NCBI RefSeq assembly: GCF_007197755.1
Contig: NZ_CP041636.1
Span: 1,152,001 to 1,216,000, forward strand
Length of the DNA stretch: 64,000 nucleotides
Reading direction: 5' to 3'
Origin: Ferrovibrio terrae
Lineage (GTDB): Bacteria > Pseudomonadota > Alphaproteobacteria > Ferrovibrionales > Ferrovibrionaceae
The notes beneath the pieces were generated by a model. The model did not search any database. It worked only from the letters and a program-made list of their open reading frames with translations, and had not been told where the DNA came from. Below are positions 1-64,000 of the stretch, piece after piece. The first letter of the stretch is position 1; each line of letters begins with the position of its first letter. A program made the position numbers and the translations under genes.

Positions 1-639
1 CAGCGCGTAGATCGAGTAGTAAGTATGCGGCGTGCCGGCATAAAGCTGCGTGCCGTCGGGCACCAGCACATAGTCGATCTCGGCCAGGCGCGCGCGCAGG
101 TCCTCGCGTTTCTGCGGCGTGTCGCTGGTGGCCGGTACTTCGACGTCGTCGCACAGCACGATGTCGGCGCGGCAACCGGTGATGTTGCCGTTCAGGCCAC
201 GCGCCAGCATGGACGGATCGCGCCATTCCACGCTGCGGTTCACGGTGAACTGGTCAGACGCCCACTGGTCGCGCGACGGCGGCATCAGGCCGCGGGTCAG
301 AGGGTGGCGTTCGATGATGCGCTTCACGTTGCGCACCATCTTGCGCGCCAGCGTCTGCTCGGCGGCCAGAACCAGAATGCGCAAACCGGGATCACGCAGC
401 AGGAGCCAGGCCGCGAACAGGCCGACCAGCGTGGACTTGCCGGCATCACGGAACACGAGCAGCAGCAGCTCCTTGCGGCCATCCTGCCAGCTCTGTTCAA
501 GCCAGTCGAGAATCTCGCGATGCAGATCCGGCAGGCCGAGATGCTGGCGCCGGTTCCAGAAGCGCACGAAATCGGTCAGCGAGACCTGCTGCGCGACCTC
601 CATCGGCAGGCTGGGCGTGATCTGCTGGAACTCAGCCAC
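1..639 (-). CDS. Phage terminase large subunit, C-terminus beyond the window
   Basis: ATPase of the DNA-packaging motor, expected to drive DNA into the prohead through the portal. I read this frame directly from the minus strand: it starts at GTG 639 and stays open to base 1, giving 213 residues. A Walker A-like FRDAGKST lies near residue 65 and a Walker B-like IVLCDDVE near residue 160, which is the arrangement of T7 gp19-type terminases. The nuclease domain is outside the window. The start overlaps the end of the small terminase gene by 8 bases, a normal terS-terL coupling. Family assignment rests on the motifs and on the neighbours; the incomplete length is due to the window edge, not to a mutation. 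Confidence 0.88.
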   Translation of the reverse strand, partial: MAEFQQITPSLPMEVAQQVSLTDFVRFWNRRQHLGLPDLHREILDWLEQSWQDGRKELLLLVFRDAGKSTLVGLFAAWLLLRDPGLRILVLAAEQTLARKMVRNVKRIIERHPLTRGLMPPSRDQWASDQFTVNRSVEWRDPSMLARGLNGNITGCRADIVLCDDVEVPATSDTPQKREDLRARLAEIDYVLVPDGTQLYAGTPHTYYSIYAL

Positions 640-931
640 GCTCGCTCTCCTCGTCCAGGCTCGCTGCATCCAGATCGGCCACCATGGCGCGATAACCGGC
701 GATGTCGAGCGTGTCATTGCCGGCAGCCGTCTTGGTCGGGACATCGAGATGCAGCAGCTTGCGCAGCAGCACGATATGGGTCAGCACCGCCTTGGCGGCC
801 GACTGGCGCTGATACAGCGCCTTGTCGCCCGGCTCGCCGGGCCTGGCCTCCAATTCGTTGTACAACTCGGTCAGCGCCGCCAGCTTGGTGCTGGCGACGG
901 ATTCGAACCGGTGGTTGAGGGATTCTGTCAT
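632..931 (-). CDS. Phage terminase small subunit
   Basis: A 99-residue, mostly helical protein directly upstream of and overlapping the large terminase, the standard place for the DNA-recognition subunit of the packaging machine. I chose ATG 931 because GGGAG lies about 8 bases upstream; the frame could be extended to a TTG at 952 with a worse site. No helix-turn-helix is obvious by eye, so the call depends mainly on size, charge pattern and position. A hairpin at 951-983 separates it from the upstream tail-collar gene, so it may be expressed by readthrough or from an unseen promoter. Confidence 0.7.
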   Translation of the reverse strand: MTESLNHRFESVASTKLAALTELYNELEARPGEPGDKALYQRQSAAKAVLTHIVLLRKLLHLDVPTKTAAGNDTLDIAGYRAMVADLDAASLDEESERG

Positions 932-950
932 GGCGTAACTCCCGCCGTAC

Positions 951-983
951 AAAAGGAGGCCCGGCGGTTTGCGCCGCCGGACC
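951..983 (-). terminator. Rho-independent-like terminator after the tail-collar gene
   Basis: On the minus strand a 10-bp GC-rich stem (one G-U pair; arms 974-983 and 958-967, 6-base loop) is followed by TCCTTTT. It starts 10 bases after the stop of the tail-collar gene and precedes the terminase genes, so it may reduce transcription of the terminases relative to the virion genes. Confidence 0.6.
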
Positions 984-992
984 GCCCCGTGA

Positions 993-1850
993 TCAGACCT
1001 TGATGATGTAGTTGAGGATCAGCGTCGGCTGCACGTTGTTGTGCGGCTGGTCGCCACCGGTCGGCAGCGCGACAGCGCCGTAATACAGATACTGGTGGAT
1101 GGCGACACCACCGGGGGTCAAAGCGGATGCCGGGGTTTCGCCGACATTGACGTCATGGCCATGGGACGCCAGTTCCGCCACAGTCAGCTGATGCTGTTGA
1201 TTGCCACCAGCAGCACCCAGCGCGCTGCCATTTAGCCCAGCCGCCGAACCAGCGGTCAGGCGGTTGGCGGACGTGCCGCCCATATTGTCCTTGCCAGCCG
1301 CAACACGGCCGCGCAAATCCGGCAGGTTGAACGTCGTCGTACCGTCACCAGAGCCGTAAGTGGTGCCAACGACCGCGAACAGACCCGCACAGGTCTCGCG
1401 GCCGACGGCAGCACCATCGCAAAGCAGCCAGCCATCCGGCGCAATGCCGCCAGCAAAAGGCGAGACCAATCCACTCGGGATCAGACCATCAGTGACCGTG
1501 ATCTGCAGGATCTCGTCGTCGCCGTCCTCAAGCTCGGTGAGGGCAATCCCGGCGCCAGCGACCAACTTCTGCACCAGCGTATCGGCCGTGGTGTCGTTGC
1601 CGGAGACATGCACGGTCTGCAGCCGGCGGATGCGTATGACATCGCCGATTGCCGGCGCCACAGCAAAAGTCACGGTGCCGCCGAAAGGATTCCCCGTGTC
1701 GTAGACCGTGACACCAGTCGCCGGCGCGCCATTCAGGTAGACCGCGATCTCGGCAGCAGTGGAGAAGGTGAATGGAATGGTGAAAAGCACCGTGCTGCCA
1801 TTGCCTTCATAGGTGACGCTGGCATTTCCAGTACTGGTAGGAATCGACAT
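993..1850 (-). CDS. Tail fibre/collar protein with C-terminal phage tail-collar domain
   Basis: A 285-residue virion protein. The first ~110 residues resemble the N-terminal attachment domain of T7 gp17-type fibres (YEGNGSTVLFTIPFTF, then VIRIRRLQTV). From about residue 130 the pattern GWLLCDGA...TFNLPDLRGR is the phage tail-collar domain found at the tips of short tail fibres, followed by a His/Gly-rich receptor-type end. Start at ATG 1850 is preferred over 1862 because GTGAGG lies just upstream. It is separated from the collagen-like fibre by the radical SAM/ATP-grasp cassette, so the phage has two fibre-type proteins that share the same kind of N-terminus. This one has only two cysteines and lacks the Asn-Cys tail. 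Confidence 0.85.
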   Translation of the reverse strand: MSIPTSTGNASVTYEGNGSTVLFTIPFTFSTAAEIAVYLNGAPATGVTVYDTGNPFGGTVTFAVAPAIGDVIRIRRLQTVHVSGNDTTADTLVQKLVAGAGIALTELEDGDDEILQITVTDGLIPSGLVSPFAGGIAPDGWLLCDGAAVGRETCAGLFAVVGTTYGSGDGTTTFNLPDLRGRVAAGKDNMGGTSANRLTAGSAAGLNGSALGAAGGNQQHQLTVAELASHGHDVNVGETPASALTPGGVAIHQYLYYGAVALPTGGDQPHNNVQPTLILNYIIKV

Positions 1851-1901
1851 GGAAAACCTCACTGTAAAAATATGATTTGAAAATGGCCGGCTTCGTCCGC
1901 G

Positions 1902-1916
1902 TCAGCGGTGCTGCAT
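1902..1916 (-). other. Strong ribosome-binding site with a four-codon minigene (MQHR)
   Basis: Directly after the 25-residue peptide gene, AGAAGGAGAT (minus strand, bases 1921-1930) stands at ideal spacing before ATG 1916, but the frame stops after four codons. It may be a leader minigene, a remnant of a lost gene, or a coupling site that keeps ribosomes on the message before the tail-collar gene. No longer frame follows this site. Confidence 0.35.
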
Positions 1917-1930
1917 GTGCATCTCCTTCT

Positions 1931-2008
1931 TCAGTCCCAGTGAATCGCCATCGCAGCCACCAGCAGCAGCGCGGCGGCCAGATCCGTGATGGCAAGCGAT
2001 GCGGTCAT
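1931..2008 (-). CDS. 25-residue single-span membrane peptide
   Basis: A very short frame coupled by an ATGA overlap to the stop of the ATP-grasp gene. The product has a hydrophobic core (LAAALLLVAAMAI) after an Asp and ends in HWD, so it could form one transmembrane helix. In T7 a one-span holin (17.5) lies between the fibre and the small terminase, and this peptide occupies the same relative place. At 25 residues it is far shorter than known T7-type holins, so a holin role is only a possibility. Evidence that it is real: tight translational coupling and a strong Shine-Dalgarno immediately after it. Confidence 0.45.
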   Translation of the reverse strand: MTASLAITDLAAALLLVAAMAIHWD

Positions 2009-3207
2009 CGCGCGATCTCGTCGGCGTAGTGCAGCCTGATGCCGGCACGGAAGCGTTCTGCGTCAGCCGTGCAGGTGGCGAGATCGGCGCCAAGCGTGAC
2101 GAAACACGGCATCACGCCGGCCTTGTCGAAACCGCCCACAGGACTGCCGCAGTCTTCGGCGGTCAATCGCACCGGCAGGATATGCGGCGGCACTGGCAGA
2201 TGTTCGACCGCAGCGATCCTGCGTCGGGGATCACCATTCACCAGATCGATCACTGTCACCGGTGCGGGAAGTGGCAGGTCGAGTGGCGCGTCGAACAGCA
2301 GGGCCGCCAGCAGGCGGCGATGCGCCGTAGGATCTGCCACGCCAGCTACCCAGTCCCAGGTTGTCGTCAGGCGGAGATTGATATCGATGAGATGTAGGCC
2401 GTCCGGTCCACGGATCCCATGCACATTCATAATACCGCGTCCCCAGGCCGGATCGCGCCGCCGCAGACGATCAAGGTGCGGCAGGTTTTCGATCAGATCC
2501 GGCGCGGCATTATTGTGGAAACAGGCCCGGCGCCAACGCGGTCCGTCGACACTGCCTGCACCGGTGAGTTCGAAATATCCGTGGCTCCGGTAGATGACAT
2601 GCATCTGCGACGCCGTTAGCAACAACATGGCACCTTCCGTACAACTGCCATCCAGAGCGGCCTGCAGCAGCGCCGGGCCAAGCGCCTGAGGTTGACGCTG
2701 TTCGGCGAAGAATGGGGTTTGCAGCCCCTCTTCCCGCAGCCAGCGCATAAAGTGGTCTTTGCTGTTGAAACGGCGATAGCCCCAGGGCCGCGGTGACCAG
2801 CCACCGGACGAGCGCGTCGGTTTCACGATGATCGGTCCCGACCAGAGCCAGCCGAAAATATCTTCTGGCGTCAACGGCAGACACTGTGGCAGCAGCGGCA
2901 GATCGAAGATCTGGCTCAGTAGCGGAATTCCCGTCGCTTTATCAGCCAGCTGATTTATCAAGCCGACTGATAAGCCACCGCATCCATGGCGCTCGTTCAG
3001 ACGCGCGGCCACCAGGGTCAGGGCATCACTGCAGGCAATCGCCAGAACGATTGCCTCGTCGCCCGCCATGGCTTCGACGACTTCTGACCGGTCACCGACA
3101 ATGATGCGCGCCGGTACACCCAGCGATTCGGCGGCGGCACGCAGATGTGCGGCCTTATCCCGACTCTCGTGGCTGGGTGCGGCCAGCAGAAGCAGAGGCT
3201 TGCTCAT
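2005..3207 (-). CDS. ATP-grasp family enzyme of the phage fibre cassette
   Basis: A 400-residue protein that I read as an ATP-grasp ligase, the family that activates carboxylates with ATP and joins them to an amine, hydroxyl or thiol. Visible elements are GPIIVKPTRSSGG (residues 124-136, with the expected nucleotide-binding Lys129) and LIDINLRLTTTWDW (273-286, the metal-binding Asp/Asn strand). The N-terminal ~120 residues form a plausible pre-ATP-grasp domain. Its ATG overlaps the stop of the radical SAM gene, so the two are translationally coupled and probably act on the same target. ATP-grasp enzymes paired with radical SAM enzymes are known in RiPP pathways; in a phage tail operon I know of no described case. 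The substrate is not visible from sequence. Confidence 0.7.
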   Translation of the reverse strand: MSKPLLLLAAPSHESRDKAAHLRAAAESLGVPARIIVGDRSEVVEAMAGDEAIVLAIACSDALTLVAARLNERHGCGGLSVGLINQLADKATGIPLLSQIFDLPLLPQCLPLTPEDIFGWLWSGPIIVKPTRSSGGWSPRPWGYRRFNSKDHFMRWLREEGLQTPFFAEQRQPQALGPALLQAALDGSCTEGAMLLLTASQMHVIYRSHGYFELTGAGSVDGPRWRRACFHNNAAPDLIENLPHLDRLRRRDPAWGRGIMNVHGIRGPDGLHLIDINLRLTTTWDWVAGVADPTAHRRLLAALLFDAPLDLPLPAPVTVIDLVNGDPRRRIAAVEHLPVPPHILPVRLTAEDCGSPVGGFDKAGVMPCFVTLGADLATCTADAERFRAGIRLHYADEIAR

Positions 3208-4547
3208 GCGGCCACCTCCAGGCTGGCAGGATCGATCACCGCCATGCGTTCGGGCAGGCCGTCGCGCCGCGGCGGACCTTCAATCTCGACCAACACCAGG
3301 TGCGTCAGCCAGTAAATGGCGGCAGCAAAGACGCCGAGATTATGCCAGTAGCTGTTGTCACAGGCCTGGCGCCAGAGGTCGTCTTCGAGAAACAGGCAGG
3401 CACCCTGGCAGAGTGGCAGCACTGGGCAGTTGCCGCACTCGCTGCGCGTCGACCAGTGATAGGCGGTATCGAGACGGATATCCTGCATCGCCTCGACATG
3501 GCCGATGCGATGCTTGGTATCGGCCGACATGTTCTGGCAAGTGAGGGCATTGCCCTTCAGATCAACCGCCAACCGGCCCGGATCGTCCATGCCGCATTTC
3601 TGGCCGAGCGCCGCAGCCGGCCGACCTTCCGCCAGTTGGCGGAAAAAGCCAGTGATCTTGTCGCGGATCGTGCTGACCGACATAGACTCGCCACGCACTG
3701 CTTCCCAGAAGACGGCGGCCATGAAAGCACGGCCTTCCTCCTCATTGCGCAAACTGAGTCGCTTGCCGTTCTCATCGTAGGGCAACAGTACCTCTTCGGT
3801 GACCATCGGCAGATCCGCTTCCGGTACACCGAGTGCCGTCGCAATATGTCGGCGCGCTGCGGTCAGAGACATGTTGCGACGATGCAGCACCGCGTTGAAG
3901 CTGACGCGATGCTGCGGTGCCAGCCGATCATAGAGCAGCCGCAGCATGGCACGCTTGTGCGGATCGGCCAGCGGATCCGGACCACGGTACTTCATCGCCG
4001 GCCCGTCATGGCTGATGCCGATGCCGAAACCCATACGATCCAACCAGTCGATCTTGGCTTCATCCAGCAGCGAACCATTGCTGACCATACCGAAACCCGC
4101 CTGTGGAAACCGCGTACGCAAGGCTTCGGCCAGTGGTTTCAGCGTCTTCCAGTAGACGAAAGGCTCGCCGCCCCAGAATTCGATCCGCTGCGGTTCGCCC
4201 TCCAGCCAGTCGGACAACGTGGCGAGAAACCGATCGACATCGGTCGGATCACCCTGGCTGTCATGCGGCTGATGCGCTTGATTGCAATACTGGCAACTGT
4301 AATTGCATTTCAGCCCGAGCTGGATTTTCAGCACACGCACCTGCCGCTGCTTGCCCGCCGGCAGGGTCGGATGCACCGGAAAAGCGGGTTGCCATGCGCG
4401 GGGCGTATCGACGTAGCCATGACCGACGCCGCTCAGATCAAGCGGTGTGCCGTCATCCCAGCAAAGCCTCGCAGCCTGCGGTGACCAGAAAGCAGTCCGG
4501 CGATAGTCACCAGGACCAGCGAAGATAAGACGATAGAGCGGCGGCAT
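3204..4547 (-). CDS. Radical SAM/SPASM peptide-maturase-like enzyme
   Basis: A 447-residue radical SAM enzyme. The cluster motif CNYSCQYC (Cys81, 85, 88; CX3CX2C) and the SAM-contact motif GGEPF (126-130) are intact. The C-terminal part carries a full seven-cysteine SPASM domain: Cys318, Cys337, then CX2CX5CX3C at 371, 374, 380, 384, and Cys396. SPASM enzymes with these auxiliary clusters modify ribosomal peptides and proteins (PqqE, sactipeptide and ranthipeptide maturases, anaerobic sulfatase-maturating enzymes). The start at ATG 4547 has GGAG 8 bases upstream. It lies between an unknown protein and a coupled ATP-grasp gene, downstream of the fibre with a repeated Asn-Cys tail, which is the most likely substrate. 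The chemistry (for example a thioether at Asn) is inference. Confidence 0.9.
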   Translation of the reverse strand: MPPLYRLIFAGPGDYRRTAFWSPQAARLCWDDGTPLDLSGVGHGYVDTPRAWQPAFPVHPTLPAGKQRQVRVLKIQLGLKCNYSCQYCNQAHQPHDSQGDPTDVDRFLATLSDWLEGEPQRIEFWGGEPFVYWKTLKPLAEALRTRFPQAGFGMVSNGSLLDEAKIDWLDRMGFGIGISHDGPAMKYRGPDPLADPHKRAMLRLLYDRLAPQHRVSFNAVLHRRNMSLTAARRHIATALGVPEADLPMVTEEVLLPYDENGKRLSLRNEEEGRAFMAAVFWEAVRGESMSVSTIRDKITGFFRQLAEGRPAAALGQKCGMDDPGRLAVDLKGNALTCQNMSADTKHRIGHVEAMQDIRLDTAYHWSTRSECGNCPVLPLCQGACLFLEDDLWRQACDNSYWHNLGVFAAAIYWLTHLVLVEIEGPPRRDGLPERMAVIDPASLEVAA

Positions 4548-4573
4548 GACAATGCTCCGGGCAGGAAACGGAC

Positions 4574-5536
4574 TCAGACGATCGTGACGATCTTTTCGTC
4601 GACACCGCTAAAATTGCGCCAACCGACCTTCAGTTTGATTTTGTCGCCGGCGTTTAAGCCCAGGGCCATCAGTGGAAAGCTGCCGATTCCGTTACTGATC
4701 TCGACTTGGCGCTGCGGCAGATAGCCGGCGTTACATTCGAGGTAGACTTTGGCGTCCACGTCATCGACCAGCGTATCGGTGTTCTTGCTGAACATCTCAA
4801 TGTTGTAAGTTGCGGCTTGGCCGGCCGGGATGGTGTCGGAGCCAGACAAGCGCAGCGAGGCAAACAACGCCTTGAAGCCGTATAGCGGTTCGAGATCGTA
4901 TGGCCCCAGACCGATCTTGATGGTTGGCATCTGCTTGTGGCTGGCGAAATTGTGAATACAGCCGAAAGCCGGGTTGTATTTCACGACAAAGACGCAGTTG
5001 GAGAAATCCTGCCGCGCGAAAGGCACATTGAGCATCATGAGATTTATCTCCTTGCGCCCGATCAGCAGGTTGTAGTGATGCTCGCGGCTTGGCTGCGTGG
5101 CAAGGTAGCGGTTAAACGGCATCGACAGCTTGCCGTCGCGCGTGGCGTTGAAGGCCCAGATGGCGTAGTCGGACCAGGCTACAGAGCCCAGCACCCCGGT
5201 ATCGATCCGGAAGCCGACCTGGCTGATCGGCTGCAGGAACAGATTCCGGTTGCGCGATCCTCCGACATACTGGCCGCCTAACGCCTCCAGCGGAATCCAG
5301 TGCCTCTCACGGATCTCGCGCGAAACCGCGAGATCGGAATCAAGCTCGAAGGGCTCCGCATGCCCACCATAAATCGCGACTGCGTCTTTCACCGGCATCG
5401 CCGAGGCAACGGCAGCATCTTCACTCAACCGCCAGGTGCGCAATGTGATCCGGTCGGAATCTGTCTTTGCCTCCACGACAAATGGAGTTTTCAAACCGGA
5501 CCAGAGGAAATTGTGTCGTTGAAACAGGGCGCTCAT
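4574..5536 (-). CDS. Unknown beta-rich phage tail protein (320 aa)
   Basis: I do not recognise a named family. Start ATG 5536 follows GGGAG and lies 13 bases after the fibre stop. The sequence looks beta-rich throughout; the last ~90 residues (from SGSDTIPAGQAATYNIEM to the end) have the alternating pattern of a bacterial Ig-like domain. Several aromatic and charged stretches suggest a virion surface or adhesion protein. It contains one SNC motif and few other cysteines. Position between the fibre and the radical SAM gene allows two readings: a receptor-binding or fibre-tip component, or a scaffold/recognition partner that presents the fibre tail to the maturase. Neither can be decided from sequence alone. 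Confidence 0.6.
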   Translation of the reverse strand: MSALFQRHNFLWSGLKTPFVVEAKTDSDRITLRTWRLSEDAAVASAMPVKDAVAIYGGHAEPFELDSDLAVSREIRERHWIPLEALGGQYVGGSRNRNLFLQPISQVGFRIDTGVLGSVAWSDYAIWAFNATRDGKLSMPFNRYLATQPSREHHYNLLIGRKEINLMMLNVPFARQDFSNCVFVVKYNPAFGCIHNFASHKQMPTIKIGLGPYDLEPLYGFKALFASLRLSGSDTIPAGQAATYNIEMFSKNTDTLVDDVDAKVYLECNAGYLPQRQVEISNGIGSFPLMALGLNAGDKIKLKVGWRNFSGVDEKIVTIV

Positions 5537-5549
5537 CTGAATCTCCCGA

Positions 5550-7400
5550 TCACTTGCAGTTCCAGCAGTTCGAACAGTCACAGTTGCAGTTACAGTTACA
5601 GTTACAGTTCGAGTAGCAGTTGGTCTGACCGCAATTGCAGTTCTTCCAGTCACGCCGCTGGACGTCGAAACCGATTTCAGTACGCAGAAGGTAGTAGGAG
5701 CCATAAATCCGCTCGTTGGTCTGGCTGACCGGCTGGTTGGTGGTCGACGATCCGCCGGCAAAGTCGTAGCCGGGATTCACGTAGGGCAGACCCAGTCCCC
5801 AGCTCCACCAATTGGCATTCGGCATACTCCAGCTGGTGTTGCTGAAGCAGTTGCCGTTCGGAATGATGCCAGAGCAGTTGGCGACCTGCTGTTCCTCGTA
5901 GAGGGTTTCGCGGGTACGATGCAGGATCGCGTAGCCGACATCCTGCCCGCTGCCGAGCAGGAAGCCGGTGGCGAGTGGCGTGGTGCCATTGCTCTGCAGG
6001 CTGGGCGCGACCAGTGGCCCGGTCATGATATCGCCGTCCTTTTCAACGAAGCCGCTCGGTGCGTCCTGCCAGGCCACATCACCGTCGTCATTCGATGCCT
6101 TGGCCAGCACCTGACCTTCGTTGCCGCCATGCGGAACACCGAGGCCTGGTGCGCCATCTTCGCCAGGCAATCCCTGTGGACCGAGTGGACCCACCGGCCC
6201 CTGCGCGCCTTGCGGTCCCTGCGCGCCGGTCGGGCCGACTGGCCCGGTCTCGCCCTGCGGACCCTGAATGCCCTGCAGACCGCGCGCCGCCAGCAGCGAC
6301 CAATGCGCCGTATCATCGGCAGGTATCATGCTGCCGCTCACTGCATCGATGCAGACATAGCTTTGGCCTCCATGCTGAACCGCATCGTCGGCAGCATAAG
6401 CCGTCGCAGCCAGCCAACCGCCGCGCCAGGTCAGACCACGCGGACCCTGTGCGCCCGTCGCGCCAACCGGGCCCTGCGGACCCTGCGGACCGAGTGGACC
6501 CTGCAGACCCTGGACGCCCTGCGCTCCCTGCGGACCGGCCTCGCCGCGGCCGAAATAGATGCCGTTCGACCAGTCGGCCGCAGCATTGCTCAGCTTGAAG
6601 AAGAGTTGGCCGAGATCGGCGGCGAGAAACGCGAAGCCCGCGGTGGCTGCGTCATGCGATGTGCGCTGGGCGTAGCCGCCGATCGCATCCGGCGTAAACG
6701 ACTGGCCCGGCGCACCTGCACTGCCCTGCACGCCCTGCGGACCCTGCGGGCCTGTTGCGCCCTGCGGACCCAGCGGGCCGGCGGGACCAGCAGGGCCGGG
6801 GTTGCCCTGCGGACCCGGGGGCCCGCCCACACCCTGTATGCCCTGCGGTCCCGTCACACCCTGCGGGCCGATCGGACCTGCAACACCCTGCGGACCCTGC
6901 GGACCGACCGGACCGGAGGGGATCGATCCCTCGCCGATCAGTTGCGGCTGACCATCGCCATCGAAGCCCAGCACGCGATTGGCGCGCGCACCAGACGGCA
7001 GAACAAGATCCTGCGCGGCCGGGAACGCCGCGCCTGGCGCCAGCTTTACGGCGCGAGCGACCTTTTCATCGACCTGCTGCACCAGCCGCGTCAGCCGTTC
7101 GAATTCGGCATTCAGCGCTTCGGCACGTAACACACCACCTTCGGAAAATTGTGGACCGCTGGCCAGGCCGACAATGCGTGCGATCGTCACACGCTGACCG
7201 GCCTGCGGCGGATTATCGGCGAAGGCAATTGTGCCGCCATCGCCGTTATTCAGCAGGTCGACCGTGTAATCGCTGCGCGGGCCGTCATCGACCCAGACAT
7301 GCAGTTCGGCTGCATTGGACACCGGAAATTCAAACGGAAACAGTTGCTCCACGCCAGTGGCGATCAGCTGGATTCTCGGAATGAGTGAAGATGTCGTCAT
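5550..7400 (-). CDS. Collagen-like tail fibre with Asn-Cys repeat C-terminus
   Basis: A 616-residue fibre. Residues 1-150 match the T7 gp17-type N-terminal domain that attaches to the tail ([29 protein letters not shown]). Three collagen-type Gly-X-Y stretches follow at about 163-233, 287-323 and 374-422, expected to form a triple-helical shaft. Between them, residues 324-372 ([17 protein letters not shown]...YVC) resemble a small carbohydrate-binding module. The final 29 residues (588-616) contain 11 cysteines, ten preceded by Asn and one by Asp; two more Asn-Cys pairs occur at 508-509 and 517-518. GGAGAT precedes the ATG. The free Cys density is odd for a cytoplasmically assembled fibre, and the adjacent radical SAM and ATP-grasp genes suggest the tail is enzymatically modified. 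Confidence 0.88.
5553..5642 (-). repeat. Asn-Cys codon repeat encoding the fibre C-terminal tail
   Basis: The core is a 6-bp DNA repeat (AACTGT/AACTGC on the minus strand) run five to six times without interruption and then with spacers. The synonymous Cys codons TGT and TGC are mixed, as expected if the protein repeat is kept by selection and not only by slippage. It encodes residues 587-616 of the fibre. Confidence 0.85.
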
Positions 7401-7424
7401 GAATATCTCCGCGATCTGCGATGA

Positions 7425-7883
7425 TCAGAAAATGCCAAGCTGCCGGCCGATGCCGACGCCGGTTTGAACGACCGATGCTGCCTTTGAGAAGGAATCAGGA
7501 CGTTGGTGGCGCAGCAGATTGAGCTGCATGCCGTCCTGGAGGCTGCGTATGCTGCGATCCAGCCGCTCGTCGATCTCCTGCTTTTCCTGCAGGCTCTGCG
7601 TCAGCAGATTGTCGAACACTGCCTCACCAGACCCATCACTGCTGATGCCGGCACCGGCAAAGGCTGCGCGTTGGGATGCAGACGCACGCCTCAACCGCTC
7701 CAGCCGGTCCTGCTCCGCCTTGGCATGCTGGCGCTGCAGCTCGTTCACCTGGTCCTGCGCCTGCTGGGCCTGCATGGCCTGTGCCTGCGATTGCGCCTTG
7801 CGCTGCTGATTAGCCTGCGAGATCGAACCGACGGTAGAGAGCGCGGTGCTTGCGATCATCAGGGCTGTTTCGATTCCGGACAT
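7425..7883 (-). CDS. Small internal virion protein (gp14-like)
   Basis: A 152-residue protein starting at ATG 7883, overlapping the stop of tail tubular protein B (ATGA). It has a hydrophobic, small-residue N-terminus (ALMIASTALSTVGS) followed by a long Gln/Ala-rich helix and the conserved-looking stretch RRASASQRAAFAGAGI. This pattern and place are those of the short internal core protein of T7-like phages (gp14), which enters the host envelope on infection. The usual large core proteins gp15 and gp16 do not follow; the next gene is the fibre. Function is therefore assigned by synteny and composition. Confidence 0.65.
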   Translation of the reverse strand: MSGIETALMIASTALSTVGSISQANQQRKAQSQAQAMQAQQAQDQVNELQRQHAKAEQDRLERLRRASASQRAAFAGAGISSDGSGEAVFDNLLTQSLQEKQEIDERLDRSIRSLQDGMQLNLLRHQRPDSFSKAASVVQTGVGIGRQLGIF

Positions 7884-9793
7884 CAGTCGGCTCCTTTCAC
7901 TTCGGTGATGACGGACAGGAGTGTGCAAGGCTGTGGCACGTCCTGTGCGATGCGCCACAGCGGCTGCTCCGTACCGCGCCGCCAACCCAGTCCACGCGCC
8001 TCGAGATCGCCGCTGAAGGCCTCGGGCACTGCATCGAGCACCTCGCCGCTGCGCGCGAACGGCAGGGCGCGCAGTCCACGGCCGATATCGACATGCAGCG
8101 CCTTGGTGGCAAACAGGCGGAAGACGGCACGCACCAGACGTACCGGACTGCCCTGACTGGTCATGGTTCCGTTGCCCAGTTCTGCCGGCAACGGTCGGAT
8201 CTCGTGGGTATAGGGCAGGCCGATTTCCACTTGCGAGGCTGGCTGCGATAGCGTCACCATTCCACCCGCCACTACGCGGCGTGCCTGCTGCTTGCCATCG
8301 GCGACGATATCGACGGCCGCACCATTGAGATGCCCCAGGCCGCCCCAGTCATGTTGCGGTACGGCACCGCTGGTTGCTACATGGCTGTCGGTAAAGCTGT
8401 CAGCCGCGAAATACTCGATCTGCATTTCGCTGTTGCGGATCACCGCGACATAGATGCGATCCTCCACCACGGCGATGGCGCGAAAGACACCGGCGGTCTC
8501 AAATACCGTCCACGCCGTCACTTGCTGCGCGCGATAGACGGTCAGCGCTGCGATGCTGCCGTTGCCCATGACGATCAGAAAAAGGCGGTCGCGCGCTGCG
8601 TAATCCTGGTCGAGCGGGTTGTCAAAAACGTGGCTCGACAGCAGCGCCAGATCGGCAGCCGTATAGGACTGATCAATATCCGTGTAGAGAAATTCGCGCA
8701 GCTCGCGGCCGTTGCGTGCCACAAACAGCGTCGCGCCATCGACATGGCGCGGTGGAATCGTGCGGTCGGGATATGAACCGGCCCGGGTCTGTCGATCTGC
8801 CCGCACCTTACTCGGTGTCAGCGGATCGCCGGCGACCATCCATTCGCCACCGGTGGTGAAGACCTGCAGATGCCGCCCGGCAACGACGGAGCGGATTGCA
8901 TCAACCTGGTCGGTCAGTAGCGCGAATTCAATGCCTTCATCGTCCAGCGCCTCGCCTAGGTCGAAATTGTCGATGTCTGAGGTTTTAGACATCCAAATCC
9001 GGTTCGGCAGATCGCGCGAGCCGGCAAAAACCAGGCGCTCCTGATACAGCGTCGGCGAAACCGGCCAGCCCCGCACCGGAGAAAATGCCGCCTCTTCCCA
9101 GTCATCTGTGGCCGTCGTGTCGGCTAGTGTCTGCAGCACGGTGACCTGCGCCACTTTCGCAGTCGATACAGTGTCGACCCGTACGGCCTTCTTCTTGATA
9201 CGCAGCTGGGTGCCAACATGAGCCAGCAGGAAAAAATCATCCGATGCGGTGAGCGATACGGTGCCGCTGGTCGCCGAAGGCACCAGCGTCATATCCTGCT
9301 TGGCGAATTTGAAACTCGGTTCGAACAGCGCACCGGTATCTTTCTCGGCAGCGAAGATGAAATTCTCGATCTTCCAGTCGCTGTGGCTCATTCGCGTGAT
9401 GCGCTGCGGCCGCATCTCGGGATGGCACAGGAACAGCGTATCGGCACTTTGCGTCCAGGACAGCTTGGGCAGCTGTTCCATCGTCCAGGGCGCATCGCCG
9501 TAGTACACGCGCTCGCTGTCGCGAAAGACATGCAGCTTCAGCGGACTGAACACCAGCAGATAGGTCTGCTCGGTATTGAAAGAGAAAGATGCCAGGCGGA
9601 CAGCGGCCACACCGGGCAGCGACCAGACATGCCGCAGGCCGGGACGGCGGGTGACGCCACCAGTGGGCCGCAGAATCACGTTGCGCAAGCGGGCTGCGCC
9701 ATTGGCATAGCCCTGCAGATCGGCACGGCCCCACAGGTCCGGCGCGATCTCGCCAGCGGTGAAGTTGTTTTTGGCGATCGCGATCTTAGGCAT
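7883..9793 (-). CDS. Tail tubular protein B / nozzle-like protein
   Basis: A 636-residue structural protein with the very typical opening KNNFTAGEIAPDLWGR and later VILRPTGGVTRRPGL, seen in the tail tube/nozzle proteins of podoviruses (T7 gp12 group). Together with tail tubular protein A it would form the short non-contractile tail and the channel to which fibres attach. The ATG overlaps the stop of tail tubular A, so the two are translated together. Length is somewhat below T7 gp12 but normal for this prophage lineage. Confidence 0.88.
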   Translation of the reverse strand: MPKIAIAKNNFTAGEIAPDLWGRADLQGYANGAARLRNVILRPTGGVTRRPGLRHVWSLPGVAAVRLASFSFNTEQTYLLVFSPLKLHVFRDSERVYYGDAPWTMEQLPKLSWTQSADTLFLCHPEMRPQRITRMSHSDWKIENFIFAAEKDTGALFEPSFKFAKQDMTLVPSATSGTVSLTASDDFFLLAHVGTQLRIKKKAVRVDTVSTAKVAQVTVLQTLADTTATDDWEEAAFSPVRGWPVSPTLYQERLVFAGSRDLPNRIWMSKTSDIDNFDLGEALDDEGIEFALLTDQVDAIRSVVAGRHLQVFTTGGEWMVAGDPLTPSKVRADRQTRAGSYPDRTIPPRHVDGATLFVARNGRELREFLYTDIDQSYTAADLALLSSHVFDNPLDQDYAARDRLFLIVMGNGSIAALTVYRAQQVTAWTVFETAGVFRAIAVVEDRIYVAVIRNSEMQIEYFAADSFTDSHVATSGAVPQHDWGGLGHLNGAAVDIVADGKQQARRVVAGGMVTLSQPASQVEIGLPYTHEIRPLPAELGNGTMTSQGSPVRLVRAVFRLFATKALHVDIGRGLRALPFARSGEVLDAVPEAFSGDLEARGLGWRRGTEQPLWRIAQDVPQPCTLLSVITEVKGAD

Positions 9794-10362
9794 CAGCCAC
9801 GCACCTCGACCAGGGTGAAGTCTTCGATACGGCCCGGTTCGGCCTGCTGGCTGTCGATTGCCTTGGCGCGCCGGAATTCCGCTTCGGCCAGTTGATGCAG
9901 CAGCTGCGCCCGCGTCGTACTTTCCGTCAGCGGCAGGCAGAATTCGGCGGCCAGCCGGGCGATCAGCGCGATATCGAAGAAAGGCGGGAAGCCGGTTTCA
10001 TCCGGCCGAAAAACATAGGTGAGCGTCAGGCTGTCTGTATCGGCCTCGAGCCGCCGACCGCTGATGCGGTAATTCAGGCCACGGCCGCGTTCGATCACGC
10101 CGGCCGACAGCGCACGCAGGAAATCCGGCGGCAACTGGAAGGCAAAGCCATAGTCGGCAGTCGGCGCCTGCGGCAGACGCGGCAGCGCCGCCTGCGCGGT
10201 GGCAAAGCGCCAGGGATGCGAGGAGAGCAACCCATCGCGCAAAGCAGGATAGAGATGCCGTGTGACTTCGGCTTCGACAGTGGCATCGTTGAAGCCGGTA
10301 ACCGGCTGAGCCCCGAGCGTGACCAGGGCGCGATTGCATAATTCGATGGCGTTCGATGCCAT
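9793..10362 (-). CDS. Tail tubular protein A (gatekeeper, gp11-like)
   Basis: A 189-residue protein that would cap the portal and connect it to the tail nozzle. The N-terminus (IELCNRALVTLGA, then a downstream HPWRFATAQAAL) is the recognisable signature of T7 gp11-type proteins. I start it at ATG 10362, which has AAGGAA 8 bases upstream; the frame extends to 10419 without a ribosome site and into a strong hairpin. It overlaps tail tubular protein B by four bases. Confidence 0.87.
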   Translation of the reverse strand: MASNAIELCNRALVTLGAQPVTGFNDATVEAEVTRHLYPALRDGLLSSHPWRFATAQAALPRLPQAPTADYGFAFQLPPDFLRALSAGVIERGRGLNYRISGRRLEADTDSLTLTYVFRPDETGFPPFFDIALIARLAAEFCLPLTESTTRAQLLHQLAEAEFRRAKAIDSQQAEPGRIEDFTLVEVRG

Positions 10363-10389
10363 GGTCGGTTCCTTTCGTTGGCGCCGGAT

Positions 10390-10492
10390 CGAGGTGCCCT
10401 GCCGGATGAGAGGAATCATCGGCAGGGCACCTCGCGGGCCGCGCGGCCCCGATCGCTGCCGGCATCCGTTCCCGGGATGCGCGAGGCAGCGA
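10390..10492 (-). repeat. Cluster of three hairpins between the small virion protein and tail tubular A
   Basis: Three strong dyads stand back to back: 10391-10433 (13-bp perfect stem, one bulge, five further pairs, 6-base loop), the 14-bp palindrome GGGCCGCGCGGCCC at 10436-10449, and 10452-10492 (ATCGCTGCC paired with GGCAGCGAT, inner GCATCC/GGATGC). None is followed by a T-run on the minus strand, so this looks more like an RNA-processing or stability block, or a leaky terminator, than a classical terminator. Confidence 0.6.
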
Positions 10493-10535
10493 TGGATCAG
10501 GCGCGAAGGCGGACGTAGTCAGCCCCGGCGGTGCG

Positions 10536-10808
10536 TCAGTCGGTATCGGCGCTGCCCAGCGGAGACAGGTCGGAAAGATCGACCTGGCCGTTCTGGTTCG
10601 ACGCCACGACGAAGATGCCGTGCTGTGGCGAGCCCCCACCCTGGCCGGTATTGGCGAGGATGAAGTCGCCATTGCGCAGCATTTCGGCGGCAGCATTGAA
10701 GTAACCGGCACTATCCACCGTGGTAGCGGTATCGGGCGTGCTGTAATGCCAGAGCGTGAAGCCGTTGGCGTAGCCGAGCACCGACAGGGTTTTCGAACTG
10801 TAGGACAT
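10536..10808 (-). CDS. Small virion-associated protein next to the capsid (possible decoration protein)
   Basis: A 90-residue protein just after the capsid gene. It looks like a small beta-rich domain (TLSVLGYANGFTLWHYST, later NGDFILANTG and GIFVVASNQNG). Its place after the major capsid gene suggests a head decoration or head-fibre protein, but I do not recognise a family with certainty. A run of three strong hairpins follows its stop. The RBS (AGGAGGCGACC upstream of ATG 10808) is strong, in line with a protein needed in many copies. Confidence 0.6.
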   Translation of the reverse strand: MSYSSKTLSVLGYANGFTLWHYSTPDTATTVDSAGYFNAAAEMLRNGDFILANTGQGGGSPQHGIFVVASNQNGQVDLSDLSPLGSADTD

Positions 10809-10818
10809 GGTCGCCTCC

Positions 10819-11637
10819 TTACACTTCGCGGCAGCGCAGGGTGACGACGCCGGTCTGATCGATCAGCGTCGCGCCCTGGCTCATCATGTTGTTGATGAAA
10901 TGCGCGGCGCGATCGCCGTGCCAGGTGATGTCGGACTTCACGTCCTGACCCGAGGCATGACCCACCGCGGTCTTGTGGTACCAATGGCAGAAGCGCACAT
11001 CGTTCTGCAGCGTCAGGCCGCTATGGGCCATCCACAGCGTACCGAGCCACTGCTTGGCCTGCGCTCCCTTCCACGGCAGATCCTCCTCGCCGACATAATC
11101 GGCGTCGGCGAATTCCGGGATATCCAACAGCTGCGACCACTGGCGCCAGCCGATCACGGCATAGCGCTGGCCATCGTCGGGCACATCGGCATCGCCGAGC
11201 GCTTCGAAAGCAGCCAGTATCTTGGCCTTGGTCAGACCGTCGGTGTCGGCGCCGGCGAAATGGGTCGACTGATCGAGCGAGCGGATGATCAGCTCGTCGG
11301 TCTTGCGACCCAGCGCATAGGCGCCGGCATTCACGATCACGTCACGCTCGTTATGGCCGACCTTCAGTTCGTCGAGCGCATCGAGCCATTCGCCCGCATA
11401 GAAGTCCTGCAGCAGGCATTCCACCGAACCATGATCGACATTCATCACCGGCACCTTGCCGTGGCGAGCCTTGGTGCTGGCAGTCCCCTTGCCCACCTTC
11501 TGGAAGGTGGTGGACGAGCCCTTCACGGCTGTCTTCGAGCGCACAGTCGGACGCAGCTTGGCACCCAGGCGCTGATAGGCCTGATGCACGTCGTGTTCGA
11601 ACTGGCGGACGAAGGATTGTTCAATCGTCGGCGTCAT
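10819..11637 (-). CDS. Major capsid protein
   Basis: A 272-residue protein that would build the icosahedral head. N-terminal FVRQFEHDVHQAYQ and the following RLGAKLRPTVR...FQKVGKG are typical of the HK97-fold coat proteins of this group of podoviral prophages. It follows the scaffold gene and precedes the tail genes, the T7 gene 10 position. AAGGAGC stands upstream of ATG 11637. The 236 bases between this gene and the scaffold stop hold no convincing frame; they may contain a promoter or 5' leader for the capsid message. Confidence 0.82.
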   Translation of the reverse strand: MTPTIEQSFVRQFEHDVHQAYQRLGAKLRPTVRSKTAVKGSSTTFQKVGKGTASTKARHGKVPVMNVDHGSVECLLQDFYAGEWLDALDELKVGHNERDVIVNAGAYALGRKTDELIIRSLDQSTHFAGADTDGLTKAKILAAFEALGDADVPDDGQRYAVIGWRQWSQLLDIPEFADADYVGEEDLPWKGAQAKQWLGTLWMAHSGLTLQNDVRFCHWYHKTAVGHASGQDVKSDITWHGDRAAHFINNMMSQGATLIDQTGVVTLRCREV

Positions 11638-11873
11638 CTGACGCTCCTTTTCGTCATCGGTTCACAAAAGCCGGTTGCCCTGTGGGACGAACTGGCCGGT
11701 TCGTGCGGCCCGCAGCGTTGTCCCGTCCGCGTAAAGCCGGGGCGCTGTCGCCGCCGTGCCATCCGGCCGCCGGAAAATCCCGTTTGCGGTTGTCGGTCGG
11801 CACGTGAAAAGAGAGGACAGCCGGCCACCGCGATGCAGGTCTCCCTGCTGTCGTCGGGGCCAGCCGAACGCGA

Positions 11874-12596
11874 TCAGCCCGGATACAGCCTCTTGAAGCC
11901 GTCAGTGACCTTGGCGAGGAATTCGGGGTCGCGTTTCTTCCAGTAGCGCGGGTCGCGCATCATGCCGACCAGCTGGTCTTCGCTGAGCGCCGCATCGCCA
12001 CCGCCGGCACCGCGGGTCAGTGCCGGATCGCCGTTCTGCATCATCGATTCCAGTGCGCAGATGCCTTCGTAAGACGAGGCCAGTGCGTTGAATACCGATT
12101 CCGGCAGGTTGCGCTGACCCCAGGCTTCCAGCGCCCGTGCCGTCTCGGAGAAGCGCGCCTCGCCGCCATAGCGCTGCAGCAGGCGGTCACGCTCGCCGCG
12201 CTGACGGTATTCGCCGGCCATGCGATGCAGCTGCGGCACGACATGATCGCAGGCAAGGTCGTAAACCAGCTGCGCCTGGGTCGGGGTGAAACCGGCCTCA
12301 TGCAGGCGGCGGTTCACCTCGGCGTCGGTGGAGAGTGCCGGATTGGCCAGCGTGATCTCATAGCCATCTGGCGAGTCCGGCACGCCGAGTGCGCGGTTAA
12401 AGCGCAGCCGTGCATCGTCGTCGCTGTCGTCGCCCGGCACGGACACCATGCCGGCGAGCTTCTGTTCAAGCGCGCGATAGGATTTCACCAGCAGATCGAC
12501 GCGGATCGCGCCGGTCTGCGGATCGCGGAACTTCTCCGGCACCGCATCCGCGCCGCCTTCAGTCTGCACTTCCGCTTCGAGCAGGTTGGCCGTCAT
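11874..12596 (-). CDS. Capsid assembly scaffolding protein
   Basis: A 240-residue, acidic and largely helical protein in the T7 gene 9 position between the portal and the capsid. Features: an N-terminal segment VPEKFRDPQTGAIRVDLLVKSYRALE that is common in phage scaffold-like proteins, long charged helices in the middle (HRMAGEYRQRGERDRLLQRYG), and a short basic C-terminus (LAKVTDGFKRLYPG) that could bind the coat protein. GGAAAGGGA precedes ATG 12596. Scaffold proteins are poorly conserved, so this call uses composition, motif and synteny together. Confidence 0.8.
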   Translation of the reverse strand: MTANLLEAEVQTEGGADAVPEKFRDPQTGAIRVDLLVKSYRALEQKLAGMVSVPGDDSDDDARLRFNRALGVPDSPDGYEITLANPALSTDAEVNRRLHEAGFTPTQAQLVYDLACDHVVPQLHRMAGEYRQRGERDRLLQRYGGEARFSETARALEAWGQRNLPESVFNALASSYEGICALESMMQNGDPALTRGAGGGDAALSEDQLVGMMRDPRYWKKRDPEFLAKVTDGFKRLYPG

Positions 12597-12650
12597 TGCA
12601 TGTCCCTTTCCAAAATATTTTCAGTGATCCTGAAATGTTCCAAAGCGGTT

Positions 12651-12878
12651 TCACGAACCGAGCTGACCGCGTGCGACGAGCTGCTGGATGTACGCAGCGA
12701 GATGACGTTGTCCTTCCAGATGCCGCAATTCGGCTTCGCTGCAGTCGGGTGCTGGCCGGCGTTCGATGGTGATGCGGCGCAGATGCATCAGCACGCGCTC
12801 GCCGTCGCTGCCGCGGAAGCAGCGTGCAAAGGCAGACGCCAGATCGCCCTGCAGTGGGCCGCTCATCATGTCGCTCAT
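12651..12878 (-). CDS. Bbp19-like small phage protein
   Basis: A 75-residue protein coupled by ATGA to the portal stop. The pattern LASAFARCFRGSDGERVLMHLRRIT...RHLEGQRHLAAYI is that of the small Bbp19-type phage proteins found between portal and scaffold genes in podoviral prophages. Its function is unknown; the location suggests a role in head assembly or a minor virion component. Confidence 0.72.
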   Translation of the reverse strand: MSDMMSGPLQGDLASAFARCFRGSDGERVLMHLRRITIERRPAPDCSEAELRHLEGQRHLAAYIQQLVARGQLGS

Positions 12879-14530
12879 TGCACGGCCCCCGTCGGCTGCT
12901 GGGCGCCACCACCCAGTTGCTGCAGCATCTGCTGCAGTTGTGGCAGCGAGGCCCCGACTCCGGCTTCGTTCTGGGCAGCCTCGGTTTTTGCTTCACCTGC
13001 CTCGATCAGGAATTCACCGGGCACGCCGAGTGTGCGGCCGAGCCAGCGCGCCACCGCAACACTGTCGACCACCTGCATTGCGGCGGGCCCCAGCGCCTGC
13101 AGTTGCTGGAGCCAGCTCAGCACACCCTGCACATCGCCCTGCGCCTGCAGGCGTGCCAGCGGCGATTGCTGCACCAGCGCCACTTCACGACCATCCAGCG
13201 CGAAGCGCGGGATCTCGCCGCGGCGCTGCAGGATCGCCACTGCGCGCAACAGCAATGGCGTCAGCAGTTCCGACTGCAGGCGGCCGAAGGTGGCACCGAG
13301 CTGACGCGCCATCTCGGCCGAACGTTCCATCACCTCGGTCGCCGTCATGCGCGGCGCATCAACCTGGCCGAGGCGATCCGCCAGTAAGGCATGGCGGATG
13401 CGGCCACGCAGGTCATCGAGCACGATCTGCGAGATATCGAAGCGACCGGGCGCAGCAAGCGGCGTCAGACCGGACGAACCGACCGCCTTGGGAATGATCG
13501 CGCCTGGCACCAGCTTCACATTGGCAGGATTGAGCACGCCATCGTCGTCGGCCTGCCAGATGCCGGTGACGGCAATCGAAGCATTCTTGAGCACGAGTTC
13601 GACCGTCTTGTTTGCCGTCTTGATATCGGGCAGTGCCTTCATCACCGGCGAGCGGCCATAGACTTCGCCCGGCGCCTTGAGCCAGCGGAAGGCGATAAAC
13701 GGTGCCTGGTCAAAACGCCCGGCCGTCAGCAGACGTGCATCGTCCACCAGCGTGCCGTCTTCAAGGATGGTGGCGAACAGGCAGCCATGCCGCGGCGCGG
13801 GCGCAGGCAGCAGGCAATCGAGAATACCAAGCCGCGCATCCGGCTCGCGCTGACGGCGCGATGTAAACCACGCCTGTTGCTCCAGCATGGGATACCGCTG
13901 ACCGAGCTGTTCAAGCGTCAGTTCCTGACGGCGGAAGACAGTATCGAGCCGCCCGGTGCCGCCTTCATCAAGAACCAGGTCGCTGAGCGGCACGGCGTTG
14001 AAGCGGAACGCGCTGGTTTCACCCAAACCCGCTTCCTCGCAGGCGAGGCAGGCCGTGCCGGCGACGACGAGATCCAGCATTGCCTGGTGCAGCTCAACGG
14101 CGAGATTCGAGCGGTCAAACTGCGCCTGCAGCAATTCGGCGGCGCGGTCGAGTGCACTGGCCATCGCACCGCGCTGCTCTTCCGGCACATCGCGACCAGG
14201 CTGGAAAGCAAACCAGCGCGACCAGGGCGGTGTCAGCTGCGCCAGCAACGTCGCTGCCAGCTGTTCGGCTGCATCGGCCGCCGTGGCATCGAACAGGCGC
14301 TCGGCCACGCGGCCCGCATTACTGCTGCCCGGGGCATGATTGGGACGACGTGCCGGTAATGAATAGTCGTAGCAGTCCTGCCACAGCGCCTCCCAGGCGC
14401 TGCGCTGACTGCGCAACCGGTCATAGCGGCGGCGCAGCGCCTCGGGACGCAGCGGATCCTTTTCGGGATCGTGTTCCGGTTCTTGTCGTATGGTCATGCG
14501 GTCTGTTGCCAACATACCTGTTGTCCTCAT
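12875..14530 (-). CDS. Portal / head-to-tail connecting protein
   Basis: A 551-residue connector of the T7 gp8 type: the dodecameric ring through which DNA enters and leaves the capsid. The N-terminal half has RRYDRLRSQRSAWEALWQDC, a typical start of this family, and later WSRWFAFQPG, GEVYGRSPVMKALPDIKTAN and an alpha-helical crown-like C-terminus ending in a Gln/Gly-rich tail. Its ATG overlaps the stop of the proline-rich leader protein. Full length for the family, no disruptions seen. Confidence 0.92.
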   Translation of the reverse strand: MRTTGMLATDRMTIRQEPEHDPEKDPLRPEALRRRYDRLRSQRSAWEALWQDCYDYSLPARRPNHAPGSSNAGRVAERLFDATAADAAEQLAATLLAQLTPPWSRWFAFQPGRDVPEEQRGAMASALDRAAELLQAQFDRSNLAVELHQAMLDLVVAGTACLACEEAGLGETSAFRFNAVPLSDLVLDEGGTGRLDTVFRRQELTLEQLGQRYPMLEQQAWFTSRRQREPDARLGILDCLLPAPAPRHGCLFATILEDGTLVDDARLLTAGRFDQAPFIAFRWLKAPGEVYGRSPVMKALPDIKTANKTVELVLKNASIAVTGIWQADDDGVLNPANVKLVPGAIIPKAVGSSGLTPLAAPGRFDISQIVLDDLRGRIRHALLADRLGQVDAPRMTATEVMERSAEMARQLGATFGRLQSELLTPLLLRAVAILQRRGEIPRFALDGREVALVQQSPLARLQAQGDVQGVLSWLQQLQALGPAAMQVVDSVAVARWLGRTLGVPGEFLIEAGEAKTEAAQNEAGVGASLPQLQQMLQQLGGGAQQPTGAVQ

Positions 14531-14766
14531 TCGCCGAGCAGGCGCTTGCTGCTGCGGCTGCTGCTCGGGGCCGCACCGCCGAGCGTTTCGGTGTCGGTGT
14601 CAGTGACACCACGCCAGGAGGTGGCAATGGTTTCGCCCTGGGCACGACGGCGGCGTTCGCGCGCCGCCTTCTCGGCCACCTCGGCCGCGCTTTCGACCGG
14701 TGCCGGCGGCGGCGGGGGCGGGGGCGGTGGTGGCGGCGGTGATGGAGAACTGAAAATCCCACCCAT
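14527..14766 (-). CDS. Proline-tract small phage protein upstream of portal
   Basis: A 79-residue protein beginning MGGIFSS followed by a run of twelve prolines and then a charged helix (AEVAEKAARERRRRAQ). Small proteins with this design are regularly found immediately before the portal gene in related prophages. The MGG start could be myristoyl-like in appearance only; no function is known to me. AAGGGA precedes the ATG. It is the first gene after the promoter at 14828-14856 and therefore the probable leader gene of the structural operon. Confidence 0.68.
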   Translation of the reverse strand: MGGIFSSPSPPPPPPPPPPPPAPVESAAEVAEKAARERRRRAQGETIATSWRGVTDTDTETLGGAAPSSSRSSKRLLGE

Positions 14767-14812
14767 GGCGGCAAATCCCTTCTGATAATCGACTGAAGAT
14801 GTTTGCTATTTG

Positions 14813-14819
14813 TTCCTGT
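14813..14819. promoter_or_regulatory. TTCCTGT motif at the start of the structural operon (candidate operator)
   Basis: TTCCTGT (plus strand) lies 8 bases downstream of the minus-strand -10 box at 14828-14833, close to the expected transcription start. The same heptamer occurs at 15354-15360 and 15395-15401, each inside another promoter. Likely binding site for the S24-type repressor at 15436; untested. Confidence 0.45.
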
Positions 14820-14827
14820 GAGAAGGA

Positions 14828-14856
14828 TATATAGAACAAAACAAACCCTCAATCAA
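14828..14856 (-). promoter_or_regulatory. Promoter of the phage structural operon
   Basis: On the minus strand TTGATT (14851-14856) is followed after 17 bases by TATATA (14828-14833), a good sigma-70 arrangement in an AT-rich island. It reads toward the proline-tract protein and portal gene. The -35 box overlaps the end of the upstream gene. Confidence 0.6.
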
Positions 14857-15334
14857 GGGATATTTTCCGCAAACAGAGAAATAGTTCCCATGGTGTTCTT
14901 ATTTGCCAGCTCTGCAGACCGATCAGACGCTTGACCACCTCGACACAGGAAAACGGCAACGGCGGTGCCAGCCGACGCGGCGGCGTCAGCACCGGCACCG
15001 TCAGGGCGCATTGTCCCAGCCCACGCAGATGCCCAGCTAGGTCGGCTTCTGTGGGCCAATCATAAAATCCTTTTATTTCAGTCATATATGCCAGAGGATC
15101 GATACCAACCCAGCCACCCGGCAGGGCCATATAGGCATAGCAGTGCCGGTAGCCGGGCTTGAGCCGGCGTAACTTCGGCAGCCGCGTTTCTTCGGCAAAT
15201 ACCACAACAGCCCGCTCCGGCCGTGCAGGCCCTGGCACAGCCAGAGCTGGCGATTGGAGTCCGGGTTTAGCTGGATTTTCGCTCATCTGTTTCACATCCA
15301 GACCTGATGCGAGCAGAACACAGGCGACTTTCAC
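14849..15334 (-). CDS. Unknown phage protein, possible permuted papain-like fold
   Basis: A 161-residue protein starting with GTG at 15334; an in-frame ATG at 15286 is an alternative. The first ~45 residues look disordered (Pro/Ala-rich). The rest has VVVFAEETRLPKL, then RHCYAYMALPGGWVGIDPL and later PFSCVEVVKRLIG followed by TPWEL. The order of a His-containing strand followed by a Cys at the start of a helix is what circularly permuted NlpC/P60-like enzymes show, so a cysteine peptidase or amidase-like fold is possible; catalysis is not established. A consensus promoter (15347-15376) drives it. Confidence 0.55.
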   Translation of the reverse strand: MKVACVLLASGLDVKQMSENPAKPGLQSPALAVPGPARPERAVVVFAEETRLPKLRRLKPGYRHCYAYMALPGGWVGIDPLAYMTEIKGFYDWPTEADLAGHLRGLGQCALTVPVLTPPRRLAPPLPFSCVEVVKRLIGLQSWQIRTPWELFLCLRKISLD

Positions 15335-15346
15335 GCCTAAAGACAG

Positions 15347-15376
15347 ATTATAATTCCTGTTATGTTCTTATGTCAA
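15347..15376 (-). promoter_or_regulatory. Consensus sigma-70 promoter for the leftward phage gene
   Basis: Perfect TTGACA (minus strand, 15371-15376), 18-base spacer, perfect TATAAT (15347-15352), reading into GTG 15334. The spacer holds a TTCCTGT motif right next to the -10 box, so a repressor bound there would block the promoter. Confidence 0.75.
15354..15360. promoter_or_regulatory. TTCCTGT motif inside the leftward promoter (candidate operator)
   Basis: The heptamer is placed between the -35 and -10 boxes of the minus-strand promoter. Its distance to the next copy at 15395 is 41 bases, close to four helical turns, which would put both on the same face of the DNA. Confidence 0.5.
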
Positions 15377-15379
15377 TCT

Positions 15380-15401
15380 TATAATCAGATAATATTCCTG
15401 T
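15380..15401 (+). promoter_or_regulatory. Candidate promoter -10 and operator of the S24 regulator
   Basis: TATAAT at 15380-15385 lies upstream of ATG 15436; no good -35 box is visible. A TTCCTGT motif at 15395-15401 sits about 10 bases downstream, at the expected transcription start, which would fit autorepression. Confidence 0.45.
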
Positions 15402-15435
15402 ATGCAAATTCGTTGATTTGCAAGACAATCTTCCC

Positions 15436-16071
15436 ATGCTGACACATCGCGCGATCTGGGCTGCCATTGATGGCCTTGCCGAACGCTATGACCTGACCGC
15501 GTCGGGCCTCGCCCGCAAAGCCGGGCTTGATCCCACCACCTTCAACCGGTCCAAGCGGATTTCCCGCGATGGCAAGCAGCGCTGGCCATCGACGGAATCG
15601 ATCGCCAAGGTGATCGAGGCGACCGGGGCCAGCGTGCCGGAATTCATGGACCTGCTGAGCGAAAGCGGCGGTGTGCCGCGTAGCGTGCAGCGTGTGCCGC
15701 TGATCGGTCTGGCGCAGGCCGGCAAGGACGGTTTCTTCGATGATGCCGGTTTCCCGACCGGCGAAGGCTGGGAGAAGGTGCCCTTCCCCGAGATTGGCGA
15801 TCCGCAGGCCTATGCACTGGAAATCAGCGGCGACAGCATGCTGCCGGTCTATCGCGACGGCGACATCGTGATCGTGTCACCGGCCGCCAGCGTGCGCCGC
15901 GGCGACCGCGTGATCGCCAAGACCATGCAGGGCGAAGTAATGTGCAAACTGCTGTCGCGCCGCACACTCACCCGCATCGAACTCTCCTCTTTCAATCCCG
16001 CCTATCCTGAACGCGGCTTCGACGTGCACGACATCGCCTGGATCGCCCGCATCGTCTGGGCGGCACAGTAA
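15436..16071 (+). CDS. S24-family repressor (helix-turn-helix plus LexA-like peptidase domain)
   Basis: A 211-residue regulator. The N-terminus (AIDGLAERYDLTASGLARKAGLD) is a helix-turn-helix of the CI/Cro type. The C-terminal half is an S24 domain with the self-cleavage Ser in ISGDSMLPVYRDGD (about residue 135) and the Lys in GDRVIAKTMQGE. Such proteins are inactivated by RecA-stimulated self-cleavage after DNA damage. Similar regulators occur both in prophages and as stand-alone chromosomal genes in alphaproteobacteria, so it may belong to the phage or to the host. The repeated TTCCTGT sites at its own promoter and at both leftward phage promoters favour control of the phage genes. The start at ATG 15436 fits the family better than TTG 15418. 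Confidence 0.85.
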   Translation: MLTHRAIWAAIDGLAERYDLTASGLARKAGLDPTTFNRSKRISRDGKQRWPSTESIAKVIEATGASVPEFMDLLSESGGVPRSVQRVPLIGLAQAGKDGFFDDAGFPTGEGWEKVPFPEIGDPQAYALEISGDSMLPVYRDGDIVIVSPAASVRRGDRVIAKTMQGEVMCKLLSRRTLTRIELSSFNPAYPERGFDVHDIAWIARIVWAAQ

Positions 16072-16076
16072 TCGCA

Positions 16077-18851
16077 ATGACGGACTCCTTGGCAGCCGCG
16101 CTCGGTCGACTGCCGGCGCTGGTGGCCGGTGGAGGCTTTGCCTGGTGGTTCGAGAACGGCCATCTCGAAAAACTATCGCCCGATACCGCTGCGCGCCGCG
16201 CGCGCGCCACGCCACCCCTGCTGGTGCATTTCAAGGCCACGGCCGCGAAACTGGGCGTCGAGCCCTTCATGGCCTTCGACCTGCTCGACCTGTTTGCCTT
16301 CGTGCGACCGGCGCGCTTCTGTCTGCCGACACCGCATGGCCTGCTGGAACGCCTCAGTCTCGACGCCGCCGATGACGAAGAGGCTGTGCAGTATCTGCAT
16401 CATGCCGCCCAGATGCTGCTGGAAGACCTGCCGCGCCAGCAGCCGCGCGCGCTGCGTCGTTCGATGCGACTGGCGCAATTACTGAACAAGGCTGGCTGGC
16501 CCTGGGCGTCGTATCTGCTGCTCGGACTGGGCCCGGAAGCAACACAGGCACCGAGCGGCGGCTTCGGTGGGCTGGATGTCTGGCAGGAGCTGCCCGAGTG
16601 GGTCGACTACGCGCCACCACCGCCACCCGATACGCAATCGGTGTCGCCGACGGAAGCGCGCGAACGGCTGGCGCAGCTGCTCGGCACCACAGCAGAGCTG
16701 CGCGAGACGCAGGCCGACTATGCCGCCACGGTGGCACAGGCCTTTGCGCCGCGCGAAGTGATCGGCATGCCGGAAATGGTGCTGGCCGAGGCTGGCACCG
16801 GCATCGGCAAGACACTGGGCTATATCGCGCCGGCCAGCGTCTGGGCCGAGAAGAATGGCGGCACGGTCTGGCTCTCGACCTATACCAAGAACCTGCAGCG
16901 CCAGCTGGATCACGAACTCGACCGCCTGTTCCCCGACCCTGCCGAGAAGCAGGGTCGAGTCGTGATCCGAAAAGGCCGCGAGAATTATCTCTGCCTGCTG
17001 AATCTGGAAGACGCGACGCAGGGCGGCGCAGCGCGGCCACAGGATATGGTGCCGCTCAGCCTGATCGCACGCTGGGCCAGCGCGACGCGCGACGGCGATC
17101 TGGCCGGCGGCGATTTTCCCGCCTGGGCCGCCGATCTGCATGGCCGTAACCGCACTTTAGGTCTGACCGACCAGCGCGGTGAATGCATCCACGCCGCCTG
17201 TCCGCATTATCGCAAATGCTTCATCGAACGCGCCGTGCGCAAGTCGCGCAAGGCCGAGATGGTGATCGCCAACCATGCGCTGGTGATGATCCAGGCTGCC
17301 ATGGGCGAAGACGATGCGCAGAAACCGCTGCGCTATGTCTTCGATGAAGGCCATCACCTGTTTGAAGCCGCCGACAGCGCTTTCGCCGCACATCTGACCG
17401 GCATGGAAGGCGTCGACCTACGGCGCTGGCTGCGCGGCCCTGAAGGCGGACGCCGAAGCCGTGCACGCGGCATTGCCAACCGCATTGGCGACCTGGTGGC
17501 GCAGGACGAACGCGGCCGCACGGCACTTGAGGCCGTGGTGGAAATGGCGCGCTGCCTGCCGGGTGAAGGCTGGCTGGCGCGGCTCAGCGAGGGCAATCCG
17601 ATGGGCCAGGGCGAGAAGTTTCTGGCCCGCGCGCGCCAGCAGATCCTGGCGCGCAGCGCGCAGCCGGACAGCCCCTATGGACTGGAATGTCCGACGAAAG
17701 AACCGGTGAACGGCCTGATCGATGCAGCAATGGACTTCGCTCATGGCATCGACCGTGTGCTGGAACCAGTGAACACGCTGACGAAATCCCTGAGCGACAT
17801 GCTGGCGGACGAGACTGCCGAGCTGGACACCGCCACGCGCTCGCGCATCGAAGGCGCGCTGCGCGGCCTGCTGCGGCGCAAGATGACGCTGGACGCCTGG
17901 CGCAGCATGCTGCTCGACTTGCAGACCGAAACACCGGCAGCTTTCGTGGACTGGTTCGGTCTGGAGCGCATCGACGGTCGCGACCTCGATCTCGGCCTCT
18001 ATCGCCATTACCTCGATCCGATGCTGCCCTTTGCCGGCGCCGTGCTGAAGCCGGCGCATGGCGTGGCGATCACATCCGCCACTTTGCGCGACATCGCGCC
18101 GGCCAAGGCCGATGCCTCGCCCGAGGCCGCCTGGGACAGCGCCGAGATCCGCAGCGGCGCGCGGCATCTGCCGCAGCCTGCGCGACGTGCCGCTTTCCCC
18201 TCGCCCTTCGATTACGCAAACCGCACGCGCATTTTCGTCGTCACCGACGTGCGGCGCGACGCGATGGACCAGGTGGCCGCCGCCTACCGCGAACTGTTTC
18301 TCGCCGCCAACGGCGGCGCGCTTGGGCTTTTCACGGCGATCTTCCGTCTGCGCGCGGTACAGAAGCGCGTCATCAGACCGCTGGCCGAAGCCGGGCTGCC
18401 GCTGTATGCGCAGCATGTCGATCCGCTGGACAACGCCACGCTGGTCGACATCTTCCGTGCCGAGGAACACGCCTGCCTGCTGGGTACCGATGCGATGCGC
18501 GATGGCGTCGATGTGCCGGGCGCCTCCTTACGCCTCGCCGTATTTGACCGCGTGCCGTGGCCCCGGCCGGACCTGCTGCACAAGGCGCGCAAGTCAGCCT
18601 TCGGCGGCCAGGCCTATGACGATCTGCTGACGCGCCTGAAACTGAAGCAGGCCTATGGACGCCTGCTGCGTCGCGCCGACGATTACGGCGTGTTTGTCGT
18701 GCTGGATGCTCAGCTTCCGTCTCGTCTGCTGTCGGCATTTCCGGCCAGCGTCGAGGTGAAACGCATCGGCATCCGCGAGGCCGTGGCCGAGACGGCGGCT
18801 TTTTTGAACAGCATGCGCGCCAGCACTGGCGGCCAGCAGAATCTCGCGTAA
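16077..18851 (+). CDS. DinG/XPD-family ATP-dependent DNA helicase
   Basis: A 924-residue superfamily-2 helicase. After a ~220-residue N-terminal region without a clear domain come Walker A (AEAGTGIGKTLGY, about residue 240), an iron-sulfur type cysteine set (YLCLL, then ECIHAACPHYRKC), the DEAH-like box FDEGHHL, and the C-terminal motor domain with LLGTDAMRDGVDVPG. These features indicate a 5'-3' FeS helicase of the DinG type, associated with R-loop and damaged-fork processing. It begins five bases after the S24 regulator, so the two are probably co-transcribed; a damage-responsive regulator with a repair helicase makes sense. Confidence 0.88.
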   Translation: MTDSLAAALGRLPALVAGGGFAWWFENGHLEKLSPDTAARRARATPPLLVHFKATAAKLGVEPFMAFDLLDLFAFVRPARFCLPTPHGLLERLSLDAADDEEAVQYLHHAAQMLLEDLPRQQPRALRRSMRLAQLLNKAGWPWASYLLLGLGPEATQAPSGGFGGLDVWQELPEWVDYAPPPPPDTQSVSPTEARERLAQLLGTTAELRETQADYAATVAQAFAPREVIGMPEMVLAEAGTGIGKTLGYIAPASVWAEKNGGTVWLSTYTKNLQRQLDHELDRLFPDPAEKQGRVVIRKGRENYLCLLNLEDATQGGAARPQDMVPLSLIARWASATRDGDLAGGDFPAWAADLHGRNRTLGLTDQRGECIHAACPHYRKCFIERAVRKSRKAEMVIANHALVMIQAAMGEDDAQKPLRYVFDEGHHLFEAADSAFAAHLTGMEGVDLRRWLRGPEGGRRSRARGIANRIGDLVAQDERGRTALEAVVEMARCLPGEGWLARLSEGNPMGQGEKFLARARQQILARSAQPDSPYGLECPTKEPVNGLIDAAMDFAHGIDRVLEPVNTLTKSLSDMLADETAELDTATRSRIEGALRGLLRRKMTLDAWRSMLLDLQTETPAAFVDWFGLERIDGRDLDLGLYRHYLDPMLPFAGAVLKPAHGVAITSATLRDIAPAKADASPEAAWDSAEIRSGARHLPQPARRAAFPSPFDYANRTRIFVVTDVRRDAMDQVAAAYRELFLAANGGALGLFTAIFRLRAVQKRVIRPLAEAGLPLYAQHVDPLDNATLVDIFRAEEHACLLGTDAMRDGVDVPGASLRLAVFDRVPWPRPDLLHKARKSAFGGQAYDDLLTRLKLKQAYGRLLRRADDYGVFVVLDAQLPSRLLSAFPASVEVKRIGIREAVAETAAFLNSMRASTGGQQNLA

Positions 18852-18919
18852 GCTGTCAGTCATTGTTTCGCCGTATTGTCCCGTTAGGCGGGGTCTCCCG
18901 CCCGAGGAAACACTCATCC

Positions 18920-19351
18920 ATGTCGACCATCACGCCACAGAATGCCCTGATCTATGCCATGGTGATCGCCGCCGTGGCCGACGGAAAGCTGAAGGATACC
19001 GAGGTGGGCGCCATCGACGCCGCCGTGCGGCATCTGCCGATTTTCCGCGGCTATGGCCTGGATGCCATGCAGGTGGCGGTCGGCGACTGCGTTGCGCTGC
19101 TGGACCAGGATGACGGTGTCGATGCTGCACTGGGCCTGGTGAAGGAAGCCCTGCCGACCGACTGGTGCGAAACCGCCTATGCATTGGCCTGCGACATCGT
19201 CGCCGTCGACGGCCATGGCCGGCAGGAGGAATTGCGCTGGCTGGAGATGTTGCGGCACGAACTGCGCGTCGAACGCCTGCATGCCGCCGCCATCGAACGC
19301 GGCGCCGGCGTGCGTTACAAACGCCTGCCGGGCGATATTCCGAAGGGCTGA
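18920..19351 (+). CDS. TerB-like protein
   Basis: A 143-residue all-helical protein with the TerB/tellurite-resistance fold pattern: two helical repeats each with an acidic turn (VIAAVADGKLKDTEVGAI and ALACDIVAVDGHGRQEELRW). TerB-like domains bind metal through such acidic residues and occur in stress and envelope proteins; the exact role of single-domain members is unknown. GAGGAAA lies upstream of ATG 18920. It follows the helicase by 68 bases in the same direction. Confidence 0.78.
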   Translation: MSTITPQNALIYAMVIAAVADGKLKDTEVGAIDAAVRHLPIFRGYGLDAMQVAVGDCVALLDQDDGVDAALGLVKEALPTDWCETAYALACDIVAVDGHGRQEELRWLEMLRHELRVERLHAAAIERGAGVRYKRLPGDIPKG

Positions 19352-19357
19352 GCCCTA

Positions 19358-19705
19358 TCAATCTATCTGCGGCGCCTTGAAGTTATAGGCGCGCTCGACC
19401 CTGGCGATGCGAATCTCGTAATGCGCATACCAGACCTCACGGCCCTTCTGCCGCGCGGCCGCGTGTTCCATGTTGCGCTTCCAGGCACGGATATTCTCTT
19501 CAGTGTCGAAGTAGGCCACCGTGATGCCGAAACCGTCGGCACCGCGCGTGCTTTCCATACCCAGAAATCCGGGTTGCTGCGCAGCCAGTTCGGCCATGCG
19601 GTCGGCAGCGGCGCCATAGCCGTTGTCGCCTTCGGTGCGTTGCGAGGAAAAGATCACGGCGTAATAGGGTGGCTTGGGCGTGCTGGCGAAGCCGGCGGCA
19701 GACAT
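19358..19705 (-). CDS. Antibiotic biosynthesis monooxygenase (ABM) fold protein
   Basis: A 115-residue protein with the ferredoxin-like ABM/dimeric alpha-beta barrel pattern: YYAVIFSSQR at the start, ADRMAELAAQQPGFLGMES and ITVAYFDTEENIRAWKRN. Proteins of this pattern, often ending with a YNFKAP-like tail as here, are common in proteobacteria as small putative monooxygenases or heme-interacting proteins of unknown substrate. It is transcribed toward the TerB-like gene and ends 6 bases from it. Confidence 0.75.
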   Translation of the reverse strand: MSAAGFASTPKPPYYAVIFSSQRTEGDNGYGAAADRMAELAAQQPGFLGMESTRGADGFGITVAYFDTEENIRAWKRNMEHAAARQKGREVWYAHYEIRIARVERAYNFKAPQID

Positions 19706-19730
19706 GGCAGCGAATCCTCTGCTGGAAGGA

Positions 19731-20696
19731 TTATTCTGCCGCCCTGCTTATCACATCCGGGGCCAGTGTGCTGCCTTTGGGCAGGATCAGTGGGATCGGC
19801 CGGCTGCCGATCCTGACATGTGCTGGCAGTGTGGCGGCGATATCGCCATCGGCCTGCACCGGCTCGCCGTCGAGGCCTGTGCCAAGAAGAGTGATCGTCA
19901 CGTCGTGTCCGCGCACCAGTTCGATCTCGGGCAGCTTTTGCAGCAAGCCGAGCGTTAGCGCCACGGTCGCGCGCGCTGCGCCGATGCGACCACCCATCCT
20001 GAACAGGCAGACTTCAAACGACGGATCATCCAGCCGCGCATGCGGCGCGCAGATAAACTTGCCGCCGTAGAAATGCCCCTTGGCGACGACGGCCGAAGCG
20101 CAGTCGTAATCTTTGCCATCAATGCCGACGCGATAGCGCGGCACGTTATAGGCCGCGAGCTGGTGCAGACTCTCGATCACGTAAGACGCCTTGCCGAACC
20201 AGCGTTTCATCTGCGGCGGCAGATCGCGCACCACATGCGCATCGAAACCGACGCCGGCCATGATGGTGAACAGGCGGTCATTCACAAAGCCGGGCCAGAT
20301 CATGGTCTGCGGCCCATGCAGCACGGCACGCATCACTGCCGGAGGATCGAGCGGCAAGCCAATCTCCATCGCCAGCACATTGGCGGTGCCCAGCGGAAAG
20401 ATACCAAGCGGCGCGCTGTTCGCTGGCAGACCGTTCGCCACTTCGCCAATCGTGCCGTCGCCGCCCGCAGCCACCACGGCATCGTATTTTTCAGCGACAG
20501 CTTCGGCGGCAAAGGTCTCGGCGTCGCCTCGCTTGGCCGTGGGGCGGAACTCCACCGCACAGCCGGAATCTTCCAGCAGGTCGAGATAGGCTTCGAGTCG
20601 CGCGCGCTTGCGCCGCCCGAGCTGGCCGGCTCCGGCGGTCGGGTTGTAGATCACCAGCAGGCGCCGGCGGTAGGTCGCGTGCGGTGACCCGGGCAT
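19731..20696 (-). CDS. Diacylglycerol/lipid kinase family protein
   Basis: A 321-residue soluble lipid kinase of the YegS/DagK catalytic-domain family, which phosphorylates diacylglycerol or related lipids with ATP. Diagnostic motifs are VIYNPTAGAG near the N-terminus and AAGGDGTIGEVANG with the nucleotide-binding GGDGT; PLGTANVLA follows. The start at ATG 20696 leaves the usual short lead before the first strand; the frame upstream to 20810 is not family-like. It is divergent from the secreted nuclease gene. Confidence 0.85.
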   Translation of the reverse strand: MPGSPHATYRRRLLVIYNPTAGAGQLGRRKRARLEAYLDLLEDSGCAVEFRPTAKRGDAETFAAEAVAEKYDAVVAAGGDGTIGEVANGLPANSAPLGIFPLGTANVLAMEIGLPLDPPAVMRAVLHGPQTMIWPGFVNDRLFTIMAGVGFDAHVVRDLPPQMKRWFGKASYVIESLHQLAAYNVPRYRVGIDGKDYDCASAVVAKGHFYGGKFICAPHARLDDPSFEVCLFRMGGRIGAARATVALTLGLLQKLPEIELVRGHDVTITLLGTGLDGEPVQADGDIAATLPAHVRIGSRPIPLILPKGSTLAPDVISRAAE

Positions 20697-20803
20697 GTCG
20701 GCCGGATAGCAGATTTTTGCGCGCCGGGGCAGCAATGGTTTTATGACAGTCGGCCCCGTTAACACTTCTGGGCCAGCATACCAGGTTATGCTAAGCCGAC
20801 TGC

Positions 20804-21340
20804 ATGACATGGTATGCGATTCGGCTTGTCGTCTTTCTCCTCCTGATGGCCGTCCCCGTGCTGGCGGCCGCGTCCGAAATTCGGGTGCTGGACGGCGACA
20901 CCATCAAGATCGGCCAGGTGAATTACCGCCTGCATGGCATCGATGCCCCGGAGAAATCCCAGCATTGCCAAAGAGATAACATAGACTGGCTATGCGGTCA
21001 GGAAGCTGCCGCGCATCTGCGGCGCCTGATTGCGGGCCGTCCGGTCACCTGCTCCGAGAAGGATCGCGACCGCTATGGCCGGGTGGTGGCGGTCTGCGAG
21101 GCTGGCGGGGAAGATCTGAACCGGGCCATGGTGCGGGCTGGCCTCGCCTGGGCCTACCTGGCCTACAGCCGGGATTATGAGGCCGCCGAATGGGAGGCCC
21201 AGCTGCTGGGTAACGGGGTCTGGGCGGCTTCCGTTCGAGCCGTACCGGCTTGGGACTGGCGCCGCGCCCAAAAAGAGCAGAACCGGCGCGCCAAACCGGC
21301 GAACGATAATGCGGCTGGAAGTGGCCGAATCCGGGGTTGA
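20804..21340 (+). CDS. Secreted thermonuclease-like nuclease (SNase domain)
   Basis: A 178-residue nuclease with an N-terminal signal peptide (RLVVFLLLMAVPVLAAAS) and a staphylococcal-nuclease domain: VLDGDTIKIG, RLHGIDAPEK (Arg and Glu of the active site) and DRYGRVVA (second Arg). Such proteins cleave DNA or RNA with calcium, most likely in the periplasm or outside. The C-terminal 30 residues are basic and probably disordered. Its last codon overlaps the -35 box of the ribosomal protein promoter. Confidence 0.88.
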   Translation: MTWYAIRLVVFLLLMAVPVLAAASEIRVLDGDTIKIGQVNYRLHGIDAPEKSQHCQRDNIDWLCGQEAAAHLRRLIAGRPVTCSEKDRDRYGRVVAVCEAGGEDLNRAMVRAGLAWAYLAYSRDYEAAEWEAQLLGNGVWAASVRAVPAWDWRRAQKEQNRRAKPANDNAAGSGRIRG

Positions 21341-21364
21341 CAGACCCTCCCCCCCGGCTATAGT
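21337..21364 (+). promoter_or_regulatory. Promoter of rplU-rpmA
   Basis: TTGACA (21337-21342), 16-base spacer, TATAGT (21359-21364), 64 bases ahead of the rplU start. A near-consensus promoter fits a highly expressed ribosomal operon. Confidence 0.75.
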
Positions 21365-21427
21365 GCGCCCCTCGAATTCAGGCGGCACCGGACGGCCGGC
21401 GCTGCCACTTTCTTATGGAATATCAAT

Positions 21428-21736
21428 ATGTTCGCAGTGATCAAGACCGGCGGTAAGCAGTACAAGGTGGCAGCGGGCGACGTGCTCGAGGTCGAACTGG
21501 TGGCCGGCGAGGCGGGCGACAAGATCGAATTCGGCCAGGTGCTGGCCATCGGCAATGGCGGCGACGTCAAGCTCGGCAAGGATGTCGCCAATGCCAAGGT
21601 GACAGCGGAAGTCGTCGGTCTGACCCGCGGTCCGAAGCTGATCATCTTCAAGAAGCGCCGCCGGCAGAATTCGCGTCGCAAGAACGGTCATCGCCAGCGC
21701 TACACCGCGGTGAAGATCCTCGAGATCGCTGCCTAA
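21428..21736 (+). CDS. rplU: 50S ribosomal protein L21
   Basis: A 102-residue protein with the L21 signature MFAVIKTGGKQYKV at the start and the basic loop KKRRRQNSRRKNGHRQ near the end, which contacts 23S rRNA. Length and sequence are standard. It is followed by rpmA after 30 bases, the universal bacterial order, and both are read from the promoter at 21337. Confidence 0.98.
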   Translation: MFAVIKTGGKQYKVAAGDVLEVELVAGEAGDKIEFGQVLAIGNGGDVKLGKDVANAKVTAEVVGLTRGPKLIIFKKRRRQNSRRKNGHRQRYTAVKILEIAA

Positions 21737-21766
21737 GCGCTCAGACAGATTTAAGGAGACAGTTCC

Positions 21767-22027
21767 ATGGCACATAAAAAAGCTGGCGGCTCTTCGCGTA
21801 ACGGTCGCGACTCCCAGTCCAAGCGTCTCGGCGTCAAGAAGTACGGCAGCGAAGCCGTTGTCGCCGGCAACATCATCGTTCGTCAGCGCGGCACCAAGGT
21901 GCATGCCGGCAAGAACGTGGGCATGGGCAAGGACCACACCCTGTTCGCCACTGCCAACGGCGTCGTGAAGTTCCATGACGGCAAGGGCAGCCGCTCGTAT
22001 GTTTCGGTGCTCCCGTCGGAGGCGTAA
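21767..22027 (+). CDS. rpmA: 50S ribosomal protein L27
   Basis: An 86-residue protein beginning [16 protein letters not shown], the L27 N-terminus that reaches the peptidyl transferase centre; [22 protein letters not shown] follows the usual pattern. No N-terminal extension needing cleavage is present. AAGGAGA precedes the ATG. A strong terminator follows at 22065. Confidence 0.98.
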
Positions 22028-22064
22028 GTAAACGCGCCTTCCCGCAAGCATCACAATCGATCAA

Positions 22065-22098
22065 GGGGAATGGCGCAGGCCATTCCCCTTTTTCGTTT
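22065..22098 (+). terminator. Rho-independent terminator after rpmA
   Basis: GGGGAATGGC and GCCATTCCCC form a perfect 10-bp stem with a 4-base loop, followed by TTTTTCGTTTT. It ends 23 bases before the obgE start, so obgE is reached by readthrough or by a promoter inside this short gap. Confidence 0.9.
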
Positions 22099-22112
22099 TC
22101 TGCACCAAGTGA

Positions 22113-24275
<2,163 letters not shown>

Positions 24276-24279
<4 letters not shown>

Positions 24280-25553
24280 CGGCGCATATTGCGATCACCG
24301 ACACATCCGCCCTGATGAACCAGATGGGCGCGGCAGCCAAGACTGCCGCCCGCGTGCTGGCCACTGCATCGACCGAACAGAAGAATGCTGCGCTGAAGGC
24401 TGCCGCGACTGTCCTTCGCAACAGCGAGCAGAAAATTCTCACCGCCAATGCCGAAGACATGGCTGCCGGCAAGGCGAAGGGCCTGACAACAGCTTTGCTC
24501 GACCGTCTGATGCTGGACGGCAAGCGCATCGCCGCCATCGCGCAGGGGCTGGAAGAGATCGCGGACCTTGCCGATCCGGTGGGTGCCGTGATCGCCGACT
24601 GGACGCGGCCGAACGGTCTGAAGTTCGAACGTGTGCGCACGCCGCTCGGCGTGATCGGCGTGATCTATGAAAGCCGCCCCAATGTGACGGCCGATGCCGG
24701 CGGACTCTGCCTGAAAGCCGGCAACGCCTGCATCCTGCGTGGTGGCTCTGAAAGCTTCCAGTCCAGCCGGGCGATCCATGCCTGCCTGGTCGAAGGCCTG
24801 AAAGCGGCGGGCCTGCCTGAGGCCGCGATCCAGCTCGTGCCTACCACGGATCGCGCGATGGTCGGTGCGATGCTGACGGCGGCGAACTGGCTGGACGTGA
24901 TCGTGCCGCGCGGCGGCAAGTCGCTGGTGGCGCGTGTACAGTCGGAAAGCCGCGTGCCGGTTTTTGCGCATCTGGAAGGTAATTGCCATGTCTATGTCGA
25001 GGCGAGCGTCACGCTCGACATGGCGAAATCAATCGTACTGAACGCCAAACTGCGCCGCACGGGTGTCTGCGGTGCGGCTGAAACCCTGCTGGTCGAACGC
25101 GCCGCCGTGAAATCACACCTGGCGCCGCTGGTCACCATGCTGCTGGACGCCGGCTGCGAAGTGCGCGGCGATGCCGACACCAGGAAGGTGGATGCACGCG
25201 TCAAGCCTGCCACCGAAGAGGACTGGGCCACCGAATATCTCGACGCCATCATCGCCGTACGCGTGGTGGACAATCTGGATGCCGCCATCGAGCATATCGC
25301 CACGCATGGCTCCAGCCATACCGAAGCAATCCTGACCGAGAATGCCGATCACGCCGCCCAGTTCATGAACCGGCTCGACAGCGCCATCCTGCTGCACAAT
25401 GCCTCGACGCAGTTCGCCGATGGCGCGGAATTCGGCTTCGGCGCCGAGATCGGCATTGCCACCGGCAAGATGCATGCGCGCGGCCCGGTCGGCGTGGAGC
25501 AGCTCACCACCTTCAAATATCGCGTGCACGGCACCGGGCAGACGCGGCCCTGA
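24276..25553 (+). CDS. proA: Gamma-glutamyl phosphate reductase
   Basis: A 425-residue NADPH-dependent reductase giving glutamate semialdehyde, the second step of proline synthesis. Motifs: [27 protein letters not shown] and the catalytic Cys in [15 protein letters not shown] overlap with proB ensures coupled translation. Normal length, no anomalies. Confidence 0.97.
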
Positions 25554-25581
25554 ACGACAAGACGGAGCGAGCAAGCCCCGC

Positions 25582-26190
25582 ATGATCCCGCCTCTGGGTT
25601 CCTCCATCGGACTGCGCATCGGACTGCTCGGCGGGTCGTTCAATCCTGCCCATGCGGCGCATCGCGAGATCAGCCTGACCGCACTGCACCGGCTGAAGCT
25701 GGATCAGGTCTGGTGGCTGGTCAGCCCGCAGAACCCGCTGAAATCCACGCGCGGCATGGCGCCGCTGGACCGGCGGCTTGAGCAGGCCGAGGCCGTGGCA
25801 GCGCATCCGCACATCCGGGTCACCGCCATCGAGACCACCCTGGGTACGCGGTATACGGCCGATACCCTCCGGCGCCTGACCATCCATTACCCGCAGGCCG
25901 CGTTTGTCTGGCTGATGGGAGCGGACAACCTGGCGCAATTCCACCGCTGGCAGGACTGGCGGGGCATCGCGCGGACCATGCCGATTGCCGTGCTCGACCG
26001 ACCGGGCTTCAATCTGACCGCCCTGCAGGGCCCGGCGGCCCGCTGGCTGTCGCGCCATCGCCTGCCGCGCTATGATGCGGCAGCCCTGGCCGGCAAAACA
26101 GCCCCGGCCTTCCTGCTGCTGAAGTCCAAGCTTAATCCGCTGAGCGCAACGGCGATCCGTGCCCAGCGAAAACCGGGAGGACGCGTATGA
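25582..26190 (+). CDS. nadD: Nicotinate-nucleotide adenylyltransferase
   Basis: A 202-residue enzyme that converts nicotinate mononucleotide to deamido-NAD. The nucleotidyltransferase motif is GGSFNPAHAAHREIS near residue 17 (usually GxFxPxHxGH; here Ala replaces the last Gly), with LMGADNLAQFHRW and the C-terminal LSATAIR (usual form SSTxIR). ATG 25582 is the most likely start. In many bacteria rsfS follows nadD; here another small gene overlaps its stop instead. Confidence 0.94.
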   Translation: MIPPLGSSIGLRIGLLGGSFNPAHAAHREISLTALHRLKLDQVWWLVSPQNPLKSTRGMAPLDRRLEQAEAVAAHPHIRVTAIETTLGTRYTADTLRRLTIHYPQAAFVWLMGADNLAQFHRWQDWRGIARTMPIAVLDRPGFNLTALQGPAARWLSRHRLPRYDAAALAGKTAPAFLLLKSKLNPLSATAIRAQRKPGGRV

Positions 26191-26402
26191 ACAGCTTTCT
26201 CGTGACCTATGATTACGGTTCGGCCGGCCTCTGGGCCATCATCAATGCGCCCGACAAGGCGAGCATTGCCAAGCGCTTTCCCAAGGTGGAAGTGCTCGAA
26301 GACAAGCCCAACAACATGACCGCCGTGGAATACGGCAAGCTGATCACCTACGACCTCGGCGGCCCGCTGCCGCAGTGGCTCGCCGAACTCGAAGTGAAGT
26401 AA
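26187..26402 (+). CDS. Small conserved protein of unknown function (71 aa)
   Basis: A 71-residue protein coupled by ATGA to nadD. It reads as a small mixed alpha-beta fold: SFLVTYDYGSAGLWAII, a helix with KASIAKRFPKVEVLED, and a C-terminal GGPLPQWLAELE. I do not know a function. The overlap with nadD supports that it is translated. It is convergent with the quinone oxidoreductase gene, whose stop lies 5 bases away. Confidence 0.75.
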   Translation: MNSFLVTYDYGSAGLWAIINAPDKASIAKRFPKVEVLEDKPNNMTAVEYGKLITYDLGGPLPQWLAELEVK

Positions 26403-26406
26403 GTCT

Positions 26407-27402
26407 TCAGCTCACCTTGATGACCACCTTGCCGGTGGTCTTGCGCGAGAGCAGAGCCGCCATTGCCTGCGGCACCTGATCGAGCGCGAAGCTCTGCGAG
26501 ACGTGCGGCTTGAGCTTGCCGTGCTCGTAGAGCGCCAGCAGCGCCGCGAAATTGGCGCGGTTCTTTTCCGGCTCGCGCGCCGCGAATGCGCCCCAGAACA
26601 CGCCGACGATGCTGCAGCCCTTGATCAGCGCCAGGTTGGCCGGCGCTTCCGGGATGCGCCCGGACGCGAAGCCGATCACCAGCAGGCGACCGTCCCAGTT
26701 GATGCAGCGTAACGACTGGTCGAAGGCATCGCCGCCGACCGCATCGTAGATCACATCGGCGCCGTTGCCGCCGGTGAGTTCCTTCACGCGATCCTTGATG
26801 CTTTCTGTCGAATAGTTGATCACATGCGCCGCGCCATATTCCTTCACGATGGCGGCCTTTTCATCAGAACCGACCGTGCCGATCACGGTGGCACCGAGTT
26901 CGCGGCCAAGTTCGACCGCGTTCAGCCCAACACCACCGGCAGCGCCATGTACCAGCAGCACTTCGCCCGGCTTCATACGGCCGCGATCGACCAGCGCGTG
27001 ATAGGTGGTGCCGTAGGTGATCGGAAAGCCAGCCGCCGCCTCATAAGGCATGCTGGCGGGAATCTTGAACACGTTGCTGGCCGGACACTGCACCTGTTCG
27101 GCGAAACTGCCATGACCGGTGGTGGCCATCACGCGATCGCCGACTTTCACATCGGTCACCTTCTCGCCCACCGCAATGATCTCACCCGCACATTCCATAC
27201 CCGGCGCAAACGGGAAAGCCGGCTTCATCTGATATTTGCCGGTAATCATCAGCGTGTCAGGGAAATTGAGCCCCGCGACATGCACCTTGATGCGTACATC
27301 TTTTGCGCCAAGTGCGGGCAGCGCGAGATCCTTGAGCGCCAGACTCTCCGGCCCACCCCAGGCTTCACAGACCATCGCCTTCACGTTCACCGCTGCCGAC
27401 AT
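26407..27402 (-). CDS. NADPH:quinone oxidoreductase family (zinc-independent MDR)
   Basis: A 331-residue medium-chain reductase of the quinone oxidoreductase type. Features: N-terminal GroES-like domain with FPFAPGMECAGEI, then the Rossmann motif HGAAGGVGLNAVELG. The zinc-binding cysteines of alcohol dehydrogenases are absent, as usual for quinone or enoyl reductases in this family. ATG 27402 follows AGGGAG. It stands alone on the minus strand behind the infC terminator. Confidence 0.88.
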   Translation of the reverse strand: MSAAVNVKAMVCEAWGGPESLALKDLALPALGAKDVRIKVHVAGLNFPDTLMITGKYQMKPAFPFAPGMECAGEIIAVGEKVTDVKVGDRVMATTGHGSFAEQVQCPASNVFKIPASMPYEAAAGFPITYGTTYHALVDRGRMKPGEVLLVHGAAGGVGLNAVELGRELGATVIGTVGSDEKAAIVKEYGAAHVINYSTESIKDRVKELTGGNGADVIYDAVGGDAFDQSLRCINWDGRLLVIGFASGRIPEAPANLALIKGCSIVGVFWGAFAAREPEKNRANFAALLALYEHGKLKPHVSQSFALDQVPQAMAALLSRKTTGKVVIKVS

Positions 27403-27450
27403 GACGCACTCCCTGATTTTTTGAATCTGTTTTTGATGCTGCAGATACAG

Positions 27451-27477
27451 AAATGGCGCCGACTTGCATCGGCGCCA
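27451..27477 (-). terminator. Hairpin terminator after infC
   Basis: TGGCGCCGA and TCGGCGCCA pair perfectly (9 bp, 6-base loop) 14 bases after the infC stop; only a short TTTCT follows on the minus strand, so termination may be partial and reach the oxidoreductase gene. Confidence 0.65.
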
Positions 27478-27491
27478 CATCGAAGCCCCGG

Positions 27492-28034
27492 TTATTTCGG
27501 AGCCATTACCATGGTCATCTGCCGCCCTTCCATCTTGGGCGTCTGCTCCATCTTGGCCTTGTCGCCGAGATCATCGCGCACGCGATCCAGCAGCTTCATG
27601 CCGAGTTCCTGGTGCGCCATCTCGCGGCCACGGAAACGCAGGGTCACCTTGACCTTGTCGCCTTCTTCAAGGAAGCGCACCATCGCCTTCATCTTCACGT
27701 CATAATCATGCGTGTCGATCATTGGGCGCAGCTTGATCTCTTTGAGTTCGATGATCTTCTGCTTCTTGCGCGCCTCAGCCGCCTTCTTCTGCGCCTCGTA
27801 CTTGTACTTGCCGTAATCGAGGATCTTGGCGACGGGCGGATCGGCGTTGGGCGAGATTTCGCAGAGATCAAGTCCGGCCTCTTCGGCCAGACGCAGGGCT
27901 TCACGGATGGAAACCACGCCACGATTTTCGCCAACGGCGTCGATCAGGCGGACGTTCGGGACGTCGATCTCAAAATTGACCCGCGGACCATCGGTTTTCG
28001 GTGTCGGCGGGGCATTGAACGGGGGACGGGCTAT
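27492..28034 (-). CDS. infC: Translation initiation factor IF-3, ATA start
   Basis: IF-3 checks initiator tRNA and start codons on the 30S subunit. Reading the minus strand, the full protein is 180-181 residues beginning at ATA 28034 ([20 protein letters not shown]...), with AGGAG seven bases upstream and an in-frame TAA seven codons before. No ATG, GTG or TTG lies between that stop and the conserved N-terminal domain, so the rare start is forced. Rare starts in infC are known and allow IF-3 to repress its own synthesis. The C-terminal domain ([29 protein letters not shown]) is intact. It lies 58 bases after thrS, the standard order. A call from ATG would lose about 39 residues. Confidence 0.93.
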
Positions 28035-28092
28035 GACGCGCTCCTGAAGTAGTTACAAGGAAATCAGTTAGTTAAGGCGAAAGGGGCAGGAT

Positions 28093-30081
28093 TCAACCCT
28101 GCGGCATCCGGGCCTCGGCCGACAATCTAGCAATCGCGTCGGCCAACGCAATGGTTTCCTGCTGCTCGGTCCCGAGGCGCCGCAGGGTCACGGTACCCTG
28201 TTCCGCCTCCTTCTTGCCGACCACCAGGATGACCGGAACCTTGGCCAGGCTGAGCTCGCGGATCTTGTAGTTGATCTTCTCGTTGCGCAGGTCGGTATCG
28301 ACGCGCATGCCGGCGGCATCGAGCTGGTCGGCAACCTGCTGCGCGTAAGAATCGCAATCCGACACGATGGGGGCGACCACGGCCTGCAGCGGCGACATCC
28401 ACAGCGGCAGACGACCGGCATACTGCTCGAGCAGGATGCCGATGAAGCGCTCGAAGCTGCCAAGGATCGCGCGATGCAGCATCACCGGGCGATGGCGGGC
28501 GCCATCGGCACCGACATAGTCGGCATCCAGACGCTCGGGCAACACGAAGTCGACCTGCAGCGTGCCGCACTGCCAGTCGCGGCCGATGGTATCGCGCAGC
28601 ACGAATTCCAGCTTCGGACCATAGAAGGCGCCTTCGCCGGGATTGAGCGTGTAGTCGAGGCCAGAGGCGACGCAGGCATCCTTCAGCGCGTTTTCGGCCT
28701 TGTCCCAGGTCTCGTCCGAGCCGGCGCGCTTGGCAGGACGGTCGGAGAACTTCACCTTGATCTCGGCGAAGCCCATGTCCTTGTAGATCGACTGCAGCAG
28801 GTCGCAGAAAATCTTGCTCTCCGAAATGATCTGGTCTTCGGTGCAGAAGATATGTGCGTCGTCCTGGGTGAAGTTGCGCACGCGCATGATGCCATGCAGC
28901 GCACCGCCCGGCTCGAAGCGGTGGCACGAACCGAATTCGGCCATGCGCAGCGGCAGGTCGCGATAGCTCTTGAGGCCCTGGTTGAAGATCTGCACATGGC
29001 AGGGGCAGTTCATCGGCTTCAGCGCGAAGATGCGCTCGTCGGGATTGGCGGCGAAGTCGCGGATGCCCTCTTCGTTTTCCGCGATATACATGCTTTCGCG
29101 GAACTTCTCCCAGTGACCAGAAGCCTCCCACAGCTTGCGGTCGACCAGCTGCGGCGTCTTCACCTCGACATACTTCGCCTTTTCCAGGCGCTGGCGCATA
29201 TAGGCTTCGAGGGTGCGGTACAGCGTCCAGCCCTTCGGATGCCAGAACACCATGCCGGCGGCTTCTTCCTGCTGGTGGAAGAGGCCCATCTCCTTGCCGA
29301 GACGACGGTGGTCGCGCTTTTCGGCCTCTTCGAGGCGCTTCAGGTAAGCGTCGAGTTCTTTCTGGTCGCGCCAGGCGGTCGCATAGATGCGCTGCAGCTG
29401 GCGGTTATTGGCATCGCCGCGCCAGTAGGCACCCGACACCTTCATGATCTTGAACACCGGCGGCAGTTTGCCGGTCGAGGGCAAGTGAGGCCCCATGCAG
29501 AGGTCGAGCCAGCTATCACCCTGACGATAGATAGAGATCGCCTCGCCGCGTTTCGCAATCTCAGCGACCCATTCGGCCTTGTAGGTCTCGCCGATCGACT
29601 TGAAGTACTCGACCGCCTTTTCCGGCGCCCATTCCTCGCGCGTGATCGGCAGATCGCGCTTCACGATCTCGGCCATGCGCTGTTCGATCTTGGTGAAGTC
29701 GTCCGGCGTGAAAGCCTCGTCGCGCACGAAGTCGTAATAGAAGCCGTCGTCCGTCGATGGCCCGAAGGTGATCTGCGTGCCGGGGAACAGTTCCTGCACC
29801 GCCTGCGCCATCACATGCGCGCCGTCATGGCGCAGCAACTCAAGCAGCTCGGTCTCGTTCTTGTCCTTCATGGTGACGATCTCGAGCTTCGCATCGCTCT
29901 TGATCGGCGTCTTGAGGTCCTTGAGCTGGCCGTCCAGACGGATGGCGAGCGCCGCCTTGGCCAGGCCGGCGCCAATGCTGGCCGCCACATCCGCACCGGT
30001 GCTGCCGCCCGCGTAAGTTCGCACACTGCCATCGGGCAGGGTGACGCGGACTTCGGCGGCGGAAATGGCTGGATTCGACAT
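28093..30081 (-). CDS. thrS: Threonine--tRNA ligase
   Basis: A 662-residue class II synthetase. It has the N-terminal TGS domain ([16 protein letters not shown]), the editing domain with [11 protein letters not shown], the class II core with zinc ligand MNCPCHVQ and motif 2 [16 protein letters not shown], and the anticodon-binding domain. Full length. It is the first gene of the thrS-infC unit on the minus strand. No T-box is expected or seen in this lineage. Confidence 0.97.
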
Positions 30082-30311
30082 GGTTTAGGGGACCTCCAAG
30101 GGGGCGCAGCCTAGCCGCCCTGCCCCCTCTGTCAAGCGCGCCGCCCCGTCCCGCCGGACGGTTTGCAGGCAGGCGCCGGGGCGGACTGCCGCTTTCAGCG
30201 CCAGTGATCGGCGGCCGGCACGAATCCGCTGGGTCTGGCGGGCGGAATATGCTGGCATGGACCTCGCATAACCAGACGGATCAACCGTCGCAAAAACAGG
30301 GGGCATTTTTC

Positions 30312-31340
30312 ATGCGTATCAGAACCATTTTCGCTGCCATGCTGGCAACCGCCGGTCTGGCCGCCATCAGCCCGGCCGCATTGGCTGGCGCCACATTCGA
30401 TGCCGTCAAGGCCAAGGGCTTCGTGCAATGCGGCGTCAACGGCAGTGTCGCCGGCTTTTCCGCCCCCGACAGCCAGGGCCTTTGGACCGGCATCGACGTC
30501 GACATGTGCCGCGCCGTGGCCGCCGCCGTGTTCGGCGATTCCAGCAAGATCAAATACACCGCGCTGACCGCGCAGCAGCGCTTCGTCGCCCTGCAGTCGG
30601 GCGAGATCGACGTGCTGACCCGCAACGTGACGCAGACGCTGCTGCGCGACGCATCGCTGGGCCTGCGCGAGGCCGGCGTCAATTTCTATGACGGCCAGGG
30701 CTTCATCGTGAACAAGAAGCTGGGTGTCAAATCCGCCAAGGAGCTGAACGGTTCGACTGTCTGCGTGCAGCCCGGCACCACCACCGAACTCAATCTCTCT
30801 GACTATTTCCGCAAAATGAACATGACCTTCAAGGCGGTGGTGATCGAGAAGGTGGATGAAAACATCGCTGCCTTCAGCTCCGGCCGCTGCGATGTCTACA
30901 CCACCGATGCCTCGCAGCTGGCCGCGGTGCGCGTCACGGCACTGAACCCGCCGGATGATTACATCATCCTGCCCGAACGCATTTCCAAGGAGCCACTGGG
31001 CCCGATGGTGCGCCAGGGCGACGACCAGTGGTATCAGATCGTGAAATGGGCCCTGCTGGCGCTGAAGGAGGCCGAGGAACTCGGCATCTCGCAACAGAAT
31101 GTCGACGAGATGCTGAAAAGCGAGGACCCGGTGATCAAGCGCTTCACCGGCGTCACGCCGGGCTATGGCAAGGCGCTCGGCCTGGATGAGAAATGGGCCT
31201 ATTGGATCGTAAAACAGATCGGCAATTACGGCGAAAGCTTTGAGCGCAACCTGGGCAAGGGCAGCCCGGTGAAGCTGGAGCGCGGCCTGAACGACCTGTG
31301 GACCAGGGGCGGCCTGATGTACGCCATCCCGCTGCGCTAA
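30312..31340 (+). CDS. General L-amino acid ABC transporter, periplasmic binding protein (AapJ-like)
   Basis: A 342-residue solute-binding protein with a signal peptide (AAMLATAGLAAISPAALA) and the AapJ/BztA style: VKAKGFVQCGVNG, SQGLWTGIDVDMCRAVAAAVFGD (two Cys typical of the family) and a C-terminus ending in GGLMYAIPLR. It would capture amino acids for an AapQMP-type transporter. The expected permease and ATPase genes are not adjacent: a glycosyltransferase on the opposite strand follows. It is therefore an orphan binding protein, or serves a transporter encoded elsewhere. ATG 30312 is chosen at the signal peptide. Confidence 0.9.
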   Translation: MRIRTIFAAMLATAGLAAISPAALAGATFDAVKAKGFVQCGVNGSVAGFSAPDSQGLWTGIDVDMCRAVAAAVFGDSSKIKYTALTAQQRFVALQSGEIDVLTRNVTQTLLRDASLGLREAGVNFYDGQGFIVNKKLGVKSAKELNGSTVCVQPGTTTELNLSDYFRKMNMTFKAVVIEKVDENIAAFSSGRCDVYTTDASQLAAVRVTALNPPDDYIILPERISKEPLGPMVRQGDDQWYQIVKWALLALKEAEELGISQQNVDEMLKSEDPVIKRFTGVTPGYGKALGLDEKWAYWIVKQIGNYGESFERNLGKGSPVKLERGLNDLWTRGGLMYAIPLR

Positions 31341-31398
31341 CACACATCACTTTGAATGCATCACGATGGCCGGGGTTTACGCTCCGGCCATCTGCTTT

Positions 31399-32595
31399 TC
31401 AGCGGTGTTCGGGAAACAGCAGGCGGGTGTAGACCTTGATATAAGCGTCGCACATTGCGTCCACGGTGAAGTTCTCACTGACATGGCGACGCGCGCGGGC
31501 GGCAATTTCCATGCGGCGTTCCGGCGTCAGGTGCAGGGCCTCATCCAGCGCATCGGCCAGCGCCTTGGCATCGCCGGCCTTGACCAGCCAGCCGGTTTCG
31601 CCGCCCGGCAGCACGGTTTCGCGCGAGCCACCATGATCGGTGGCGATCACCGGCTTGCCCATCGCCTGCGCCTCGACCGCGACGCGGCCGAAGCCTTCAG
31701 GGAAGGTGGAGGCCGACACCACCACATCGGCCAGCATATAGGCGGCCGGCATGTCCTTGCCGTCGCCCGGAATGCGCACGCTGCGGTCCAGCCGGTACTG
31801 CACGATCAGGCTTTCCAGCTCGGCGCGGTAGCCGTCGCGCCCCGAGCCCAGCAGCACAGCGGTGAAATCCTGCTTGCCGTCATGCCGCTCGGCCAGGATC
31901 TTGAGCGCACGCAGCAGAACCGTGTGCCCCTTCCAGCGCGTCAGCCGGCCCGGCAGCAGGATCACCGGCAGGCCGTCGGTCAGGCGCCACTGCTGCTGCA
32001 GGTTAGACATGCGCTCGGGGTAAATGCGGTTCGGGTCGAACTTGACCAGATCGGTACCGCGCGGAATGGTGACGAGGCGCGCACGCGGCACACCGAAAGC
32101 CGAATTCGCGTAATCGGCGACGAAATCCGAGATCGCCACCACGATGTCGCCCTTGGACATCGGGTTGGCCCAGAACTTCTTGAACCAGCTGTGCGACTTG
32201 TAGGCATTGTGAAAGGTGGTGACCAGTGGCACGCCACAGCGCAGGGCTGCCGCGCGCGCCGACCAGGCCGGGGCGCGCGAACGCACATGCACCACATCGA
32301 CCGGCAGGCTGCGGATCAATTCTTCCAGCCGCGCGGTGTTCTTGCGCATCACGAAAGGATTCTTGCTGTTCACCGGCAGGGTGATGTGCCTGGCACCGGC
32401 GCGTTCCAGCTCGCGCACCATCGGCCCGCCGGCCGAGACGACGTAGGACATCCAGCCGGCCTTCGCCAGCGCCTTGGCGGTATCCACAGTGCCGCGCTCG
32501 ACGCCGCCGGTAACCAGCGCGGGCAGCACCTGCATCACCGCAGGCGGTCTTCCCGAACTGGACTGGTCTGCAGTAGAAATCGGAATATCTGACAT
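31399..32595 (-). CDS. Glycosyltransferase family 4
   Basis: A 398-residue GT-B enzyme, probably acting on cell-envelope glycans such as lipopolysaccharide. The N-terminal domain has VLPALVTGGVERGTVD; the C-terminal domain has ILLPGRLTRWKGH and the nucleotide-sugar motif PEGFGRVAVEAQAMGKPVIA. I start at ATG 32595; the frame runs further to 32847 but the extra residues do not fit the family. Acceptor and donor sugars cannot be told. It is divergent from the metalloprotease-like gene. Confidence 0.88.
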   Translation of the reverse strand: MSDIPISTADQSSSGRPPAVMQVLPALVTGGVERGTVDTAKALAKAGWMSYVVSAGGPMVRELERAGARHITLPVNSKNPFVMRKNTARLEELIRSLPVDVVHVRSRAPAWSARAAALRCGVPLVTTFHNAYKSHSWFKKFWANPMSKGDIVVAISDFVADYANSAFGVPRARLVTIPRGTDLVKFDPNRIYPERMSNLQQQWRLTDGLPVILLPGRLTRWKGHTVLLRALKILAERHDGKQDFTAVLLGSGRDGYRAELESLIVQYRLDRSVRIPGDGKDMPAAYMLADVVVSASTFPEGFGRVAVEAQAMGKPVIATDHGGSRETVLPGGETGWLVKAGDAKALADALDEALHLTPERRMEIAARARRHVSENFTVDAMCDAYIKVYTRLLFPEHR

Positions 32596-32701
32596 GAGCG
32601 CGCTGAAGGGCGGGAGGGAGGCAAGTATAGGCCGCCTGCCGGGTAGCGCAAAGCCGCGCGGCTGGCAAGGCCGTGCCGGGCATGAGGCGAGGAATAACGG
32701 C

Positions 32702-33970
32702 ATGCGGCCTGCAAAAAGCCTGATCCGGCGGGGTGCGATGACGATGGCGCTGGTCGCTGTGCTCGTCTGGGCCCTGCTGCTGGCCGGCCTCGGCACCTCC
32801 TTTGCCCTGGTCCAGGTGCCGGGCCAGACGCCCACACATGACGACATCCTGCGCGGTTTCGATGCCAGCGCGCTGTCGGCCAGCCGCGAGGATGTCGCCT
32901 ATGGCGGCACTTACGATCCGGTCGGCATGATCGTGAAATGGCAAAAGCCGATCATCTATAAGATCGAAGGCCTGCGCTCACGGCCCGATGCCATCAACTT
33001 CGCCATCGCAACGCTGCAGCAGCAGGCCGCGTTGGCCGGCATCGAGGTGCGCGCGGCCAGGGCGCCAAGCGAAGCCAACTACGCCATCACTTTCCGCAAT
33101 GTCGCCGGCTTCAACCTCGGCGACCGCAAGGCGGTCTGTTTCCTGACCTACAATTTCAACACCAGTGGCCACATGCAGTGGGCGGCACTGCAGATCAATC
33201 TCGCCGCGCCCAGCCTGGAACGCTGTGTGCGGCACGAGATCCTGCATGGCTTCGGCCTGATGAATCATCCGCACCGCCTGCATTCGGTGCTGAGTTATCA
33301 CGTTGGCGACCATATGGCCGAGATCACCGAGGCCGATATCGTGATGCTGCGGAGCCTGTATGATCCGCGCATCCGGCCGGCGATGTCACGGCTTGCCGCG
33401 CTGACGATTGTCGACAGCCTGATCGAGGCAAACCGCCGCGCACTTAATCCGCGTGCACCGGCCAAGACCGATCCGATGCCCGTGCTGCGCGACGTGATCG
33501 CCGATCTCGACAAAGCGGCGGCCGGCGGCAATGTGCGCGCGATGATGTATCTGGCCGAAGCGGCCTGGCAGGGCTATGGCATGCCGAAGGATCCGGCGCG
33601 CATGGCCGCCTGGATCGAGCGTGCCTCGGCCACCCGCGATGTCGTCGCGCGTTTCGATCTGGCCCATGCGCTGGGCAGCGGACGTTATATGCCGAAGGAC
33701 AATGCACGCGCCGCGGTGCTCTATCGTCGCAATGCAGAGCTTGGCCATGCAGTGTCGCAGAACAACTACGCGGTTATGTTGCGTGACGGCCTCGGCGTGC
33801 CGGTGGATCGCGTGGCGGCGCTGACCTGGTTCACGCTGGCGGCACGTGGCAATGTCGCCTCGGCCGAACGCAGCCGGCAGGCGCTGATGCAAAACCTGCC
33901 CCCGGCCGAGCAGCAGGAGGCCGTGCGCCGCGCGGCAGCATGGAAACCGGCCGCCGAAGCCGCTAGATAA
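32702..33970 (+). CDS. Metzincin-like zinc metalloprotease domain fused to Sel1 repeats
   Basis: A 422-residue membrane-anchored or exported protein. Residues ~15-36 are a hydrophobic segment; the middle part holds RHEILHGFGLMNHPH, which fits HExxHxxGxxxH of metzincin-type zinc proteases (DUF2927-like). From about residue 270 to the end there are Sel1-type repeats (AMMYLAEAAWQGYG, HAVSQNNYAVMLRDGLGVPVD). Sel1 repeats usually mediate protein contacts at the envelope. GAGG lies upstream of ATG 32702. Substrate unknown. Confidence 0.8.
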   Translation: MRPAKSLIRRGAMTMALVAVLVWALLLAGLGTSFALVQVPGQTPTHDDILRGFDASALSASREDVAYGGTYDPVGMIVKWQKPIIYKIEGLRSRPDAINFAIATLQQQAALAGIEVRAARAPSEANYAITFRNVAGFNLGDRKAVCFLTYNFNTSGHMQWAALQINLAAPSLERCVRHEILHGFGLMNHPHRLHSVLSYHVGDHMAEITEADIVMLRSLYDPRIRPAMSRLAALTIVDSLIEANRRALNPRAPAKTDPMPVLRDVIADLDKAAAGGNVRAMMYLAEAAWQGYGMPKDPARMAAWIERASATRDVVARFDLAHALGSGRYMPKDNARAAVLYRRNAELGHAVSQNNYAVMLRDGLGVPVDRVAALTWFTLAARGNVASAERSRQALMQNLPPAEQQEAVRRAAAWKPAAEAAR

Positions 33971-33975
33971 GACGA

Positions 33976-34731
33976 ATGACCGATACCCAGTTCTTACGCC
34001 GCCCTGACGGCACCCGCCTCGCCTATTCCGCCACGCCCGCCCGGCAGAGTGACAAGCCAGGCATCCTGTTCTGCGGCGGCTTCCGCTCCGACATGACCGG
34101 CACCAAGGCCGTGGCGATGGAACAGGTGGCACAGCAGCATGGCCTGGGCTATGTGCGTTTCGACTATTTCGGCCATGGCCAGTCGGACGGAGATTTTCTC
34201 GATGGCACCATCGGCCGCTGGAAGGAAGACACGCTGGCGATGCTGCGTGAGGTCTGCGGTCCCGCGACGCAGATCGTGGTTGGCTCCAGCATGGGCGGCT
34301 GGCTGGCCACGCTGGCGGCGCTGGCGCTGCCCGACCGCACTGCCGGCCTGGTGCTGATTGCGCCGGCGCTGGATTTCACCGAAGACCTGATGTGGGCGGA
34401 AATGACCGAGCCGCAGCGCGCCGTACTGTTGCGCGACGGCATCCTGCGCGAGCCGTCGCAATATTCCGATCAGCCCTACGAATATTCACTCAGGCTGATC
34501 ACCGAGGGTCGCGACCACATGATCCTCAAGCCTGGCATCGTCTACGACAAGCCGGTGCGCATCCTGCAGGGCATGATGGATCCTGATGTGCCCTACGGCC
34601 ACGCCGTGAAAACTGCCGCTGCATTCCAGGGCGGCGATACGCGCCTGACCCTGCTGCGCGACGGCGACCATCGCCTGTCGCGGCCGCAGGATATCGAGCT
34701 GCTGACGCAGACAGTGCTGGGCCTGCTGTGA
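33976..34731 (+). CDS. Alpha/beta hydrolase (ABHD10-like)
   Basis: A 251-residue serine hydrolase. The nucleophile elbow is VVGSSMGGW (Ser about residue 104), preceded by the oxyanion-side motif FCGGFRSDMTGTKA that recalls ABHD10-type thioesterases; the acid is probably in MMDPDVPY and the His in RDGDHRLSRP. Likely an esterase or thioesterase with unknown substrate. It starts 5 bases after the upstream gene and overlaps the following GNAT gene, so three genes form one unit. Confidence 0.85.
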   Translation: MTDTQFLRRPDGTRLAYSATPARQSDKPGILFCGGFRSDMTGTKAVAMEQVAQQHGLGYVRFDYFGHGQSDGDFLDGTIGRWKEDTLAMLREVCGPATQIVVGSSMGGWLATLAALALPDRTAGLVLIAPALDFTEDLMWAEMTEPQRAVLLRDGILREPSQYSDQPYEYSLRLITEGRDHMILKPGIVYDKPVRILQGMMDPDVPYGHAVKTAAAFQGGDTRLTLLRDGDHRLSRPQDIELLTQTVLGLL

Positions 34732-35282
34732 GCGAGGACGGAATCGAGACCACACGGCTGCGGCTGCGGCCGGTGCGACAGATGGATGCTGCGTTGCTGC
34801 CCTCTCTGATCACACCGGTGATCAGTCGCTGGACCGCCAACTGGATCTATCCGTTCACGGCAGCGATGGCTAACGAGCGTGTTGCGGCCACACTGGCCGA
34901 CAATGCTGCGAGCACCGGATTCAATCGCGTTCTGACCGACAAGGAAGACGGCCGCGTGATTGGCTGGTTCCGCGCCACGCTGGTATCGGAAACACCTCGT
35001 ACCGCCAGCATCGGCTACTGGCTGATCGACGCGGTGCATGGCCGCGGCTACCTGACCGAGGCCCTGCCGGTCTTCGTGCAGGCCGCCATCGCAGCGTTGA
35101 AGCTCGAGCGGCTGGAAGCCGGCGCCCAGCCGGAAAATGCGGCCTCCATTGCCGCCCTGACCCGGCTCGGCCTGCGCTTCATCGGTCGGCGCCAGCATTA
35201 CGTGCCGGCGCGCGACCGCGAGGAGCCGACCAATTTCTACGCCATGGACTGCCCTGGAGATTCCTTGCCTAGCGGGTCTTGA
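34728..35282 (+). CDS. GNAT family N-acetyltransferase (RimJ/RimL-type)
   Basis: A 184-residue acetyl-CoA-dependent acetyltransferase with start codon GTG 34728 overlapping the upstream TGA. It shows [11 protein letters not shown] at the N-terminus, [19 protein letters not shown] for acetyl-CoA binding and [19 protein letters not shown], all standard for RimJ-type enzymes acting on protein N-termini, antibiotics or small amines. Its end overlaps the convergent chemoreceptor gene by 14 bases. Confidence 0.85.
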
Positions 35283-37155
35283 AGAAGCCAACCATCTCGG
35301 CCAGGCGCTGGGCCTGCTGGGCCAGACTCTGCGCCGAAGCGGTGGTTTCTTCCACCAGCGCAGCATTGCGCTGGGTTGCCTCGTCCATGCTGCCGACCGC
35401 CGTGTTGATCTGATCCAGGCCAGCGGCCTGTTCGCGCGAGGCGGCCGCGATTTCGGCGACGATATCCGACGCCTTCTTGATCGCGCCGACAATCTCGGCC
35501 AGCGACTGACCGGTCTGGTTGACAAGCGATGCACCGGTTTTCACCTGTGCATTCGACTCCGTGATCAGCGCCTTGATGTCTTTGCTGGCGTTGGCCGAAC
35601 GTTGCGCGAGCGCACGCACTTCCTGTGCGACGACGGCAAAACCCTTGCCGGCTTCGCCGGCGCGTGCGGCTTCGACACTTGCATTCAGGGCAAGAAGATT
35701 CGTCTGGAAAGCGATCTCGTCGATCAGGCCGACGATGTCGGCAATTTTCCGTGCACTTTCCTCAATCCGGGTCACGGCCGTCACTGCATCCGCCACCACG
35801 CTGCCGCCCTTCTCGGCGGTATCGCGCGCCACGGTCGCCAGCTGGTTCGCTGCCTGGGCGTTGTCGGCATTCTGCTTCACAGTGGTAGTGATTTCATGCA
35901 TCGAGGCGGCGGTTTGCTCGATCGAGGCCGCCTGCGATTCCGTGCGGCCGGCAAGGTCCTGGCTGCCGGTCGAGATTTCCGAGGAGGCCACTTTCACTGA
36001 TTGCGCAGTCTGGGTGAGTTCACCGGCGAATTCTCGCAAGCGTTCAGCCATGCCGTTGGCGCTGCCTTTGAGCTGGCCGAACACGCCCTGATACTCGCCG
36101 CGCACGCTATGCGTCACGTCACCCTCGGCCATCGCGCCCATCACTTCGGCCATCTCCACTGTCATGGTCTGCAGGGTCGCCGTCAGACGGTTCAGTTCCT
36201 GGCTGGTCGACAGGAAGAAGCCCTCCTTGCCGTTCTCATCGATGCGGCCGCTGAGATCGCCGCCGGCGACCTTGTTGACCAGCGCGGCGATTTCGCTGCC
36301 GGCCGCTTGTTCGCGCACCTCGCGTTCGGCACGACGTTGCTCGGATTCCGCACGCTGGCGACCGATATCGGCCTCTGCCTGCTCGCGCGCCATCATACTG
36401 TCCTTGAACACCAGCAGGGCCCGCGCCATCGCTGCGATTTCGTCTCGGCCGCGAACGGCCGGAATCTCCGCGTTCAGGTCGCCTCCGGACAGCCGGGTCA
36501 TCGCCTGCGTGATCCGGCCAAGCGGCGCGGAGACTTTTCTCGAGATGACCCAGATTGAAACGCCGACCACGACGGCCGCCACCGCCAGCAAAGTTTCCAT
36601 GGCGATCATGAAACGCTCATAAGCTTCTTCGGAAGCGGCATATTCCTCCTTGGCGATCACCAGCTGCAGCGAGATCAGCTGACTGATCGCGTCGCTGACC
36701 GCGTCGATGATCGGATACATCTCCTGTTCAGCGAAGGTGACCAGTGCGGCCTTGTCATTGGCGATCAGGATACCGTTCAGTTTTTCCACCGCGCGGTCGG
36801 CTGGCACGAACAGCAGACGAGCCTTCTCCACCAGCCTGGCCTCCTCCGGCGTCAGCCTGGTCGCGGTATAGACCTTCCACTTCTCCGAGATCGTGCTGCG
36901 CGCCTTGGCAATCTCGGCCAGACCAGCCTGCGGCTGCATCGTGCCCGCCCGTACCTTGTGCGAGGTGTCGACGATCTGCACGGCGTAGGCGTCGGCGATA
37001 TCCTTTAAATCGCTGAGCGGTACCACGCGGTCGGTGTAGACGCTGGCCATCGAGGCCTGCATACGTTGCGCCGACAGATAGCCCGCGCCCGCAACCACAA
37101 TGATCACCACCAGCATCGCAAGGATGCTGAGCATCAAACGCAACCGGATTGTCAT
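35269..37155 (-). CDS. Methyl-accepting chemotaxis protein, four-helix-bundle sensor
   Basis: A 628-residue transmembrane receptor. TM1 spans about 7-27, a periplasmic helical bundle follows to ~185 (4HB_MCP type), TM2 about 188-208, then HAMP and a long cytoplasmic coiled coil with the highly conserved tip [22 protein letters not shown]. It would signal to a CheA kinase encoded elsewhere; no che genes are in the window. An extra HAMP-like segment ([22 protein letters not shown]) precedes the signalling domain. The C-terminus (EMVGFFKTR) has no CheR-binding pentapeptide. Confidence 0.93.
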
Positions 37156-37318
37156 TCCCCCACCCCATGTTTTTTACCAGCAGTGCTGGTTTTCCCCTGG
37201 GTGCAATTCAGCGTTATCGCGCACTGATTGCCATAACACCTATGGAGTATTTCATGCGGAAGGGTGATGAAGGTTTGGCGACGGCATGACTGCCTGCTCG
37301 TATCGCGCGAGGTACGGG

Positions 37319-38191
37319 TTAGTTACCCATACCCCTGAGCAGTGACTGCAGCCCCTCACGATAGGTCGGGTATTTGAGTGCTACCCCGAGCTCGAATTTG
37401 ATGCGGTCATTGCGCACGCGGCGGCTATCGGCATAGAAGCTCGCCGCCATCGGCGAAAGCTGCGCCTGGTCGAACGGTACTTCCGGCGGTCGCGGCAGTT
37501 TCAGCAGGTCTGCGGCATAGGCCACCACATCCTGCGGCGGCGCCGGTTCGTCATCGGCCAGGTTGTAGATCGCGCCCGGATTGAACTTGGTCATCGAAGC
37601 GCGCAGCACCTGCGCGATATCTTCGACATGGATGCGGCAGAAGACCTGGCCGGGTTTCACAATGCGATGCGCGGTGCCGCGCTTCACGCCTTCGAGCTGA
37701 TTGCGACCCGGTCCGTAGATGCCGGCGAGCCGGAAGACATGCACCGGCACGCCATGCTCAGCCTGTAGCCGCAGCCAGCCTGCTTCGGCTTCGGCGCGGC
37801 GCTTGCTGCGTCCCTGATTTGGACTGACCGGTGTCGTTTCATCGACCCAGTTGCCGCCGGCATCGCCATAGACGCCGGTGGTGGAGAGATAACCAAGCCA
37901 TTTCAGGTTCGGCAATTTTGCAATATCAGCACCGTGCCAGCGCAGTACCGCATCCGCATCGTCATCGGCTGGTACCGAGATCAGAACATGCGTCGCCGGC
38001 AGCAGTACCGAGGCATCGCTGAGCGGCGCCATGCCATCGAAGACATGGCTATCGTAGCCCAGCACCGCGATATCGGCGGCCTTCTCCAGGCTGCGGCTGG
38101 TGCCGGTCACGCCCCAGCCTTCGGCATGCAACTGTGCCGCCAGCACTTTTGCACTGAAGCCGAGTCCGAAGCAGAAAAGGTTACCTGTCAT
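37319..38191 (-). CDS. SDR-type NAD(P)-dependent epimerase (YeeZ-like)
   Basis: A 290-residue extended short-chain dehydrogenase. N-terminus NLFCFGLGFSAKVLAAQL is a variant of the Rossmann GxxGxxG; YLSTTGVYGDAGGNWVDE corresponds to the catalytic Ser/Thr-Tyr region and VFRLAGIYGPGRNQLE to the substrate loop. Proteins of this kind are often annotated as YeeZ; substrates are unknown. ATG 38191 is the family-like start. It is divergent from the TPR gene by about 50 bases. Confidence 0.85.
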   Translation of the reverse strand: MTGNLFCFGLGFSAKVLAAQLHAEGWGVTGTSRSLEKAADIAVLGYDSHVFDGMAPLSDASVLLPATHVLISVPADDDADAVLRWHGADIAKLPNLKWLGYLSTTGVYGDAGGNWVDETTPVSPNQGRSKRRAEAEAGWLRLQAEHGVPVHVFRLAGIYGPGRNQLEGVKRGTAHRIVKPGQVFCRIHVEDIAQVLRASMTKFNPGAIYNLADDEPAPPQDVVAYAADLLKLPRPPEVPFDQAQLSPMAASFYADSRRVRNDRIKFELGVALKYPTYREGLQSLLRGMGN

Positions 38192-38242
38192 GTCGAGCAC
38201 ACGCCTTGCTTTTGCCACAGCGCCTCGCCACTCTGCCGCGCC

Positions 38243-39037
38243 ATGATTGCTATGAACAAGATAGTGCCTTCGGCGGTGTTCGCCAGCCTTCTGCCCGGCC
38301 TGCTGCTCTGGGCTTTGCCAGCCATGGCGCAGCAGTCGCTGCAAGGCTCGACCGTTCTGCAGGATGCCGCCTATCAGGACTGCCTGTCGCTGGCGCGCCG
38401 CAATCCCGAGGAAGGTTTCAGTCAGGCCCAGCTGTGGCAGGCGACCGGCGGCGGCTTGCCGGCGCAGCATTGCGCTGCGCTGGCGCTGGTGGAGCTGCGG
38501 CATTACGGCGATGCCGCTGACCGGCTGGAAAAGCTGCTGCCGCTGGCCGAGAAACAGGCACCGCACCTGACCGTGGCGCTGCTCGACCAGGCCGCCAATG
38601 CCTGGCTGCTGGCCGAACAGCCGCAGCGCGCCAAGCAATTGCTGGATATCGCACTGAAGGCCGCGCCTGAAACTTCCGACCTGCTGATCGACCGCGCGCT
38701 GGCGCTGGCGGCGCTGAACGACTATGCGGCGGCGCGGCGCGATCTGGATGTGGCGCTGCGTGTCGATCCGACCCGCGAGGATGCACTGGCCTTGCGCGCC
38801 GCGGCACGACGCCAGACCGGTGACATGGGTGGCGCCATGGAAGATGCCGAAACCGCGCTGGCGATCCAGCCGCGCCTGCCCGAAGCCCTGCTGGAACGCG
38901 GCATCCTGCGACTCAACAGGGGCGACAAGGCCGGCGCACGGCGCGACCTGATCGAGGTGCGCATGGTGGCGCCCGACTCACCGGCGGCGGTTTCCGCCGG
39001 CCAGTATATCGAGCAGATGGACGTGAAGCAGGATTAG
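38243..39037 (+). CDS. Exported TPR-repeat protein
   Basis: A 264-residue protein with a signal peptide (VPSAVFASLLPGLLLWALPAMA, cleavage likely before QQS) and several tetratricopeptide-like helical pairs (ALVELRHYGDAADRLEKLL; ALRAAARRQTGDMGGAMEDAE). TPR proteins of this sort act as periplasmic scaffolds; no partner is indicated. ATG at 38243 or 38252 are both possible starts. It is convergent with queG and overlaps its stop. Confidence 0.8.
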   Translation: MIAMNKIVPSAVFASLLPGLLLWALPAMAQQSLQGSTVLQDAAYQDCLSLARRNPEEGFSQAQLWQATGGGLPAQHCAALALVELRHYGDAADRLEKLLPLAEKQAPHLTVALLDQAANAWLLAEQPQRAKQLLDIALKAAPETSDLLIDRALALAALNDYAAARRDLDVALRVDPTREDALALRAAARRQTGDMGGAMEDAETALAIQPRLPEALLERGILRLNRGDKAGARRDLIEVRMVAPDSPAAVSAGQYIEQMDVKQD

Positions 39038-40092
39038 GCCGCCCTGCTCAGTCTTGTCAGCGCCTGCGCCGCCTGCAGGCGCACCACTTCCGCCTCATCG
39101 TGCGACAGTTTTTCCAGCACCGGCCGCATCGCGGCATCGCCGCTGTTGCCGAGCGCCACGCAGACATTGCGGACAAAGCGATCCCGTCCGATACGTTTCA
39201 CCGCCGTGGTGGCGAAGCGCTCGCGGAAGCTGGCATCGTCCAGTCCGGCCAGATCGAGCAAGGTCGGCGCATCGAGTTCCGGGCGGCTGTGCAGCGTGAT
39301 CTCGCGCGCCGTGCTGGCGAACTTGTTCCATGGACAGACGGCGAGGCAGTCGTCACAGCCATAGATGCGGTTGCCCATCGCGGCGGCGAAATCCTCGGCG
39401 ATCACGCCATCGTATTCGATGGTGAGATAGGAAATGCAGCGTCGCGCATCCAGCTGATACGGCGCGGGAAAGGCTTTGGTCGGACAGATGTCGAGGCAAT
39501 TGCTGCAGGTGCCGCAGTGATCCGTTTCGGCCTCGTCCGGCGCCAGTTCGGCCGTGGTGAGGATCAGGCCCAGGAACAGCCAGGAACCGAAGTCGCGCGA
39601 CACCAGATTGGTATGCTTGCCCTGCCAGCCGATCCCGGCCGCCGCCGACAGCGGCTTTTCCATCAGTGGCGCGGTATCGACAAACACCTTCACGTCGTTG
39701 CCGGCATGGTGGTGCAGCCAGCTGGCCAGGCTTTTGAGTTTCTTCTTGACGACGAGATGATAGTCACGGCCCTGGGCATAGACCGAGATCGCGGCGCGAT
39801 CCTTTTCCAGCAGCACGTCGAGCGGGTTGTGGTCGGGGCCATAGTTCAGGCCGAGGGCGATAATACCGCGCGCTTCGGGCCAAAGCGCATTGGGATGGCG
39901 GCGCCGCTCGGCCTTGTCTTCCAGCCACTGCATGGTGCCGTGGCGTTTGAGCGCCATGAACTCGTCCAGCCGTTCGGCCAGTTCTGGGCCGATGCGGCCG
40001 GCCGTTGTGAAGCCGACCGCATCGAATCCTTCCGCCAGCGCGTGCTGACGGATCAGCTCTTTCAGATCGGTCGGATTAGCCGATCGCGGCAA
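39034..40092 (-). CDS. queG: Epoxyqueuosine reductase
   Basis: A ~352-residue cobalamin and iron-sulfur enzyme that makes queuosine in the last step of tRNA wobble modification. The two ferredoxin-type clusters are CGTCSNCLDICPTKAF and CDDCLAVCPWNKFA; the catalytic region has KVFVDTAPLMEKPLSAAAGIGWQGKH. A HEAT-like C-terminus (EVVRLQAAQALTRL) is typical. The start is uncertain: no ATG fits, and I choose TTG 40092, inside the end of ridA, because the conserved N-terminus begins just after it. Confidence 0.92.
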   Translation of the reverse strand: MPRSANPTDLKELIRQHALAEGFDAVGFTTAGRIGPELAERLDEFMALKRHGTMQWLEDKAERRRHPNALWPEARGIIALGLNYGPDHNPLDVLLEKDRAAISVYAQGRDYHLVVKKKLKSLASWLHHHAGNDVKVFVDTAPLMEKPLSAAAGIGWQGKHTNLVSRDFGSWLFLGLILTTAELAPDEAETDHCGTCSNCLDICPTKAFPAPYQLDARRCISYLTIEYDGVIAEDFAAAMGNRIYGCDDCLAVCPWNKFASTAREITLHSRPELDAPTLLDLAGLDDASFRERFATTAVKRIGRDRFVRNVCVALGNSGDAAMRPVLEKLSHDEAEVVRLQAAQALTRLSRAA

Positions 40093-40426
40093 TGCAGGCG
40101 ATCTCGACCTTGTAGTCCGGGGCCGCCAGCCTGGATTCCACGGTGGCGCGCGCCGGCGTGTTGCCCTTGGACACCCAGGCATCCCAGGCCTTGTTCATCT
40201 CGGCGAAGGTCGACATGTCGGCAAGCCAGATATTGGTCGACAGAATCTTGGTCTTGTCGGTACCGGCTTCCTTCAGCAGGCGGTCGATCTGCGCCAGGAT
40301 CTGCTCGGTCTGGCCGGTGACATCGGCCTTGGGATCGGCGGCAACCTGGCCGGCAAGATACACGGTGTTGCCATGCACCACGGCCTGGCTCATGCGGGGA
40401 CCGACATCGATGCGGCGGACGGACAT
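40076..40426 (-). CDS. RidA family protein
   Basis: A 116-residue protein of the RidA/YjgF group, which hydrolyse reactive enamine and imine intermediates released by PLP enzymes. The family signature appears as VYLAGQVAADP, ILAQIDRLLKEAGTDKTKIL and the C-terminal ARATVESRLAAPDYKVEI (Arg for substrate carboxylate, Glu near the end). AAGGAG precedes ATG 40426. It overlaps queG by 17 bases. Confidence 0.9.
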   Translation of the reverse strand: MSVRRIDVGPRMSQAVVHGNTVYLAGQVAADPKADVTGQTEQILAQIDRLLKEAGTDKTKILSTNIWLADMSTFAEMNKAWDAWVSKGNTPARATVESRLAAPDYKVEIACIAAIG

Positions 40427-40452
40427 GCGGTAGTCTCCTTTTTCTCTGCTCA

Positions 40453-40526
40453 CGTCATGCTCGGGCTCGACCCGAGCATCTCTCTCCACTCGGCCTGAGA
40501 TCCTCGGCGCAAGGCCGAGGATGACG
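40453..40526. repeat. Palindromic intergenic repeat element
   Basis: Two perfect 9-bp hairpins (ATGCTCGGG/CCCGAGCAT at 40457-40479 and ATCCTCGGC/GCCGAGGAT at 40500-40522) are flanked by CGTCAT and ATGACG as outer inverted ends. This layout is that of the mobile-like intergenic repeats scattered through many alphaproteobacterial genomes. Confidence 0.7.
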
Positions 40527-40536
40527 GCTCTGTATA

Positions 40537-41205
40537 TTAGAAATCCAGATCGGCGTAATGCTTCGGCGGCGGCAGGCCGGGAATATGGTCGGCCAGCAGC
40601 GGGCGGAAACTGGGCCGGGATTTCACGCGGGCATACCAGTCATGCGCGCCGGGATGGTCGGCCCAGGGAATGTCGCCGAGGTAATCCAGGCAACTGAGAT
40701 GCGCCGCCGCGGCGATATCGGCCAGCGAGAAGTCATCGCCGGCGAGCCAGTTGCGGCGCTCGGTGAGCCAGGCGATGTAGTCGAGATGGATTTTCATGTT
40801 CTGGTGCGCGATGCGGATCACGGAGGATTCCGGATGCCCCATGCCCATGAAGCGCTTCATCACCTTCTCGAACACCAGCGGCTCGGAGACTTCCGGCCCG
40901 AATTTGTGATCCCACCAGGCGACCAGCCGCCGCGTCTCGGCGCGGCTCGGCGGATCGAAGCCGATCAGCATCTTGTTGGGATAGACCTCGTCGAGGTATT
41001 CGCAGATCGCCTGGCTATCGGCCAGCGCGCGGCCGTCATGCTCCACCAGCACCGGACCGTTGCCGCTCGGGTCCATGGCGAGGAATTCCGGCCGGCGCTC
41101 CCACAGCTTCTCGACCTCGAGATCGAATTCCAGCCCCTTTTCCTTCAGGAGCACACGGACCTTGCGGGACTGGGGGGAAAGCCAGAGATGGTACAGCTTG
41201 CGCAT
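40537..41205 (-). CDS. Glutathione S-transferase family protein
   Basis: A 222-residue GST. The thioredoxin-like N-terminal domain begins KLYHLWLSPQSRKVRVLLKE with the usual catalytic Ser near residue 10, then GNGPVLVEHDGRALADSQAI (cis-Pro and the Glu/Asp-Ser glutathione site appear as DSQAI). The helical C-terminal domain has DDFSLADIAAAAHL. Substrate unknown. ATG 41205. It is divergent from the next GST by 60 bases. Confidence 0.88.
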   Translation of the reverse strand: MRKLYHLWLSPQSRKVRVLLKEKGLEFDLEVEKLWERRPEFLAMDPSGNGPVLVEHDGRALADSQAICEYLDEVYPNKMLIGFDPPSRAETRRLVAWWDHKFGPEVSEPLVFEKVMKRFMGMGHPESSVIRIAHQNMKIHLDYIAWLTERRNWLAGDDFSLADIAAAAHLSCLDYLGDIPWADHPGAHDWYARVKSRPSFRPLLADHIPGLPPPKHYADLDF

Positions 41206-41265
41206 GGGGGCGGAGTCTAGTCGTATTCGGATGAATGAAAAAGCTGGAGAGGACCGCGAATCAGC

Positions 41266-41892
41266 ATGTTGAAAATCTGGGGCCGGGCCAGTTCTGTCAA
41301 TGTCCAGAAGGTTTTGTGGGCGGCCGACGAGCTGGGGCTGGCGTATGAGCATATCGTGGTCGGCGGCAAATTCGGCGGAAACGACACGCCTGAATACCGC
41401 GCGATGAATCCCAACGGCCTGGTGCCGGTGCTGCAGGACACGGATGGCGGCATCCACTGGGAAAGCAACAGCATGGTGCGCTACCTCGCCGCCCGCTACG
41501 ACGCGTCAGGCGCCGGCCTGTGGCTGGCCGATCCGGCCGCGCGCAGCCAGGCCGACCGCTGGATGGACTGGGCCAGCAGCCTGCTGGGAGAACCAATGCG
41601 CGTGCTGTTCTGGGGCTTCGTGCGCGATCCGGTGAATGCCGACCTGAATGCCATGACCAAGGCCGAGATGCAGGCGGCCGAATATTGGGCCCGGCTCGAC
41701 ACCCACCTCGCTGACCGGGCTTTTGTGGCCGGTGACCGCCTGACCATCGGCGACATCCCGGCAGCCTGCCAGCTGCACCGCTGGCTCAGCTTCCCGATCA
41801 CGCGGCCGACTCTGCCGAACCTGTTGGCCTGGCACGGCCGGATGACCGGACGGGCGGGTTACCGCGCCCATGTCATGCCACCCATGGAATGA
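41266..41892 (+). CDS. Glutathione S-transferase family protein
   Basis: A 208-residue GST with KIWGRASSVNVQKVLWAADELG at the N-terminus (theta-like Ser), then NPNGLVPVLQDTDG and WESNSMVRYLAARYD for the glutathione site, and DRLTIGDIPAACQLHRW in the helical domain. It differs strongly from the adjacent divergent GST, so the pair is not a recent duplication. Confidence 0.88.
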   Translation: MLKIWGRASSVNVQKVLWAADELGLAYEHIVVGGKFGGNDTPEYRAMNPNGLVPVLQDTDGGIHWESNSMVRYLAARYDASGAGLWLADPAARSQADRWMDWASSLLGEPMRVLFWGFVRDPVNADLNAMTKAEMQAAEYWARLDTHLADRAFVAGDRLTIGDIPAACQLHRWLSFPITRPTLPNLLAWHGRMTGRAGYRAHVMPPME

Positions 41893-42021
41893 AACTGGCC
41901 GTCAGACAGGGTTTACAGCCGTATCAACCTTTGCACAGAACCTGATTTTGATCCGGTTTCAGCGGGAACTTTGGGGCAAAATGGCCCTGTTTCGACAGAA
42001 ACAAGCTTAAAATCGGCTTTT

Positions 42022-42065
42022 AAACGGGTCTTGGCCGACGTTTTCTGCAGCTAAGACCCGTTTTT
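42022..42065 (+). terminator. Terminator-like dyad after the GST gene
   Basis: 11-bp perfect stem, 20-base loop that contains its own short dyad, and TTTTT at the end. The flanking A-run makes it usable on both strands. Confidence 0.55.
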
Positions 42066-42169
42066 GACCCTCAACTGGCTCATTTCCGGCCGTTCCGACG
42101 GTCTGAAAGGGCCGTGCCCATCCCAAATCGTGACCATTCCGCCCCTGATCGGCTCAGGCCGGAATCACC

Positions 42170-42199
42170 TTGACCACACAGTCTTGTTCTCCATATATA
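42170..42199 (+). promoter_or_regulatory. Promoter ahead of the SRPBCC genes
   Basis: TTGACC, 18-base spacer, TATATA; about 100 bases upstream of ATG 42299. Confidence 0.5.
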
Positions 42200-42298
42200 A
42201 CCTATGAGTTATTTAACGGGGCATGGTGTGTGATCGCTGATTACAGGTTTTTTCCTGCCTCTCTGTCGGCTGGCGCCAGGCTCGGCCGTCCTCGGAGC

Positions 42299-42865
42299 AT
42301 GTCCAATCCCGAACAGAAAGCTCCCATGCTCAAGATCGCCCTTATTGTCCTCGCCCTGCTCGCCGTCGCCATTGCCGGCGTGCTCGCCTATGCCGCCACC
42401 AAGCCCGATACCTCCCGCATCGCCCGGTCCGCCCAGATCCAGGCGGCGCCGGACCGGATCTTTGCGCTGATCAACGATCTGCCCGCCTGGCAGACCTGGT
42501 CGCCTTACGAGAAGAAAGACCCGGACATGCAGCGCAGCTTCACCGGCCCGGCCGCCGGCATCGGCGCGAAATACGCCTGGGCCGGCGACAAAAACATCGG
42601 CGACGGCCGCATGGAGATCGTCGAGAGCACTGCCCCGTCAAAGATCGCGATCCGGCTGGAATTCCTGAAACCCTTCCAGCATACCGCCATGGCGGACTTC
42701 ACCCTGGCTCCAGCCGCCAACGGCGCCACCACGGTGACCTGGGCGATGACTGGTCCGGCCAATTACCTGTCCAAGGTGATGAGCGTGGTCTTCGATTTCG
42801 ACAAGATGATCGGTCGCGACTTCGAGGCCGGCCTCACTAATCTGAAAACCCTCGCAGAGAAATAA
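42299..42865 (+). CDS. Membrane-anchored SRPBCC family protein
   Basis: A 188-residue protein with one N-terminal transmembrane helix (IALIVLALLAVAIAGVLAYAA) and an SRPBCC/START-like ligand-binding fold (IQAAPDRIFALINDLPAWQTWSPYEKKDP; later ATTVTWAMTGPANYL). This family binds small hydrophobic molecules; ligand unknown. Start may be ATG 42299 or ATG 42326. It is followed after 11 bases by a second SRPBCC gene, so the two form one unit. Confidence 0.85.
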   Translation: MSNPEQKAPMLKIALIVLALLAVAIAGVLAYAATKPDTSRIARSAQIQAAPDRIFALINDLPAWQTWSPYEKKDPDMQRSFTGPAAGIGAKYAWAGDKNIGDGRMEIVESTAPSKIAIRLEFLKPFQHTAMADFTLAPAANGATTVTWAMTGPANYLSKVMSVVFDFDKMIGRDFEAGLTNLKTLAEK

Positions 42866-42876
42866 GGGGAGCCAGC

Positions 42877-43350
42877 ATGTCCGCCGCCCCGAAAACCGAT
42901 CGTGCACCCGACCTCGTGCTGAACCGCGTGTTCAATGCCCCGCGCGAGCGCGTCTTCCGCGCCTGGATCGAACCGCAGCTGATGGCGCAGTGGTGGGGAC
43001 CGGAGGGCTATACCGCACCGGTCTGCGAACTGGATGCGCGACCGGGCGGTGCCTGGCTGGTGCATATGCGTTCGCCCGAGGGCCATGTACAGGTGATGGG
43101 CGGCACCTATCACGAGATCGCCGAGCCCTCGAAGCTCATCTGCACGACGTTTGTGAAGGATGGCGAGCGCTTCATGGTGGAAGGCCTGCATGTCGTCACC
43201 TTCGAGGCGGCGTCCGAAGGCAGGACCAGGATGCGGCTGGAATCGACGCTGATCCAGCTCGCGCCCGAATGGGAAGCGGCGCGCCATGGCGGCATGCAGC
43301 ATGGCTGGAACACCAGCATCGACAAGCTGGAAACGATGTTTAAAGCCTAG
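42877..43350 (+). CDS. SRPBCC/AHSA1-type protein
   Basis: A 157-residue protein of the Aha1-C-like SRPBCC group: VLNRVFNAPRERVFRAWIEPQLMAQWWGP is the typical start, with MGGTYHEIAEPSKL and C-terminal GWNTSIDKLETMF. Such proteins are often encoded with ArsR regulators or membrane partners and bind hydrophobic ligands. AAGGGGAG lies just upstream. Function not known. Confidence 0.88.
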   Translation: MSAAPKTDRAPDLVLNRVFNAPRERVFRAWIEPQLMAQWWGPEGYTAPVCELDARPGGAWLVHMRSPEGHVQVMGGTYHEIAEPSKLICTTFVKDGERFMVEGLHVVTFEAASEGRTRMRLESTLIQLAPEWEAARHGGMQHGWNTSIDKLETMFKA

Positions 43351-43362
43351 CCGGGCTGGAGA

Positions 43363-43767
43363 TCACTCGCGACCGCTGCCACTGGTCTGCGGCAGCGCCG
43401 TACCCGGCGATGCGATCAGCGCAAAGGTCAGCAGCGTGGCCGGCGACAGATGTTTCGGTGTGGCCTGTGTGGTGGCGCCAGCCGGTGCTTTTACCGGCGC
43501 GATGACGGCTGGAGTGGTGACCGGTGCAACGGCCGGCACCACATCTGGTGTGGTGAGGATCGCTTCCACTTTGTCGGCGGGTGGCCCCGGAACAACATCC
43601 AGCGCGATGACAGCGCCATGATGATGGATATCGCAGTCCTCCATCGGCTCGCCCATGGCAAGCGGCGAATGCGCTGCCCAATCCTCCCCGTCTTCGGCAC
43701 GTGAAACCATCGGCAGGGAGGCAAACAGCAGGACTGTACCGGCAAACACGAGCAGATCGGTTTTCAT
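43363..43767 (-). CDS. Exported protein of unknown function, Val/Pro-rich
   Basis: A 134-residue protein with a signal peptide (TDLLVFAGTVLLFASLPMVSRA). The mature part has DCDIHHHGAVIAL, an HHH motif that could bind metal, followed by a Val/Pro/Thr-rich segment that looks unstructured and a second hydrophobic stretch near the end. No family is recognised. ATG 43767 and 43776 are both possible starts. Its expression is plausible from the signal peptide and frame length, but it could be lineage-specific. Confidence 0.55.
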   Translation of the reverse strand: MKTDLLVFAGTVLLFASLPMVSRAEDGEDWAAHSPLAMGEPMEDCDIHHHGAVIALDVVPGPPADKVEAILTTPDVVPAVAPVTTPAVIAPVKAPAGATTQATPKHLSPATLLTFALIASPGTALPQTSGSGRE

Positions 43768-44045
43768 GGCAGCCATCCCGCGCAGGGTGAATGACAGCGC
43801 GACAACATTGGCCGTCGCCGTGAAGTTCCGTGACAAATGCTTCGGCCGCCGCTTTTCCCAATCCCTGTGCTAGGCTGAATTGGTCAGACGCCGGGCCGAA
43901 AGGTACGGCTGACGGGATCCTGCAGCAGAGTCCGACCCTGCAGCAGCCTCCTGTCCGGCACTTCAGCAATTCCCCGGGGATTGCCAGAGCGACGGTCTTT
44001 CTCGCCTCACCTGCCTCCCCTGTCGTCTTCACAAAGGAACATCCT

Positions 44046-44999
44046 ATGGGTCTCTCCCTGCAGCGCCGTGGCCTCCTGGCCGCTGCCTTCGCCCTCGTGG
44101 CCATCGGCAGCATCGCCGCACCGGCCCTGGCCCAGAGTAAGCCGCCCGCCTCGGTCACCTTCCCGCGCGGTTTCAAGACGCAGGAGGTCGCCGCCAACGG
44201 CACCACCATCCATGTGCGTGTCGGCGGCAAGGGTCCCGCCGTCGTGCTGCTGCACGGCTATGGCGAGACCGGCGATATGTGGGCGCCGCTGGCCGCCGAA
44301 CTGGCGCGCGACCATACCGTGGTGGTGCCCGACTTGCGCGGGCTGGGGCTTTCGGCGAAGCCGAAGAACGGCTTCGACAAGAAAACGCAGGCGCATGACG
44401 TGGCCGGTGTGCTGGACAGGCTGAAGATCACCGATGCCGACCTGGTCACCCACGATATCGGCAACATGGTGGGCTATGCCTTTGCCGCGCAGTATCCGGC
44501 CCGTGTGAAGAAATTCGTGTTGATCGATGCGCCAGTGCCGGGCATCGGCCCGTGGGACGACATCCTGAAGCATCCGCTGCTGTGGCATTTCCGCTTCGGC
44601 GGCCCGGATATGGAGCGTCTGGTGAAGGGCCGCGAGCGCATTTACCTCGATCGATTCTGGAATGAGTTCTCGGCCAATCCGAAACGCTTCACCGAAGGTT
44701 CGCGCCAGCATTACGCCAGGCTTTATGCCCGGCCCGGCGCCATGCATTCAGGCTTCGCGCAGTTTGCCGCCTTCGACCAGGACGCCATTGACAACAAGGC
44801 GATGCTGGCCGCAAACGGCAAGCTGAAGATGCCGGTGCTGGCCCTAGGCGGCGAGAAGAGCTTTGGCCTGACCATGGCTGTGGTGATGCGCGCCGCGGCC
44901 GACAACGTCACCGAAGGCGTGGTGCCCGACAGCGGCCACTGGATCATGGAAGAAAATCCGAAGGCGACCGTGGCGCTGGTGCGCGGTTTCCTCGGCTAG
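44046..44999 (+). CDS. Exported alpha/beta hydrolase, epoxide-hydrolase/dehalogenase-like
   Basis: A 317-residue hydrolase with a signal peptide (LLAAAFALVAIGSIAAPALA). The nucleophile motif is VTHDIGNMVGYAFA with Asp in the nucleophile place, as in epoxide hydrolases and fluoroacetate/haloalkane dehalogenases; oxyanion motif LLHGYGETGDMW and the catalytic His in SGHWIMEENP are present. Export of such an enzyme is common in this lineage, substrate unknown. ATG 44046 is followed directly by the signal peptide. Confidence 0.87.
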   Translation: MGLSLQRRGLLAAAFALVAIGSIAAPALAQSKPPASVTFPRGFKTQEVAANGTTIHVRVGGKGPAVVLLHGYGETGDMWAPLAAELARDHTVVVPDLRGLGLSAKPKNGFDKKTQAHDVAGVLDRLKITDADLVTHDIGNMVGYAFAAQYPARVKKFVLIDAPVPGIGPWDDILKHPLLWHFRFGGPDMERLVKGRERIYLDRFWNEFSANPKRFTEGSRQHYARLYARPGAMHSGFAQFAAFDQDAIDNKAMLAANGKLKMPVLALGGEKSFGLTMAVVMRAAADNVTEGVVPDSGHWIMEENPKATVALVRGFLG

Positions 45000-45005
45000 G
45001 GGCGC

Positions 45006-45884
45006 TCAGGCGTCCGCGGTGGCCGCTTCCCAGCCGCCCTGCTTCGCATCGAGCGTGCCGCGCGTGATCACGCTGTCCTGCAGCGCGATATCGGCGGCGC
45101 CGAAATCCGGCTGGTCGCGCAGCTGCGCATAGAGCGGCGTGAAATCCGGCCGCGTCGCATCGAACAGCTCGTCGAAGCTGCGGATCACGAAGTAGCTCTT
45201 CTGGAAAGTGTCGATGCGGTAGCGCGTGCGCATCACGCGAATCAGGTCGAAGCGGATGCGGTTCGGCGCATTGCTGTCGAGGCAGAAGACGCTTTCGGTT
45301 TTCGATGACAGAATTCCGCTGCCGTAGATGCGCAGATCGCCGTTCTTCTGCTCGATCAGGCCGAATTCCACCGTGTACCAGTAGAGCCGCGCCAGATGAT
45401 GCAGCGCGTTCAGGCCTGCCGCCTTCAGCCCGCCTTTTCCGTAGGCCTGCATGTAGTCGGCGAAGACCGGATTCATCAGCAGCGGCACATGGCCGTAGAT
45501 ATCGTGGAAGCAGTCGGGTTCCTGCAGGTAGTCGAGCTGGCTGCGCTTGCGGATCCACCAGGTGACCGGAAAACGGCGCGTCGCCAGATGGCCGAAAAAG
45601 ATGGCGTCGGGCACCAGGCCCGGGACGCAGACGATGCGCCAGCCGGTCGCCTTCTCCAGCACATCCGACAGTCGCTCGAAATCCGGCACGCCATCCGCCG
45701 CGACGCCGAGCCCTTTCAGGCCATCCAAAAAGGCGTCGCAGGCACGGCCGGGCAGCAAAGCGGCCTGGCGGCGGAACAGGTCGCGCCACACGGCATGGTC
45801 CTCGGCCGTGTAGCGCTCCAACGGCTGGTCATGTGTGTAGTCGGCGCGGATAACCAGATCATCGTGTCGTTCTGCGAGGGCCAT
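45006..45884 (-). CDS. phhA: Phenylalanine 4-monooxygenase
   Basis: A 292-residue pterin- and iron-dependent hydroxylase that turns phenylalanine into tyrosine. The iron ligands are the two His in CFHDIYGHVPLLM and the Glu in YWYTVEFGLIE; KTESVFCL and the core are intact. Bacterial forms lack the regulatory domain, as here. It is divergent from an Lrp/AsnC-type gene whose shared intergenic region carries inverted repeats, so Lrp-type control of phenylalanine use is likely. A 4a-carbinolamine dehydratase gene is not nearby. Confidence 0.96.
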   Translation of the reverse strand: MALAERHDDLVIRADYTHDQPLERYTAEDHAVWRDLFRRQAALLPGRACDAFLDGLKGLGVAADGVPDFERLSDVLEKATGWRIVCVPGLVPDAIFFGHLATRRFPVTWWIRKRSQLDYLQEPDCFHDIYGHVPLLMNPVFADYMQAYGKGGLKAAGLNALHHLARLYWYTVEFGLIEQKNGDLRIYGSGILSSKTESVFCLDSNAPNRIRFDLIRVMRTRYRIDTFQKSYFVIRSFDELFDATRPDFTPLYAQLRDQPDFGAADIALQDSVITRGTLDAKQGGWEAATADA

Positions 45885-45931
45885 GGTTGACCTCCGGAAT
45901 TGGGATACCCGCAAGGATATCGCACCACGGG

Positions 45932-46008
45932 TGCAAGAACTTTGCATCTTACGAAATAAAACCGTGATCCGCGCAATAATCTGGCAAGAAATACCACTTC
46001 ATGCCAGA
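45932..46008. promoter_or_regulatory. Inverted repeats between phhA and the Lrp-type gene
   Basis: Two dyads lie in the shared promoter region: TGCAA-N5-TTGCA at 45932-45946 and TCTGGCA-N15-TGCCAGA at 45980-46008. The second ends 8 bases before the regulator start. They are candidate sites for the Lrp-type regulator. Confidence 0.5.
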
Positions 46009-46015
46009 ATGATGC

Positions 46016-46480
46016 ATGACTGCTGATCTGGATGCCTTTGACCTGCGCCTGCTCGCCGCGCTCCAGCGCGAAGGCCGCGCGCCGAATGCGGCGCTGGCGG
46101 AAACGGTGGGCCTGAGCGCCAGCCAGGTCAGCCGCCGGCTGGCGCGGCTGGAAGCCGAGGGCGTGATCGCCGCTTATGCGGCGTTGCTGAAACCGGACGC
46201 GGTGGGCCTGAGCGTGCTAGCGTTCAGCAGCGTGTCACTGGAACGCCAGGCCGAAGCAATGGACGGCTTCGAGGCCGCGATGCTGCGCTTCCCGGAAATC
46301 CTCGAATGCTATTCGGTGACCGGCGAGCAGGACTTCGTGCTGCGCATCGTGGCGAAGGATCTCAAGGCCTTTGCCGATTTCCTCTCCAACCGACTCTTAC
46401 GCGTACCCGGCGTGCGCAGCGTGCGTTCGAGCATCGTGCTGCACACGATCAAGCAGACCACGGCGCTGCCACTGCCGTAG
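46016..46480 (+). CDS. Lrp/AsnC family transcriptional regulator
   Basis: A 154-residue regulator. The N-terminus (LDAFDLRLLAALQREGRAPNAALAETVGLSASQVSRRLARLE) is the AsnC helix-turn-helix; the C-terminal RAM domain (CYSVTGEQDFVLRIVAKDLKAFADF) binds an amino acid. In several bacteria an Lrp-type activator next to phhA responds to phenylalanine. The divergent arrangement and the dyads between the two genes support this role here. Confidence 0.92.
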   Translation: MTADLDAFDLRLLAALQREGRAPNAALAETVGLSASQVSRRLARLEAEGVIAAYAALLKPDAVGLSVLAFSSVSLERQAEAMDGFEAAMLRFPEILECYSVTGEQDFVLRIVAKDLKAFADFLSNRLLRVPGVRSVRSSIVLHTIKQTTALPLP

Positions 46481-46495
46481 TAACGCGTCACGCGA

Positions 46496-47428
46496 TCAGC
46501 CGTGCAGGAAGTCCGGCGTCGCCGAGGCGATCAGCAGTTCAATGAGACCAGTCATCGCGCGCTGCACACGGGCGAAACCCGCCGACTTCACGATCTTCTC
46601 TTCATCCATGTAGAGATCGCGGTTGATCTCGAGCTGCAGGGTGAAGAAACCCTGATCACGCCGCGCATAATGCTGCGTGATATAGCCGCCAGCATAAGGC
46701 TTGTTGCGCGCAACGCCGAAACCGCAGGAGGCGAGATAGCCTTCCGCGCGGTCGACCAGCCGCGACGGGCAGGACGTGCCATGGAAATCGCCCAGTACCA
46801 TATCGGCCCGACGCTGGCCGGCATCAGGCATGTTGTTACCGCCGACGCTGGGCATCGAATGGCAGTCGAGCAGCAGGGCCACGCCATGCTGCGTCCTGGC
46901 TTCGGTCAGCAGCTGCTCAAGCATGTTGTGATACGGACGCCAGCAGGTTTCGACGCGGCGCTCGGCCTCGGCGAAGGGAATCTTGCTCTTGTAGATTTCC
47001 AGCCCGCCGGCGACGACGCGTGCAATCGTACCCAGGCCGGCGCCGATCTTGCTGCTTTCGGTGACGCAGTGCGGCGGCAGCGGCGCATCGAACATGCCGG
47101 GATCGAGTTCGTAGGCCGAGCGGTTCGGATCGCAATAGGCGCGCGGGAACAGCGCCTCCAGCAGCGGCGCGCCGCGCGAAGGGCCGTCGATGTAGAGTTC
47201 GTGGATGAAGGCGTCTTCCGAGCGGCGCAGCGTGTGCGGGTCGAGTTGGCTGTAGGCCTTGAAGCTGGCCGGGTAGATGTCGCCCGAATGGGGCGAGGAC
47301 AGCACCAGCGCGCTGGCGGGACCGTCAAAGCCGACATCAGCCGGCCGCGTCACGCGCAGAGGCGGATCGGCGGGAAATTCCGGGTCGGGCCGGAAAACAC
47401 GGGCTTTGATCGGGGCGCTGCTTGTCAT
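46496..47428 (-). CDS. N-formylglutamate amidohydrolase family protein
   Basis: A 310-residue zinc hydrolase-like protein: LVLSSPHSGDIYP, RSEDAFIHELY, LDCHSMPS and QLEINRDLYMDE are family motifs of N-formylglutamate amidohydrolase (HutG-like) and related amidases. In histidine catabolism the enzyme releases glutamate and formate; no other hut genes are adjacent, so the substrate here may differ. ATG 47428. It is convergent with the Lrp-type gene. Confidence 0.9.
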   Translation of the reverse strand: MTSSAPIKARVFRPDPEFPADPPLRVTRPADVGFDGPASALVLSSPHSGDIYPASFKAYSQLDPHTLRRSEDAFIHELYIDGPSRGAPLLEALFPRAYCDPNRSAYELDPGMFDAPLPPHCVTESSKIGAGLGTIARVVAGGLEIYKSKIPFAEAERRVETCWRPYHNMLEQLLTEARTQHGVALLLDCHSMPSVGGNNMPDAGQRRADMVLGDFHGTSCPSRLVDRAEGYLASCGFGVARNKPYAGGYITQHYARRDQGFFTLQLEINRDLYMDEEKIVKSAGFARVQRAMTGLIELLIASATPDFLHG

Positions 47429-47619
47429 CGAGACCTGGGAAATCGGGCCGGCGCCGGAGTGTTTGGGCCGGAACTGTGACTGGGGCAATCAGGGGGAGAA
47501 TATGCGGCATCCGGGGGAGGCTTGCCAACCGGCCCGTCAGCCATTAAAAGCCAGCCGGTCCGGTCGACCCCCGGACTTTCCGCCACGAAACTGCTTCGTG
47601 GCCGGTCATTGCGCGTAAT

Positions 47620-47694
47620 GGGCGGTTAGCTCAGCGGTAGAGCACTACCTTGACATGGTAGGGGTCACAAGTTCGATCCTTGTACCGCCCACCA
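47620..47694 (+). tRNA. tRNA-Val (anticodon GAC)
   Basis: Acceptor stem GGGCGGT/ACCGCCC, D arm AGCTCAGCGGTAGAGC, anticodon loop CTTGACATG with GAC, T arm with GTTCGATCC, and encoded CCA. 75 bases, complete cloverleaf by eye. Confidence 0.97.
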
Positions 47695-47752
47695 CGCGCC
47701 TCCCCTTCCCGATCACATCACGGCCCGATCAGATCGCGGCGTCTGCCAGCCT

Positions 47753-48664
47753 TCAGTTCGGAAGGTTGGCGATAAAACGCTCGACCAGCGGCCCCCAGAT
47801 TCTGGCGCTGTTCTGGCCGGTGATGAAGCCGTGGCCGTCGGTGCTCCAGGGCGGCAGCAGATGGAACTCTGCCTTGCCGCCGGCCGCCGTATAGCGCGCA
47901 TGCATGGCGCGCGAAATCTCCGGCGCGAAGAAGCTGTCATTCTGGGTATAGATCCACAGCGTCGGTACGCGCGCGGTTTCACCATACTTGGCTGCACCGG
48001 CGAGCAGTCGGTCGGGGACGCAATTGGTGTTTGGCTGGTTGCCGGCCCAGCCGCCGCGTCCGCCGGCGAAATTGATCATGGCGATCACGCCTTTCGGGTT
48101 CTGGCTGCTGTAGGCAAGACTGCCCCAGCCACCTGCGGACTGCCCGACGATGACGGTACGGCCCGGCTGCACATACGGCAGCTTCTCCAGGTATTGCACG
48201 GCGGAGTGCATGTCTTCCGCCGCCGGCAGGCCGCCACGATAAAAATCAGGATTGCTGCAGCGGCCGTATTCTTCCAGCCATGGTCCGCTGGTTTCGCCAT
48301 AGCCGCGTCGCATCGGCATCGCCACGACATAGCCGCGCGCGAGGAACCACGCGGCCGGCTCGGAGTCGCAGGCATACGGTTTCATCGCCGGACGCTGGCC
48401 GCTATTCGCTGGCGAGCCGTGATTCAGCACCATCAGCGGCGCCGGTTTGCTGTCCGGGAATTTGTCGGCTGCGGGCCGGCAGATCTGCGTCACCAATACC
48501 CAGCCCTGCGGCTTTTCCGCCAGCGACGGAATCCAGTGAATCTGCCGCCGCCAGGGTCCTTCGGCTATGCCTTTCGGACCGGGCTCGTAGGGCTGCGCCC
48601 AGGCGGGCTGCGTGTATGATCCTGCGCCAACCAGCAGCGCCAGCATGATGCAGAGCCTGATCAT
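47753..48664 (-). CDS. Exported alpha/beta hydrolase (dienelactone hydrolase/peptidase-like)
   Basis: A 303-residue protein with signal peptide (IRLCIMLALLVGAGSYTQPAWA). Catalytic Ser motif VIVGQSAGGWGSLAY; VLNHGSPANSG may provide the oxyanion hole and DGHGFITG the His. The large number of aromatic and cysteine residues (CRPAAD, ACDSE, GRCSNPD, TNCVPD) suggests disulfides in the periplasm. Substrate unknown. The preferred start is ATG 48664. Confidence 0.82.
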   Translation of the reverse strand: MIRLCIMLALLVGAGSYTQPAWAQPYEPGPKGIAEGPWRRQIHWIPSLAEKPQGWVLVTQICRPAADKFPDSKPAPLMVLNHGSPANSGQRPAMKPYACDSEPAAWFLARGYVVAMPMRRGYGETSGPWLEEYGRCSNPDFYRGGLPAAEDMHSAVQYLEKLPYVQPGRTVIVGQSAGGWGSLAYSSQNPKGVIAMINFAGGRGGWAGNQPNTNCVPDRLLAGAAKYGETARVPTLWIYTQNDSFFAPEISRAMHARYTAAGGKAEFHLLPPWSTDGHGFITGQNSARIWGPLVERFIANLPN

Positions 48665-48971
48665 CGCGACCTCCTGTCATTCCCGCGCAGCCAGCGATAC
48701 CATGCAACGAAGCTTGGCTTACCGCACTTTTTGCACGGATAGCGCTGCGGTGACCGAGCTTAGCAGCAGCCACCGCGAGTACATCCATATGGGTTATACG
48801 CGGAGAAAAAGCCGGAAAACCGGCTTTTTTATTTAGATAAAATTAAGCATACTGAACCGACAGTCGATGCACGCATGGCGAATTGGGGCTGCGGCGTCGA
48901 AGCAGGGGGAAGCAGAGCATGCACGAAAAGGCTGTTGCGTCGCCAACTTGCTTACAGGCGAGGCCTGAATC
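48665..48971. other. Gene-free stretch with a bidirectional terminator
   Basis: No convincing gene in 307 bases. The only clear element is the hairpin at 48806-48830. Because it stands far from the end of any known plus-strand gene, a short unannotated transcript upstream of it (48,670-48,800) is possible. Confidence 0.5.
48806..48830 (+). terminator. Strong terminator hairpin
   Basis: AAAAAGCCGG and CCGGCTTTTT pair over 10 bases with a 4-base AAAA loop and a T-run on the plus strand; the A-run makes it work on both strands. Confidence 0.8.
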
Positions 48972-49190
48972 ATGAGCCTGGAAGTGGCGATCCCGGTTGG
49001 CACCGTCTTTCTCGAAATCTCACGTTTTGTGCCCCGTGAAGCGCAGGCGCGCTGGCGCGTCGAGCGTATCGTGTCCCTGCCCAACCTGCCGGAGCATGCA
49101 GCGATCCGCAAACTTGAACCCGGCGGCGGCGAGCGCCTGATCACGCTGCAGGCGCTGGCGCAAAGCGGCAAATACGCGCGCGAAAACTAA
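48972..49190 (+). CDS. Small conserved-looking protein of unknown function (72 aa)
   Basis: A 72-residue frame with ordinary alphaproteobacterial codon use. The product looks like a small beta-rich domain (AIPVGTVFLEISRFV, RWRVERIVSLPNLPEHAAIRKL, GGGERLITLQAL). No family is recognised and no clear ribosome site precedes the ATG. It is flanked by intergenic DNA on both sides, so it may be a monocistronic small gene. Confidence 0.5.
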   Translation: MSLEVAIPVGTVFLEISRFVPREAQARWRVERIVSLPNLPEHAAIRKLEPGGGERLITLQALAQSGKYAREN

Positions 49191-49464
49191 AGAAAACCGC
49201 GCCGCGCTCGCAACGACGCGGCATTGCACGCATCCATTTCAGTCTGAGAGTGGCACGCAACTGCGCGTGACGGTGCTGCATGCGCTGGTCGCAACTGCGA
49301 CCGTCTGCTCCGTGAACAGAATGTCTCTCGTTGCGGCGTGTAATCCCCATGGGCATGAAAAAACTCAAGGTTAACGGGATTTTATGTGTGCCGCGGGCCA
49401 CCGGTTATGCAAACGTAACCCGTGGTAATTGCTTGTGACTCGTTATGAGTTGGGGGGAAAATCT

Positions 49465-51879
49465 ATGCTGAGCCGTCTGCCGCTCACTACAAAAATCGCA
49501 CTCGTCACTGCTGTCCTGATCGTGTTGACGGCACTCGGTGTTGGCGGCGGAGCCGTCATGCAGATCCGCAGCGAGATCGCCAACCAGGTGATCGACCGCC
49601 AGAACAATAGCCTGCGCACACTTGCCGTCTTGGTGAAGAAGGGTTTCCCCGATACCAAGTTCGAGATCGATGCACAGGGCCGCGTCGGCCGCGTGACCAT
49701 GACCGCGATCCCCGATTTCACCGAACACGACATGATTGACGAAGTCGGCAAGGTGACCGGCGAGACCGCAACATTGTTCCGCTGGCAGGATGCCGAGCAG
49801 GATTTCTTCCGCAAGACCACCAACATCATCAATGCCGAGGGCAAGCGTGCCGTCGGCACGCCGCTGGGCAAGGCCAGCGCGGCCTATGGGCCGGTGACCC
49901 AGGGCCGCACCTATCTGGGCGAGGCGGTGATCCTGGGCAAGCCGTATTACACGGTCTATCACCCGGTCTACGATCCGGCCGGCAAGATCATCGGCATACT
50001 CTACGCTGGCGTGCTGAAGACCAATATCGAAGCCTTCGTCGACAAGATTAACTGGCAGGTGATGCTGGCTGGCGTGATCTCCGTGCTGGTCGGCGTAATC
50101 ATCGCCATCGTCGTCACCCGCAAGCTGCTGCGGCCGCTGGGCGAGATCGCCGGCTGGACCGAGCGACTGGCGCAATACGAACTGAATGTCGAGATCGGCC
50201 ATCGCGAACGCCGCGACGAAATCGGCACGCTGGCGCGCGCGGTGGACGAACTGCGCAAGACCTCGGTGGTTGCGGCGCAGGCTGAAAGTGGCCTGGAAAA
50301 TGCCTCAACCAACGTGCTGATCGTCGATGGCAACGGCACCATCGTCTATGTCAACAAGGGCATGCAGGCGGTGGTGACAGACCTCGCCGGCGAGATCGGC
50401 AAGTCGGCCACTGACTTCGACGGCCAGAACGCGGTCGGCCAGCAGATCAGCATTTTTCCCGGCCTCGATCAGGCGGCACTCGCACGCCTGACCGGTTCGC
50501 ATCGTGACCGTCTCACCGTCGGCGGTCGCATTTTCGATCTGATCGCCAATCCGGCGCTGAACAAACGCGGCGAGCGCGTCGGCACCGTGGTGGAATGGGC
50601 CGACCGCACCGAGGAAGTGCGGCTGGGCAACGAAGTGGTCGCCCTGGTGCAGAGCGCCAGCGACAACGGTTTTGCCGACCGCATCGACCTCGCCGGCAAG
50701 TCCGGTTTCATCCGCGCGCTCAGCGAAGCAATCAATACGATGTCCGACAAATGCCAGGCGATGACCGGCGAGATCGCACAGGTGATCGGCGCGATGGCGC
50801 AGGGCGACCTGACCAGGCGTCTGACCAAGGACTATCCGGGCATCTTCGGCCAGCTCAAGACCGGTGCGAATGCGCTGTCGGAACGCCTGCGCGATTTCGC
50901 CGGCCGGCTGTCTGATACCTCGCGCACGGTGCGCGACGCTTCGGCGGAAATTTCAACCGGCAGCCAGGACCTGGCCAGCCGCACGGAATCGCAGGCGGCT
51001 TCGATCGAAGAGACCGCTGCCTCGATGCATGAGATCACCACCACGGTGCGGCAGAATGCGGATAACGCGCAGGCAGCCAACCAGCTGGCGGTCGCCGCGC
51101 GCGACACCGCCGAAAAGGGCGGCAGCGTGGTGGCCGATGCAGTGTCGGCCGTGACGCAGATCGAGGCGAGCGCGCAGAAGATCAGCGACATCGTCGGGCT
51201 GATCGACGAGATCGCCTTCCAGACCAACCTGCTGGCCCTCAATGCCAGCGTCGAAGCGGCGCGGGCCGGTGAAGCCGGCAAGGGCTTTGCCGTGGTGGCG
51301 CAGGAAGTGCGCGCCCTGGCGCAGCGGTCGGCCAATGCGTCGAAGGACATCAAGGCGCTGATCAACGAGTCGAATGCGCAAGTCAAGACCGGCGCGGCAC
51401 TGGTCAACCAGACCGGCGGCTCGCTGACCGACATCGTCAACGCCATCAAGAAAGTGAGCGACATCGTCGCCGAGATCGCTGCCGCTTCGCGCGAGCAGGC
51501 CACCGGCCTCGACCAGGTGAACACGGCTGTCGGCAGCATGGACGAAATGACCCAGCGCAACGGCGCCCTGGTCGAGCAAACCTCGGCCTCGGCCCAGGCG
51601 CTGGCCAATCAGGGCCGCCAGCTGGCCGATCTGGTCGGCTTCTTCAAACTGGACGGCAGCAGTGGCGGTATGCCGATGTCTGCTGCGCCGGCGTCGCGGC
51701 CGGCGCCAGCCACGGCTGCGTCGCCACCTGCTGCATCGGCACCCCGGGCAACGCCGCCCGCGCCAAAACCGGCCGCTGCCGCTGCCGCGCCCCGGCCGAC
51801 CCCGGCAGCCGCGCCGAAGCCTGCGCCGGCTCCGGCTGCAAAATCAGCCGCGTCGGACGACGACTGGCAGGAATTCTGA
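49465..51879 (+). CDS. Chemoreceptor with single Cache and PAS domains and CheR-type C-terminal pentapeptide
   Basis: An 804-residue methyl-accepting chemotaxis protein. TM1 about 9-30, a periplasmic Cache-type sensor about 35-190 (GEAVILGKPYYTVYHPVYDPAGKIIGILYAG), TM2 about 200-220, HAMP, then a PAS-like domain (ASTNVLIVDGNGTIVYVNKGM) and the signalling coiled coil with tip [21 protein letters not shown]. After the signalling domain an Ala/Pro-rich linker of ~65 residues ends in DDDWQEF; the WxxF end resembles the NWETF tether that recruits CheR/CheB in major receptors. GGGGGGAAAA lies upstream of ATG 49465. It is probably one of the main receptors of the cell. Confidence 0.94.
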   Translation: MLSRLPLTTKIALVTAVLIVLTALGVGGGAVMQIRSEIANQVIDRQNNSLRTLAVLVKKGFPDTKFEIDAQGRVGRVTMTAIPDFTEHDMIDEVGKVTGETATLFRWQDAEQDFFRKTTNIINAEGKRAVGTPLGKASAAYGPVTQGRTYLGEAVILGKPYYTVYHPVYDPAGKIIGILYAGVLKTNIEAFVDKINWQVMLAGVISVLVGVIIAIVVTRKLLRPLGEIAGWTERLAQYELNVEIGHRERRDEIGTLARAVDELRKTSVVAAQAESGLENASTNVLIVDGNGTIVYVNKGMQAVVTDLAGEIGKSATDFDGQNAVGQQISIFPGLDQAALARLTGSHRDRLTVGGRIFDLIANPALNKRGERVGTVVEWADRTEEVRLGNEVVALVQSASDNGFADRIDLAGKSGFIRALSEAINTMSDKCQAMTGEIAQVIGAMAQGDLTRRLTKDYPGIFGQLKTGANALSERLRDFAGRLSDTSRTVRDASAEISTGSQDLASRTESQAASIEETAASMHEITTTVRQNADNAQAANQLAVAARDTAEKGGSVVADAVSAVTQIEASAQKISDIVGLIDEIAFQTNLLALNASVEAARAGEAGKGFAVVAQEVRALAQRSANASKDIKALINESNAQVKTGAALVNQTGGSLTDIVNAIKKVSDIVAEIAAASREQATGLDQVNTAVGSMDEMTQRNGALVEQTSASAQALANQGRQLADLVGFFKLDGSSGGMPMSAAPASRPAPATAASPPAASAPRATPPAPKPAAAAAAPRPTPAAAPKPAPAPAAKSAASDDDWQEF

Positions 51880-52202
51880 GCCGGCCGAACATCCGGCCGT
51901 CTGCGAGACGATCGCTGTGAATGACAGCTATCTGGAGATTCCCGCCATCGAACTCATCCTCCGAGGCCTTCAGGAGATACGACGGTGACGAGCGGCTTCG
52001 CGCGCCTGTCACCGCCCTGAAACAACAACGGGCATAACGCCCAAATAAACATCAGCGGCCGCGCCCTGCTATAATACTTCTAGGTGTGCTTTAACCATTA
52101 TTCGCCGCTGAACGCTTCACCTTCGGCGGCGAATAGAGGGTTGCACCTGTCATTATGCGGAGGCAGTGTGTGTTGAGTGGGGTTATGAGGGGGAGCGCAA
52201 GA
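51880..52202. other. Intergenic region and 5' leader between two chemoreceptor genes
   Basis: No gene seen in 323 bases. TATAAT at 52070-52075 is a probable -10 box (weak -35) for the next receptor. In the resulting leader, ATTCGCCGC (52100-52108) and GCGGCGAAT (52126-52134) form a 9-bp hairpin about 70 bases before the start codon; it has no T-run. Confidence 0.5.
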
Positions 52203-54587
52203 ATGCGTTTCGGTATTCGTCAGAAACTTTTTCTGGCTGTTGGTGTGATTGCCGCCATGGCGGTGGTCTCGAGCTTGATCTCGTTCGGATTCTTCGGCCA
52301 GGTGCGCAGCGCTCTCGGCCTCGTCACTGACCGCAGCCTTCCTGCCGTCACCGCGGCTTTGACATTGTCGGCGCAGAGCGCCGATGTCGCGGCCTCGGCG
52401 CCCGCGCTGGCCTACGCCACCAACGATGCCGAGCGCACCACCGCCATCTCCGTGCTGAACGGCAAGCTGGCGCAGATCAAGCGCACGCTGGACGAGGTGA
52501 AGGCTACCGACGCACCTGAAACGCTGCGTCGTGAAGCCGAAGACTCCTTCAGCCGTCTGGCCGATGCGATGGAGCGTATCGAGAGCGCCGTGAAGGAGCG
52601 GCTGGCGCTCAGCGCCAAGCGGCAGGCCCTGACCAAGACGCTGACTGACAACCATGCCAATTTCCTGTTCCTCGCCCAGCCGGCGGTGGACCAGGCGGTG
52701 ATGGACATGACGATGGAGTTCGAGCTGGTGTCGCGCGCCACCGGCGCCGGTGCATCGGAAATGATCCAGAGCATCCTCGACAAGCAGGTGGCTGGTGCCC
52801 GCGCCATCCAGGATCTTGTCGCCAAGACCAATCTGAGCGTCGGCATGCTGGCGGTCGCGGCCCAGGCCGACAGCCCGGAATCGGTCGAACTGATCCAGGT
52901 CGACAACATCAATACAAAGGCCGAAATGCTGCGCGGCCTCGATACCGTGCTGGCGATTTATCCCAACAAGGAAATCGAGGACATGGTGAACGGCATCGCC
53001 GCCGTCAGCGAGGGCGAGAACGGCCTGTTCTCCACCCGCCTGATGGAACTGGCGGCCACACGGCAGGCGTTGGCGGCGCTGAGCGAGGGCCGTTCGGCGA
53101 CGCTCGGGCTATCCGATGCCGTCGACCAGCTGGTCGCCTCGGCGCGCAAGGATGCCGTCGGGTCGTCGCAGGCCTCGATCTCCGCCATCAACATCGCGCA
53201 GACCGTGATGGCCGTGATCGCGCTCTTCTGCCTGATCGCCGCCATCGGCATCGGCTGGCTCTATATCGGCCGCCGCGTGATCGATCCGATCGTCGCCACC
53301 ACCGACACGATGGGCCGGCTGGCCAACCGCGACTGGAGCGCGCAGGTGATCGGCACGGATCGTGGTGACGAGATCGGCGACATGGCGCGCGCCGTGCAGG
53401 TCTTCAAGGATCAGGGCCAGGAATCCCAGCAACTGCAGGAGCAGATCGAGGCCGACCGCATCCGCTTCGAGACCGAACGCAAAGCGCAGGAAGGCCTGCT
53501 GAAGAGCGCGGTGGGCGAGATTGTCGCCGCCGCAAATGCCGGCGACCTGCAGCGCCGCATCGACACCAGCCGCATCGAAGGCGTGATGCGCGAGCTGGGC
53601 GAAGGCGTCAACACACTGCTCGGCACCATGGAGCGCGTGCTCGGCGACCTCGGCGATATGCTGCACAAACTGGCCGATGGCGACCTGACGCATCGCATCC
53701 GCAGCCAGTATCAGGGTCTGTTCGCCGACCTGGCCGGCGATGCCAATCAGGTCAGCGACCGCCTGTCGGATACCATGAAGAAGCTGGCTGAATCGGCAGC
53801 CCTGGTCCGGGACGCTTCGGCGGAGATTTCGACCGGCAGCCAGGATCTGGCGCAGCGCACGGAGAGCCAGGCCGCGGCACTTGAGCAGACGGCGGCCTCG
53901 ATGCACGAGGTGACGGCCACCGTGAAGCAGAATGCCGACAACGCGCAGGCGGCCAACCAGCTGGCGGTGGCGGCCCGCGACACCGCCGAGAAGGGCGGCA
54001 GCGTGGTGGCCGACGCGGTCACGGCGGTGACCCAGATCGAGGACAGCGCGCGCAAGATCAGTGACATCGTCGGACTGATCGACGAGATCGCCTTCCAGAC
54101 CAACCTTCTCGCCCTCAACGCAAGCGTTGAGGCAGCGAGGGCAGGCGAGGCCGGCAAGGGCTTTGCCGTGGTGGCGCAGGAAGTGCGCGCGCTGGCGCAG
54201 CGTTCGGCCAATGCCAGCCGGGAGATCAAGGGCCTGATCCAGGCCTCCAACACGCAGGTGAAGACGGGTGCGGCCCTGGTGAACCAGACCGGCGCGGCGC
54301 TGGCCGAGATCGTGACTTCGGTGAAGAAGGTGTCGGATATCGTGGCCGAGATCGCCGCTGCCAGCAGCGAACAGGCGCGTGGTCTGGAAGAGGTCAACGG
54401 CGCGGTGGTGAACATGGACGAGATGACGCAGCGCAACGGGGCGCTGGTCGAACAGACCAACGCCTCCGCCCAGGCCATGGCAAACCAGGCGCGGCAGCTG
54501 GCCGAGCTGGTCGGGCATTTCCGCGTCGATGGCGATGCCTCGACACTGGCTGCCAATGACAGCGAGCTGGAAGACGCTGCCGACTGA
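52203..54587 (+). CDS. Chemoreceptor with long helical periplasmic sensor
   Basis: A 794-residue receptor. TM1 about 7-30; a large all-helical ectodomain follows to about residue 345 (PAVTAALTLSAQSADVAASAPALAYA; this type occurs in some chemoreceptors and TorS-like sensors), then TM2 about 348-370, HAMP, a second HAMP-like segment (EIVAAANAGDLQRRIDTSR) and the signalling domain with the usual [14 protein letters not shown] tip. I choose ATG 52203 because AGGGGGAG stands just ahead; the frame also contains ATG 52155. The signalling half is very similar to that of the upstream receptor, so the pair may have arisen by duplication with a new sensor. Confidence 0.92.
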   Translation: MRFGIRQKLFLAVGVIAAMAVVSSLISFGFFGQVRSALGLVTDRSLPAVTAALTLSAQSADVAASAPALAYATNDAERTTAISVLNGKLAQIKRTLDEVKATDAPETLRREAEDSFSRLADAMERIESAVKERLALSAKRQALTKTLTDNHANFLFLAQPAVDQAVMDMTMEFELVSRATGAGASEMIQSILDKQVAGARAIQDLVAKTNLSVGMLAVAAQADSPESVELIQVDNINTKAEMLRGLDTVLAIYPNKEIEDMVNGIAAVSEGENGLFSTRLMELAATRQALAALSEGRSATLGLSDAVDQLVASARKDAVGSSQASISAINIAQTVMAVIALFCLIAAIGIGWLYIGRRVIDPIVATTDTMGRLANRDWSAQVIGTDRGDEIGDMARAVQVFKDQGQESQQLQEQIEADRIRFETERKAQEGLLKSAVGEIVAAANAGDLQRRIDTSRIEGVMRELGEGVNTLLGTMERVLGDLGDMLHKLADGDLTHRIRSQYQGLFADLAGDANQVSDRLSDTMKKLAESAALVRDASAEISTGSQDLAQRTESQAAALEQTAASMHEVTATVKQNADNAQAANQLAVAARDTAEKGGSVVADAVTAVTQIEDSARKISDIVGLIDEIAFQTNLLALNASVEAARAGEAGKGFAVVAQEVRALAQRSANASREIKGLIQASNTQVKTGAALVNQTGAALAEIVTSVKKVSDIVAEIAAASSEQARGLEEVNGAVVNMDEMTQRNGALVEQTNASAQAMANQARQLAELVGHFRVDGDASTLAANDSELEDAAD

Positions 54588-54612
54588 TCGGCACGGCATA
54601 CCCACTCAAAAG

Positions 54613-54653
54613 AAAAGCCCGGCCCGGGAATAGCTTCTGGCCGGGCTTTTTTT
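54613..54653 (+). terminator. Terminator after the second chemoreceptor
   Basis: AAAAGCCCGGCC and GGCCGGGCTTTT form a 12-bp stem with a 14-base loop followed by seven T. Confidence 0.9.
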
Positions 54654-54666
54654 ATTCATTGTTTTT

Positions 54667-54733
54667 GTCCTCGCCGCGAAGGCGGGGGCCCAGTCTTACT
54701 AACTTCTGGATTCCCGCTTTCGCAGGAATGACG
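54667..54733. repeat. Dispersed intergenic repeat (GCGAAGGCGGG type)
   Basis: TCCTCGCCGCGAAGGCGGGG, a central CCCAG...CTGG pair and TTCCCGCTTTCGCAGGAATG give the layout of the small palindromic repeats common between alphaproteobacterial genes. This copy is slightly degenerate (one arm has GCAGG). Confidence 0.65.
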
Positions 54734-54735
54734 TT

Positions 54736-55383
54736 TTATACCTTATTCCGCTTTTTCTGTGCCGCCGCATCCATCGCCTCGGCCAGCGCCAGATTCTCGT
54801 CGCCGCCGAGACGGCGCAGATGGGCGATCACGCCATCGACATCGGGCAGCGGACGGTTCTGGCTCAGCTTGAACTTGCCTTCCAGCTTCGTCACCGGAAT
54901 TTCGATGCCGACGATGCCACGCACCATGCCGGCGAAGAAGCTCTCCGGTTCATCGTCGAGCTGCCAGCCATCGGGGCCTTCATAGATCTTCGACAGCCGG
55001 TCGACGATGCCGCGCAGCTCGGTCGCATCGCGGCTGACGCGGGCGCGGCCATAGGCATGCACCACCATGTAATTCCAGGTCGGCACCGCCGGCTTCTTGG
55101 CATACCAGTTCGGCGACACATAACCATGCGGGCCCTGGAAGATGCAGAGCACCTCCTGCCCGTCCAGTGTCGCGATCTGGGTGTTGGCCGCTGCCAGATG
55201 GCAGACCAGCGTGCCATGCTCGCCACCAGTCTTATTGCTTCCTGGGCGGTCGAGCAGGAAGGGTACATGGCTGGCGATCATCTCGGCCCCGCTCCCCGAA
55301 ATGAGCAGACCGAAGGCATGCCCCTCGATCAGGTCGAACAGGCGATCACGGTCCGATTGTGCGAAATGGGCAGGGATATACAT
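54736..55383 (-). CDS. FMN-binding negative transcriptional regulator, PaiB-like
   Basis: A 215-residue flavin-fold protein of the PaiB family: MYIPAHFAQSDRDRLFDLIEGHAFG at the start, LVCHLAAANTQ, GPHGYVSPNWYAKKPAVPTWNY in the middle. Members were named for repressing sporulation and protease genes in Bacillus; in proteobacteria the role is unknown. The start and length are normal for the family. Confidence 0.9.
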   Translation of the reverse strand: MYIPAHFAQSDRDRLFDLIEGHAFGLLISGSGAEMIASHVPFLLDRPGSNKTGGEHGTLVCHLAAANTQIATLDGQEVLCIFQGPHGYVSPNWYAKKPAVPTWNYMVVHAYGRARVSRDATELRGIVDRLSKIYEGPDGWQLDDEPESFFAGMVRGIVGIEIPVTKLEGKFKLSQNRPLPDVDGVIAHLRRLGGDENLALAEAMDAAAQKKRNKV

Positions 55384-55560
55384 GGCGGGGCTCGGGGCGG
55401 TCGGCTCGGATTGCAGGGCTGGTCATGGCTGGAATACGGCGGGTCCGGCTTGGCTGCAACCACAGAATTGCACCCCTCTTGTCCCTGCCGCCGCGGAGAC
55501 GGTCTGGTGTCTGCGTCGTCGTCCGGTTATGAATAGCGCGGATTTCAAAGGACTGCGCAC

Positions 55561-57012
55561 TTGGTATTCAGTTCCGCCATTTTCATTTACGTCTTCCTGC
55601 CGCTGACGCTTCTGGGGTTCTACTTTCTGTCCCGCCGTGCCGGCATGGTTGCCGGCAGCCTGTGGCTGATCGCGGCCTCGCTGGTCTTCTACGCGCACTG
55701 GAAACCGGCCCATCTCGGGCTGCTCGCCGCCTCGACTCTCGGCAACTACCTGATCGGACGGTGGATGCAGCTGTGGCCGGCGCAAAGCCGCCGCCTGCTG
55801 GTGTTCGGCGTTGCCGGCAACCTTGCCCTGCTGGGCTACTATAAATATGCCTTCTTCCTCTGCGGCCAGGTGCTGGCGCTGCCGCTCGAGTCCTGCGGCA
55901 GGCTGTCGGGTGATCTGCCGCTGGCGATCTCCTTCTTCACCTTCACGCAGATCGCCTTTCTGGTCGATGTCGCGCATCGCAACGTCGCCGCACTGTCGCT
56001 GCAGCGCTACAGCCTTTTTGTCACCTTCTTCCCGCATCTGATCGCCGGACCGATCGTGCATTACCATGCACTGGCGCCGCAATTCGAGGATGGCGGGCGC
56101 TTCCGCATCACCGCCGAAAATCTCGCCGTCGGGGGCGCCATCTTCACCATCGGACTGTTCAAGAAAGCGGTGCTGGCTGACCGTTTCGGCGCCGTCGCCT
56201 CGCCGATCTTCGCGATTGCCGATGGCACTGGCACAGTGTCGACGCCGGCAGCCTGGATCGGCGCCGGGGCTTACACCCTGCAGATTTATTTTGATTTTTC
56301 GGGTTACAGCGACATGGCGATCGGGCTGGCGCGCATGTTCGGCATCGCTTTCCCGGAGAATTTCAACTCACCTTACAAGGCAACCAGCCTGATCGATTTC
56401 TGGCGGCGCTGGCATATGACACTGTCGCAGTTCCTGCGCGATTACCTCTATATTCCGCTGGGCGGCAACCGGCATGGAGGCTGGCGCCGCTACCTCAACC
56501 TGATGATCACCATGCTGCTGGGGGGCCTGTGGCATGGCGCCAACTGGACCTTCCTGGTCTGGGGCGGGCTGCATGGCCTGGGATTGGTACTCAACAACCT
56601 CTGGCGCCAGCTGTACCGGCCGGCAACACCGCCCGGCCGCGTTTATATGGTGGGCTGCTGGCTTGTCACCATACTGTTCGTCATGCTGTGCTGGGTCTGT
56701 TTCCGCGCCAGCAGCCTGGACACCGCCGTAAAGATCTACAGCGCCATGATAGGCCTCAATCCCGATGGCGGAACACTGCCGCCGCAACCGCCGCATATGT
56801 ATCTGCTCATGCTGGCCGGCGTAGTGGTCTGCCTGTGGCTGCCGAACCGGCAGAGCTGCTTTGCAGCCACTGTCACCGGCGGCAAACTGTTCCAGCTGCT
56901 GCGTTTCCGCAGCGACCTGATCTATACCGCCGTGATCGCCCTCATGCTGATCGCGTCGCTCGTCTCGGTGTTCCGCAATGCCTCGCCTGAATTTCTCTAT
57001 TTTGACTTCTGA
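55561..57012 (+). CDS. MBOAT family O-acyltransferase (AlgI-like)
   Basis: A 483-residue integral membrane protein with about eleven hydrophobic segments. It begins with TTG 55561 (VFSSAIFIYVFLPLTLLGFY, a typical AlgI start). SFFTFTQIAFLVDVAHR, FDFSGYSDMAIGLARMFG and the catalytic His in LLGGLWHGANWTFLVWGGLHG are family hallmarks. AlgI-type proteins move acetyl groups across the membrane for O-acetylation of alginate, peptidoglycan or other glycans. The overlapping next gene encodes a likely acetyl-accepting partner, so the two form an O-acetylation cassette. Confidence 0.93.
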   Translation: MVFSSAIFIYVFLPLTLLGFYFLSRRAGMVAGSLWLIAASLVFYAHWKPAHLGLLAASTLGNYLIGRWMQLWPAQSRRLLVFGVAGNLALLGYYKYAFFLCGQVLALPLESCGRLSGDLPLAISFFTFTQIAFLVDVAHRNVAALSLQRYSLFVTFFPHLIAGPIVHYHALAPQFEDGGRFRITAENLAVGGAIFTIGLFKKAVLADRFGAVASPIFAIADGTGTVSTPAAWIGAGAYTLQIYFDFSGYSDMAIGLARMFGIAFPENFNSPYKATSLIDFWRRWHMTLSQFLRDYLYIPLGGNRHGGWRRYLNLMITMLLGGLWHGANWTFLVWGGLHGLGLVLNNLWRQLYRPATPPGRVYMVGCWLVTILFVMLCWVCFRASSLDTAVKIYSAMIGLNPDGGTLPPQPPHMYLLMLAGVVVCLWLPNRQSCFAATVTGGKLFQLLRFRSDLIYTAVIALMLIASLVSVFRNASPEFLYFDF

Positions 57013-57973
57013 GCGGCCGCTGCGGCTGCTGGCATGGGGGATCGGTGCCACATGGCTGGCGATGCTCCTGATCACCAACAGTCATGTGCCCGCGGCAATC
57101 CGGCATGACCCCTTCGGCCTGTGGAGCGACAGTGGGCCAAGACGCATCTATACCGATGAGCGGGCGTCGAAATACCTCCTCGCCAAACGGTATGTACCCG
57201 AGAATTTCGATGGCGTCCTGATGGGTCCTTCATACTCGGCCAATATCGATCCGGGCCATATCGAAGGAACGCGCCTGTACAATCTGTCGATCAACGGTGG
57301 CAATGCCTATGAGCTGAAACATGTCTTTGAGCCGGCGGCCAGCAGCGGTCGACTGAAATACCTTGTGCTCTGCCTGCACCCGTATATCGTCAAGGAGAGT
57401 GGCTTCAAGACGAAGACTTTTGGCACTACCTACCTGGAACTGGCGCTGCTTTCGCGGCAGGCCGGACGGATTGCCGCTGCTGCGAGCAGCGGCAGATCCA
57501 TGGAACAGCCCGACATCTTTGCCCGCAGCGAGGCGGGCTGGCACGACTTCGATCAGGTCAAGGATCTCGAACAAATAGATTTTCGCGCCCGTGTCGCAGG
57601 CATGGCGCGGAATGTACCGGGCAGCCAGTCATTTCACGTCGATCCCCGTGGCGTCCAGGATGTGCGCGACATCGTCGCACTGGCGCGCAGCAACAACATC
57701 CGCGTCTTCGCCTTTTACTTCCCAAACGACATATGGTCATTCGAGGCCATCTACCGATCGGGCTGGGATGCGTTCCGCCGCGACATGGATGCCATCTTCG
57801 GCCCCGAAGATGTGGTCTGGGACATGAATACGCCGGACTACGATTTTATCCGGGCTAACCTCGATGCCTATTCGGATGGCCATCTCAACCGTACCGGCGC
57901 CCGGTTGACCGCCAAAGTGCTGCAGGACAGGCTGGCGGCCCATCAGGCCGGATCTGCGCCGTCGACGCGCTGA
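56978..57973 (+). CDS. AlgX/DHHW-like SGNH-type partner of the MBOAT
   Basis: A 331-residue protein with one N-terminal membrane helix (LLAWGIGATWLAMLLITN). The exported part has GVLMGPSYSANIDPGHI, where the Ser in a GxSxS-type block may be the catalytic Ser, and a C-terminal SDGHLNRTGARL that fits the Asp-x-x-His of SGNH-type acetyltransferases (here D-G-H). It starts 35 bases inside the MBOAT gene, as in other O-acetylation pairs. It is expected to transfer acetyl groups from the MBOAT to a glycan in the periplasm; the glycan is not known. Confidence 0.78.
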   Translation: MPRLNFSILTSERPLRLLAWGIGATWLAMLLITNSHVPAAIRHDPFGLWSDSGPRRIYTDERASKYLLAKRYVPENFDGVLMGPSYSANIDPGHIEGTRLYNLSINGGNAYELKHVFEPAASSGRLKYLVLCLHPYIVKESGFKTKTFGTTYLELALLSRQAGRIAAAASSGRSMEQPDIFARSEAGWHDFDQVKDLEQIDFRARVAGMARNVPGSQSFHVDPRGVQDVRDIVALARSNNIRVFAFYFPNDIWSFEAIYRSGWDAFRRDMDAIFGPEDVVWDMNTPDYDFIRANLDAYSDGHLNRTGARLTAKVLQDRLAAHQAGSAPSTR

Positions 57974-58114
57974 CATTCCTGCTTATAAGCCCAACCGGCA
58001 TTCTACTAGCGGTTATGCGAGACACGCTGAGAAGCTACTCGTGCAACTTCACCGGGACTTTCGATTCAACCCGGGCTCTTAACATGCTAGAAAGATTCAA
58101 AAATACGCTTTGAG

Positions 58115-58591
58115 ATGCAGACCACAGAAGACAGCTTGCCCGATGATTTGAAGACCCTGCTTGCGCTGTGGCGCATGCAGGCAGGCACGCGCCGGTTTCC
58201 GTCGCGTGAGTCTTTTGACGGCCGCACCCTGATGCCCTGGGCCGGCCGGCTGCATCTGATCGAGATGCTGGAGGACGGCGACTTCTACTTCCACCGCTTT
58301 TCGCCGATCAGCGCCGCACGGCTTGGCCTCGACATGACCGGCCAGCGCCTGTCAGCCACCGTGCTGGACGAGCGCGCGACCATGACGACGAGTGGCTATC
58401 GCCGGTGTTTGTCACTGGCACGGCCGGTCTGCGACCAGATCGCGGCGACGTTTGGTGACGGCAGGCACCACACGCCCTATGACCGCCTGATGCTCCCGCT
58501 GGGCAGCAACGACCGGCCGAACTTCCTGCTGGTCGGACTATGGTTCCATCCGGCCGACATCCCGCCCGACAATCACAAGGCGCGGATATAG
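58115..58591 (+). CDS. PAS domain protein (PAS_5-like)
   Basis: A 158-residue protein that looks like the single-PAS family common in alphaproteobacteria: [46 protein letters not shown] and a long helix before [11 protein letters not shown]. Such proteins are often linked to signalling but have no known ligand. It is convergent with the soluble chemoreceptor and overlaps its end by 19 bases; the location next to the split Aer-like pair may or may not be functional. Confidence 0.75.
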
Positions 58592-59796
58592 CCGAGGAAA
58601 CTGCGCACCTGGCCGCCGAGCCGGGTGGTCTGGCCTTTGAGGCCATCGACCGCAGCGCCAACGTCATTCGCAGCCCGCTCCGCCGTGCCGGCTGCGTCGC
58701 TGATGTCGCGCATGCTGACAGATACGCTTTCGATACTGGCGGCGGCATCCTGGATGTTGTCGTTGATATGCGCCGTGGCATCCGCCTGTTCCTGCACGCT
58801 GCCGGCGATCTGGCCGATGCGCTCGTCCAGCGTGGCGGCCTGTTCACGAATCACCGCGATGGCGGCAATGGTGTGATCGGAGGCACGCTGGATCGCGCCG
58901 ATCTGGTCTGCGATGCTTTTGGCCGCCTCGGCAGTCTTCTGCGCCAGATTGCGCACCTCGGTGGCGACCACGGCAAAGCCTTTGCCGGCTTCGCCTGCCC
59001 GCGCGGCCTCGACGCTGGCATTGAGCGACAGCAGGTTGGTCTGGAAGGCCACCGCCTTGATGAACTCCACCACCTCGTCGATCTTGCGGTTGGCGATCGC
59101 CAGCTGCTGCACGGCCTGGTCGGCGCGCGCCACTTCCTGCGTCACGGCCGAACTGGCGCCACGTGACTCGCGCACCTGCCGGTCGATCTCGGCGACACTG
59201 GCATTCAGCTCTTCCGCCGCGGAGGCCACGGCTTGCGCATTCGCCGCCGCCTGTTCGGCGGCCTGCGACACTGAGGCGGCCTGATCGCGCACCGCGCCGA
59301 CTTCGCCGGCCATGGTGACAGCATTGTCCTGCAACGTCTGGGTGGAAACTTCAACAGCCTCCATCACCGAAGTGACGTCGCGTTCGAACTGGTCGGCCAG
59401 CGCGGCGCGTTCCTCGCGCGCCGTCTGTTCCATGGCGACACGCTGCTCGGCCATCTGGCGTTCCAGCGCGGCGGCCGCTTCGGCCTTGGTCTGCATTGCG
59501 GCGCGCGCGCTGTTGATCACCTCGGCACCGCGACGGAAGTCGCCCACCATGCCGCGCAGCAGGAAAGCGCGATAATATTTGCCTTCGGCGGCATGGGTGA
59601 GCGAGGCGCCGGCTTCGCGGATGAAGGCATCGGTGCGATCGAGCAGGCGGTTGAGCGAACGCAGCACGGGCGCCTGCGCGCCATAGACTTCAGGATCGGT
59701 GATACGAACCGAGAAATCGCCCGACGCCGCGCGATCGCAAACGGTACTGAGGGTTTCGAGCGCTTGCTGACGCTGACCGGGACCAAACAGACTCAT
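58573..59796 (-). CDS. Soluble chemoreceptor signalling protein (partner of Aer-like PAS)
   Basis: A 407-residue cytoplasmic receptor with no transmembrane segment: an N-terminal helical part of ~110 residues ([15 protein letters not shown]-like HAMP pattern), a coiled coil, and the signalling tip [22 protein letters not shown]. The protein starts at ATG 59796, 34 bases after the stop of a PAS gene on the same strand. Together they contain the parts of Aer, the E. coli redox receptor, split into two proteins. The N-terminal HAMP-like segment without TM supports this reading. Confidence 0.88.
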
Positions 59797-59830
59797 GGGA
59801 CTAACTCTTTCTTGTCTGGACAGTGCGCCG

Positions 59831-60355
59831 TCACGTCGCCAGCGCGAACACGAACTCGTCGTAACTCTGCCCGCGGTCGGCCAGCAGCTTTTGCAACAGG
59901 GCGACACCGGCAGCCTGACCCTGCTTGCGGTCGGCATGACGGCGCTCCTCCTCGAGCAAGGCCTGATAGAGCGGCGCGATCTGCCTGATGGCGGCGGCAT
60001 CGGGCCGGCGACGATTGGAATGATAGCCTTCGATACGCCCGGCCTTGTCGTAGCTTGGCGTGACATGAGCGAGCACCCAGTAGTAGTCGCCGCTTTTCGC
60101 CAGATTCTTCACATAGGCAAAGATCTCACGACCATCGGTGATGACATCCCACAGCAGCTGAAACACACAGCGCGGCATATCGGGATGGCGCAGGATGCTG
60201 TGCGGCTGACCGATCAGCTCACGTTCGGCATACTGGCCGACCCGGCAGAACACGTCGTTGGCATACAGGATGCGGCCCTTGGTGTCGGTCTTGGATACGA
60301 TGATCTCGTCGTCGCCGAATATGCGTTCGGTCTGGGTCGGAGTTGGGCGAAGCAT
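59831..60355 (-). CDS. Aer-like PAS sensor protein
   Basis: A 174-residue PAS protein resembling the N-terminal FAD-binding domain of Aer: [44 protein letters not shown] and [15 protein letters not shown]. It would sense redox state and act through the soluble receptor encoded next on the same strand. The C-terminal ~50 residues are helical and could dimerise or dock on the receptor. No membrane segment is present. Confidence 0.85.
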
Positions 60356-60564
60356 GATACTGGGCGGCCTTGAGATTGGTCCGGGGGGAATTGTGGTGGG
60401 TCGATATCGATCAACGGCCAGTTTTGTAGCAATCCGCCCGGTGGGCCGAGTTGATCTATCTCAAAGGCAGCAGCAGATGGCACCGCCACAAACCGATGCA
60501 GGCCGTGGCGATGCCACGGTGCAGACCGAAAAATGCCGGTAAGCAGGGATAAACAGGCTGCGGA

Positions 60565-60640
60565 TGGTGCCGGCGGAGGGACTCGAACCCCCGACCTCGA
60601 CTTTACGAAAGTCTTGCTCTACCAGCTGAGCTACGCCGGC
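60565..60640 (-). tRNA. tRNA-Thr (anticodon CGT)
   Basis: On the minus strand: acceptor GCCGGCG/CGCCGGC, D arm TAGCTCAGCTGGTAGAGCA, anticodon loop TTCGTAA with CGT, T arm with GGTTCGAGTC, encoded CCA. 76 bases. Confidence 0.96.
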
Positions 60641-60852
60641 ACGGCGCCCGTTCGGTGCGGCCCCGGAGATATTCCGAATATGCCCGAGCTGGTTGACCCG
60701 GCCGGACCGCGCGCGGAAAATACGGCCCGGCCGGCGGCTTGGCAAGCCGCAAGATCGGCCAAAATTACCGCCGCCGGCCAAGCACTTGCTCTTGGGGGGC
60801 ACCGGGCGGCGAGGTTGGGGTTCGGGACAGGTTTTCGGGGGTAAGTCGCATC

Positions 60853-61485
60853 ATGGCCGCCGCTTATACGCTTTACGGCAGTTTCCTTTCGGCCCCGACC
60901 TACAAGGTCGGGCTGATGTTCGCGCTCTGCGGACTGGACTTCGACTACCGCCATATCGACCTGGCCAAGGGCCAGCACAAGAGCCCCGACTTCCTCAAGA
61001 TCAACCGCTACGGCCAGGTTCCGGCCATCGTGCATCGCGGCTTCAACATGTGCCAGGCCAACACGATCCTGGAATATATCGCCGAGCAGACCGGAAAATT
61101 CGCGCCCGCCAACGCGGAAGATCGCCAGCGCATCCGCGAATGGCTGGTCTGGGAAAGCGACCGGCTCGAACCCGGCATCAACCGCTCGCGCTTTTTCGAG
61201 CGCTTCGCCAAGCCTGACCAGGCCGTGGTGGACTATCACCGCAAATGGGCCGAGATGGGCCTGGAAGTGCTGAACGACCTGCTGGACGGCAAACAGGTGC
61301 TGGTCGGCACGCAGCCGACCATCGCCGATATCGCCGTCTTCGGCGTGGTGGCGCATATGGCGGAAGCTAAATTCGATGTCACCGCCTGGCCGCATGTGAA
61401 AGCCTGGTGGGATCGCATCGCGGCACTGCCGGGCTTCAAACTGCCCTACGACCTGCTGCCCCGGACGGACAAGGACGCGGCGTAG
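60853..61485 (+). CDS. Glutathione S-transferase family protein
   Basis: A 210-residue GST. N-terminal domain YTLYGSFLSAPTYKVGLMFALCG, then KINRYGQVPAIVHRGFNMCQANTILEYIA; the Cys in NMCQAN stands where Glu/Asp-Ser is usual, a possible variant glutathione site. Helical domain has TQPTIADIAVFGVVAHM. Third GST-type gene of this window, not closely similar to the other two. Confidence 0.88.
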   Translation: MAAAYTLYGSFLSAPTYKVGLMFALCGLDFDYRHIDLAKGQHKSPDFLKINRYGQVPAIVHRGFNMCQANTILEYIAEQTGKFAPANAEDRQRIREWLVWESDRLEPGINRSRFFERFAKPDQAVVDYHRKWAEMGLEVLNDLLDGKQVLVGTQPTIADIAVFGVVAHMAEAKFDVTAWPHVKAWWDRIAALPGFKLPYDLLPRTDKDAA

Positions 61486-61501
61486 CCTTTTTCGCGGGCG
61501 G

Positions 61502-63424
61502 TTACTCCGCCGCCTGCAGATACATCCGTGGCTCGTTGCTTTGCGGCACGCCATTGTGCTGGACGTCACCGCGCAGCGATTCAACCACATGCTCCAGTTC
61601 GGTCGCCTGACCCTGCAGCTGCTGGGCGCCGGCGCGAGTCTGTTCCACCATCGCCGCATTGCGCTGGGTCGTCTCGTCGATGCTGGTGACCGCCGTGTTG
61701 ATCTGATCGAGCGCGTTGGCCTGCTCGCGGCTCGCGGACGAGATTTCCGCGATGATGCCACCAACCTGCGAAATCGAGGCGACGATATTCTGCAGTGCCG
61801 TGGCGGCCCGCCCCACCAGCTCGGCGCCATGGCGCACCTCGCCGTTCGATTTCTGGATCAGGCCCTTGATGTCCTTCGAGGCATTCGCCGAGCGCTGGGC
61901 CAGCGCGCGCACTTCCTGCGCCACCACGGCAAAGCCCTTGCCGGCTTCGCCGGCGCGGGCGGCCTCGACACTGGCATTGAGCGCCAGCAGGTTGGTCTGG
62001 AAGGCGATCTCGTCGATCAGGCCGACGATCGTGCTGATCTGCTCGGCCGACTGTTCCAGCGCACCCATCGCCGACGTCACCTCGCTCATGATCCGGCCGC
62101 CGTCGTTGGCGGCAGCGGTGGCTTCGGTGGCACGCTGGTTGGCGGTATTGGCGTTTTCCGAATTCTGTCGCACCGTCTGCGTCACTTCATGCATGGTGGC
62201 GGCAGTCTCTTCCACCGTGGCGGCCTGGCTTTCGGTGCGCTGCGCCAGATCTATGCTGGCGGTCATGATCTCGTTCGACGCCGAGGTGATGGTGGTGGAG
62301 ACCGCCATGATGGCGCGAATCGCCAGGGCCTGAGCCGTGATGTCGGTGGCGAATTTCACCACCTTGAACGGCTTGCCGTTCATGTCGCGGATCGGGTTGT
62401 AGCTGGCCTGAATCCAGATTTCCCGGCCAGCCTTGCCGACGCGCTTGTACTGGCCGGCATCGTAGTCGCCGCGACCGAGCTTGGTCCAGAAGGCACGATA
62501 CTCGGCCGTGTTGGCCTCGGCCGGTTCGACGAACATGCGGTGATGCTGGCCCTTCACCTCGGCAAGGTTGTAGCCCAGCGTGTCGAGGAAATTCTGGTTG
62601 GCATCAAGGATATTGCCCTGCAGGTCGAACTCGATCACGGCCTGCGATTTGCCGATGGCGTCAATCTGGCCTGCGTAATTGGCGTTGGCCATTTTCTGCG
62701 CGGTGATGTCGGTGGCGAATTTCACCACCTTGAACGGCTTGCCGTTCATGTCGCGGATCGGATTGTAGCTGGCCTGAATCCAGATTTCCCGGCCGCCTTT
62801 GCCAAAGCGCTTGTACTGGCCGGCATCGTATTCGCCACGGCCGAGTTTGTCCCAGAAGGTGCGATAGTCGACACCGGCGGCTTCGGCGGGATCGACGAAC
62901 ATGCGGTGATGCTGGCCCTTCACCTCGTCGAACCGGTAACCCATGGCATCGAGGAAATTCTGGTTGGCCGTCAGGATATTGCCCTGCAGGTCGAACTCGA
63001 TCACGGCCATCGCCTTGCTGATCGCGGCGATCTGGCCTTCGAAATTGGCGTTGGCGGCCACCTGCGCGGTGACGTCAGTGGCGAACTTCACCACCCTGGA
63101 CGGCTTGCCCAGCGCATTCAGGATCGGATTGTAGCTGGCCTGGATCCAGACATCCTTGCCGGTCTTGGTAATGCGGCGGTACTGGCCGGCATCGTATTCG
63201 CCGCGCGACAGCTTGTCCCAGAAGGCGCGATACTCCGCACTCTGCGCGTAGGCCGGATCGACAAAGATGCGGTGATGCCTGCCCTTGATCTCGGCCAGGC
63301 TGTAGCCAAGCGTCTTCAGGAAATTTTCGTTGGCATCGAGAATGTTGCCATGCAGATCGAATTCGATCACCGCCATCGAGCGACCGATCGCAGATTCCAT
63401 GCCGTTCTTACCAAAGATCGCCAT
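61502..63424 (-). CDS. Soluble chemoreceptor with three tandem PAS domains
   Basis: A 640-residue cytoplasmic receptor. Three PAS domains follow with an exact 122-residue period (starting near 17, 139 and 261), each with a VIEFDL...[10 protein letters not shown]-type start and a WIQASYNPI...KFATDVTAQ end; then a signalling coiled coil with the usual [22 protein letters not shown] tip. PAS2 and PAS3 are nearly identical also at the DNA level, which points to a recent duplication. Proteins of this type often bind heme or flavin and sense oxygen or redox. ATG 63424 has GGAGGAGT at correct distance. Confidence 0.93.
62339..62795. repeat. Tandem near-identical repeat, 366-bp period, in the triple-PAS gene
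   Basis: The stretch at 62339-62428 recurs at 62705-62794 with about one mismatch in 90 bases (ATCGGG/ATCGGA). Divergence to the PAS1 copy near 63070 is greater. Confidence 0.8.
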
Positions 63425-63613
63425 GTTCATACTCCTCCTGCAGTTTCCCGCTTTTTTGGCCAAATGCCCATATGGGCTATTTTGACGCAGGCACCGATAG
63501 AGGTTGAGTGAAAATCTGATTACCCGCCGCAGTAATCCAAATACATGTGTAGGCAATCGGGCGCGGACCGCATGGGCTGGATATGCGGATTTTATGGTGG
63601 TTACTGGATTGCC

Positions 63614-64000
63614 CTACTGACGCTGCGTTGACAGCAGCGGCCGGGCCGGGGCAGCGAGCGGCAAAGCTTCGCCAAGCCGGGTCGGATCGAGCGTGTCGAA
63701 ACTGCCACAGGCCGCGCAAAGCAGGGTCCAGTCAGCAGCACCATTGCCGCAATGGCCGCATTGCCAGGGCGCATGCCGGCCGGCGATGCCATGCCAGTGA
63801 TCGGCCGCCGCCGCATCGCCTTCACTGTCTTCCGCCAGCTTCGCCAGCAGACGCGCTGCCCAGGCACCGCCCGACAGTCCCGCCCTGTTGAGCGCTGCGC
63901 GCGCCACGGTGAAGTCGCGGATCTGCAGCGCGGCAGCAGCCAGCAGCAGCTGGCTCGCCACTTCCGGCTTGCGCTCGGCAACGAACTCTTCCGCCCTGGC
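63614..64000 (-). CDS. HemY-like TPR protein, C-terminal part only
   Basis: The gene enters from beyond the right edge; about 129 C-terminal residues are visible. TPR-like helices (LLLAAAALQIRDFTVARAALNRAG) are followed by a cysteine pair module (WQCGHCGNGAADWTLLCAACGSFDTLD) of the rubredoxin type that ends alphaproteobacterial HemY-like proteins and, similarly, LapB. The reading frame I use runs through position 64000 without an internal start being needed. HemY in this lineage is a membrane-anchored TPR protein linked to heme synthesis by name only. The 5' end and the membrane anchor lie outside the window. Confidence 0.78.
   Translation of the reverse strand, partial: ARAEEFVAERKPEVASQLLLAAAALQIRDFTVARAALNRAGLSGGAWAARLLAKLAEDSEGDAAAADHWHGIAGRHAPWQCGHCGNGAADWTLLCAACGSFDTLDPTRLGEALPLAAPARPLLSTQRQ

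Follow-up and report, generated by a model that had tools for sequence, protein, structure and literature searches.

QhpD, a thioether-forming maturase of quinohemoprotein amine dehydrogenase, modifies a subunit of a protein and not a peptide product, and graspetide and grasp-with-SPASM systems combine an ATP-grasp enzyme with a SPASM enzyme and a ribosomally made substrate. PapB, a ranthipeptide maturase of the radical SAM/SPASM type, is described as introducing six Cys-Asp links into one substrate, joining Cys to the beta carbon of Asp and accepting zero to six residues between the two (PMC9413430). Among phage fibres, HxH iron sites are described for gp37 of phage T4 and proposed for a fibre of an Alteromonas phage (PMC11705849). 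A T7-like prophage within the 64,000 nucleotides of Ferrovibrio terrae DNA analyzed here (the window) encodes a radical SAM/SPASM enzyme, as PapB is, but while the substrate of PapB is a small precursor, the candidate substrate here is a phage fibre with Asn-Cys (NC) repeats. The pairing of a SPASM with an ATP-grasp gene is the same as in graspetide and grasp-with-SPASM systems, whereas the ATP-grasp protein here is amino-acid-ligase/PurK-like and confined to one small clade. QhpD targets a dehydrogenase, and none was present among the cassette proteins scanned here. With the HxH fibres the NC tail shares closely spaced metal-capable residues (PMC11705849), which are His in those fibres but Cys here, where the locus also encodes a modifying enzyme belonging to a known type of peptide maturase. 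We consider it likely that the locus represents a phage-encoded, RiPP-style cassette for maturation of the virion tip, in which the radical SAM enzyme would act on the NC repeat, most probably by forming Cys thioethers.

The preliminary description had assigned the locus to a T7-like structural operon in which a fibre gene is followed by genes for an unknown protein, a radical SAM enzyme and an ATP-grasp enzyme with an overlapping start. The cassette ORFs match this description: families for a head-tail adaptor, major head, tail and internal virion protein are present in the window, and the ORF coordinates (Table 1) confirm the gene order, with a 4-nt overlap between the ATG of the ATP-grasp gene and the stop of the radical SAM gene. 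The fibre matches phrog_5073 (E 1.1e-47) and, over residues 1-112, phrog_1640. The gene between fibre and enzyme, here called MID, starts at an ATG at position 5536; the ORF listed at 4574-5761 begins at an upstream TTG within the fibre gene. The first gene caller missed some genes, among them MID in the window, and two loci (L004 and L083) were absent from the first protein set.

Table 1. Features of the cassette and its downstream neighbor in the window.
Feature	Coordinates	Strand	Evidence
Collagen-like tail fibre, 616 aa	5550..7400	-	Pfam Collagen E 8.8e-21; PHROG tail fibre/tail families
Asn-Cys repeat C-terminal tail of the fibre, 30 residues + stop, last residue Lys; proposed substrate	5550..5642	-	
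MID, beta/Ig-like protein between fibre and radical SAM enzyme	4574..5536	-	AF2 pLDDT 82.1
Radical SAM/SPASM enzyme, 447 aa	3204..4547	-	Pfam, TIGR04085, phrog_1802
ATP-grasp-fold protein, 400 aa, amino-acid-ligase/PurK-like, clade-specific accessory	2005..3207	-	Predicted fold
Collar-domain tail protein downstream of the cassette; context only, outside the general cassette	993..1862	-	Pfam Collar E 4e-22

The translated ORF agrees with the earlier count of 11 Cys at the end of the fibre, ten of them preceded by Asn and one by Asp. The last 47 residues contain 10 NC dipeptides; 100,000 shuffles of this segment gave 2.3 on average and never more than 7. Over the 24 tail codons from QRRDW onward, seven related homologues show 49 synonymous versus 5 non-synonymous codon differences to the window, and none of these five falls on an Asn or Cys codon, indicating that the tail is conserved at the protein level by purifying selection.

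The complete radical SAM and seven-Cys SPASM motifs noted earlier are borne out for the window enzyme, in which C81, C85 and C88 form the CX3CX2C motif and C318, C337, C371, C374, C380, C384 and C396 are the SPASM cysteines. All ten are invariant in 58/58 dereplicated sequences, and the window enzyme passes the cut-offs of Pfam Radical_SAM PF04055 (36.2 bits versus 29.5) and of the SPASM model TIGR04085 (34.6 bits versus 27). It also matches phrog_1802, a 'radical SAM domain-containing protein' (E 1.1e-54), a label that names no substrate, reaction or NC-repeat partner. The PapB model NF047865 (cut-off 340 bits) gives 53.8 bits for the window enzyme, 58.6 for its homologue in L010 and 80.2 for that in L057, and the QhpD model TIGR03906 (cut-off 453 bits) gives 62.7, 43.1 and 77, respectively, all below the cut-offs. 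PapB is the nearest named NCBIfam family for L010 and L057; QhpD is the nearest for the window enzyme, with PapB in third place. These scores fall so far short of the maturase cut-offs that they assign no reaction to the enzyme, and cross-linking would be a guess by analogy with weakly matching relatives. A further difference to PapB is that PqqD/RRE domains had no Pfam match among the window proteins, the enzyme included. A separate PqqD gene lies beside one relative that has no NC protein (L282).

How regularly does such an enzyme accompany an NC repeat? When loci were collected by the radical SAM sequence, a same-strand NC-repeat ORF was found in 72/80 viral loci (best 80 of 121 relatives) and in 60/80 loci of bacterial genomes (best 80 of 108 relatives), counts that precede dereplication and include loci cut by contig ends. 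Limnohabitans parvus and Thalassobacter stenotrophicus are examples of cultured aquatic bacteria with the pair in their genomes. In the same sets, opposite-strand NC ORFs not overlapping same-strand ones occur in 3/80 viral and 1/80 genome loci, and among control viral loci an NC-repeat ORF is found in 2/63. Together with the shuffles and the synonymous changes, the control loci led us to reject chance or a microsatellite as the origin of the NC tail. After dereplication at 90%, which removes relatedness between loci only in part, and with adequate flanks, an NC protein is present in 28/28 viral and 36/44 genome loci among the matches listed. Enzyme homologues regularly found in prophages whose fibres have no Cys-rich tail at all would have spoken against the original proposal, and this is not the pattern in these figures.

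The same association is seen from the side of the repeat. Searching for NCNCNCNC stretches, of which there are at least 120, gave 80 loci among the matches listed, 70 with the repeat in frame and 10 out of frame. The radical SAM enzyme, called at an HMM E value of at most 1e-5, is present in 52/70 of the former and in 0/10 of the latter; in 8/70 in-frame loci the NC DNA is identical to that of forward loci. Where at least 3 kb of downstream DNA are available the enzyme is found in 42/46 of the listed loci, and the four misses are ORFs of 40-210 aa that are apparently spurious or simple-sequence. An early impression of several long NC-tailed proteins without the enzyme was abandoned, as those among the 18 reverse misses have less than 2.7 kb of downstream DNA. 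Other phage radical SAM enzymes, from Thermus, Erwinia and Campylobacter phages, had NC ORFs within about 6 kb in 0/3 cases, a small sample that lends no support to the idea that any phage radical SAM enzyme would do as partner.

The NC proteins themselves have very different bodies, range from about 70 to more than 600 aa and are encoded upstream or downstream of the enzyme; in 93/127 the NC run ends at most 10 residues from the C-terminus. In some loci the run is followed by a Hint domain, which is above the Pfam cut-off in L088 and below it in L026, L252 and L257, or by an S74 domain, which is above the cut-off in L038 and L056. The pairing of the radical SAM enzyme with NC-repeat proteins recurs across diverse phage loci with different protein bodies. 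An NC protein is missing in 18/133 dereplicated loci, 10 of which have short flanks; despite sufficient flanks none was found in two clades (L270, L276, L285 and L272; L280, L282 and L286) and in L235, and the two clades lie in cellular-looking loci. On a FastTree tree, in which long branches were flagged, 12 changes of the NC state are counted across the full set of 133 loci and 3 across the 86 loci with full flanks. Both the tree and the full-flank count of 78/86 include loci found via the NC repeat, and the forward-only figures are therefore 28/28 and 36/44. The earlier suggestion of a phage-borne maturation system with the fibre tail as substrate of the radical SAM enzyme is strongly supported by this co-occurrence in both directions, from which we infer the substrate role of the NC repeat.

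In contrast to the ATP-grasp gene proposed earlier, the common further partners are a MID-type protein and a 2OG-Fe(II) oxygenase. MID family members were detected by HMM in 68/133 and a 2OG-Fe(II) oxygenase in 74/133 dereplicated loci, so that neither is universal; a common operon has the Ig-like protein and then the 2OG-Fe(II) oxygenase between the NC protein and the radical SAM enzyme, and the oxygenase is absent from this window. Family searches with MID gave weak, scattered matches only. The best structural matches of its AF2 model are phage proteins, the named ones being uncharacterized, and against PDB folds Ig-like and other matches with low TM scores were obtained. Neighbor scans covered 87/107 non-NC upstream and 72/99 downstream ORFs, those omitted by eye being short, dubious or near-duplicate.

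The identification of the last cassette gene as an ATP-grasp enzyme was upheld by predicted fold and not by sequence, as Pfam gave no match, NCBIfam none at E <= 0.1 and a phmmer search against solved structures none at E <= 10. The predicted model (pLDDT 81.6) matches 1b6s in Foldseek (E 1.4e-13) and 3vot in the VIA comparison, which covers this model alone (Z 20.6, 337 residues at 3.9 Å), indicating that the ATP-grasp fold holds structurally. The folds that it matches best are those of amino-acid ligases and of PurK/GAR-synthetase-type enzymes. The analogy to graspetides drawn in the preliminary description finds no support here, but the listed folds, being other ATP-grasp types, do not by themselves speak against a graspetide synthetase. 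Nor did the gene prove to be a general part of the cassette: it is present in 5/133 dereplicated loci, every one in the clade of the window, and a viral scan with an ATP-grasp alignment kept four loci, all of this clade and on contigs already seen, so that we rejected it as a standard member. Its ties to the tail are adjacency and the terminal Lys.

How could such a cassette act? Either ahead of virion assembly or in its course, the NC repeat would be modified by the radical SAM enzyme with the help of S-adenosylmethionine and of the auxiliary Fe-S clusters of the enzyme. The most likely outcome is that Cys sulfurs would be joined to carbons of neighboring Asn or Asp residues, with a loss of 2 Da for each thioether, as the nearest named relatives, PapB and QhpD, make thioethers; the result would be a compact, reduction-proof fibre tip. 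Accessory enzymes may add a second change, often through the 2OG-Fe(II) oxygenase and perhaps as hydroxylation, while the ATP-grasp ligase of this locus could form an amide at the conserved terminal Lys of its clade or at the tail carboxylate. In loci with a Hint or S74 domain after the repeat, self-cleavage could leave the repeat as the new C-terminus.

The enzyme might instead modify the tail by a different chemistry, such as conversion of Cys to formylglycine, epimerization of alternate residues or another carbon-centered change, a reading that seems rather unlikely. Anaerobic sulfatase maturases produce formylglycine within a CxPxR motif, and polytheonamide-type peptides provide an analogy for an alternating D/L helix, which a strictly alternating dipeptide repeat would suit. 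The sulfatase maturase model TIGR03942 is among the weak matches of the window enzyme (43.7 bits, below the cut-off of 349.45), and one GenBank record of Achromobacter phage JWF annotates its homologue as anaerobic sulfatase maturase. However, the QhpD and PapB models outscore the sulfatase model in 3/3 members tested, the window tail contains no Pro and hence no CxPxR motif, and Asn precedes Cys in 693/1,034 cases across the NC proteins, suggesting that Asn takes part. In the formylglycine version, as proposed, an aldehyde-studded tip could react with amines of the host surface.

A role of the NC repeat in binding metal or Fe-S at the tip, comparable to the HxH iron sites of T4 gp37 and with the enzyme acting elsewhere or only helping in loading, appears improbable: alternating CxC in a trimer would resemble HxH and a Cys-rich tail could serve as metal ligand unmodified, but metal ligation alone would need no dedicated SPASM enzyme, and the NC proteins that the enzyme accompanies differ widely in their bodies. 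Radical SAM genes of phages have also been placed among auxiliary or Fe-S genes (PMC5332604, PMC7150976), which, should those genes belong to this family, would fit an auxiliary enzyme aimed at host proteins or metabolites that is positioned by inheritance in a conserved tail module. This is very improbable, as a position in common would not by itself keep the repeat conserved, NC proteins of widely differing length lie on either side of the enzyme, and the reverse search by the NC repeat alone recovers it.

A search of the open-licence PMC literature without preprints, covering mostly titles and the beginnings of abstracts, yielded no description of phage SPASM enzymes with NC-repeat fibres. 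Extending the proposed thioether cassette beyond this locus is more tentative and somewhat doubtful: a thioether-threaded Asn-Cys tip, decorated by oxygenase or ligase and exposed by self-cleavage, could be carried by tailed phages that differ widely in host and body plan, as a general form of radical virion maturation in which a virion protein is the RiPP precursor. If this holds, a large share of the radical SAM genes of environmental phages that have so far been classed as auxiliary would encode virion-maturation enzymes, and the family would supply numerous and varied pairs of enzyme and substrate for studying radical chemistry on repetitive Cys sequences. Receptor-binding tips would carry chemistry that is invisible to genomes and structure predictors, and work on host range or recombinant fibre production would miss this tip chemistry unless the enzyme is co-expressed.

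The fibre gene of the window had been described as ending in 11 cysteines, ten of them after asparagine, and this ending is confirmed in the sequence (see table for the gene layout). Ten Asn-Cys (NC) pairs were never reached in 100,000 shuffles of the last 47 residues of the fibre (maximum 7). Over 24 codons of the tail region the window differs from seven related homologues by 49 synonymous and 5 non-synonymous changes, and none of the five falls on Asn or Cys, which argues that conservation acts on the protein sequence.

Features of the window and of relative loci (L-numbers), in the coordinates of each locus
Feature	Locus	Position	Strand	Remark
T7-like structural genes (major head, head-tail adaptor, tail proteins, internal virion protein)	window		minus	leading into fibre gene
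Collagen-like fibre	window	5550-7400	minus	
MID (Ig-like protein)	window	4574-5536	minus	
Radical SAM/SPASM enzyme	window	3204-4547	minus	
ATP-grasp-like protein	window	2005-3207	minus	
Collar-domain protein	window	993-1862	minus	
CI-like repressor	window	15418-16071	plus	divergent from structural genes
Gene matching phage DNA helicase family	window	16077-18851	plus	directly after repressor gene; divergent from structural genes
KIIC domain directly after NC run	L057	7305-8195		
Two small tandem NC-tailed proteins	L010	3708-4272		
Two small tandem NC-tailed proteins	L014	3995-4573		
Two small tandem NC-tailed proteins	L279	3297-3764		
Short ORF, C-x-V ... VAG ... DC	L270	5720-5929		
Short ORF, C-x-V ... 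VAG ... DC	L285	5705-5920		
Short ORF, C-x-V ... VAG ... DC	L272	within 5572-5928		
PqqD-like gene	L282	7287-7616		beside enzyme, Bacteriovorax-type MAG
ABC-2 transporter gene	L280	7057-7800		beside enzyme, Bacteriovorax-type MAG

Is the neighbourhood of enzyme and NC protein peculiar to this phage? Same-strand ORFs containing a run of three or more xC dipeptides (x = N, D, A, S, G, T or Q) that includes NC at least once were found at 72 of 80 viral loci (80 of the 121 relatives retrieved from IMG/VR with the enzyme) and at 60 of 80 genome loci (80 of the 108 relatives retrieved from GTDB genomes with an alignment). When 90% dereplication, 4.5 kb of upstream and 1.5 kb of downstream DNA were required, the counts were 28/28 and 36/44, that is 64/72 versus 2/63 control viral loci fetched with an unrelated ATPase-type pattern (Fisher P 1e-26, relatedness among loci not being fully removed); the two controls qualify through spurious-looking frames of 145 and 126 codons. 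Conversely, searching DNA for NCNCNCNC gave 80 loci among at least 120 stretches, with the repeat in frame in an ORF at 70 of the 80 listed, and the radical SAM enzyme was present at 52 of these 70 (eight of which duplicate DNA of the forward set) versus none of the remaining ten. With at least 3 kb of downstream DNA the figure is 42/46, so most misses are edge effects, and the four that are left (L091, L137, L142, L158) are frames of 40-210 residues that look spurious or are simple sequence. The pairing of enzyme and NC protein, whose co-occurrence the preliminary description proposed to check, is found in both search directions and is general. At four loci (L095, L101, L136, L160) small frames of 67-82 residues carry the motif HTHxFxDDY...CNCNCNC beside an enzyme match that is much weaker (41 to 175 bits); these loci may represent a distant second form of the pairing. 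Literature searches found no description of a radical SAM enzyme paired with an NC-repeat fibre; phage radical SAM genes are classed as auxiliary or Fe-S genes in two papers (PMC5332604, PMC7150976), and the nearest analogue of the NC tail viewed as a metal site is the HxH iron-binding fibre (PMC11705849).

Across 118 distinct NC tails of dereplicated loci the residue before Cys is Asn in 693 of 1,034 cases, with Ala (156) and Asp (75) next in frequency; a Cys spacing of two is the most frequent. In 93 of 127 proteins the run stops at most 10 residues from the C-terminus. Elsewhere the run precedes one of three segments recognised by pattern: a 'KIIC' domain, which is conserved (19 proteins), a start resembling Hint (8) or one resembling S74 (2). 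Pfam scores S74 above its cut-off in L038 and L056; for Hint it does so in L088, with sub-threshold matches in L026, L252 and L257. Both kinds of domain are known to self-cleave in characterised proteins, and such cleavage would make an internal NC run C-terminal. The KIIC domain, about 170 residues directly after the run in L057 and 18 others, gave in L057 no Pfam, NCBIfam or PHROG match at the limits used. Some loci encode two small NC-tailed proteins in tandem.

Clustering of neighbours across 133 dereplicated loci revealed two further recurring partners, the MID family (68/133 by HMM, mainly upstream of the enzyme) and 2OG-Fe(II) oxygenases (74/133; PF13759 in 31 of 87 scanned ORFs immediately upstream of the enzyme), or 47/105 and 61/105 among forward-found loci, with the order NC protein, MID, oxygenase, radical SAM in, for example, L010 and L214. 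A fatty acid desaturase family (PF00487) occurs in 5 of 72 scanned ORFs directly downstream of the enzyme, at five loci. The MID model (31 sequences, pLDDT 82.1) has a beta-rich N-terminal and an Ig-like C-terminal part, and the structures that match it well belong to phage proteins, those with names being uncharacterised; for MID a role in the virion or its assembly is probable. The proposed ATP-grasp component holds for the window's clade, where the gene follows the enzyme in every member with downstream DNA covered and no oxygenase match was found, but across the 133 loci MID and the oxygenase are the common partners instead. A terminal Lys is present on each of the clade's six dereplicated NC tails, versus 2 of 86 other C-terminal tails, so this Lys or its carboxylate is a plausible ligase site. 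For the ATP-grasp protein, a model built from six sequences (pLDDT 81.6) matches 3vot, an L-amino acid ligase, with Z 20.6 across 337 residues, tied with GAR synthetase and PurK-type enzymes.

The enzyme has a single match in the window's own genome, which forms one contig of 4.26 Mb, and a close copy (76%) occurs in one of nine other genomes searched of the genus, so the cassette is not fixed in Ferrovibrio. The nearest named locus, L213 from a Ferrovibrio MAG (76%), is perhaps on the same contig as that copy. The CI-like repressor gene suggests that the window phage is temperate.

Regarding the chemistry, two distant relatives match best to PapB (58.6 and 80.2 bits against a cut-off of 340), whose product is Cys-Asp thioethers (PMC9413430). 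No variation is seen at any of the ten predicted cluster cysteines across 58/58 dereplicated sequences including the window enzyme, which matches phrog_1802 (E 1.1e-54) and exceeds no NCBIfam equivalog cut-off among the best 25 of 46 matches. Top among the matches listed is QhpD (62.7 bits, cut-off 453), likewise a thioether maker. Because both best matches make thioethers, thioether formation is our best single guess for the NC tail, with an even chance of being right.

In the enzyme tree, which has 133 rows, NC presence switches three times within the 86 full-flank loci and twelve times when every row is counted, truncated loci included (both sets contain loci found via the repeat). NC proteins are missing from two clades, which break a strict one-to-one rule. 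One is made up of a gamma MAG and three loci from Variovorax; three of these four members carry, immediately upstream of the enzyme, a short ORF in which a Cys-containing motif recurs and which may encode a small cellular RiPP precursor. No such ORF was found in the fourth, L276. The other comprises three Bacteriovorax-type MAGs. Both look like cellular RiPP loci and fit an enzyme that is a peptide maturase. That the radical SAM enzyme acts on the NC tail is likely.
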